A DNA stretch of 34,711 nucleotides, taken from contig JAKSNQ010000015.1 in the NCBI GenBank assembly GCA_024399615.1, positions 1 to 34,711 of the forward strand. Direction: 5' to 3'. The stretch comes from Paludibacteraceae bacterium. GTDB lineage: Bacteria; Bacteroidota; Bacteroidia; Bacteroidales; Paludibacteraceae. Each line of letters begins with the position of its first letter. Positions within the stretch are counted from its first letter, which is position 1. This document shows, in pieces, positions 1-34,711 of the stretch. Below the pieces are notes generated by a model. That model did not search any database. It saw only the letters and a program-made list of their open reading frames with translations, and had not been told where the DNA came from. The translations under genes were made by a program, and so were the position numbers.

Positions 1-54
1 AACCCGTACGTCAGTTTAGCAAACTGGTGGTTTCAGCCACTCACCCATCTCACC
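1..54 (-). tRNA. tRNA-Ser (anticodon GCT), 5' part, cut by the window edge
   Basis: Read on the minus strand, the segment begins GGTGAGATGG, followed by a D-arm with GAGTGGCTGAAACCAC and an anticodon loop TTGCTAA closed by a CAGT/ACTG stem. This places anticodon GCT at positions 18-20, so the tRNA reads AGC/AGU serine codons. The acceptor 5' strand GGTGAGA and the long D-region are typical of serine tRNAs. The variable arm, T-arm and 3' acceptor strand lie outside the window. The outermost anticodon-stem pair looks like a C-A mismatch. It is transcribed in the same direction as prfB, from its own promoter at 150-181. Confidence 0.88.
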
Positions 55-142
55 TTCACGAGAACGGCCGCTTGCGAAGCCCTATCAAATGATAGCTCGG
101 AAGTCGTTGGTGATTAACCAAACTTGACTGCTTTTCTCAAAA
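55..142 (-). other. 5' leader between promoter and tRNA-Ser
   Basis: About 88 nt separate the predicted transcription start (near 142) from the tRNA 5' end. Two perfect small hairpins sit here: CTATC-AAAT-GATAG at 82-95 and GCTT-GCG-AAGC at 70-80. They may be processed away by RNase P or other nucleases. No ORF or second tRNA is visible. Confidence 0.4.
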
Positions 143-149
143 GCGACTG

Positions 150-181
150 CAAAGGTACTACATTTTTTTGACATTACCAAA
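150..181 (-). promoter_or_regulatory. Bacteroidota-type promoter for tRNA-Ser
   Basis: On the minus strand, TTTG (178-181) and TACCTTTG (150-157) are separated by exactly 20 nt. This matches the known -33 TTTG / -7 TAnnTTTG consensus of the primary sigma factor in Bacteroidota. Transcription would start near 142 and run into tRNA-Ser. It lies downstream of the prfB stop, so it serves the tRNA rather than prfB. Confidence 0.8.
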
Positions 182-211
182 TTTTTTCGTACAAAAGTGC
201 GTTTTTCTTAT

Positions 212-232
212 AAAAAAGCAGCCAAGAGTGGC
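212..232 (-). terminator. Weak candidate terminator after prfB
   Basis: On the minus strand a short GCCA/TGGC stem (221-232) with a 4-nt loop is followed by TGC and a run of six T (212-217). It sits 13 bp after the prfB stop. The stem is only 4 bp, so termination here would be inefficient or the match may be chance. Confidence 0.3.
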
Positions 233-244
233 ATCATTGGTCCA

Positions 245-1351
245 TTAATCCGGGAATTCCATGAGGTATGCCTTGATAAATTCATCGATATCTCCATCCA
301 TCACAGCCCCCACGTTGGATGTTTGGTAGTTGGTTCGATGGTCTTTTACTCGTCGATCATCGAAAACGTATGAGCGTATCTGCGAACCCCATTCGATTTT
401 CTTCTTTCCCGCTTCTACTTTTGCCTGTGCCTGACGCCGCTTCTCCAATTCAAGCTCGTATAATTGTGAGCGTAAGTGACGCAATGCATTTTCTCGGTTT
501 TTCGGTTGGTCACGTGTCTCTGTATTTTCAATTACGATTTCATCTGCCAAACCCGTAAGTGGATTGGTAAATTTGTAGTGGAGACGTACGCCGGACTCTA
601 CTTTATTGACGTTCTGTCCACCTGCACCGGAAGAGCGGAATGTGTCCCAACTGAGATTAGCCGGATTGACTTCGATTTCGATGGTGTCATCGATGAGAGG
701 TACCACAAATACGCTGGAGAAACTGGTCATACGTTTACCTTGTGCATTGTATGGACTGACGCGAACGAGGCGATGTACACCATTTTCTGACTTAAGATAA
801 CCATATGCCATGTCGCCTTCTACCGTAAACGTTACGGTCTTGATTCCAGCCTCATCTCCTTCTTGCAGGTTGGTGATGGTCGTTTTGTAGCCATGTTTCT
901 CGCAATATCGTTGATACATACGCATGAGTTGTTCTGCCCAATCTTGTGCTTCGGTACCTCCGGCACCGGCTACAATCTTTAGTACTGCGGGCATTTGATC
1001 CTCCTCATGCGAAAGCATGTTCTTCATCTCGAGTGCTTCCACTTCGACCAGTGCTGTTCCGTAAGCTGCGTCCATATCCTCTTCGGTGCAAATTTCTTCG
1101 CGGTAGTATTCCAGCGATAGTTCCAGTTCTTCAACAGCTTTACGCACACCCTCGTAACCCTCAATCCATGATTTTATTTGCTTGACCTTACGCATCTGTG
1201 CTTCGGCAGCTTTGGCATCGTCCCAGAATCCGGGGGCTTGGGTATGCAGTTCTTCCTCCTCCAGTTGGATTCGTTTTTCATCTATCGCCAGATAGGCTTT
1301 CAGTTTCTCTGCGCGATCTTGTACGTCTTTTAGTTGTTCGATAGTTATCAT
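245..1351 (-). CDS. prfB: Peptide chain release factor 2 (RF2), without programmed frameshift
   Basis: RF2 recognises UGA and UAA stop codons on the ribosome and triggers peptide release. The 368-residue length fits the family. The peptidyl-hydrolysis GGQ motif is at residues 244-246 (SSGAGGQNVNK). The stop-codon recognition tripeptide, SPF in E. coli, reads SPY here (199-201), a variant I recall from Bacteroidota RF2. The gene is one continuous frame. At the place where many prfB genes carry the CTT-TGA-C frameshift site, codons 21-23 read CTG GCG ATA, giving Tyr-Leu-Ala-Ile instead of Tyr-Leu-Asp, so no +1 shift is needed. The ATG overlaps the stop of the upstream pectate lyase gene by 4 nt (ATGA), which suggests translational coupling. 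Confidence 0.97.
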   Translation of the reverse strand: MITIEQLKDVQDRAEKLKAYLAIDEKRIQLEEEELHTQAPGFWDDAKAAEAQMRKVKQIKSWIEGYEGVRKAVEELELSLEYYREEICTEEDMDAAYGTALVEVEALEMKNMLSHEEDQMPAVLKIVAGAGGTEAQDWAEQLMRMYQRYCEKHGYKTTITNLQEGDEAGIKTVTFTVEGDMAYGYLKSENGVHRLVRVSPYNAQGKRMTSFSSVFVVPLIDDTIEIEVNPANLSWDTFRSSGAGGQNVNKVESGVRLHYKFTNPLTGLADEIVIENTETRDQPKNRENALRHLRSQLYELELEKRRQAQAKVEAGKKKIEWGSQIRSYVFDDRRVKDHRTNYQTSNVGAVMDGDIDEFIKAYLMEFPD

Positions 1352-3537
1352 AATGCTAAATGTGTTATATTTCTTCCTAACAAATCATATAGTTGTCCGC
1401 AACGCTCGATGATGACCTGTTGCTTGAGCATGTATTTTCGAGTGTTTGGAACTATTTCGTTTGCCTCTATACTCGTTTGGTGTTCAGGCACTTCACAACC
1501 CAAAACATAATAGATGGCGTTCTCGATTAGTTGTAATCCATCTTGAGTGAGATAGGCCGTCGAGTATTCGCTGGTACCCAACATGACCATTGGAGCCTCA
1601 GAGCTTCCTGTTATAGCAACGGATGATGCCGTAGGCTGACCGACAGGGGATGCCAGATTGATAAATGTCGGCGCGCTACCATCCCATTGTGAGATTGCTG
1701 TCACCGCATTCTCGTTGCAACGCGTGAAGAGGTTTATCTGGTTGTTGGTCAACGTGATATGGCGAAAGAGTGGGTGATTGGTATCCGACACGCTGATACT
1801 CAAATCGCTGGTGTTGATGGCTGTTCCCCAACCCCATACGCTGGGCTTGAAAAGCCATGGTTTGAGTACAACCATAGGTTTAGCGTAGTTTTTCAACGCA
1901 GGAAAAGCGGCTGCTCCTGACGAGGGTTTAGGACCGATGACGATGGCATCATACTGCGAGAAGTCCTGACCTGCTACAGTCGCATTCACTATGTGAATCT
2001 GTATGTCCTCCGATTCGCGCAACCATGTAAGCATCAGGTTATCTTCGCTCGAATTTGGAACTGTGACAAAAGCCACCTGATAGCGTGCAGAGTCAATCGG
2101 CTCTTCTTCCGGTTCGGTAGGCGTGTTGCCCGGTTCGGCCGGGTGATACTCACCATCTTGCTCAAAGCACCCCATCTCAGGTGCTGCGTCGCAGTAGGCC
2201 AGTCCCACATTTACGCCGGCGTTAATCATACGACTGCCGGACGACAGGTGCAGCAGTGTCCCCGATGGATTCCATAACATCAACGAACCATCTGCAGCAC
2301 GTGGCGCCAAAATCTGTGTTGTGTCAAGTGACTGAAAATCAGTACCGGAACAGGATATTCCTGCTGTGTTCCATGAGTTATGATTATTTTGCATCACTAC
2401 CTGTGCTACCTGTGCATCGCCACTGTTTCCCTGATACGATACATTGTTTTGCAGGTAGAGAGTTCCGCCGTTCGTATTGAAGAATCCGAAGTTCTGTCCA
2501 TTTAGGTAACCGGTGTTGTTGTAGATGCGCATTACACCGTAGTTGTTGTTTTGATCAAATCCCTTCACCGTATTGGCTACGGATAAACAATGGTGCAGCA
2601 GTACGTCGTTGTTCGTGTAATTACCGCCTATTTTGAAGCCGTTACCATTGCCGAAATTGTAGAAGTGCTCTAGGTCAAAGGTCATGTATAGTGTGCGACG
2701 ATTGTTATTTTTCTTATCCACATCGTAACTGATTTCTTTACCCGAAACGAATTGATCAAAAAAGTTCTTGTCGGTTTGATAACGAGCATGATTGCGCATG
2801 TCGTAGGTGGCCGGCCCATTGTGATAGCAGACGCAGTTCTCGATTACCATCTCTCCGCCATTGGTGACACGCTGATAAAAATCCCATCCATCGTCCGAGT
2901 TGTTCCATGCTCGACAGCCGATATATGTGTTTGGGGCCCCAGTGAACTGCTTGTCGGCAAAACCATCAGCGTTACCACCATAGTCGGCCCCCGTGAAGGT
3001 GAGGTCGGTACCATCGGTGTTTCCGTAGTCGAAATTGTCGTGACTATCGCAGTTGAGAATGGTGTTGTTGCCTCCATTTTTCATCTGACAACCTGTATCG
3101 GCTGAACCATAGATATCGAGTTGTTCAAATAGGCAATACGATCCCTCGTTGTATAGGTTATTCTTGCCCGAATAGCGTAGCGCAAAGCGATGCAGATGCA
3201 CATATTGGCAGTTCTTATCCAGCTGCAACCCGCGTGTGCCATAACTGACGTTGCGGAAGTCCAATATGGCATATTCCCCGGGGAATGAACCGATATAGAT
3301 GCGGCTGTTTGGAGTTCCGGCTTTACCATTGATAGCGGTCTTGGGCAGGTCGTATTGTCCGCCTAATAAATAGAGCGTATCACCCGGTTGACTGATCAAA
3401 TTGATGCCATCTCTGAGTGAGCATGGCGAGTTATAGGTTAAGCCGTTTCCGTTTCCCGTAGGAGATGCGAAATAGGTCGTTGCGGCCGCGCTTAGTGCTA
3501 TTAACCACGAAATGAGTATGGATAGTAATTTTTTCAT
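1348..3537 (-). CDS. Secreted PL9-family pectate lyase with C-terminal amidotransferase-like domain and sorting tail
   Basis: Predicted extracellular polygalacturonate lyase of 729 residues. A Sec signal peptide covers about residues 1-19 (cleavage near SAAA-TTYF). A right-handed beta-helix follows (about 20-460). Its calcium ligands would be Asp191, Asp215, Asp216 and Asp219, and the spacing (24, 1, 3) equals that of Asp209/233/234/237 in Dickeya Pel9A. The catalytic base is probably Lys302 in GNGNGFKIGG. About 47 extra residues lie between the last Asp and this Lys compared with Pel9A. After a Pro/Glu-rich linker (465-482), residues 485-690 look like a Rossmann or class-I glutamine-amidotransferase-like domain without an obvious catalytic Cys; this part is inference. 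The last about 27 residues match the tail of the CotH-phosphatase protein at 5611-8202. It lies 9 bp after the desulfidase gene and overlaps prfB by 4 nt. Confidence 0.88.
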   Translation of the reverse strand: MKKLLSILISWLIALSAAATTYFASPTGNGNGLTYNSPCSLRDGINLISQPGDTLYLLGGQYDLPKTAINGKAGTPNSRIYIGSFPGEYAILDFRNVSYGTRGLQLDKNCQYVHLHRFALRYSGKNNLYNEGSYCLFEQLDIYGSADTGCQMKNGGNNTILNCDSHDNFDYGNTDGTDLTFTGADYGGNADGFADKQFTGAPNTYIGCRAWNNSDDGWDFYQRVTNGGEMVIENCVCYHNGPATYDMRNHARYQTDKNFFDQFVSGKEISYDVDKKNNNRRTLYMTFDLEHFYNFGNGNGFKIGGNYTNNDVLLHHCLSVANTVKGFDQNNNYGVMRIYNNTGYLNGQNFGFFNTNGGTLYLQNNVSYQGNSGDAQVAQVVMQNNHNSWNTAGISCSGTDFQSLDTTQILAPRAADGSLMLWNPSGTLLHLSSGSRMINAGVNVGLAYCDAAPEMGCFEQDGEYHPAEPGNTPTEPEEEPIDSARYQVAFVTVPNSSEDNLMLTWLRESEDIQIHIVNATVAGQDFSQYDAIVIGPKPSSGAAAFPALKNYAKPMVVLKPWLFKPSVWGWGTAINTSDLSISVSDTNHPLFRHITLTNNQINLFTRCNENAVTAISQWDGSAPTFINLASPVGQPTASSVAITGSSEAPMVMLGTSEYSTAYLTQDGLQLIENAIYYVLGCEVPEHQTSIEANEIVPNTRKYMLKQQVIIERCGQLYDLLGRNITHLAL

Positions 3538-3546
3538 ATGTGTGAT

Positions 3547-4860
3547 TTATTGCTTGTTTGCCATAATTTGTACGATGAGGTCATCTGTCTCCTGCATGCC
3601 CTGGTGACCTATCTGTGTAAGGTTGTGGATGGTACGATCGATATCTTCCTCCACAATTCCTTCATCGGCTTGCGCATACGAGTGCTGTATGGCCAACGAT
3701 GCTGATAGCACAGCTGTTGCCACGCCCGACGTCACCTTTAGCGAACAGCCAGGCTTAGCTCCATCGCATATCATGCCCGATATGTTGGCAATCATGTTCT
3801 TGATGGCATATGTTAGTTCGTCGTAACCGCCACCCATCAGATAGGTGATACCTACGGCAGAACCGGTCGATGCTACCACGCATCCGCATAGTGCGGAGAG
3901 ACGCCCCAAAGACTGTTTGATGTATATCTCGGTGAGGTTTGATAAAGTAAGTGCGCGCAGCACTTGTTCCTCGTCACAGTTATGCTCGAGGGCATAGAGG
4001 TAGACGGGCACCGAGCAGGATATTCCCTGATTGCCCGATCCAGAATTGGACATGACCGTCACCATTGCACCTGACATACGTGCATCGCACGCACCAGATG
4101 TGTAGGCCAATATCTTGGTAAAGAGTGTGTTCCCAAACACAGTATCCATTTTTCCCGAGTGCAGCATTCTACCCAAACCATGTCCATAACTGCCCATGAA
4201 TGACCGTTCGGCTGCTGCCATGTTCATCTTCGCACCATCCATCAGAAAACGAACCTCATCCGCTTCAATATTCATCGCAAAATCATACACTTCGTTCAGC
4301 GACGAGATGGAGTAAAGGTCTTGTTCCATATACTCGGTCTGCGTCTGTTGCTGTCCATATGCTGATTTGGTCTCTGCCGTAGTCGCTTCATCTGTATCTT
4401 CCACAAAATGTGTATGTTCGCCTTGGATAGTGGCGCTGGCAGTCATACCTTGAGCTACTACCACGGCATGAATATAAAGGACATCCGGTGCGTTGTTGTC
4501 CACATGGATATGGGGTAATATCCGGAGCATATAAGCTTTTGCCTGCTCCACTGCTTCAGCATTTGTGTCGCGCAATAAATCCAATTTCAATTCACTTCGA
4601 CCTATGACTGCACCCAGCGCGATAGCTATGGGAAGTCCTGTCATTCCTGTGCCCGGTATACCCACTGCAAAAGCATTCTTATAGATGTTGCGGCTTAAGT
4701 CTACATGGATGCTGTCGGGTAGCGCATGAGAATCACCGATGGTCTGACGAAGGCGTTCGCAGGCTTTGGCTACACATAGTGATACCGCTACCGGTTCGGT
4801 ACAACCGGTGGCCGGAATGACTTCGTGATGAAGCAGGTTGAGTAGTTTGTTTTTATTCAT
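3547..4860 (-). CDS. L-cysteine desulfidase / UPF0597-family protein (CyuA-like)
   Basis: A 437-residue cytoplasmic protein of the UPF0597 / serine dehydratase alpha-like family. Characterised relatives (archaeal L-cysteine desulfidase, enterobacterial CyuA) use an oxygen-sensitive [4Fe-4S] cluster to split L-cysteine into pyruvate, ammonia and sulfide. Family signatures are clear: ATGCTEPVAV at the N-terminus (Cys20), SGNQGISCSVPV in the middle, then ALCGCVVASTGSAVGITYLMGGG and MICDGAKPGCSLKVTSG toward the C-terminus. These conserved cysteines are the likely cluster ligands. No serine dehydratase beta subunit or cysteine transporter is adjacent. It starts 7 bp after the GT2 gene stop and is followed at 9 bp by the pectate lyase, so it is probably co-transcribed without an obvious pathway link. 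Whether it acts on cysteine or another beta-substituted amino acid cannot be read from the sequence. Confidence 0.88.
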   Translation of the reverse strand: MNKNKLLNLLHHEVIPATGCTEPVAVSLCVAKACERLRQTIGDSHALPDSIHVDLSRNIYKNAFAVGIPGTGMTGLPIAIALGAVIGRSELKLDLLRDTNAEAVEQAKAYMLRILPHIHVDNNAPDVLYIHAVVVAQGMTASATIQGEHTHFVEDTDEATTAETKSAYGQQQTQTEYMEQDLYSISSLNEVYDFAMNIEADEVRFLMDGAKMNMAAAERSFMGSYGHGLGRMLHSGKMDTVFGNTLFTKILAYTSGACDARMSGAMVTVMSNSGSGNQGISCSVPVYLYALEHNCDEEQVLRALTLSNLTEIYIKQSLGRLSALCGCVVASTGSAVGITYLMGGGYDELTYAIKNMIANISGMICDGAKPGCSLKVTSGVATAVLSASLAIQHSYAQADEGIVEEDIDRTIHNLTQIGHQGMQETDDLIVQIMANKQ

Positions 4861-4867
4861 ATTTGTC

Positions 4868-5584
4868 TTAGTGCTTATTCAAAATGAAGTGCATGAATAG
4901 TCTTGCTCGAGTCCAACATGCTACCCAGCGTCTGGGACCTTTGTAACTCATCTCTCGGAGCATTAGCAGGGCTTTTTGGGCGTCCCGTTGATGTAGTGTT
5001 GAGGTGGTGGACTGGGGGTTGATGATATAATTATAACCTGTGTTGGCAAGGATGCGATAAGTGGGTTTCTGCTGCCATAATCGTACCGAGAAAATCACGT
5101 CCTCATAGTACATCCCTTCCGTGAAACGCAATCCATTGTCAAACAGATGTCGCCGGTATAGGCGCATGCAGGCCGATGTCTGGTTGTAGAAGTGTGTTGG
5201 TTGTTGGGTTTCTTTCACCTTGCCATCGGGTTGAACTCTCCGATATCCTGTTTGAACTACATCAACGCCAACTATGGCATCCATCATTTGTGACAAATAG
5301 TCGGCATCTACGTAATCGTCGGCATCGATAAATAGCACATAATCCCCCTGAGCTTGCGATATACCTGCGTTTCGGGCGGCAGCCTGACCACGATTGGTTT
5401 GATGTAACGTATGGAATCGGTTGTCGGCCTTAGCATACTCCTCTGCTATCTGCGCACTTCCATCGCTGCTACCGTCATCTATCAATACACCCTCCCATTC
5501 CGTATAAGTTTGTGCCTTAACGGAATCCAAACATCGCCTCAAATAGGGGGCTGCATTGTATATGGGTATGATGACTGATATCAT
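4868..5584 (-). CDS. GT2-family glycosyltransferase
   Basis: A small 238-residue GT-A glycosyltransferase, probably cytoplasmic, transferring a sugar from an activated nucleotide donor. The N-terminus MISVIIPIYNAAPYLRRCLDS is the classic family-2 opening. DDGSSDGS (residues 36-43) forms the nucleotide-binding loop. FIDADDYVD contains the metal-binding DxD-type motif (87-90). TNRGQAAARNAGI (63-75) is also typical. The C-terminus (KGPRRWVACWTRARLFMHFILNKH) is basic and amphipathic and may touch the membrane. It lies 26 bp after the CotH-phosphatase gene and 7 bp before the desulfidase gene. Acceptor and donor are unknown; capsule, exopolysaccharide or protein glycosylation are all possible. Confidence 0.9.
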   Translation of the reverse strand: MISVIIPIYNAAPYLRRCLDSVKAQTYTEWEGVLIDDGSSDGSAQIAEEYAKADNRFHTLHQTNRGQAAARNAGISQAQGDYVLFIDADDYVDADYLSQMMDAIVGVDVVQTGYRRVQPDGKVKETQQPTHFYNQTSACMRLYRRHLFDNGLRFTEGMYYEDVIFSVRLWQQKPTYRILANTGYNYIINPQSTTSTLHQRDAQKALLMLREMSYKGPRRWVACWTRARLFMHFILNKH

Positions 5585-5610
5585 TGATAATCAATATATT
5601 TATCGTGTTG

Positions 5611-8202
5611 TTATTTACTGTTGATTCCAAGTATGGAGTAGCGTTGTCCATTGCGCTCGATGAACATTTGTCCGTTCCGTATCACCTTGCTCGTCGTAAT
5701 CTTGGTCTTATCTGATAGAGCCTCTTGAGTTGTAGGAGTATTGGTTTCATTGAGTCGTGCGACGAAAGCATTGATTTCTTCGTGCGTGAGAGTGCTGCTC
5801 GAAACGATATAGTCGGTCATGGCCCCTTGCAGGTCGCCAATGTTATCAGGGGCTTCACCCAACATCTGTGTCAGCGTGTAACGAATGAGACCGCGGTGGC
5901 GATACAACTGATAGCGCATGAGCGAAGTGGCTTCATAGTCCTGCGCTATTTCCTCCCACGATGCACCACACAAGGCTGCTATTACAGCCGAAAATGATCC
6001 AGTACGATCTGCTCCCAGTGAACAATGTATTTGAAATGGAACGTCGTGACTTGGGTCGCATACGAATCGGATAATTTCTTCCATCCAGTCCCCATAGTGA
6101 CCATGATCTAAGAACCATAGTGTGTTCTGATAATTAGGGAAATAGTCCAATGATTGACCTACGATTAAGATATGCTCATCGTCGATAATCGTCTGGTAAT
6201 AATCCGGTATCTGCACCACGAAAGTGGAGTCTCCGCAAGGCAAAACAACACCGTTGGCGTTCGGCTGATAACCACTTAGGCATATCGCAGATGAAATGCC
6301 GACACGTTCGGCACATCGAGTCACGTACTGAACACGAGCCGCAGCCGTTTCGTCTCGTGTGATGGGGTAGTATGGATGAAAACTGCGGTACAGGTGTTGC
6401 GTGCCCGGTACGCGGCGGAAATTGGCAAAACGCATCTGTGCTTCCTCGTCGCCCTCCAATTGCCAGTCTGCCAGTCCTGCATACTCCCATCGGCGTTCAA
6501 TACGTTGTCCCAGTTCGTTGATATCGTCGCCTGGACGCATCAGCATCAGGCCACCATCGGTTAGGTTCAGACGTGAATCGACTAACGAATCGATGGGGAA
6601 CGGGTCGATGGTGGGTGGGTCTGAATAGAAAACGCGGAAATAGACATTGGGTTGACCATCATCAGATGGACGCTCCAACTTCAAAAAAGAGAGAGTCGTG
6701 TAGAAGCAACTATCTGACGAGTAATAGGACATCCGATAATCCTCTACGGGCGCCATCCATGCTGTTATTGAACCATAGGCATATACGCGACGAATGAGCG
6801 AGTCACGGATTAAATCAAACCGGTCTGGACTGAAAATCAGTGTGATAGTGCTGTCTTCTCGGTTCATGCGCTGGCATCGCGCTTTCTCCTCCGGTGTGAA
6901 GTATTCGGCCGTGGTTGTTATTCCTTCTACAGGATAAGTCAAAGGTGTGTAGTGGTATACGCTATCCAGAAAAGCAATTCGTTTGACCAGCCAATTGTGG
7001 ATGTATGCTCGTTCAGAAGGAATGTCCAGAGCAACGTCCACACCGTCCCATATCTCTTGTTCCACACGATCCATGCCCGTGGTCTCAAACAGGTTGAAAT
7101 AGTTGCCTACGATACTATCCAGATGCTGTACGGTAAAAATATGTTGGCGCAGGTATGCATAGCGGCTGTTGAGTGAGTCGCAGAAGGCGTTGTTGCGCAT
7201 AAACTTACTCACCATTCGCTCGCTAAACTCATAGTTGGTTGTTTCCTCTTTGCCGTTATACTGACGGCCCCAAGAGTGATCGAGGTCCCAAAGGGTAATC
7301 AGCGCCTTGTTTGACAAGGTATGATCATAGTAGGACCAAAAGAAATTCTTGCCCGTGTTATCACGTGCGGACAACATGTTGACGAATAGCACATAATCGA
7401 TATACACCGGCATGTCGATGTAGTCGTTGATGGTTGGGAATAGGTTATTGTACGAATTGGTTCGAAAGAACTCCATGAATTGCAATAGTGGTTGCCATGT
7501 GATGGAGTCACCCTCATCTAATTCGGGGTAACTGACTTCCAGTCCGCTCCAGCTTATCATTGTATCGGTCGGGAACGGTCGAATATAGTATGTGAAAGGA
7601 TAGACTGCTTCCCATGTGTCGGACTTGTAGAGCAAGCCTCTGATGCCACCCTTCTTGGCATTGTATTTCTTCAGTTTTAACTGTTTGCGGTCAATTCGCT
7701 CAGAGAGATGATAGATACCCATATGGCGGTCGTTGATGTATACGTCCACCATCTGACCATGATACCCATTTACGCAATTAGGCTCCAATTCCTGATACCA
7801 GGGCTTACGTGACATTTCCAGCCACAAGTCCATCGCGGCGCGGTTACGCATGCGGGCTTTGTCGCGTGCCATAGCATCCAGCACCCAATAGTTATCTTTG
7901 CGCATGCCCAAAATGGTGGTATCCAGTTTGTTGCCCTGCGAATCGATGAGTTTGATTCCCAGCGTCGGTTTTTCGCAATATAGCGATGTGCCGCCACGAC
8001 GACGTATCTGTATCTGATAATGCATGGTGTCTGGCGTGGCAATCGTCAGTTGGCCGGGGAAAAAGGTTTCATGGCTGAGGGTGTCGTATTCGATACGGAG
8101 TATAGGTAATTGGACAGGCTCGGTTTGTGCACATAGCCATGCGAATGACTGTAGAGTCATCAGCATCAAAATCATTAGTATGTGCTTTGTTATTGTTTGC
8201 AT
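5611..8202 (-). CDS. Secreted CotH-like kinase fused to a CX5R tyrosine phosphatase, with sorting tail
   Basis: An 863-residue exported protein that appears to join opposing activities. A signal peptide spans about 1-25 (cleavage near LCA-QTEP; not a lipobox). Residues about 35-415 are a CotH-family atypical protein kinase, with a lysine strand near 79-86 (PTLGIKLI), the RKDNYWVLDAMARDKARMRN block (101-120), VDVYINDRHMGIYHLSERI (152-170), and the metal-binding WDLDHSWGR (305-313; Asp306, Asp308). Residues about 455-540 look like an E-set/Ig-like beta domain (VYAYGSITAW). Residues about 590-800 resemble Y_phosphatase2/3 enzymes: LYRSFHP (604-610), and a P-loop HCSLGADRTGS with Cys727 and Arg733 (CX5R). 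The tail at 838-863 matches that of the pectate lyase at 1348. Flanked by two glycosyltransferase genes, it probably acts at the cell surface or outside the cell. Activity and substrates are inference. Confidence 0.85.
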   Translation of the reverse strand: MQTITKHILMILMLMTLQSFAWLCAQTEPVQLPILRIEYDTLSHETFFPGQLTIATPDTMHYQIQIRRRGGTSLYCEKPTLGIKLIDSQGNKLDTTILGMRKDNYWVLDAMARDKARMRNRAAMDLWLEMSRKPWYQELEPNCVNGYHGQMVDVYINDRHMGIYHLSERIDRKQLKLKKYNAKKGGIRGLLYKSDTWEAVYPFTYYIRPFPTDTMISWSGLEVSYPELDEGDSITWQPLLQFMEFFRTNSYNNLFPTINDYIDMPVYIDYVLFVNMLSARDNTGKNFFWSYYDHTLSNKALITLWDLDHSWGRQYNGKEETTNYEFSERMVSKFMRNNAFCDSLNSRYAYLRQHIFTVQHLDSIVGNYFNLFETTGMDRVEQEIWDGVDVALDIPSERAYIHNWLVKRIAFLDSVYHYTPLTYPVEGITTTAEYFTPEEKARCQRMNREDSTITLIFSPDRFDLIRDSLIRRVYAYGSITAWMAPVEDYRMSYYSSDSCFYTTLSFLKLERPSDDGQPNVYFRVFYSDPPTIDPFPIDSLVDSRLNLTDGGLMLMRPGDDINELGQRIERRWEYAGLADWQLEGDEEAQMRFANFRRVPGTQHLYRSFHPYYPITRDETAAARVQYVTRCAERVGISSAICLSGYQPNANGVVLPCGDSTFVVQIPDYYQTIIDDEHILIVGQSLDYFPNYQNTLWFLDHGHYGDWMEEIIRFVCDPSHDVPFQIHCSLGADRTGSFSAVIAALCGASWEEIAQDYEATSLMRYQLYRHRGLIRYTLTQMLGEAPDNIGDLQGAMTDYIVSSSTLTHEEINAFVARLNETNTPTTQEALSDKTKITTSKVIRNGQMFIERNGQRYSILGINSK

Positions 8203-8265
8203 GTCCTGTGTAAAAAATACGTACGTTAAAAATTGTTAATTGACGATAGGAGAAAGTGCGTTTGA

Positions 8266-9351
8266 TTATAATTGACGCATAATATCTTCTAGTTGGTGAG
8301 CTTGCTTTTCTCTGGAAAAGAAGTCCTTGTTCTCCACCTGTTGGTGTGTGAAACCATTCTTTTTCCATTCATTTTGTTTCTCTGCCACAAACCGGAGTAT
8401 CTCTTCGAAATCACCGGACGCAATACCTGCATGAGTTTGCTCGATGACATCGGCCAATGTACCATTATCTGATGGATAGCAGAGAATAGGTTTCTCGCAC
8501 CCTAATGCCTCGTAAAACTTGGTCGTCATCATGCCTTTTGCACTAGGATCGGTTAGCACGATCATAATACTGCTTCGACGAATCTCCTCGCCAACTTCGG
8601 TGATGGCAATAGGATTTTCGGTGGGGGTGTGTAAGTTCAGTTCTACCCCAGGCATGCTCCTCAGCAATTGAAACAGCGAATCTGGGTGCTGAAATTCATA
8701 TATTTTACCTATGTATGATACCAAGAAACGCTCGCTGCGTTTCCCCTCGAAATAGAACTGTTCCGGGTCGTAACCATTATAAATGAGGTGGACGTTGTGA
8801 TGGAACTGTTTTAGAAAATCGACATGCCATGGGCTGACCGTTGTGATGGCGTTTGCCTGACGCAGTACAACGTTGCGTCGTCGTATGTTGACCGCACGAT
8901 ACCATTTCCTAAATGGTCTGGCCCACCAGTTGCGATGTGACTGATACTGTGCATTGGGAACCTGTTCGTCCAGGTCGCGGATGTCGACAAGTAGAGGCAA
9001 ATTTTTCTCTTTTGCTACCTCAAGTGCGGCGCGAAGTGGGAAGGTGGAGAAAGTGGTGCAAAAGATCAAATCATACGTTTTCTCTACCGCGTATTGTCTC
9101 ACTTTCCGAGAGAAGTAGCGATTTTTCCAGTCGGTCAATAGAGACCATGCGGACTTGATTGCCCAATCCCACTTTCCCGAGTAAATGTCTATCTCGGTGA
9201 TGGGGTAGGCATGGTCGAAAATTATCGGTTGAAATCGCTCTGTGACCACTTCTACATGATGGCCATGCCGCGTCAGGTAGTCGCAGAAATAGCGCACACG
9301 AGGTCCGTAAGACGGTTGGCCAAATGGATCAGTTAATACGAGCAGATTCAT
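8266..9351 (-). CDS. GT4-like (GT-B fold) glycosyltransferase
   Basis: A 361-residue glycosyltransferase with the GT-B two-domain layout. The N-terminal acceptor domain opens MNLLVLTDPFGQPSYGPRVRYFCDYLTRHGHHVEVVT, with a Gly/Pro-rich loop and the typical search for a cell-surface acceptor chain. The C-terminal donor domain contains VSYIGKIYEFQHPDSLFQLL and the late motif TTKFYEALGCEKPILCYPSDNGTLADVIEQTHAG, which matches the KxxEyla...pii.....g...e pattern of family 4 retaining enzymes (Glu in KFYEALG). No signal peptide is present, so it acts on the cytoplasmic face. It starts 36 bp after the deacetylase gene and is followed by the CotH-phosphatase gene. Together with the GT2 enzyme it suggests assembly of a surface glycan or glycoprotein. 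Donor sugar is unknown. Confidence 0.87.
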   Translation of the reverse strand: MNLLVLTDPFGQPSYGPRVRYFCDYLTRHGHHVEVVTERFQPIIFDHAYPITEIDIYSGKWDWAIKSAWSLLTDWKNRYFSRKVRQYAVEKTYDLIFCTTFSTFPLRAALEVAKEKNLPLLVDIRDLDEQVPNAQYQSHRNWWARPFRKWYRAVNIRRRNVVLRQANAITTVSPWHVDFLKQFHHNVHLIYNGYDPEQFYFEGKRSERFLVSYIGKIYEFQHPDSLFQLLRSMPGVELNLHTPTENPIAITEVGEEIRRSSIMIVLTDPSAKGMMTTKFYEALGCEKPILCYPSDNGTLADVIEQTHAGIASGDFEEILRFVAEKQNEWKKNGFTHQQVENKDFFSREKQAHQLEDIMRQL

Positions 9352-9387
9352 GATACAGTGATAAATGATGATTGGTTCGTTCTATTA

Positions 9388-10647
9388 TCAGTTGGTACGG
9401 GCAGATGATACGAGGTACTGAATCAAGTCTTGATACAGCGAGCGATGGTAGCCTTCGTTCTCGATGACGTTGCTGTTGTGCCACAATAATACCAGTTCTC
9501 CGCCATGCTGACGTACTTTATCGACCAATTGTTGACATGTGTAGTAGGCCTCTTCCTCTTCGCTGATGTTCATATAGTTGCTATTGCTCAACGTACAATC
9601 CATGATGCTAAGTGGGTGCAACGTCAATTCTGTGAGCTGCATCGTTTGGGGATTGATCCACCGTACAGGACGCGTGGTTCCCAAACGAAAACCGATATGG
9701 TCTGCCCAACCTATGGTGTAATCGTCGAGGATGCCGGCATCTGCCATAGCCTGTAGCGCGGAGATACCTGTGATGCGAAGATAATGGTTGCGATGCTGGT
9801 GGATTGAAACGTGAGTAGCCTGTTCCAATTGTTGGCGCTCGGCCTTATAACTTAACTCATCGCTGGCATGATAACTGCCGTGCAGACCAATGCTTGCTCC
9901 TGTGTCGCGCAAGTGAGTCAATAAAGTTTGACAATCCCGTCCGGATAGTTTGTATTGTGGATAATCCAATCCTTGTCCATGTGTGGCTTTTAGGAAATAG
10001 ATTACATTTGCGTCTTTGACTTGGCTGTCTTGATTGTGCAGCCAATGGAACGTGTATGCTGAATCTTGTTCCAGATTCGAGAGTGATGCCCATGCTTGCC
10101 GCGCTTGTCCACGACGTATCCCACCCAGGAAGCCGCGCAAGTGACGGTAGTGAGCAATCGTGTCCACATCGTGGGTAAGAACGATATTTGAGAATCGGGG
10201 TTCAGGCAACGAGGCCTCCACCAATTTGGTACACAAACGGCTGTACTCGTCTAGCACAGGTATCGTACGCAGGTTCTGTCGGCCTAAGGGCGAAGATGCA
10301 GATGCTATACGACCATGTTCATCGTGTTGATTGTTGAGGCAGAATTCACCGGCTAATGATATGCAGAAGAGAGTGTTATAGAAGATGTCTTCTCTAATGA
10401 CCCATGTGCCGCCCATCTTCTCCCCAAATTCGTCGGTGAACTCGCCCTGTTTCTCGGCTTGGGCGGGGCTGCTCAAGTCGGGCTCATGCCAATCGCGACG
10501 TTCACCTGTGAGCACATTTCGTCCCGGCACAATGACCAACTTGTAGTTCGACCATTCGCTTTCATTGGCAGTGTAACCTATACGGTCGGCAGCGGCGAGG
10601 TTGCCGTACACGAGAAACAACTTGATGTAATCGATTATTTCGTCCAT
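9388..10647 (-). CDS. NodB-like polysaccharide deacetylase family protein
   Basis: A 419-residue protein with a C-terminal NodB-type carbohydrate esterase domain (about 150-410). Its motifs are VLTHDVDT (Asp160 and Asp162 replacing the TFDDG motif), LHGSYHASD (His256 and His260 as the metal-binding HxxxH-type pair), HQHRNHYLR (283-291) and a late LLWHN histidine. The first 150 residues are a separate N-terminal region, common in Bacteroidota deacetylases found near capsule and glycan loci, and may bind the polymer. No signal peptide is seen, so a cytoplasmic or membrane-associated role is likely. It lies 18 bp after the ABC-F gene and directly before the GT4 gene. Expected chemistry is N-deacetylation of an acetylated amino sugar; the substrate is unknown and the altered first motif leaves activity uncertain. 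Confidence 0.83.
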   Translation of the reverse strand: MDEIIDYIKLFLVYGNLAAADRIGYTANESEWSNYKLVIVPGRNVLTGERRDWHEPDLSSPAQAEKQGEFTDEFGEKMGGTWVIREDIFYNTLFCISLAGEFCLNNQHDEHGRIASASSPLGRQNLRTIPVLDEYSRLCTKLVEASLPEPRFSNIVLTHDVDTIAHYRHLRGFLGGIRRGQARQAWASLSNLEQDSAYTFHWLHNQDSQVKDANVIYFLKATHGQGLDYPQYKLSGRDCQTLLTHLRDTGASIGLHGSYHASDELSYKAERQQLEQATHVSIHQHRNHYLRITGISALQAMADAGILDDYTIGWADHIGFRLGTTRPVRWINPQTMQLTELTLHPLSIMDCTLSNSNYMNISEEEEAYYTCQQLVDKVRQHGGELVLLWHNSNVIENEGYHRSLYQDLIQYLVSSARTN

Positions 10648-10665
10648 GATTTTTAGAACACCCCT

Positions 10666-12510
10666 TTAACTCTTCAGTTCCTCTAATTGTTCGCAGAGCA
10701 GTTCCCATTCATACATTCGCTGCTCCAATTTATGTTTTAGGCTCTCATATTGAGCAAAATTCTCCTGTGTCTGATGTGCTACATCACCCATCTTTGCCTC
10801 CATCTCTGCTATTTGGGCCTCCAGTTTTTCTACGTCAGACTCAGCTTCGTCCACAGCTTTTTGTGCCTTGCGAAGCTCGGCCGCTTTGGCTTTTTGCGCT
10901 GCATAATCGAGCGCACCGGCAGATACATTGTTGGACGAACCGTTGTTTTTGTTGTTATCACGTACATTGGGCGAACCACCACGCAGCGCGTTCTCTATAG
11001 CTCGATTGTTGTCCATTGTACCTTCAACTTCGGCTTTTTTCTTTCGTAACCAATCATAGATGCCACCGAGGTGCTCCCGAACTTGACCGCCACCAAATTC
11101 ATACACTTTGTCCACCAAACCATTCAAGAAATCGCGGTCGTGGCTAACACAGATGACGGTTCCGTCAAAATCAATTAGTGCCTCTTTGAGCACATCTTTT
11201 GAGCGCATGTCCAAATGATTGGTTGGCTCATCAAGGATGAGTAGGTTGACGGGTTCCAACAGCAGTCTGATCATGGCCAATCGGCTACGTTCACCACCAC
11301 TTAGTACCTTGACTTTTTTCTCGCTGGCTTCACCACCGAACATAAATGCCCCCAATATATCCTTGATGCGTGTACGAATGTCCCCCACTGCTATGCGGTC
11401 AATGGTATCAAACACGCTCACTTCGCCATCCAGTAAGCTCGCTTGGTTTTGCGCAAAGTAACCGATTTTGACATTATGTCCTATTTTGAGCGTTCCTGTT
11501 GCATCCGTAATCTCGCTCATTATACACTTGACCAACGTTGATTTACCTTCGCCGTTTTTGCCCACAAATGCCACTTTCTCGCCGCGTTTGATTGTGAAGG
11601 TTACGTGGTCAAACACCGTGTGCTGACCATAGTCTTTGCGAAGATCCTCAATGATGACAGGATAATCACCGCTGCGAAGCGCTGGGGCAAATTTCAATCT
11701 CAAGCGCGAGTTATCCTCTATGTCTACCTCTAACCGTTCCAGTTTGTTCAACTGCTTGATTCGACTTTGCACTTGCACAGACTTGGTCGCTTTGTATCGG
11801 AAACGCTCGATGAAATCCTCGGTTTCCTGAATCATCTTCTGCTGATTTTCGTAGGCACGAACTTGTTGCTCATGGCGCTCACGTCTGAGTTCGACAAACT
11901 GTGAATACGATACGTTGTAGTCATATATGCGTCCGAGGCTGATTTCTATGGTTCGATTGGTCACATTGTCAATAAAAGCGCGGTCGTGACTAACCAGTAG
12001 CACGGCACTACCTGACTGTAGCAACCATTGTTCCAACCATTGTATTGATTCGATGTCCAAGTGGTTGGTTGGCTCATCGAGAAGTAGCACATCGGGTTTA
12101 CGAAGCAAGAGCTTTGCCAGTTCTACTCGCATGCGCCAACCGCCCGAAAACTCGGAACATTGGCGTTGAAAATCGCTACGCAGGAAACCTAAACCCAACA
12201 GCACTTTTTCCATTTGTCCCATCGACTTGGCATCCTCTTTGTCTCGTACTTTCTCTACTTCCTCTATCAGTGTCGTACCATCGGTATGAATCATGTGTTG
12301 AGGAAGGTAACCGATGGTCATCTCCTTATCTTTGCTGATATGGCCGCTGGTGGGTTCTTCCTCACCGGCTATCATGCGTAAGAGTGTCGTTTTGCCGGCG
12401 CCATTTTTACCCACCAAAGCGATGCGATCACGCTTGTTAATCAGAAACGTGATACCATTGAGAATAGGTTTGGCCGAATATTCTTTGGTTATGTTCTCTA
12501 TCGAAATCAT
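10666..12510 (-). CDS. ABC-F family ATPase (ribosome-associated, Uup/YheS-like)
   Basis: A 614-residue protein with two ABC ATPase domains and no membrane segments. ABC-F proteins bind the ribosomal E site and tune translation. Walker A motifs are GKNGAGKTT (residues 34-42) and GKNGEGKST. Signature motifs are FSGGWRMRVEL and LSGGERSRLAM. Walker B motifs are LLLDEPTNHLD and LILDEPTNHLD. The two domains are joined by a charged helical linker (YENQQKMIQETEDFIERFRYKATKSVQ), the presumed tRNA-contacting arm. A long C-terminal coiled coil (about 545-610) resembles Uup/YheS types. I chose the ATG at 12510 (MISIENITKEY); the frame is open 25 codons further upstream, but that stretch overlaps uvrA and looks like antisense-like filler. 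It lies 14 bp after uvrA. No sign that it is an antibiotic-resistance type. Confidence 0.93.
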   Translation of the reverse strand: MISIENITKEYSAKPILNGITFLINKRDRIALVGKNGAGKTTLLRMIAGEEEPTSGHISKDKEMTIGYLPQHMIHTDGTTLIEEVEKVRDKEDAKSMGQMEKVLLGLGFLRSDFQRQCSEFSGGWRMRVELAKLLLRKPDVLLLDEPTNHLDIESIQWLEQWLLQSGSAVLLVSHDRAFIDNVTNRTIEISLGRIYDYNVSYSQFVELRRERHEQQVRAYENQQKMIQETEDFIERFRYKATKSVQVQSRIKQLNKLERLEVDIEDNSRLRLKFAPALRSGDYPVIIEDLRKDYGQHTVFDHVTFTIKRGEKVAFVGKNGEGKSTLVKCIMSEITDATGTLKIGHNVKIGYFAQNQASLLDGEVSVFDTIDRIAVGDIRTRIKDILGAFMFGGEASEKKVKVLSGGERSRLAMIRLLLEPVNLLILDEPTNHLDMRSKDVLKEALIDFDGTVICVSHDRDFLNGLVDKVYEFGGGQVREHLGGIYDWLRKKKAEVEGTMDNNRAIENALRGGSPNVRDNNKNNGSSNNVSAGALDYAAQKAKAAELRKAQKAVDEAESDVEKLEAQIAEMEAKMGDVAHQTQENFAQYESLKHKLEQRMYEWELLCEQLEELKS

Positions 12511-12524
12511 GTGTTGTTTATCTC

Positions 12525-15425
12525 TTAAGCCTTTATAATTTGCAACTCTCCTCTTAGTGCTTTGCCCGTGTAACTTTGCGCACACTTGACCAGCATTTCC
12601 GGTGTGCCTTCGAAGACGATGCGACCGCCCTCGTCACCTCCTTCCGGACCGAGATCTATCACGTGGTCGGCCGCCTGAATGACGGCTAAGTTATGTTCGA
12701 TGATGATGACCGTATGGTTCTTGTCAACCAGAGCATTCAGCGCCTTTAGAAGGATTGCAATATCGTGATAATGCAAGCCTGTTGTGGGTTCGTCGAAGAC
12801 AAAGATGGTTGGCGAATTGCCTTCCTGAGCCAGAAATGATGCCAGTTTGACACGTTGACTTTCGCCGCCGGACAGGGTAGAGGAGGATTGACCCAGTTTG
12901 ACGTAGCCTATACCGACGTCCTGCAATGGTTTCAAGCGCTTGACAATCTTTTTACATAGGTTTTGTTCCTCCTTGCTCAATGTGCTCAATACGGTACTTT
13001 CCTCAAAGAACTCGATGGCCTGATTGATGGTCATTTCCAATATGTCAAAGATATTTTTCTCTCGGAAACAGACCTCCAGCACATCTTTGTTGAAACGTTG
13101 ACCATGACAGTGTTCACACTCTAAAACGAGGTCGGCCATGAACTGCATCTCTATTGTAATCGTACCCTCACCTTGACATTCTTCACAACGCCCACCGGGG
13201 GTGTTGAATGAAAAGTGTGCGGGCGTGTAACCCATCTGTTTGCTTAATTGCTGTTCAGCATATAGTTTTCGAATCTCGTCGTATGCCTTCAGGTAGGTGA
13301 CTGGATTGCTGCGGCTGGAGCGGGACAATGGATTTTGATCCACAAATTCAATATCTGACATCATGTTGAGTGCGCCCCGGAGACTGCCGAAATCTCCCGT
13401 GTGTTCAGCCGTGCCACCATAGAATTTCTTCAGGGCGGGGTAGAGCACTTTTGTTACTAACGAAGACTTGCCGCTACCACTCACGCCTGTCACTACTGTC
13501 ATCACGTTTAGTGGGAAACGTACATTCAGGTTCTTCAGATTGTTTTCACATGCTCCGACTACTTCTATGTAGTTGTTCCACGGACGACGATAACTGGGCA
13601 CAGCTATGCGTTCTATGCCCATTAAGTAATCGCGTGTGTAACTATGGCGACTATGGGTGTTTTCTGTTTTTGTGTCCTCTCCCGGCTGTCCACACCATAC
13701 TACTTCGCCACCATGTCTGCCCGCTTCGGGGCCGATGTCAATGATGTAATCTGCGGCGCGCATGATATCTTCGTCATGCTCCACCACGACCACTGTGTTA
13801 CCCAAGTCGCGCAACTGTTGTAGAACGTGTATCAGTTGAGCGGTATCTCGTGGGTGAAGGCCGATACTCGGCTCATCCAGTACGTATAGTGAACCAACTA
13901 GACTACTGCCCAATGACTTGGCTAGGTTGATGCGTTGGCTTTCTCCGCCCGATAGACTGCCGGCCAAGCGGTTCAGAGTTAGGTAACTCAAACCTACTTC
14001 GTGCAGGAAACGCAACCGCGAACTGATTTCTATCAACAGCTGTTTTGAGGCTTCGCGGTCGTAGTCGTTCATGCGTTCTGGTAATGTTTCAAACCATGGT
14101 CTCAGTTCGCTTACCGGCATGCGCATCAGTTCGGGAATGGACTTCCCTCCTACCTGCACATAGTTCGCCTCTTTCTTCAGACGATATCCTCCACAATCGG
14201 GACAAATGGTCTTGCCCCTGTAGCGGGCCAGCATAACACGATACTGCATCTTGTTGTACTGCTGACTTTCCAGCATTTTGAAGAAATCGTTCAGCCCGTG
14301 GAAGTATTCATTACCGGTCCATATCAGTTGTTTCTGTTCCGGAGTCAGTTCGTAAAATGGAGTATGAATAGGGAAATCGAATGAACTTGCATGATAAACC
14401 AATGCATCTTTCCACTGGCTCATTTTCTCTCCTTTCCAGCAGGCAATTGCCTCCTGATAGATGCTGCGTGTCTTGTCAGGAACGACCAGGTCGGGGTCTA
14501 TGCCTATCACGTTACCAAATCCACCGCATGTCGGGCAGGCGCCCAAAGGACTATTGAAGTCAAACAAATGCTCGGTGGGTTCAATAAATTGAATGCCATC
14601 CATCTCGAAATGCTCAGAGAATGATTGAACACGAGTTTCTGCTCCCATGACAATCAGTTTGCACTCTCCCTTACCCTCGTAAAAAGCGGTCTGGACAGAG
14701 TCTGCAAAGCGGTTGGCTGTTGCGGTCTCACCATCAGCTACCACACGGTCAATCAGCAAGTATAAATGTTCTGCTGATGTCTGCTCCCCAATCTCATCTA
14801 TACGAATCATTCGTATTTCGCTCGTGCTCTTCTCATCATATGCTACCACACGACTGAAACCTTGTCCGCTCCATAACTCCAACTGCTGTTTCAGACTCAC
14901 ACCTTCTGATAGGTAGATAGGCGATACCAGCATCACTTTGGTTCCTTTTGGCAGGCTCACTAGGGCAGACACTACGTCTTTCACGTACTGTCGCTTGACC
15001 TCGCGACCGCTCACGGGAGAAATCGTGTGTCCCACGCGCGCGTACAACAATTTTAAGTAGTCTGATATCTCTGTTGTTGTACCCACAGTCGATCGAGGAT
15101 TACGGTTGCTAACTTTTTGCTGAATAGCTATAGCGGGGGGAATACCGTCGATAAAATCTACCTCCGGTTTTTGCATCCTGCCCAGAAATTGACGAGCATA
15201 CGAACTCAAACTTTCCACATATCTGCGCTGGCCTTCTGCGTACAATGTGTCAAACGCAAGCGAAGACTTGCCGCTACCCGACAAGCCTGTCACTACCACC
15301 AGTTTATTGCGCGGTATCTCTACCGAAACATCCTTCAAATTGTGGGTCTTTGCTCCACGTATATGTATACTATCTGTCTCCAAATTTTCTTCGTTTTGGG
15401 TATTTTTATTTGCCCAGATACTCAT
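12525..15425 (-). CDS. uvrA: Excinuclease ABC subunit A
   Basis: UvrA is the damage-sensing ATPase of nucleotide excision repair and loads UvrB on DNA. The protein is 966 residues from the chosen ATG, close to the family's usual length of about 940. Walker A motifs are GLSGSGKSS (47-55) and [12 protein letters not shown] in the second half. Signature motifs are [12 protein letters not shown] and [12 protein letters not shown]. The zinc modules are CPTCGG...CPDCGG in the first half and CEECQGEG...CEHCHGQ in the second. The conserved DNA-binding/UvrB-binding opening [19 protein letters not shown] is intact. I place the start at 15425 ([10 protein letters not shown]); ATGs at 15443 and 15464 are possible but add poorly conserved residues and a longer overlap with the upstream HU-LysM gene, whose stop already overlaps by about 20 nt. 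Confidence 0.96.
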
Positions 15426-16800
15426 CTTGCAACTGTTTGACATATGCGCGGTTAGTCTCGTCATGCATATTCATCATTTCTTTCGATAACTTAGGTATGC
15501 GCAGATGCATGCCGGGCTGGACACTTTCGGGGTTCTTCAGTACGTCTCTGTTGGCTTCGTATATGTATACCCACAAGTCCTTTTCGCCATAGTATTTCTT
15601 GGCTATCCACGTCAGTCGACTACCTGCTACTACGGTCTCAATTCCCAGAAATTCAGTAAATTCGCGTTTCTTTTGGAATTCTTTTATCTTGGTCTTTTCG
15701 ATCTTCAGTGTTGGCGATTTTGTCTGATTGGTGGATGGTGAATTGGTTGTTTGCCCATTTCCATCCGACTTTTTACGCTTTTTGGCATCACCGATGTTCA
15801 CTACCTGAACGGTTTCTGATTTCTCTTCTTTCGATGCTTTGTTGGGCTCGATATTGGCTTCGATTTCTTTCTCAGCTGCCACTTTCTTTACGGCCTCGAT
15901 AATGTCGTTCTCATCTTTGAGCAGACTATCCAACTCATCAATAACGGCATCCTCTTCTTCCATTGCCTCGTCTAATGGCTCCACGCCAAACACCATCGGA
16001 GCTTCATCTTTATTTTCCAGTTTTTTGTTCAGTTCGTCGGCATATTGTTCCACTTTATATTGCAAGTAAAAGTAGCCGCCGGCCAGCGCACCAATAAAGA
16101 GTAGAATTGTTATCAATGCCACCAACCAGGGACGATATGCTCTTGAGTGTTGTTTTTCCCTTTTTTTATTGACATCTTCTTCTTTGTCTTTTCCCTCTTG
16201 ATGCTTTCCTTCTTGAGTTTCAGCCGTTTCTGCTATGCCCTCAGCATTCTGCTCTTCTACGGTGCTTTCCACTACGCCCTCAGCAGGTTGCTCCTCCACC
16301 ACGGTCTCATCTACGCCCTCAGCAGGTTGCTCCTTATATTCTTCCTCCTTAAGGGGCTCGACGGAATTGGTCCCGTTTAGTTCTTGTAGCAGGTCTTTGA
16401 TTTCCTCGGCCTGCTCTTCCATCTTTTGCAATGGGTCGATTGGGGCACGCTTCTGCTGTGGCAAAGCTTTGCCAGCAGCATCCAGCTCTACGGGCACAAG
16501 GTTGGCGTATGGTTCGTTCACACGCTCTTTCAGGCTCTGCTCGGGCGTGAAGCACAACTTTTGATAACCTTCTATTACGATGGGCTCGCCGGTCGATACG
16601 TTTACGCTCTTGCGTGGTTCCACCCATTGCAACTTAAACGAACCTAAACCATATATTCGTACCGATTTATCGGTTCGTAAACCGTCGATGATGGCTGGAA
16701 ACAAGGCTGACAGAAACTGTCCTACTACAGCTTCGTCCACGTTTGCTTGATCAGCTATCAACCTGCGCAAATCTACGATTGTCAGTCTCTCTTCAGCCAT
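15406..16800 (-). CDS. HU-domain membrane protein with C-terminal LysM
   Basis: A 464-residue protein with three parts. Residues 1-93 are an HU/IHF-like DNA-binding domain ([25 protein letters not shown] ... [11 protein letters not shown]). An acidic, repetitive, probably disordered stretch follows (125-220), including three 13-residue repeats of the [13 protein letters not shown] type (about 156-193). A transmembrane helix spans about 225-247 ([22 protein letters not shown]), preceded by [12 protein letters not shown], so the positive-inside rule puts the HU end in the cytoplasm. A charged coiled region (250-380) leads to a LysM domain (about 388-436: [30 protein letters not shown]...QPGMHLRIP) expected to bind peptidoglycan in the periplasm. 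The start overlaps the stop of the upstream HU gene by one nucleotide (TAATG). Similar HU-LysM proteins occur in Bacteroidota; the function is not established to my knowledge. Confidence 0.88.
16233..16349 (-). repeat. Three tandem 39-bp coding repeats in the HU-LysM gene
   Basis: Copies begin at 16233, 16272 and 16311, each 39 bp apart (13 codons). The second and third share a perfect 24-bp block beginning CTACGCCCTCAGCAGG on the plus strand; the first copy differs at several positions. They encode the acidic EEQPAEG-type linker repeats. In-frame copy-number change here would only alter linker length. Confidence 0.85.
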
Positions 16801-17102
16801 TATTTCTGTTCCTCCTTATCCTCATTTGAGCGTTTGAGTTCTTCCTTCAAGCCTGCATTCGGCTTAAAATACACCTGAAGTTTAGGCGGAGTCAGCGTTC
16901 TGATACCCGTCTTGGGGTGAACCGTCAAACGCTCATTTTTCTGTTTCACTTCCAGTGTGCCGAAGTTTTGCATCAGGACGCTCTTTCCATCCAAAAGCGC
17001 CTGAACCAGCACATCGCTGGTGGTGTTCAGTAACGCTTCGGTTTGCATCTTTGTCATTCCTGTCCGTGATGCTACTTGTGATATTAGTTCTTTCGTTGTC
17101 AT
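16800..17102 (-). CDS. HU-family DNA-binding protein
   Basis: A 100-residue histone-like protein of the HU/IHF family, which bends and compacts DNA as a dimer. The N-terminal helices (MTTKELISQVASRTGMTKMQTEALLNTTSDVLVQALLDGKSVLMQNFGTLEV) match the family. The beta-arm region (KNERLTVHPKTGIRTLTPPKLQVYFKP) differs from canonical HU but keeps the proline-containing tip. The C-terminus is extended and acidic/basic mixed (KRSNEDKEEQK). Its stop overlaps the ATG of the next gene, which itself begins with an HU domain; the pair may form a heterodimer. There is no recognisable promoter in the 60 bp between it and rimO. Confidence 0.92.
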   Translation of the reverse strand: MTTKELISQVASRTGMTKMQTEALLNTTSDVLVQALLDGKSVLMQNFGTLEVKQKNERLTVHPKTGIRTLTPPKLQVYFKPNAGLKEELKRSNEDKEEQK

Positions 17103-17162
17103 ATTTTGCCAAAGCTCATATATTTCTTTAACGGGATGGTCTAATAATTGCTTTTTGTTTGA

Positions 17163-18464
17163 TCAAATTTTCTCCGTTTGTCCATATAGATCGAAGTTCT
17201 CGCTTCCTGTTATCAGTACATCGTAAAATGCGCCTATCTTCAGCGATTGATCTTTCGTTATCAGCACTTCGCAATCAACTTCCGGCGAATCCCATTCCGT
17301 GCGACCTACATAGTAGTCGGCTTCTTCTCGGTCAATCACCACTTTTAGTCGCTGACCGATGCGTGCTTCGCTTATCTCTGCTGCTATTTGTTCCTGCAGC
17401 GCCATCAGCTCATCTACGCGACGCTGTTTGGTGTCTTCATCAATGTCGTCTTCATAGTGATCATAGGCATACGTGCCATCCTCATTCGAGAATGCAAATG
17501 CCCCCATCCGCTCAAACCGCATTCGCTTCACAAATGCTTTCAACTGCTCAAAATCCTCTTCCGTCTCGCCGGGATGGCCTACCATCATTGTGGTGCGGAT
17601 GCAGATACCTGGCACCTCTTTGCGTATTTTGTCGATGAGCGCGGTTTGTTCGGCTTCGGTGATATGGCGACGCATCATGTGTAACATATGATCGGTGCTG
17701 TGCTGCAGAGCGATGTCCATGTATTTACATACATTCTTTTTCTCGCGCATTACGCGTAGCAAATCCTCGGGAAAATCGGTGGGGTAGGCGTAGTGTAAGC
17801 GAATCCATTCCACGCCTTCTATCTCGCTTATTCGTTCCACCAGTTCGGCCAGTTTATGCTCCTTGTACAAGTCTGTGCCATAGGCACTCAGGTCTTGGGC
17901 GATGACATTCAGTTCGTGTACACCCTGACTGACCAACCACCGCACTTCGTCCACTATCTCGTCCATTGGACGCGATGTATGCCGGCCTGTGATTAGAGGA
18001 ATAGCGCAGTAACTGCAGAAACGGTTGCAGCCTTCCGAGATCTTCAGGTAAGCATAGTGTGTAGGCGTGGTGAGCAGACGTTGATGGGTGCAGTCGCTTT
18101 GCACAGCGTGACCTAAATCGGCCACCAACTCCATGTACGAGAACTTGCCGTAGTACTTATCCACTTCCGGCAACTCCTCCTCCAACTCGGCCATGTATCG
18201 CTCGCTGAGACAACCCATCACGTACAATCTCTTCAACTGTCTTTTCTTTTTACGCTCGGCAAATTGCAGGATGGTGTTGATGCTCTCCTCCTTGGCGTCG
18301 CCTATGAAACCGCAGGTGTTGATGATGGCTATTTCGCCCTGTGGATGTTCACTGTCATGTACACAATGGTAACCTGCCAACTCCAACTGTTTCATCAGTC
18401 TCTCGGCATCTACCAGGTTCTTCGAGCAGCCCAACGTTATTATGTCTATTTCATTCTTGTGCAT
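17163..18464 (-). CDS. rimO: Ribosomal protein S12 methylthiotransferase
   Basis: RimO is a radical-SAM enzyme that adds a methylthio group to the conserved aspartate of ribosomal protein S12. From the chosen start the protein is 433 residues. The N-terminal methylthiotransferase cluster cysteines are Cys13 (LGCSKNLVDAE), Cys51 (NTCGFIGDAKEESI) and Cys85 (VMGCLSERY). The radical-SAM CxxxCxxC is GCNRFCSYC (Cys146, Cys150, Cys153). The GFIGDAKEESI form and the C-terminal TRAM domain (IGQRLKVVIDREEADYYVGRTEWDSPEVD) separate RimO from MiaB. I use ATG 18464 (MHKNEIDIITLGC); an in-frame ATG at 18506 would add 14 unconserved residues. It lies between recQ and the HU genes on the same strand. Confidence 0.96.
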   Translation of the reverse strand: MHKNEIDIITLGCSKNLVDAERLMKQLELAGYHCVHDSEHPQGEIAIINTCGFIGDAKEESINTILQFAERKKKRQLKRLYVMGCLSERYMAELEEELPEVDKYYGKFSYMELVADLGHAVQSDCTHQRLLTTPTHYAYLKISEGCNRFCSYCAIPLITGRHTSRPMDEIVDEVRWLVSQGVHELNVIAQDLSAYGTDLYKEHKLAELVERISEIEGVEWIRLHYAYPTDFPEDLLRVMREKKNVCKYMDIALQHSTDHMLHMMRRHITEAEQTALIDKIRKEVPGICIRTTMMVGHPGETEEDFEQLKAFVKRMRFERMGAFAFSNEDGTYAYDHYEDDIDEDTKQRRVDELMALQEQIAAEISEARIGQRLKVVIDREEADYYVGRTEWDSPEVDCEVLITKDQSLKIGAFYDVLITGSENFDLYGQTEKI

Positions 18465-18530
18465 ACCTATGCTTACAACTCTACAATCGCAGCCTATGGC
18501 TGACAACTATTGATACTTGCTGGGGGAACA

Positions 18531-20711
18531 TCAATTGCCCAATTCGCTTTGGAACTTGATTCGAACCAATCGGATATCGATTTCTGAAACGTCGTCTTCG
18601 TCTATCTCTTTCATTGCCACTTTCACGTTGTCGGTAGTCGCTGTACGGAAATAGTCGTATATCTCCTCCATCTTGTCCTCTTCCATGATTTCGTTGATGA
18701 AGTAGTTGATATTCAGTTTCGTTCCACTATAGACGATGGCCTCAATTTCTTCCAATAGTTCTTCCATTGACATACCTTTCGACTCGGCCAGATCGTCCAA
18801 AGCTACGCGACGGTCTATCGCTTGGATAATGCTGATTTTCTGCTGGCTGTTTTTCGCTACCGTGCGAATACGCATATCTTCCGGACGAATGATTTCATTC
18901 TCCTCAACATATGTCTTGATGATATGTAAAAACTCTTCGCCATAGCGTTTTGCCTTGCCCGCACCTACACCGGGGATGTTTTGCAACTCTTCCACCGTGA
19001 TGGGGTAGGTTGTTGCCATTGCCTCGAGGCTCGGATCTTGGAAGATGACGAATGGTGGCACATTCAGTTTCTTGGACAGTTTCTTGCGGGTATCTTTTAG
19101 GATTGAATACAGCACATCGTCTGCTGCGCCGCCGCCCATGCCGCCTTCCATGCTCATTTCGCCATCCTCATCGGTTTTCTCGACGGGGACTTTAAACTCG
19201 GTTGGCTTCTTTAGGAATTTCTTGCCGGCTGACGTCACCTTCAGGCTGCCATAGCTCTCCATGTCTTTTTTCAGATAACCTGCTATCAGCGCCTGACGAA
19301 TGATAGCGAAGAGGAATGCGTCATCCTCCTCCACCGCGCTGCCAAAGCAGTCCATCTCGTTGTGCATGTAGGATGTCACCGCTGCGGTCTCGTTGCCTTT
19401 CAGGATGTCAACGATGTGCTCGGCTTTGAATTTCTCTTTCAGTTCTAGAACTGTCTCTATGATCAGACTGAGCAACTCGGTGCCGTCTATCATGTCGTAA
19501 CTCTTCTTACAGTTGTCGCAGCAACCGCAGTTGTCAGACTCGTATTCCTCGCCGAAATAGTGGAGCAGGAGTTTGCGTCGACAATAGTTGCTCTCGCAGT
19601 AACTCTGCATCTCGAACAGCAGGTGGTTGCCTATCTCTTTCTCATTCACCTGTTTGTCCAGCATGAATTTCTTCAGACGCTCCAGGTCTTTGGTCGAGTA
19701 GTAACAAATGCATATGCCTTCGCCTCCGTCGCGACCTGCGCGGCCCGTCTCCTGGTAATAACCTTCCAGCGATTTGGGCACGTCATAGTGGATGACAAAG
19801 CGCACGTCGGGCTTGTCTATGCCCATTCCGAAGGCGATTGTTGCTACGATCACCTGACATTGTTCCATCAGGAATGCGTCTTGCGTTTCTGTTCGCACCT
19901 GACTTTCCATGCCTGCATGGTAAGCCCGGGCAGGGATATTGTTGGCGCATAAGATGGCTGCCAGGTCTTCAACGGTCTTTCTGCTCAGACAGTAGATGAT
20001 ACCACTCTTGCCGTCCATCGATTTGATGAAGCGAATCATGTCCTTATCTACGTCGTCTGTCTTCTGACGTACTTCGTAGTACAGGTTCGGACGGTTGAAC
20101 GAGGACTTGAACACTTTTGCCTTCATCATGCCCAGGTTCTTCTGGATGTCCTGCTGAACTTTAGGTGTTGCGGTAGCGGTCAGCGCGATAATTGGAGCCT
20201 TGCCAATGTTCTCCACCGTCGGTTGAATCCTGCGATACTCGGGACGGAAATCATGACCCCATTCCGAGATACAATGAGCCTCGTCAACCGCGTAAAACGA
20301 TATTTTAACTTGACGAAGAAACTCGATGTTCTCCTCTTTTTGCAGGCTCTCTGGTGCTACGTACAGCAACTTGGTTTTGCCTGCCAATATATCTTCTTTT
20401 ACAGCTTGAATCTCGGGGCGGCTCAGCGACGAATTGATGAAGTGTGCGATACCATCCTCTTCTGAATAGTTTCGCATCGCATCCACCTGATTCTTCATCA
20501 AGGCAATCAGAGGAGAGATGACAATAGCCGTTCCTTCCATCAGCAACGATGGCAACTGATAGCAGAGGCTTTTTCCGCCACCTGTTGGCATCAGGACAAA
20601 TGTGTCATTCCCGTCCATCAAATTGCTGATGATTGCTTCCTGATTTCCCTTGAACTTGTCATAACCGAAATTCTTTTTCAGCGCTGCAAGCAATTCTTCG
20701 TGTCTATTCAT
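18531..20711 (-). CDS. recQ: ATP-dependent DNA helicase RecQ
   Basis: A 726-residue 3'-5' superfamily-2 helicase for recombination and fork repair. Motif I is MPTGGGKSLCYQ (41-52). Motif II is VDEAHCISEWGHDFRPEY, with DEAH at 143-146 and the RecQ aromatic-rich loop directly after. Motif III is LTATATP, and motif VI is QETGRAGRDG (320-329). The zinc-binding RQC cysteines are Cys372, Cys377 and the cluster CGCCDNC (395-401). An HRDC domain lies at about 560-620 (PPFVIFQDPSLEAMATTYPITVEELQNIPGVGAGKAKRYG). A further C-terminal helix-turn-helix-like region (about 630-726) is usual for Bacteroidota RecQ. A promoter lies 161-192 bp upstream at 20872-20903. It is the first gene of the long minus-strand run. 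Confidence 0.97.
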   Translation of the reverse strand: MNRHEELLAALKKNFGYDKFKGNQEAIISNLMDGNDTFVLMPTGGGKSLCYQLPSLLMEGTAIVISPLIALMKNQVDAMRNYSEEDGIAHFINSSLSRPEIQAVKEDILAGKTKLLYVAPESLQKEENIEFLRQVKISFYAVDEAHCISEWGHDFRPEYRRIQPTVENIGKAPIIALTATATPKVQQDIQKNLGMMKAKVFKSSFNRPNLYYEVRQKTDDVDKDMIRFIKSMDGKSGIIYCLSRKTVEDLAAILCANNIPARAYHAGMESQVRTETQDAFLMEQCQVIVATIAFGMGIDKPDVRFVIHYDVPKSLEGYYQETGRAGRDGGEGICICYYSTKDLERLKKFMLDKQVNEKEIGNHLLFEMQSYCESNYCRRKLLLHYFGEEYESDNCGCCDNCKKSYDMIDGTELLSLIIETVLELKEKFKAEHIVDILKGNETAAVTSYMHNEMDCFGSAVEEDDAFLFAIIRQALIAGYLKKDMESYGSLKVTSAGKKFLKKPTEFKVPVEKTDEDGEMSMEGGMGGGAADDVLYSILKDTRKKLSKKLNVPPFVIFQDPSLEAMATTYPITVEELQNIPGVGAGKAKRYGEEFLHIIKTYVEENEIIRPEDMRIRTVAKNSQQKISIIQAIDRRVALDDLAESKGMSMEELLEEIEAIVYSGTKLNINYFINEIMEEDKMEEIYDYFRTATTDNVKVAMKEIDEDDVSEIDIRLVRIKFQSELGN

Positions 20712-20871
20712 TGTTTATCAATTAGTGTAAATGTTGTTGTGTCGTTTTTCTTTTGTTTATGGCCGTTCGGATGATTGCTCCTCCCTTGCCGTATTGGCCA
20801 TTCTTCCTTTGACTGCCGCATCTTTAATGCTTGGTTGGCATGCCTTACTTTAGTAATGGCGTAATTTTTTG

Positions 20872-20903
20872 CAAAGATAGTGAAAATTATTGATATTGCC
20901 AAA
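20872..20903 (-). promoter_or_regulatory. Bacteroidota-type promoter for recQ
   Basis: On the minus strand TTTG (20900-20903) is followed after exactly 20 nt by TATCTTTG (20872-20879), fitting -33 TTTG / -7 TAnnTTTG. This gives a 5' leader of about 155 nt before the recQ ATG. At the gene boundaries further down the minus-strand run I find no comparable match, so this promoter may serve much of the cluster. Confidence 0.75.
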
Positions 20904-20950
20904 TATTTTTCTTAAAAAAATAAAAATAATTTCTCATGCCATATCTTGTT

Positions 20951-21050
20951 TTTGTGATATTGTTTTGATTTTTGTTGTAATATTACTATGCTGATTTTGT
21001 GATATTGCTCTGATTTACTTTGTGATATTGCTTGTTGTGATTTTGTAATA
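20951..21050. repeat. Degenerate short direct repeats with core TTTGTGATATTG
   Basis: The 12-mer TTTGTGATATTG occurs exactly at 20951-20962, 20996-21007 and 21019-21030. Weaker copies start near 20971 (TTTGTTGTAATATTA) and near 21033 (TTGTTGTGATTTTG). Spacing is roughly 20-25 bp, about two helical turns. They lie between the two divergent promoters, upstream of both. They are too short and irregular for CRISPR; they could be operator or iteron-like sites, or AT-rich drift. Confidence 0.6.
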
Positions 21051-21325
21051 ATGTGCGTTGTTTTTATTTGCTTATTTGTATTTTTGCTGCTGGTTTGTTT
21101 TGCTGTGGACTGCTCTGATAGCAATACTATTAGTTTTGAAGCGACTTTGATGCGACAGTCGTAAGACGTTGCTCTGGGCTTTATTTTGTTAATTTGGCTG
21201 CTGTTCGGAGTCGTTACACGTGTCGATATTTTTGTCAGCGTGTGATTTTTCTTATATTGATATTCCTGTTATTTTTGTTTTTATGTGCAAAAATGCTAAA
21301 AAAAATGTCATATTTGCATTAAAAA

Positions 21326-21357
21326 TTTGGCGGTTTGATAAAAAAATACTAACTTTG
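21326..21357 (+). promoter_or_regulatory. Bacteroidota-type promoter for the MFS-susCD locus
   Basis: TTTG (21326-21329) and TAACTTTG (21350-21357) are separated by exactly 20 nt, matching the -33/-7 consensus. Transcription should start near 21364, giving a leader of about 110 nt before the MFS ATG at 21474. The leader has a small CGTG/CACG hairpin near 21377-21390 and an out-of-frame ATG at 21451. Confidence 0.78.
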
Positions 21358-21473
21358 CACGATTTTTCTCGCTCGCGTGTTATGCACGTGTTTAATTTTA
21401 GGAATACCATCAGGCACATCTACTTTTTTTTAATAACCGTCCCTCTCGGGATGAAAAAACACAATCTTCCATT

Positions 21474-22835
21474 ATGGATAAAAACACACAACAGCTTGGC
21501 AACAAGCGCAACCTCTCTTTTTTCAATCTGTTCAACCTTTCTGCCGGATTTTTCGGTGTGCAGATTGCTTATGCGCTCCAAAGTGCAAACATTTCTCGTA
21601 TTTTTGCCACCCTCGGTGCGGATCCCCATCAACTTTCGTTCTTCTGGGTGCTTCCACCTCTGATGGGCATGATTGTTCAACCTTTGGTCGGTAAGTATTC
21701 CGATAAGACATGGTGTAGTCTGGGACGTCGTAAGCCATATTTGCTCGTTGGTGCCGTTATTGCCGTTCTCGTTATGGCGCTCTTGCCTAATGCCGGCAAT
21801 TTCACCTTCACTCAATCGCTTTTCTTGGGACTCAACGCGGCCATGTGGTTTGGCCTCTTCTCCCTGATTTTCCTCGATACTTCTATCAATATCGCCATGC
21901 AGCCGTTCAAAATGATGGTGGGTGACATGGTTAACGAGGAGCAAAAAGGTACAGCGTACTCGATTCAGTCTTTCCTCTGCAATGCAGGTTCGCTGGTTGG
22001 TTACCTGTTCCCTATCTTCTTTACATGGATTGGTATCGCCAATACCGCTCCGGAAGGTACCATACCTGACTCTGTCAAGTGGTCCTTCTACGTAGGAGCT
22101 GCTATCCTTATCATCTGCGTACTCTACACCTTCTTCGCTGTGAAGGAGATGAATCCGGAAGAATATGCGGCTTTCCATGGCATCAAACCGGCTGACAAGA
22201 ACGAGGTAAAAGAGGAGCCTTCTTTCATAGGACTTCTTATCCATGCACCTAAGACCTTCTGGACCGTTGGATTGGTTCAGTTCTTCTGCTGGGCCGCTTT
22301 CCTTTACATGTGGAACTACTCAAACGGCGCTATCGGTATCCAATGCTTCGGATGGGACGGTATCAACGCTGCGGCTCCTGAGTTCCAGGACGCTGGAAAC
22401 TGGGTTGGTGTTGTGTTCGCTATTCAGGCTGTTGGCTCACTCCTTTGGGCGGCATGTCTCCCTGCTATCGAGCACAAGATGGGAAACAAGGGGGCCTATA
22501 TCCTCTCACTCATCATCGGTGCTATTGGCTTCGCTTCTATCATCATGGTACACAACCAGTATGTTCTCTTCCTCTCTTATGCACTCGTGGGTTGCGCATG
22601 GGCAGCTATGCTGGCTCTACCATTCACAATCCTCACCAACTCGCTCAAGGGTGACAACATGGGCTATTACCTCGGACTCTTCAACTGCACCATCTGCTTG
22701 CCACAGATCGTTGCGGCTGTCTGTGGTGGTCTCGTACTCAAACTCGTGGGTACACAGTCTGCTATGCTCGTCGTTTCGGGTATTCTCCTTATCTGCGGAG
22801 CGCTCTCTGTACTCCTTATCCGTGAGAAGGAGTAA
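21474..22835 (+). CDS. MFS sugar transporter (SLC45/GPH-like)
   Basis: A 453-residue inner-membrane carrier with about 12 hydrophobic segments and cytoplasmic ends. The opening NLSFFNLFNLSAGFFGVQIAYALQSANISRIFATLGAD, and the loop GKYSDKTWCSLGRRKPYLLVGA between helices 2 and 3, are typical of the SLC45/GPH group, which transports sucrose, maltose or related disaccharides with protons. The middle contains a longer cytoplasmic loop (EMNPEEYAAFHGIKPADKNEVKEEP). It is the first gene after the promoter at 21326 and lies 84 bp before susC, so it probably imports the sugar released from the oligosaccharide brought in by SusC/D. The protein ends in the cytoplasm (LLIREKE). Substrate remains open; maltose-type sugars are a reasonable guess from the family. 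Confidence 0.87.
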   Translation: MDKNTQQLGNKRNLSFFNLFNLSAGFFGVQIAYALQSANISRIFATLGADPHQLSFFWVLPPLMGMIVQPLVGKYSDKTWCSLGRRKPYLLVGAVIAVLVMALLPNAGNFTFTQSLFLGLNAAMWFGLFSLIFLDTSINIAMQPFKMMVGDMVNEEQKGTAYSIQSFLCNAGSLVGYLFPIFFTWIGIANTAPEGTIPDSVKWSFYVGAAILIICVLYTFFAVKEMNPEEYAAFHGIKPADKNEVKEEPSFIGLLIHAPKTFWTVGLVQFFCWAAFLYMWNYSNGAIGIQCFGWDGINAAAPEFQDAGNWVGVVFAIQAVGSLLWAACLPAIEHKMGNKGAYILSLIIGAIGFASIIMVHNQYVLFLSYALVGCAWAAMLALPFTILTNSLKGDNMGYYLGLFNCTICLPQIVAAVCGGLVLKLVGTQSAMLVVSGILLICGALSVLLIREKE

Positions 22836-22853
22836 GCGAATCGCTCCTGACAA

Positions 22854-22890
22854 ACACAATCAACTCGATCAACACAATCAACACAATCAA
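22854..22890 (+). repeat. A/C-rich tandem repeats between the MFS and susC genes
   Basis: ACACAATCAA occurs at 22854-22863, 22872-22881 and 22881-22890, the last two directly adjoining with a 9-bp period. The stretch lacks G on the plus strand apart from one base. It may be a slippage-prone spacer or a single-stranded, unstructured leader that keeps the susC start open. Confidence 0.6.
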
Positions 22891-22919
22891 TATTATTAAC
22901 TAACTTAATTATTCACAAG

Positions 22920-25900
22920 ATGAAACACAATGCATTTCATTCTTTGTTCCGTTCTGCGTGGATGGTAGTATTCGCTTTACTGAGTACTATGATCTGGGCG
23001 CAGACTACGGTCAAAGGAGTTGTCGAAGATGCCACTGGTGAACCTGTGATTGGTGCTTCGGTCCTGGTACAAGGGACCACGATAGGTACCATCACAGATT
23101 TCGATGGTGTCTTCGTAGTGTCTTGTGATGCAGATGCCACCTTGATGGTTTCCTATATGGGATACAAGTCCCAGGAAGTGCCCGTCAATGGACAGTCCGT
23201 TATCAAGGTGGTTTTGCACGAAGACAATGAGCTTCTGGATGAAGTGGTGGTTGTCGGTTATGGTGTCGTCAAGAAAAATGACGCCACCGGTTCCGTTACT
23301 GCTATCAAACCGGATGCGATGAACAAAGCACTTACCACGACGGCTACGGATATGCTGTCCGGTAAGATCGCAGGTGTTAACGTAACTACTGGCGATGGTA
23401 CGCCGGGTGGTGGAGCTACTATTCGTGTCCGCGGTGGCTCGTCACTCAATGCATCCAACGACCCACTCATCGTCATCGATGGTCTCGCCATGGATAACGA
23501 GGGTATCAAGGGTGTTTCCAACCCGCTTTCGCTGGTCAACCCATCCGACATCGAGACGTTTACCGTTCTCAAGGATGCTTCTGCTACTGCTATCTATGGT
23601 AGCCGTGCATCCAATGGTGTCATCATCATTACCACCAAAAAAGGTGCGGCTAACCAGAAACTGAAGGTCAACTACTCAGGAAACGTTTCTGCCAGCAACC
23701 TGAACAACACCTATGATGTCCTCACCGGCGATGGCGTACGTGCATATGCCGATTGGCTCTATGGTGGTACCAAGGCATGGGAGTCTAACATGTCTTATCT
23801 CGGTGATGCCAATACCGATTGGCAGAGCCAAATCTATCGTGTGGCCATCTCTACCGACCACAACATCTCAATCACCGGTGGTACCAAGAACATGCCATAT
23901 CGCTTCTCTATCGGTTATACCGATCAGAATGGTATCATCAAAACCTCTAACATGCAGCGTGTTACTGCCAGCTTGAATTTGAATCCTACTTTCTTTGACA
24001 AGCACCTTACCATCAACTTCAACGCGAAGGGTATGTACATCTTCAACCGTTATGCAGATGGTGTTTCTGGGGCAGCTACGGCTATGGATCCTACGCGACC
24101 TGTTTATGACGAGTCGCTTAAGCAGTTTGGTGGTTACTTCCAGTTCACGCAGTCGGGTTCTTCGCTCAACGATACCGACCCTATGTGGGATCGTATGCAG
24201 AACGCATATGTGGCACAGAACCCATTGGCTGCTCTCGAGCAGAAGACCAATAAGGCAAACTCTGGTTCTTTCGTAGGTAACATCGAGGCAGACTACAAGA
24301 TTCACGGATTCGAAGATATGCATCTCCATGCTAACTTCGGTGCCGACTACTCTTATGGTAAGCAAAAGACCGTCATCAGCCCATATTCTGGTTCTAACAA
24401 CTACTTCGGTTGGGACGGATGGGAGGATAAGTCTAAGTACAACCTCTCTTTCAACGCGTACGCGCAATATTATAAGGACTTTACCGAGACACAGCACTTC
24501 GACGTGATGGCCGGTTACGAGTGGCAACACTTCTATAACAAGTCGCACAGCGAGGGTCATGGTATGTATCCTACTACCAACGTTAACCCTGACAATGCCG
24601 GCAAGCCATACAATCCTACCAGCTACAATTCGGCTACCGAGAGTTACCTCGTGTCGTTCTTCGGACGTGCCAACTGGTCTGGTTGGAATCAGGTTATGTT
24701 GACTGCTACCGTTCGTGCCGATGGTTCGTCTCGTTTCGCACCTTCTCACCGTTGGGGTATCTTCCCTTCTGTTGCACTTGGTTGGAAGATCAAGGAGACC
24801 TTCCTTCAGGATGTCAACGCTATCAACGACCTCAAGCTCCGTTTGGGTTGGGGTATCACGGGCCAGCAGAACATCAATAATGGTGACTATCCTTACATGC
24901 CTGTCTATGTACAGAACCAGGAAGGTGCTTTCTCTTCAACGGGTGTTACCTATCAGGCTGCTCTCGATGCAGGCCTGCTGAATGGACTCGAGCAGGGTGT
25001 TGACTATGTGGTTGGTGCCAACGATGGTTATGTTTATTACCAGACCTATCGTCCTAAGGAGTACAACCCTGCGCTGACTTGGGAGAAGACCACTACCTAC
25101 AACGCCGGACTCGACTTCGCATTCCTTAACAACCGCGTTTCCGGTTCGTTGGACTACTACTATCGTTTGACCAACGACCTGATTAGTTATGTCGATTTCC
25201 CTGCTGGTGTCAACTTCAAAACACGCGTCATCAGCAATATCGGTTCACTCTACAATCAGGGTGTGGAATTCGCTATCAACGGCGTCATTCTCGACCGTAA
25301 GAACTTCAAGTGGGAGATGGGATACAACGTCGCTTGGAACCACAACGAGATTACCAAACTGACATCTGATGCAACTAATGCAGCTGAACTCGAGGCCAGC
25401 GGTATCCCATACATGGTTCGTACCGGTGGTATCGGTAACGACCAATATGTACAGGCACACGCTGTCGGCCATCCTGCTTCTGCATTCTATGTGTTCGAGA
25501 CGGCTAAGGACGAAGAGACAGGTATGCTCTACCTCGTTGACCGTAACGAAGATGGCGTTATCGATGTGAAGGATAAGTATTTCTATCATAGTCCAAATGC
25601 GGATGTCACCATGGGCTTCAACTCCAAGTGGCAGTTCTACGGATTTGACTTGGGTATCACCTTCCGTGCTTCTTTGGGCAACTATGTTTACAACAAGGTG
25701 CTCTCTGACAACGCTCAGTACATCACCACGCTGTATGACTCTAAGTTCAATGGTTATCACAACCTCCTCATGCAGTCGCTCGTAGCATACTATGTGGATG
25801 GATACGGCTTGCGTAACGTGGAGAATGGTATCATGGCGGATTACCTCGTTCAGAAGGCTTCTTTCCTCCGCTGCGACAATATTACCTTGGGCTATTCGTT

Positions 25901-26066
25901 CAATTCCAAGAGCAACAAGTTCCAGGGACGCGTCTATGCTACTGTCAGCAACCCATTCGTGATTTCGCCTTACAAGGGACTTGACCCGGAAATCTATGGC
26001 GGTATCGACAACAACATGTATCCTCGATGCATGAGTACTACGCTGGGTGTTAACTTCACATTCTAA
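22920..26066 (+). CDS. SusC/RagA-family TonB-linked outer-membrane receptor
   Basis: A 1048-residue glycan importer of the outer membrane. A signal peptide covers about residues 1-27 (ending IWAQ). A carboxypeptidase-regulatory-like domain follows (30-108: VKGVVEDATGEPVIGASVLVQGTTIGTITDFDGVFVV...). The TonB box is DEVVVVGYG (about 108-116). The plug domain (about 120-240) includes GKIAGVNVTTGDGTPGGGATIRVRGGSSLNASNDPLIVIDG and DASATAIYGSRASNGVIIITTKKG. The rest is a 22-strand barrel ending in a terminal aromatic (GVNFTF) for BAM insertion. It pairs with the SusD gene 41 bp downstream; the two should form the usual pedal-bin complex. Aromatic-rich loops suggest carbohydrate contact, but the substrate cannot be read. 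Codon choice is strongly biased to C/T-ending forms, suggesting high expression. Confidence 0.96.
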   Translation: MKHNAFHSLFRSAWMVVFALLSTMIWAQTTVKGVVEDATGEPVIGASVLVQGTTIGTITDFDGVFVVSCDADATLMVSYMGYKSQEVPVNGQSVIKVVLHEDNELLDEVVVVGYGVVKKNDATGSVTAIKPDAMNKALTTTATDMLSGKIAGVNVTTGDGTPGGGATIRVRGGSSLNASNDPLIVIDGLAMDNEGIKGVSNPLSLVNPSDIETFTVLKDASATAIYGSRASNGVIIITTKKGAANQKLKVNYSGNVSASNLNNTYDVLTGDGVRAYADWLYGGTKAWESNMSYLGDANTDWQSQIYRVAISTDHNISITGGTKNMPYRFSIGYTDQNGIIKTSNMQRVTASLNLNPTFFDKHLTINFNAKGMYIFNRYADGVSGAATAMDPTRPVYDESLKQFGGYFQFTQSGSSLNDTDPMWDRMQNAYVAQNPLAALEQKTNKANSGSFVGNIEADYKIHGFEDMHLHANFGADYSYGKQKTVISPYSGSNNYFGWDGWEDKSKYNLSFNAYAQYYKDFTETQHFDVMAGYEWQHFYNKSHSEGHGMYPTTNVNPDNAGKPYNPTSYNSATESYLVSFFGRANWSGWNQVMLTATVRADGSSRFAPSHRWGIFPSVALGWKIKETFLQDVNAINDLKLRLGWGITGQQNINNGDYPYMPVYVQNQEGAFSSTGVTYQAALDAGLLNGLEQGVDYVVGANDGYVYYQTYRPKEYNPALTWEKTTTYNAGLDFAFLNNRVSGSLDYYYRLTNDLISYVDFPAGVNFKTRVISNIGSLYNQGVEFAINGVILDRKNFKWEMGYNVAWNHNEITKLTSDATNAAELEASGIPYMVRTGGIGNDQYVQAHAVGHPASAFYVFETAKDEETGMLYLVDRNEDGVIDVKDKYFYHSPNADVTMGFNSKWQFYGFDLGITFRASLGNYVYNKVLSDNAQYITTLYDSKFNGYHNLLMQSLVAYYVDGYGLRNVENGIMADYLVQKASFLRCDNITLGYSFNSKSNKFQGRVYATVSNPFVISPYKGLDPEIYGGIDNNMYPRCMSTTLGVNFTF

Positions 26067-26107
26067 AATCGACTATAGTCTATCATTCTTAAACACGTCA
26101 AATAAAT

Positions 26108-27799
26108 ATGAAAACTATTAAGAATATTATCCTTTCTTTGGCTGTAGTACTCGGTTTTACCGCATGTGTCAACGACCTCAATGTCACACCTATCGATCCT
26201 AACGTTGTGCAGGATTTCGATGAGAATGCACTCTTCTGCAAACTCTACAACGCTTTTGCACAAACGGGAAACAAAGGTGGTGGCGGCGATGCCGATATTA
26301 CTACAGATGACGAGGGCTACTGCGGTTTCTTCCGTACCCTCTGCGTACTGAATGAGTTCCCTACCGATGCATATTGGTGGATCTGGAACAATGACGGTGG
26401 CGTTATGGCTACGCTTACTCTTTCTTGGGATGCGGCCAACCCATTCGTCTCTAAACTCTACAACCGTCTCAACTACGGTATTACGATGGCCAACCTCTAT
26501 CTCGACAACACCAAGGACGCTACTGACAAGGAGCATCTGGCACGTCGTGCGGAGGCACGCTTTATCCGTGCGTATAACTACTATTACATGCTTGATTTCT
26601 TTGGAAAAGCACCTTTCACCACTACCGTGGATATGCAGACTCCTGACCAGATCGTGGGTAAGGACCTGTATGATTGGTTGATCAAGGAGATCAACGAGTT
26701 CATGCCGGAAATGTATGAGACAACAGGTGGCCTCGTAGGCATCTATCGCGCTACGCAGCCTGCTGCACAAATGCTTTTGGCACGTCTCTACCTCAATGCT
26801 GAGATCTACACGGGTACTGCTGATTGGGCCAATGCGGCCAAGTACGCAGGCATGGTGAAAGACAATCATCACTTCGACTTGGCTCCTAATTTCTCACACA
26901 TTTTCATGGGTGACAACGACCATAACGATGCTAAGTGCGAAATGATTTTCCTTGCTCAGCAGGATGGTCAGCACAATCGTTCGGATGCCGGCAGCCAATA
27001 TGCTATCGCAGCATGCCGTACCGAGGGTATGAACGACCACGGCGTCAGCGCTGCATGGGGTTGTAACCGTTGCCGTCCTGAACTCGTGATGAAGTTCTTC
27101 CCCGGTAAAACACGTAGCGAGGTTATCGCTCTTGGCAATGGACATGACGAGTTCACCATGCCGGCTGTTGCTGGTGATGATCGTGCTATGTTCTGCCAGA
27201 AAGCGGATGCTGGGTTCGAGGCTGAGTTCTGTGGCTGCTACCATGGTAACGGACAGTTGCTCAAGTCTAACTGGGCACTTTGCAAATGGACCAATCTGTA
27301 TAGCGATGGCACTTCGCCTACATGGACCAGCTATACCGATACCGATGTGCCTTTGATTCGTATGTCGGAGGCATACCTCACCTATGCGGAGGCATTGTAT
27401 CGTCAGGATCCTACCAGCCAGGAAGCACTCGAGGCGCTCAATGCGGTTCGTCGTCGTGCACATGCATCTGAGTTCACAGCTCTTACCGATGAGATTATCT
27501 GCGACGAGTGGTTGCGCGAGTTCTATCTCGAGGGACGTCGTCGTATCGACCTGATTCGTTGGCATGAGTTCGCCGGACCACAGGCTTGGCCATACAACTG
27601 GGAAGGCCGTGGTGGTGCGCAAGTTTGCTCGTTCGTTGGTGAGGTGTGTGACCCTGCTAACGAGAACAACAGTTCTGACAAGGATGCTACCGACCAACTC
27701 GTGGCTCCTATCGCTGTGGACGCACATTTCAATCTCTATCCTATCCCAAGCTCAGAATGTGCTGCTAATCCAAATATGAAGCAGAATCCTGGCTATTAA
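26108..27799 (+). CDS. SusD/RagB-family nutrient-binding lipoprotein
   Basis: A 563-residue surface lipoprotein that caps the SusC pore and binds the glycan. The N-terminus MKTIKNIILSLAVVLGFTAC ends in a lipobox with Cys20, followed by VNDLNVTPIDPN, the standard SusD start. TPR-like helices follow (AEARFIRAYNYYYMLDFFGKAPF). The C-terminal SusD signature is clear: IRMSEAYLTYAEALYRQDP, ALNAVRRRAHASEF and EWLREFYLEGRRRIDLIRWHEF. It lies 41 bp after susC and 37 bp before the third lipoprotein gene. Many Trp and Tyr residues (YWWIWNNDGG, WALCKWTNLY, WPYNWEGRGG) could line the glycan-binding face. Codon bias resembles that of susC. Confidence 0.96.
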   Translation: MKTIKNIILSLAVVLGFTACVNDLNVTPIDPNVVQDFDENALFCKLYNAFAQTGNKGGGGDADITTDDEGYCGFFRTLCVLNEFPTDAYWWIWNNDGGVMATLTLSWDAANPFVSKLYNRLNYGITMANLYLDNTKDATDKEHLARRAEARFIRAYNYYYMLDFFGKAPFTTTVDMQTPDQIVGKDLYDWLIKEINEFMPEMYETTGGLVGIYRATQPAAQMLLARLYLNAEIYTGTADWANAAKYAGMVKDNHHFDLAPNFSHIFMGDNDHNDAKCEMIFLAQQDGQHNRSDAGSQYAIAACRTEGMNDHGVSAAWGCNRCRPELVMKFFPGKTRSEVIALGNGHDEFTMPAVAGDDRAMFCQKADAGFEAEFCGCYHGNGQLLKSNWALCKWTNLYSDGTSPTWTSYTDTDVPLIRMSEAYLTYAEALYRQDPTSQEALEALNAVRRRAHASEFTALTDEIICDEWLREFYLEGRRRIDLIRWHEFAGPQAWPYNWEGRGGAQVCSFVGEVCDPANENNSSDKDATDQLVAPIAVDAHFNLYPIPSSECAANPNMKQNPGY

Positions 27800-27836
27800 T
27801 TATCAATTAACTAATTAGAAAAATATTTTTAAAAAT

Positions 27837-28739
27837 ATGAAAACCAATAAATTTTTCATGGGCGCTATGCTTCTTGGCGCTGCTCTTTTCACCAGCTGTG
27901 GTGATAAGTATACCCTCGTATTCGAGAACAACTCTCAGTACACCGTCAACAACAATACCTATCAGGGTGGTGGTGACACTCCACAGGAACTGCCTGACGT
28001 ACCTGAAACCGACAAGATGGTTCCAGAAGCAGGCAAAATCTGCGTCATCCTCAATCTCGCTGATGGTCTTAACGAGTGCAATGGTATCGGCTTGAAGGGC
28101 TGTCTCAATGGTTCTGACTGGTCTGGTGAGAACACCTATATTGGTGCAGAGAGCTCACAGGTTTCTCGTGACGAAGCTATTCGTTTCGTTTCTTACAAGG
28201 CCGGTACTCCTTACTACATGGCTGTTTTCAACATGGGTGAGGGTGGTATCAACGCAAAGGTATGCCAGTTCTTCCAGGGCGATAGCGGCTGGCAAGGTCA
28301 GGCTACCGACGTAACCGTTGACACCGACCTGACTACTTTGATTCTGGACGTGGACTTCACCTTGAGTGGTGAGGGTCAGTTCGCATTGGCGGCTGGTGCT
28401 CCTGCAGGTGTGCTGGTACTCAATGTAGGTGGCTTCCAGAAGTCTGAGTGCGCAGCTGCACAGCCTGTTGCAACCGAGGCTTGGATCAAGTGCGCTGGTA
28501 ACGGATGGACTCCTGCACAGATGACTGCTACCGGTACTGCCGGTGTCTTCACCTACGAGTCAACCATTACCGATGTTAACACCGTTGGTGCAAATATTGG
28601 TCTTACCGAGGACAACCTGCCTGACTGGTATGATCTGGGCAACGCAGAGTCTCATGGCCTCGCTGAGGGTGATGCTGTTATCTACACCTTCACCTCTACT
28701 TCCGGCTCTGAGGGTACGGTTACCATCGCTAAGAAGTAA
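27837..28739 (+). CDS. SusE/SusF-like surface lipoprotein (probable glycan-binding)
   Basis: A 300-residue lipoprotein encoded directly after susD. The signal sequence MKTNKFFMGAMLLGAALFTSC ends in a lipobox with Cys21. The mature protein seems to have an N-terminal disordered/early segment (NNSQYTVNNNTYQGGGDTPQELPDVPETDK), then two beta-rich repeats: one around KICVILNLADGLNECNGIGLKGCLNGSDW, one around AWIKCAGNGWTPAQMTATGTAGVFTYES...PDWYDLGN. Such Trp-bearing tandem beta domains recall the starch-binding modules of SusE and SusF, but overall similarity to a named family is not evident to me. Position and lipobox make an outer-membrane, surface-exposed accessory binding role likely. It is the last gene before the terminator at 28803-28840. 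Confidence 0.75.
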   Translation: MKTNKFFMGAMLLGAALFTSCGDKYTLVFENNSQYTVNNNTYQGGGDTPQELPDVPETDKMVPEAGKICVILNLADGLNECNGIGLKGCLNGSDWSGENTYIGAESSQVSRDEAIRFVSYKAGTPYYMAVFNMGEGGINAKVCQFFQGDSGWQGQATDVTVDTDLTTLILDVDFTLSGEGQFALAAGAPAGVLVLNVGGFQKSECAAAQPVATEAWIKCAGNGWTPAQMTATGTAGVFTYESTITDVNTVGANIGLTEDNLPDWYDLGNAESHGLAEGDAVIYTFTSTSGSEGTVTIAKK

Positions 28740-28802
28740 TCGCAATTATATACTACTTGGCATAATTACTGCCTACACGTATATAGTTCCCCATTTTTTA
28801 AG

Positions 28803-28840
28803 GCTGCCTGACCGCTTTTGCCGGTCGGGCAGCTGCTTTA
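28803..28840 (+). terminator. Strong hairpin terminator after the SusCDE-like locus
   Basis: A 12-bp stem, GCTGCCTGACCG (28803-28814) with CGGTCGGGCAGC (28822-28833), has one G-U pair and a 7-nt loop. It is followed by TGCTTTATA. It lies 64 bp after the stop of the SusE/F-like gene and before the promoter at 28894, so it separates the two plus-strand transcription units. Confidence 0.82.
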
Positions 28841-28893
28841 TAGGGCGTTTAGACCGCTTCAACGATAGTAAAAGAAGTTCTTTTTGCAGAAAA

Positions 28894-28925
28894 TTTGCAT
28901 ATGTCAAAAAAAAAGCGTACCTTTG
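28894..28925 (+). promoter_or_regulatory. Bacteroidota-type promoter for rlmB-ftsY
   Basis: TTTG (28894-28897) and TACCTTTG (28918-28925) are exactly 20 nt apart, identical in -7 sequence to the tRNA-Ser promoter. Transcription would start near 28932, leaving a leader of about 125 nt before the ATG at 29057. Confidence 0.8.
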
Positions 28926-28950
28926 CAGCGACTTTTGATAAATTGGTATT

Positions 28951-28987
28951 AGTGTGTGCTTGCCTTTACGGCTGTTTGTCACACACT
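28951..28987 (+). promoter_or_regulatory. Leader hairpin upstream of rlmB
   Basis: AGTGTGTG (28951-28958) pairs perfectly with CACACACT (28980-28987). A nested GCC/GGC hairpin (28962-28972) sits in its loop. There is no T-run directly after it. It lies inside the predicted 5' leader and is followed by GGGCGCCCC-type palindromic bases (28991-28999). It may control translation or mRNA decay; no riboswitch family is recognised. Confidence 0.45.
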
Positions 28988-29056
28988 TGAGGGCGCCCCT
29001 TGAGGGAGATGCAGAATGGCCCTTGACTATACACCCATTAAAATACAGTACGACTT

Positions 29057-29983
29057 ATGTTCTTCAAGCAGCAGAATAATACGTTTCGTGGTGACGGGCA
29101 CAACCCACGTCCACATCGCTCCAGTTCATCCCGGTCCGGTTCATCCATATCGTCACATGATTTCGACACGCCACGCTCTTATGGTGGTGGGCGTGATGTG
29201 GAGGCGGCCCGTTCCTATGGACCTAAGGACTATGAGACACGTCGTCCGAAAGAGAAGGAGATGATTTTCGGCATTCGTGCCGTGATAGAGGCGATAGATG
29301 CAGGCAAAACGCTCGACAAGGTGCTCGTTCGTCGAGACATGTCCTCTGCGTTGTCGCGCGAACTGATGGAGAAGCTGGAGGGGTTTCCCACGCCCGTACA
29401 GAAGGTGCCGGTCGAGAAACTCAACCAGTTCACCGATAAGAATCATCAGGGCGTCATCGCCTTTCTGTCTCCCGTCGAGTTCACTCCTATCGATTTGCTC
29501 GTTCCGTCGATCTTTGACGAGGGGAAGGTGCCTTTTCTCGTGGTGCTGGACGGTGTGACCGACGTTCGCAATTTTGGTGCCATAGCGCGCACTTGTGCCT
29601 GTGCCGGTGCAGATGCCGTAATCGTGCCTGCGCGCGGTGGTGCGGCTATCAATGGTGATGCCATCAAGACATCCGCAGGTGCGCTACATACCCTTCCTGT
29701 TTGCAAGGTGGAGAACATGCAGAACGCCCTTCAGTACCTCAAGGACTCGGGGGTGCAGTTGGTTGCTGCAACCGAGCATGCCACGCAGCTCTATACGGAG
29801 GCAGACATGACCGGTCCGGTGGCTATCGTGATGGGCTCTGAGGATTTGGGTATTTTCCCGGCCAATTTGGCCCTTTGCGACACGAAAGTGAAACTGCCTA
29901 TGCAGGGCACGATCGAGTCGCTGAACGTTTCGGTTGCTGCCGGAGTGTTTATGTATGAGGTTGTACGTCAGCGTGGTATCTGA
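29057..29983 (+). CDS. RlmB/TrmH-type rRNA 2'-O-methyltransferase with disordered N-terminus
   Basis: A 308-residue SPOUT-fold methyltransferase expected to 2'-O-methylate a ribose, most likely G2251 of 23S rRNA as RlmB does. An L30e-like substrate-binding domain starts at about residue 69 (MIFGIRAVIEAIDAGKTLDKVLVRRD). The SPOUT motifs are VLDGVTDVRNFGAIARTC (motif 1), AIVMGSEDLGI (motif 2) and LPMQGTIESLNVSVAAGVFMYEV (motif 3, trefoil knot and SAM site). The first 66 residues are Ser/Arg/Gly/His-rich and likely disordered (RPHRSSSSRSGSS); they may add RNA affinity. An internal ATG at 29261 would remove this extension, but the upstream promoter and open frame favour 29057. ftsY follows after 31 bp and is probably co-transcribed. 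Confidence 0.9.
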   Translation: MFFKQQNNTFRGDGHNPRPHRSSSSRSGSSISSHDFDTPRSYGGGRDVEAARSYGPKDYETRRPKEKEMIFGIRAVIEAIDAGKTLDKVLVRRDMSSALSRELMEKLEGFPTPVQKVPVEKLNQFTDKNHQGVIAFLSPVEFTPIDLLVPSIFDEGKVPFLVVLDGVTDVRNFGAIARTCACAGADAVIVPARGGAAINGDAIKTSAGALHTLPVCKVENMQNALQYLKDSGVQLVAATEHATQLYTEADMTGPVAIVMGSEDLGIFPANLALCDTKVKLPMQGTIESLNVSVAAGVFMYEVVRQRGI

Positions 29984-30014
29984 TTGAGAAATAACGGTTT
30001 AGAACATAGAATAT

Positions 30015-30962
30015 ATGGCATTTTTCGGCTTATTCAGTAGAGAAAAGAAAGAGACTCTGGACAAAGGATTGGAAAAATCCAAGGAGTCGGTCCTCAGCAA
30101 GATCTCCCATGCTATCATGGGCAAGTCAGAGGTTGATGATGATGTCCTCGACAACCTCGAGGAGGCGCTAATCACTTCGGATGTAGGAGTAGAGACGACG
30201 CTTCGCATCATCGAGCGTATTCAGGAGCGCGTCAAGCGCGATAAGTATGTCGGTACCGACGAACTGAACGCCATCCTTCGTGAGGAGACAGCGGCTTTGC
30301 TGCAGGAGAATAATCCCGAGACTCAGCCGGATTTTGATGCTCCGTTGCCTGCTAAGCCCTACGTGATTATGGTGGTGGGCGTTAATGGTGTGGGCAAGAC
30401 GACCACTATTGGCAAGTTAGCCCACCAGTACAAGGCCGCAGGAAAGAAAGTGGTACTGGGTGCCGCTGACACTTTCCGTGCCGCAGCTGTGGAGCAACTG
30501 TGTATATGGGGTGAGCGTGTAGGTGTGCCTGTGGTGAAGCAGCAGCAGGGCTCCGATCCGGCATCGGTAGCTTTTGATACCTTGCAGTCGGCCGTGGCAC
30601 AGGATGCTGACGTGGTGCTGATTGATACGGCGGGCCGTTTGCATAACAAGATTAACCTCATGAACGAGCTCACCAAGATTCGCAATGTCATGCAGAAAGT
30701 GGTGCCGAATGCGCCCCACGACGTCATGCTGGTTCTTGACGGTTCGACTGGCCAGAATGCGTTTGAGCAGGCCAAGCAGTTTACCAAAGCGACTCAGGTC
30801 ACCTCGCTGGCAGTGACGAAGTTGGACGGCACGGCGAAGGGTGGTGTAGTGATAGGTATATCAGACCAGTTCAAGATACCGGTCCGCTATATCGGACTGG
30901 GTGAGCAGATGACCGACCTGCAGGTCTTCAATCGCGATGAGTTTGTCAAGTCCCTTCTTTGA
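30015..30962 (+). CDS. ftsY: Signal recognition particle receptor FtsY
   Basis: FtsY is the SRP receptor GTPase that docks ribosome-nascent chain complexes at the inner membrane. The 315-residue form has only the N and G domains with a short amphipathic start (MAFFGLFSREKKETLDKGLEKSKES); the long acidic A domain of E. coli is absent, as is usual in this phylum. GTPase motifs are G1 GVNGVGKTTT (122-131), the insertion-box DTFRAAAVEQL (152-162), G3 DTAGRLHNK (204-212) and G4 TKLDGTAKGG (268-277). It lies 31 bp after the rlmB-like gene and 49 bp before the esterase gene. Confidence 0.96.
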   Translation: MAFFGLFSREKKETLDKGLEKSKESVLSKISHAIMGKSEVDDDVLDNLEEALITSDVGVETTLRIIERIQERVKRDKYVGTDELNAILREETAALLQENNPETQPDFDAPLPAKPYVIMVVGVNGVGKTTTIGKLAHQYKAAGKKVVLGAADTFRAAAVEQLCIWGERVGVPVVKQQQGSDPASVAFDTLQSAVAQDADVVLIDTAGRLHNKINLMNELTKIRNVMQKVVPNAPHDVMLVLDGSTGQNAFEQAKQFTKATQVTSLAVTKLDGTAKGGVVIGISDQFKIPVRYIGLGEQMTDLQVFNRDEFVKSLL

Positions 30963-31011
30963 TGCAAAGCGGTGCTGCAGAAAAATATCGTAAATCATAA
31001 TACCCGATAAG

Positions 31012-32421
31012 ATGAAAAACATTGGCATCGTTATGGCGGCCGCAGTTTTGTGCGCTGCCATGTCTGTACAGGCACAGACACTCAAGATGAAACATCAGGT
31101 TGTGCGCGTGACCGCATACGAGGCATCCACCGCCGTGAACCTGGTTGTCGTTAAACCCGAGGCAAAGATAGAGACGCTGGACCCCAAGGCTTTTACCGTC
31201 GAAACCAATGGTGTTGCCCGCACCGTCAAGGCCATCTACACCTGTGATGACCGAGGCGAGTGGTGCGACAATGGCGAATATCTGGCTTTTGGTCTGGAGA
31301 CGACTGCAGACCGCATGGCGCAGCCTTTGATTCCGATGGGCATGGGGCACTGGAGCACGGCTTATCCGGTCAAAGTGGCATTGGCTAAAGGCAAGACGAT
31401 CAAAGCAGCTGGCAAGAAATATACAGCGGTCGAGTGCGAGACAGTCCATGCGTTGACCAATTTCCTCTCTGAAGCCGACTTTTTCCGTCGTGGCAGTTAT
31501 ACGGGCGTTGCAACCGGTCAGCCGGGTGCGCAGACGCTGACTTATGGCGCATACGAACCCCAGGCGCTGAGACTGGATGGAAAGCCGAATCCGCTCATCA
31601 TCTGGCTGCATGGTGGTGGTGAAGGCGGCACAGATGTCAGCATCGCGCTGATGGGCAACGAGGTGGTCTCGCTCATTCGTGAGGATATCCAGTCTCATTT
31701 CACTACCGACGGCGGCGCACAGGGTGCGTATGTGCTGGCGGTTCAGTGCCCTACGATGTGGATGATGACCTCAAAGGGCTTCGGTCATGGACAGTATCCC
31801 TCTCTCTATAGCGACGTGCTGATGGCGACTATTCAGCATTACTTGACGGAGAACCCCGACGTGGATCGTAATCGTATCTCGTTGGGCGGTTGCTCCAATG
31901 GTGGCTACATGACGATGAACATGCTGATCCGTCATCCTAAGTTTTTCGCAGCTGCTTATCCCACCTGCGAGGCCTATCTGGATGCCAATATCTCGGACAA
32001 CGAGATTCGCTCCCTGTCGGAGGAGAATATCTGGATCGTACAGTCGTACGACGATACCACCGTTGACCCGAAGACCCATTGCATCCCGACCTTCAATCGT
32101 TTGTGCGCAGCCGGCGCGAAGAACGTGTGGATGTCGATGTTTGAGAATGTGCAGGGCATCGACAACCCGGGCACGTCCTTGTATGGGCACTTCTCTTGGT
32201 GCTACCTTTTCAACGATGTCGTTACGTCTTCTCAGGAGCAGAATGGTGTACTTCAGCCCAGCAACAATGGTGGCGGTTCGGTAGCTCCTCAGGGCTTCCA
32301 TAACATCTTCGAATGGATGAACGCGCAAGTGTTGGAGGCTCCTGTGCAGGACTTTGAGAACCCCTTCTCCCACGTGAATGCCGGCAGCCGGGTCGATAAG
32401 GATGGCAAGCAGAAGTACTGA
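31012..32421 (+). CDS. Secreted alpha/beta-hydrolase esterase (CE1/prolyl-oligopeptidase-like)
   Basis: A 469-residue exported hydrolase. A signal peptide spans about 1-21 (AAMSVQA-QTL). An N-terminal beta-rich domain (about 22-185) carries no catalytic motif and may be an Ig-like accessory module. The hydrolase domain has the oxyanion motif LHGGGEGG (199-206), the nucleophile elbow GGCSNGGY with Ser295, an acid candidate in SYDDTTVDP (Asp347/348/352) and the histidine in YGHFSW (His393). The fold resembles feruloyl or acetyl-xylan esterases and PHB depolymerase-like enzymes that cut ester bonds on plant polysaccharides. No sorting tail like that of the pectate lyase is present. It follows ftsY by 49 bp without a clear promoter; substrate is unknown. 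Confidence 0.83.
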   Translation: MKNIGIVMAAAVLCAAMSVQAQTLKMKHQVVRVTAYEASTAVNLVVVKPEAKIETLDPKAFTVETNGVARTVKAIYTCDDRGEWCDNGEYLAFGLETTADRMAQPLIPMGMGHWSTAYPVKVALAKGKTIKAAGKKYTAVECETVHALTNFLSEADFFRRGSYTGVATGQPGAQTLTYGAYEPQALRLDGKPNPLIIWLHGGGEGGTDVSIALMGNEVVSLIREDIQSHFTTDGGAQGAYVLAVQCPTMWMMTSKGFGHGQYPSLYSDVLMATIQHYLTENPDVDRNRISLGGCSNGGYMTMNMLIRHPKFFAAAYPTCEAYLDANISDNEIRSLSEENIWIVQSYDDTTVDPKTHCIPTFNRLCAAGAKNVWMSMFENVQGIDNPGTSLYGHFSWCYLFNDVVTSSQEQNGVLQPSNNGGGSVAPQGFHNIFEWMNAQVLEAPVQDFENPFSHVNAGSRVDKDGKQKY

Positions 32422-32562
32422 ACCATTGGACAATTTGACTATTTTACAATTTGACTGTTTCTTTACCCGCAAGGGGTACGGCAACGCCTCGCTTGGCGCT
32501 ATCACTTCGTGTGGAATATTTGACAATTTTTGCGGAGGATTTTCATATAAAAATAACGAGAG
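32422..32562 (+). other. Spacer with short direct repeats and small hairpins
   Basis: ACAATTTGACT occurs at 32430-32440 and 32446-32456 (16-bp period), and a partial copy GACAATTTTTG lies near 32521. A short CGCC...GGCG hairpin lies near 32485-32495. Such ACAATTTGAC arrays are, to my recollection, frequent intergenic low-complexity elements in Bacteroidales. No clean promoter for the downstream transporter was found. Confidence 0.5.
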
Positions 32563-33930
32563 ATGCTTACTTGGTCTGCCATTTTTACGCTTTTGGTGCT
32601 GGTGGTCATGTTCGGTGTACTGCTATTCACGGAGATCGAACCCGCTTTGGTTTTCGGTGGTGGCATGGCTGCTTTTTGTGTGAGTGGTGTGCTTACTCCT
32701 GACCAATCATTTAGTGGCTTCAGCGACACCTCTGTCATCACGATAATCGTTCTTTATCTTGTCATAGCCGGTTTGACCTATAGCCATGTGTTGGAATGGA
32801 TTGTCAAGTACCTGATGGGACTTCCAAAAACCCTGTCAGGTGCCATCTTGCGCCTGATGGTTCCCGTGGGAGTCTTGAGTGCTTTCCTGAGCAATACGGC
32901 TGTCGTGGCGTTGTTTGTCAATGTCGTTAAACAATGGTCAACAAAACTGGGCGTAAAGCCGAGCAAACTGCTGATCCCGTTGTCCTATGCCTCTGGAATG
33001 GGTGGTATCTGTACATTGATAGGTACGCCTCCCAATATGATTATCTCTGGCATGTATATGGAAGACCATCCCGAAGTGCATCTGGGCCTGTTTGCCACAG
33101 TTGGGGTGGGCTTGATTTGCCTGCTGGTGGGTGTCCTGTCCATGTTGGCGATGCAGCGCTTGTTGCCGGAACGAAAGTCATTAGACGACCCTACTGCTTT
33201 TGACGATTTGTCAGAAATGAAACATGGAGAATGGCGCGTCATGCACCACAAGAGGAGTCATGAGTTGGTGGGAAAACAATTGGAGAATCTGAAAGGTTAT
33301 CACCCCCATCGAAAGGAAGGTGAGAACGATGTTTACGACCATCCCAAGCGAACGGTGTACGCTGCTGGCATCATGCTTCTGATGGTTGTTCTTTCGGCAT
33401 TGAATGTGCTGCCGCTTTTGAAATCGGCACTTTTGGCGGCAGTTCTGATGCTGGTTTTGCGTTGCTGCAATGCCAAGCAGGCCCTTTCTGCCATCAATTG
33501 GAATATCATCATGGTGTTTGCTGGCTCGATTGCCTTGGGCGAAGCCTTGGAACAGACGGGCTTGGCTACGGCCATTGCTAATATGCTGATTGGTTTGTGT
33601 GGCAATAATCCCATCGTGATGTTGGGTGTGCTGACGTTGTTTGCCACTTTCATCACGGAGTTTGTGTCCAACACGGCATGTGGCGCGATGTTCTACCCGA
33701 TAGCCATGTCGGCAGCTACATCCGTAGGCGCCAACCCGTTGACTTTTGCCATCGCGCTGATGGTGGCTGTTTCGAGCAGTTTTGCTACGCCTATAGGCAG
33801 CCCCACGCATATGCTCGTTTACCAGCCTGGCGGCTACCGCTTCGGAGATTTTGTTCGAGTAGGCGTGCCAATGAATCTGATAATCTGGATCACCAATGTT
33901 TCGTCCTGTCTGTTGATTTTTGGGATATAA
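32563..33930 (+). CDS. SLC13-type (divalent anion:sodium symporter family) transporter
   Basis: A 455-residue inner-membrane carrier with two inverted halves. The first half carries FLSNTAVVALFVNVVKQW (SNTA 110-113) and SYASGMGGICTLIGTPPNMIISG (141-163). The second repeats the signature in FVSNTACGAMFYPIAM and SSSFATPIGSPTHMLVYQPGGYRFGDFVRVGVPMN. These paired SNT motifs bind sodium and substrate in SLC13/DASS proteins. The central hydrophilic stretch (about 203-263, rich in His, Lys and Glu) sits where relatives of about 600 residues carry two TrkA_C domains; here it is only a remnant. Substrate could be sulfate, dicarboxylate or similar anions. No biosynthetic neighbour fixes it. Confidence 0.87.
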   Translation: MLTWSAIFTLLVLVVMFGVLLFTEIEPALVFGGGMAAFCVSGVLTPDQSFSGFSDTSVITIIVLYLVIAGLTYSHVLEWIVKYLMGLPKTLSGAILRLMVPVGVLSAFLSNTAVVALFVNVVKQWSTKLGVKPSKLLIPLSYASGMGGICTLIGTPPNMIISGMYMEDHPEVHLGLFATVGVGLICLLVGVLSMLAMQRLLPERKSLDDPTAFDDLSEMKHGEWRVMHHKRSHELVGKQLENLKGYHPHRKEGENDVYDHPKRTVYAAGIMLLMVVLSALNVLPLLKSALLAAVLMLVLRCCNAKQALSAINWNIIMVFAGSIALGEALEQTGLATAIANMLIGLCGNNPIVMLGVLTLFATFITEFVSNTACGAMFYPIAMSAATSVGANPLTFAIALMVAVSSSFATPIGSPTHMLVYQPGGYRFGDFVRVGVPMNLIIWITNVSSCLLIFGI

Positions 33931-34182
33931 TTTTGACCATAAATTGACTATTTGCTCACTGACAACCCTTACATCTCGTGCGACTATCACCTTTGTCTGG
34001 CCCCGTGGGTCTCTCGTGGGTCGGCCGTGGGGCTCCCACCCCTCAGTCGAGTCGACTGACTTTTCCTGGATTAGGTTGACCAGATTTGCAGCACAACAAG
34101 GAGCCTACAACAAGCAGTCTCGACACGTCAAAATATCTCCCTTAACATTTTAAGTGACACTTCTTGTTTTCCCGAAATGCAT
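33931..34182. other. Gene-free spacer rich in inverted repeats after the SLC13 gene
   Basis: No convincing gene. It contains a GC-rich segment with repeated CGTGGGTC (near 34003-34022) and complementary GCTCCCAC, and a perfect palindrome at 34043-34059. Very weak open frames in both directions are shadows. Confidence 0.6.
34043..34064 (+). terminator. Candidate terminator palindrome after the SLC13 gene
   Basis: TCAGTCGA (34043-34050), one G, then TCGACTGA (34052-34059) form perfect 8-bp arms, followed by CTTTTCC. It lies 113 bp downstream of the stop codon. A stem with almost no loop would need to open the central pairs, so it could instead be a protein-binding palindrome. Confidence 0.4.
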
Positions 34183-34210
34183 AAAAAAACCGCCAGCAGT
34201 CTGCTGACGG
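34183..34210 (-). terminator. Rho-independent terminator of the 81-residue gene
   Basis: On the minus strand CCGTCAGC-AGACT-GCTGGCGG (34190-34210) forms an 8-bp stem with one G-U pair, followed directly by seven T (34183-34189). It begins 12 bp after the stop codon of the gene at 34222-34467, which supports that gene being real and expressed. Confidence 0.88.
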
Positions 34211-34221
34211 TTGAAAGGCAA

Positions 34222-34467
34222 TTAACCTTGTGGAAAGCCAAATGCCAAGGCTCCGTTGTTGAGGAGTTTGCCCCGAAGGCCACGTCCATCGGCGGCAAAG
34301 ATTTCGTTAATCTCATCTTCAGAAAGATACCACTTGCCTTCAGGAGGTACACAGCCAAGTGGCTTACCCGTTGCGCGGAGTTGGTAGATGACTTGCTCGA
34401 ACTGAGGGCTTACGAGCTGGTGAATGAGTTGTGAGCGTTGGCTCTTACGAATTGTTTCGTTGTCCAT
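34222..34467 (-). CDS. Small protein of unknown function (81 residues)
   Basis: I do not recognise the family. The protein is soluble, with no signal peptide or membrane segment. It has a charged, helical N-terminal half (NETIRKSQRSQLIHQLVSPQFEQVIYQLRATG) and a C-terminal half with CVPPEGKWYLSEDEINEIFAADGRGLRG. The single Cys has no partner motif. Evidence that it is a gene: sensible composition, and a strong terminator 12 bp after its stop. The sequence upstream (34468-34500) is AT-rich (TTTAATCCTTTAATTCTG on the minus strand), but it lacks a good TTTG-20-TAnnTTTG match, and a 12-bp hairpin at 34512-34547 would lie in the leader or promoter zone. No neighbour hints at function. Confidence 0.65.
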   Translation of the reverse strand: MDNETIRKSQRSQLIHQLVSPQFEQVIYQLRATGKPLGCVPPEGKWYLSEDEINEIFAADGRGLRGKLLNNGALAFGFPQG

Positions 34468-34511
34468 AATGAAACAGAATTAAAGGATTAAACAATTCGC
34501 CCTATGGAACA

Positions 34512-34547
34512 CGCAAGGGGGCACACCATACGGCATGCCCCCTTGCG
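34512..34547. repeat. Perfect 12-bp inverted repeat
   Basis: CGCAAGGGGGCA (34512-34523) and TGCCCCCTTGCG (34536-34547) are perfect complements around a 12-nt loop. No T-run follows on either strand, so it is not a standard terminator. It lies about 45 bp upstream of the small minus-strand gene. Confidence 0.75.
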
Positions 34548-34711
34548 CATGCCATTAGTCTCGCGTTCGACTCCAAGATCGCAAGATCGATATCGCTATG
34601 CTAAATCGATGGGCGACTTGGGGCTCCGCTCTCCTCACTCGTTATCCCCAACTCGCGGGGACCCCAAGATGGCGGAAAAGCTACGCGTTTTTCCTTATTT
34701 ATAGTCGGGGA
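34548..34711. other. Gene-poor right edge with several short inverted repeats
   Basis: Short complementary pairs include TTGGGG/CCCCAA (near 34619-34653), CCCC/GGGG flanking AACTCGC (near 34649) and GGAAAA/TTTTCC (34676-34693). A direct AAGATCG pair lies near 34576-34591. No tRNA, known structured RNA or coding region can be assigned before the window ends. Confidence 0.45.

What the first reader, a model, noticed from the sequence alone, without database searches (positions are those of the whole stretch)
5611..8202. Secreted fusion of a CotH-type kinase and a CX5R tyrosine phosphatase
Seen: one signal-peptide protein carries CotH landmarks (WDLDHSWGR at 305-313, plus the upstream RKDNYWVLD and YINDRHMGIYHLSERI blocks) and, about 415 residues later, a phosphatase P-loop HCSLGADRTGS (Cys727, Arg733). 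Known: CotH proteins are atypical extracellular protein kinases; the P-loop resembles Y_phosphatase2/3 enzymes. Inference: a writer and eraser of phosphate joined in one exported chain, between two glycosyltransferase genes, could form a reversible modification system for surface proteins or glycans.
Basis: partly seen in the sequence, partly recalled or inferred. Interest (0 to 1): 0.72.

Follow-up and report, generated by a model that had tools for sequence, protein, structure and literature searches.

The report
Exported kinase-like and phosphatase fusion protein
A gut bacterium carries one apparently exported protein that joins a kinase-like domain to a phosphatase domain; relatives keep the two as separate, sometimes neighbouring genes, which suggests, without proving, that they add and remove phosphate on the same cell-surface target.

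Summary
Minus-strand ORF 5611-8202 (863 aa) has a signal-peptide-like start, a CotH domain (PF08757, 132 bits), a carbohydrate-binding-like E-set region, a Y_phosphatase3 domain (PF13350, 47 bits; Cys727/Arg733) and a short C-terminal tail. The tail recurs at the C-terminus of at least 20 other ORFs of this genome, which also has the T9SS translocon SprA. Catalytic residues of both halves are intact; D281 and D306 align with B. subtilis CotH D228 and D251. The organism is probably an uncultured Paludibacteraceae member, because congeners carry that label. No other fusion was found. In the genus the halves are separate, exported-looking proteins. Where both occur they are sometimes neighbours: one polysaccharide operon in G056, convergent in G107, and 10 bp apart in a Treponema. 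The fusion lacks the internal sorting signals of the separate proteins and sits in a VimE-GT4-GT2-PelN-prfB operon that lacks it in five relatives examined. Best reading: a surface kinase/phosphatase pair acting on one class of substrate, most likely surface glycans or glycoproteins. Activity, donor and substrate are untested. The fusion rests on one 76%-complete MAG.

The parts
5611..8202 (-). Fusion gene: signal-peptide-like start, CotH domain, E-set, Y_phosphatase3 domain, sorting tail (863 aa)
8128..8202 (-). Residues 1-25: signal-peptide-like N-terminus (Lys/His, hydrophobic run, then AQ)
   Evidence: read by eye; no signal-peptide predictor was available
6970..8007 (-). Residues 66-411: CotH kinase domain
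   Evidence: PF08757 132 bits; profile of fusion and relatives matches solved CotH 5jd9/5jda at E 2.2e-10
7360..7362 (-). Asp281, equivalent of B. subtilis CotH D228
   Evidence: alignment; D228Q inactive (passage); D in 24 of 25 distinct CotH rows, gap in 1
7285..7287 (-). Asp306, equivalent of B. subtilis CotH D251
   Evidence: alignment; D251A inactive (passage); D in 24 of 25 distinct CotH rows, gap in 1
6883..6969 (-). Residues 412-440: junction, with neither the CotH sorting tail nor the phosphatase signal peptide of the separate relatives
   Evidence: alignment; no tail match here
6433..6870 (-). About residues 445-590: E-set domain resembling AMPK/CBM48-type glycan-binding modules
   Evidence: sub-threshold AMPK1_CBM, CBM53 and CBM_48 matches in some relatives, none in the fusion itself; PDB matches at E<=10 mostly AMPK beta; weak
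5758..6423 (-). Residues 594-815: Y_phosphatase3 domain (NFR...LYRS start, P-loop, DY and YRH motifs)
   Evidence: PF13350 47 bits; motifs conserved in the family
5998..6027 (-). P-loop HCSLGADRTG, residues 726-735 (Cys727, Arg733)
   Evidence: HCxxGxDRTG in 70 of 72 distinct family ORFs; the other 2 are a split-gene piece and an ORF matched only over its N-terminal domain
5614..5691 (-). C-terminal 26 aa: shared sorting tail, probably T9SS
   Evidence: 28 further matches in own genome at E<=1 besides itself and the pectate-lyase-like gene, both of which were in the query; 20 of 20 examined end at a stop codon; SprA 2659 bits
4868..5584 (-). GT2 glycosyltransferase, 26 bp from the fusion
8266..9351 (-). 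GT4-type glycosyltransferase (VimF-like by position only)
   Evidence: PF13439 49.7 bits
9388..10647 (-). VimE-like deacetylase
   Evidence: NF053580 310 bits, below its equivalog cut-off of 440; matched in 166 of 178 genomes of the genus
1348..3537 (-). Pectate-lyase-like protein with the same sorting tail, partner in the conserved operon

Best explanation
The gene encodes a surface-exported two-enzyme protein. An N-terminal CotH-type atypical kinase is fused, through a carbohydrate-binding-like E-set, to a Cys-dependent Y_phosphatase3 phosphatase, and a C-terminal tail sends the chain out, probably through the type IX system. Shown by sequence: both domains with intact catalytic residues; separate, exported-looking homologues of each half in the genus, most with the same kind of tail; physical linkage of the two families in other genomes; absence at the junction of the internal sorting signals; and the presence of the fusion in a glycosyltransferase/VimE-like operon that lacks it in five relatives. 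Inferred: the two halves act on the same class of extracellular substrate, one adding and the other removing phosphate, and that substrate is most likely the surface glycan made next door or glycoproteins anchored to it.
For: Domains: CotH 132 bits and Y_phosphatase3 47 bits. The CotH-half profile matches solved CotH at E 2.2e-10 with D281 and D306 on the equivalents of D228/D251; both are Asp in 24 of 25 distinct CotH rows, gap in 1. P-loop HCxxGxDRTG in 70 of 72 distinct phosphatase-family ORFs. Export: tail found in own genome at E<=1 in 30 places, 28 besides the two that were in the query; 20 of 20 examined end at the stop; SprA present. Linkage: G056 operon GT - phosphatase - flippase - CotH - GT2 with overlapping ends; G107 convergent overlapping pair; Treponema RUG314 pair 10 bp apart. 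Over 26 gene pairs, 0.075 expected within 3 kb and 4 seen; without the fusion 0.071 expected and 3 seen, Poisson 6e-5. The CotH halves of G000, G056 and G107 fall in one clade of five (100/99). VimE-like genes lie in the same cluster in G000, G056 and G161. The site is empty in 5 of 5 relatives examined.
Against: The fusion is seen once, in a 76%-complete MAG. By the A3 profile 67 of 70 phosphatase loci have no CotH in the DNA held, up to 10 kb each side and less at contig ends (distant CotH may be missed). Genome-level co-occurrence is not enriched: 4 genomes have both where about 2.8 are expected (18 with close CotH, 28 with phosphatase, of 178; counted). In 9 CotH loci of other genus members, judged by eye, I saw no phosphatase or glycan cluster beside the gene. 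The phosphatase half sits on a long branch with a G030 protein, not with the CotH-linked phosphatases. The E-set is below every CBM cut-off and hhalign gave 4.7%. An ATP source outside the cell is not obvious. No activity, structure or substrate data exist. The linked cases in the genus may be related by descent and the 3-kb limit was set afterwards, so the Poisson figure is only indicative.
Confidence: 0.45

Rival explanations
1. Both domains are active but not antagonists: the phosphatase strips phosphate from diet or microbial polymers, such as phosphorylated starch or other esters, for uptake, and the CotH half phosphorylates something else. The fusion only co-localises them.
For: 67 of 70 phosphatase loci have no CotH nearby by the A3 profile; the records are largely herbivore-gut MAGs by title. 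An E-set with weak similarity to starch/glycogen-binding modules precedes the phosphatase.
Against: Adjacency with CotH in three other genomes of two phyla, and a glycan-biosynthesis rather than uptake context in G000, G056 and G161.
Confidence: 0.25
2. The CotH half is not a protein or glycan kinase here but a binding domain, pseudokinase or another nucleotidyl transferase, and the chain is in effect a phosphatase with a targeting module.
For: Some fungal CotH proteins act as ligands of host receptors (PMC9973265 passages). ATP outside an anaerobic Gram-negative cell is doubtful (reasoning).
Against: The two Asp residues needed for activity in B. subtilis CotH are kept in 24 of 25 distinct rows, gap in 1, as are the RG and W-D motifs; binding alone would not require this.
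Confidence: 0.18
3. The protein acts outward, on tyrosine-phosphorylated or other proteins of the host animal or other gut microbes.
For: P. gingivalis releases a tyrosine phosphatase that acts in host cells (PMC8172045 passages); the protein looks exported.
Against: That enzyme is of a different (LMW) family and lacks the T9SS C-terminal domain. The gene here sits inside a glycan operon.
Confidence: 0.09
4. Assembly or gene-calling artefact joining two neighbouring genes.
For: One genome only, a MAG; the two genes are near neighbours in G056 and G107, so a deletion in assembly could fuse them.
Against: No stop in 863 codons and no N in the window; similar GC in both halves, 0.469 and 0.493; the sorting tail of the first gene and the signal peptide of the second are both absent; both halves are only about 28-48% identical to the relatives aligned, so no local mis-join of a known pair.
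Confidence: 0.03

Closest known systems
CotH spore-coat kinases (PF08757; B. subtilis CotH; solved CotH 5jd9/5jda)
   Same: Domain above cut-off; both residues needed for activity conserved.
   Different: Exported-looking with a sorting tail, and fused to a phosphatase. For B. [quoted passage not shown]
Y_phosphatase3 family (PF13350; PtpB 1ywf filed here from recall) and 8dhi
   Same: Domain above cut-off; HCx2GxDRTG P-loop; the family profile matches 8dhi at 1.6e-5 and, weakly, PtpB 1ywf at 0.07.
   Different: Preceded by an E-set and followed by a sorting tail; N-terminal CotH domain.
CotH genes beside pel exopolysaccharide operons (streptococci, clostridia)
   Same: CotH linked to polysaccharide biosynthesis (PMC7112168 passages).
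   Different: There the partners named are a polyphosphate polymerase, DUF4956 and DUF4832, not a phosphatase, and no fusion is described in the passages read.
Wbp/Vim linking-sugar pathway of Porphyromonas and Tannerella
   Same: VimE-like deacetylase with a neighbouring GT; T9SS-type cargo tails.
   Different: The window VimE scores below the equivalog cut-off; no CotH or phosphatase appeared in the passages read of PMC7468200 and PMC13086638.
Glucan phosphatases with carbohydrate-binding modules (laforin, SEX4; architecture recalled)
   Same: A carbohydrate-binding-like E-set next to a Cys-dependent phosphatase.
   Different: Other phosphatase family; the E-set match is below threshold.

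Membership tests
CotH kinase family (PF08757) | Pfam profile above gathering score | tested here: met
   132.2 bits against 23.8, residues 66-411
CotH kinase family (PF08757) | Catalytic Asp pair (B. subtilis D228, D251) | tested here: met
   D281 and D306 aligned with the equivalent residues of 5jd9; D in 24 of 25 distinct rows, gap in 1
CotH kinase family (PF08757) | CotH fold | not tested
CotH kinase family (PF08757) | ATP-dependent phosphotransfer | not testable with these tools
   needs assay
Y_phosphatase3 (PF13350) | Pfam profile above gathering score | tested here: met
   46.9 bits against 22.2; 31 of 34 members of alignment A4 match at E<=1, the other 3 being CotH-only rows
Y_phosphatase3 (PF13350) | HCX5R P-loop | tested here: met
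   HCSLGADRTG 726-735; 70 of 72 family ORFs
Y_phosphatase3 (PF13350) | Phosphatase activity | not testable with these tools
   needs assay
T9SS cargo | Signal peptide | tested here: inconclusive
   typical by eye; no predictor used
T9SS cargo | Por_Secre_tail model (PF18962 / TIGR04183) | tested here: not met
   no hit in the fusion at E<=1; one family member 19.4 bits, below 27
T9SS cargo | C-terminal tail shared by many proteins of a genome with the T9SS translocon | tested here: met
   30 matches at E<=1, two of them in the query; 20 of 20 examined end at a stop; SprA 2659 bits
VimE (NF053580), neighbour gene | Equivalog cut-off 440 bits | tested here: not met
   309.9 bits: VimE-like only
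Glucan phosphatase (laforin/SEX4 type) | CBM20/CBM48 module above cut-off | tested here: not met
   no CBM hit in the fusion; relatives' AMPK1_CBM up to 22.2 bits against 26.8, CBM_48 16.7 against 22.4
Glucan phosphatase (laforin/SEX4 type) | DSPc-type catalytic domain | tested here: not met
   DSPc absent in the fusion and below its cut-off of 33.5 in the relatives tabled
PTP-like phytase (PF14566) | Pfam profile | tested here: not met
   no hit in the fusion; 13.4 bits against 27 in one relative

The most novel reading that the evidence does not exclude
A dedicated extracellular phosphate cycle for surface glycans in gut Bacteroidales, with a parallel gene pair in a Treponema: CotH kinases write phosphate on the glycan (or its protein anchor), E-set-guided Y_phosphatase3 enzymes erase it, and in this genome the pair has become one surface-exported protein built into a VimE-type glycan operon. 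It would be a bacterial, extracellular counterpart of starch or glycogen phosphorylation control.
Probability: 0.22. Interest if true: 0.87.

Novelty: new variant of a known kind. Interest (0 to 1): 0.6.

Why it matters
In the passages read on B. subtilis CotH, its phosphorylation is thought possibly irreversible for want of a known phosphatase (PMC7821199), and CotH genes turn up beside polysaccharide operons with only a proposed role (PMC7112168). A natural CotH-phosphatase fusion, backed by neighbouring gene pairs in two phyla, names a candidate eraser for CotH kinases and points to surface glycans as a possible substrate. Either half can be expressed and tested alone or together. Searches of the held PMC library, judged from their listings (in one search only 15 of 59 papers were listed), showed no paper describing such a fusion or pair; most subscription papers are not held.

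Tried and rejected
Other copies of the fusion: none seen in 178 genus genomes, 101 relatives, 344 order, 395 class and 395 phylum genomes, 70 phosphatase loci of genome contigs, or 72,556 plasmid and 50,697 phage records. A viral-contig scan with the phosphatase half found no relative. These draws overlap, each includes the window genome where that applies, and only the best few first-look candidates per genome were scored, so misses are possible. The first genome-contig scan, with the single fusion protein, found nothing.

Host tyrosine phosphatase effector: kept as a weak rival. Phytase and classical glucan phosphatase membership: rejected on profile scores. The E-set against a two-sequence CBM48-like profile gave only 4.7% probability by hhalign, E 0.0085, so glycan binding stays a lead. 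A co-occurrence signal between the families across genomes was looked for and is absent (4 genomes against about 2.8 expected, counted); only the physical linkage stands out. I first took a G056 gene (L053 14545-16167) for a polymerase; Pfam shows it is a sulfatase-superfamily protein; my note carries the older guess. Mis-assembly was considered; composition and junction argue against it, but raw reads were not available. The repeats found around the gene are short and do not suggest a recent insertion mechanism.

Rows dropped: one search used 70 distinct phosphatase rows with the P-loop and at least 330 aa of the stretch taken; one search used 24 CotH rows of at least 300 aa, and one search used 25 of at least 250 aa; the per-genome counts were typed, and matches covering only the N-terminal domain or only the P-loop region were left out.
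Full report
What is there. The ORF 5611-8202 lies on the minus strand and encodes 863 residues. The quoted motifs are at the stated positions. Pfam assigns CotH to 66-411 (132.2 bits) and Y_phosphatase3 to 699-814 (46.9 bits), both well over their cut-offs. A profile from 13 CotH-half sequences, the fusion's included, matches solved CotH (5jd9/5jda) at E 2.2e-10. In that alignment D281 and D306 fall on two Asp residues that I count 23 apart, the spacing of D228 and D251 of B. subtilis CotH, whose changes inactivate it (PMC7821199, passages only); in the fusion they are 25 apart. D281 and D306 are Asp in 24 of 25 distinct CotH rows, the other being a gap; D308 is Asp in 21, Asn in 3 and a gap in 1. 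The phosphatase P-loop HCxxGxDRTG is present in 70 of 72 distinct family ORFs; the other two are one piece of a split gene and a large ORF matched only over its N-terminal domain.

Between the halves. Residues of about 445-590 form a region conserved in the 16 sequences aligned. Of 34 members scanned with Pfam, AMPK1_CBM matches 6, CBM53 4 and CBM_48 1, none of them the fusion itself; the scores I looked at, in 10 relatives, are all below the curated cut-offs. A profile of 16 such regions finds 20 PDB sequences at E<=10, of which 13 are AMPK beta subunits, 2 an alpha-amylase, 1 a glucoamylase and 1 a pullulanase, and 3 unrelated. The best has E 6.6e-5 for the whole sequence but only 0.008 for its best stretch, and the AMPK matches lie at E 0.3-2. 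Hhalign against a small CBM48-like pair gave 4.7%. So the region is probably an E-set of the glycan-binding type; binding is untested.

Export. The last 26 residues belong to a tail profile found in 30 places of this genome at E<=1; two of these, the fusion and the pectate-lyase-like gene, were in the query. I fetched 20 of the other 28; in all 20 the match ends at the stop codon. The T9SS translocon SprA is present at 2659 bits. The standard Por_Secre_tail models do not hit the fusion, so T9SS export is a strong inference, not a model-based call. The N-terminus looks like a signal peptide by eye.

Relatives. The window genome (G000) is a 76%-complete MAG of 84 contigs. Contigs of several genus members coincide in length with public contigs labelled Paludibacteraceae or Bacteroidales, so the organism is probably an uncultured Paludibacteraceae bacterium; this is an inference. 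In 178 genomes of the genus only G000 showed the fusion. From, 18 genomes carry a close CotH (E below 1e-90) and 28 a phosphatase matched over the catalytic region (31 genes); 4 have both. The two kinds are separate, exported-looking proteins. In the alignment of 17 sequences the CotH relatives and most phosphatases end in the same kind of tail, while the L065, L053 and L050 phosphatases end in divergent tails. In the fusion the CotH tail and the phosphatase signal peptide are absent and the outer signals are kept.

Linkage. In G056 (L053) the order is glycosyltransferase, phosphatase, flippase-type Polysacc_synt protein, CotH, GT2, all on one strand with overlapping ends, followed by convergent genes including an SdaA-like gene, a sulfatase-superfamily protein, GT2, a radical SAM protein, GT4 and a VimE-like gene. 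In G161 (L065) the phosphatase stands in the same kind of cluster without CotH. In G107 (L050) phosphatase and CotH are convergent and overlap, and no VimE- or GT-like relative of the window genes was matched in the stretches read around them. In Treponema RUG314 (L121) a phosphatase gene with a lipoprotein-like start (by eye) ends 10 bp before a CotH gene scoring 152 bits. G056, G107 (as L093, L112) and L121 were the only 3 of 70 phosphatase loci with CotH in the DNA held, up to 10 kb each side, by a profile that may miss distant CotH. Over 26 phosphatase-CotH gene pairs in genomes with both (10 of the genus, weak CotH included, and 7 of 13 Treponema), 0.075 are expected within 3 kb and 4 are seen; leaving out the fusion, 0.071 and 3, Poisson 6e-5. 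The genomes of one genus are not independent, and the 3-kb distance was chosen afterwards. The CotH halves of G000, G056 and G107 fall in one clade of five with G188 and G128 (100/99). The phosphatase half of the fusion groups with a G030 protein on a long branch, so the two halves do not show one clear shared history.

Insertion site. I read the VimE locus in the five genomes whose VimE is most like the window's. ABCF, VimE-like, GT4, GT2, pectate-lyase-like, prfB stand in a row in L194, L195 and L196; L197 shows the VimE-GT4-GT2-PelN part before its contig ends, and L193 has another, unscanned gene in place of GT2. None of the 5 has the fusion or the SdaA-like gene here. The window has the fusion between GT4 and GT2 and the SdaA-like gene between GT2 and the pectate-lyase-like gene, with gaps of 26 and 63 bp around the fusion. 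GC is similar in both halves (0.469, 0.493; window 0.483). VimE-like genes are found in 166 of 178 genomes. In Porphyromonas the Wbp/Vim pathway makes the sugar that links T9SS cargo to LPS, and vimF lies next to vimE and vimA (PMC7468200 and PMC13086638, passages). The window protein is VimE-like only, 310 bits against a cut-off of 440.

Mechanism. I read the protein as a surface-exported kinase and phosphatase working on one class of substrate. The domains, tail and linkage are shown; activity, donor and shared substrate are inferred. A glycan or glycoprotein substrate is favoured by the operon context, by the glycan-binding-like E-set, by CotH genes beside pel operons (PMC7112168, passages), and by the fact that atypical secretory kinases can phosphorylate sugars (Fam20B, POMK; PMC5865150 and PMC5142810, start of abstract seen). 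The O-polysaccharide of P. gingivalis carries phosphoethanolamine (PMC13086638 passage), so phosphate on such glycans has precedent. Against it: most family members examined of either kind are not near the other, ATP outside the cell is a problem, and the fusion has been seen once.

Verdict. The parts are known; the joined architecture and the CotH-phosphatase pairing were not found described in the listings of the held library. New variant of a known kind, interest 0.6.

Noticed in passing
L125:7487-10924: Treponema ORF joins an MFS transporter (MFS_1_like 107 bits) in frame to the same phosphatase family (PF13350 43.5 bits), 1145 aa.
   Followed up: no
L133:5167-5505 and L138:11309-11623: Small stand-alone CBM48-like proteins next to Treponema phosphatases; the L133 one scores CBM_48 32.9 bits, above cut-off, and the L138 one is 92% identical to it.
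   Followed up: partly
L064, L068 and similar; rows: The roughly 150-aa N-terminal domain of the longer phosphatases recurs in large proteins of the genus (frames of 775 to 3281 aa, besides short contig-end pieces).
   Followed up: no
L053:14545-16167: Sulfatase-superfamily protein (PF00884 145 bits) inside the G056 glycan cluster with phosphatase and CotH; such proteins include phosphoethanolamine transferases (recalled).
   Followed up: no
L086:9557-10108 and 10370-11335: Phosphatase gene split into two ORFs in one horse-faeces MAG; left as found.
   Followed up: no
L126:9959-11095 and L131:9914-11020: These Treponema members of the phosphatase family (378 and 368 aa) start without an evident signal peptide by eye, so cytoplasmic forms may exist.
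   Followed up: no
L069 (G083): Three CotH-type proteins in a row (838, 1170 and 996 aa) in another Bacteroidales family.
   Followed up: no
window 3547-4860: SdaA-like gene (weak L-serine ammonia-lyase match) sits in this operon in G000 and in the G056 and G161 clusters, but not at this place in the 5 relatives examined.
   Followed up: partly
window 1348-3537: Pectate-lyase-like protein with the same sorting tail; a relative stands near the VimE-GT4 genes in 5 of 5 relatives examined.
   Followed up: partly
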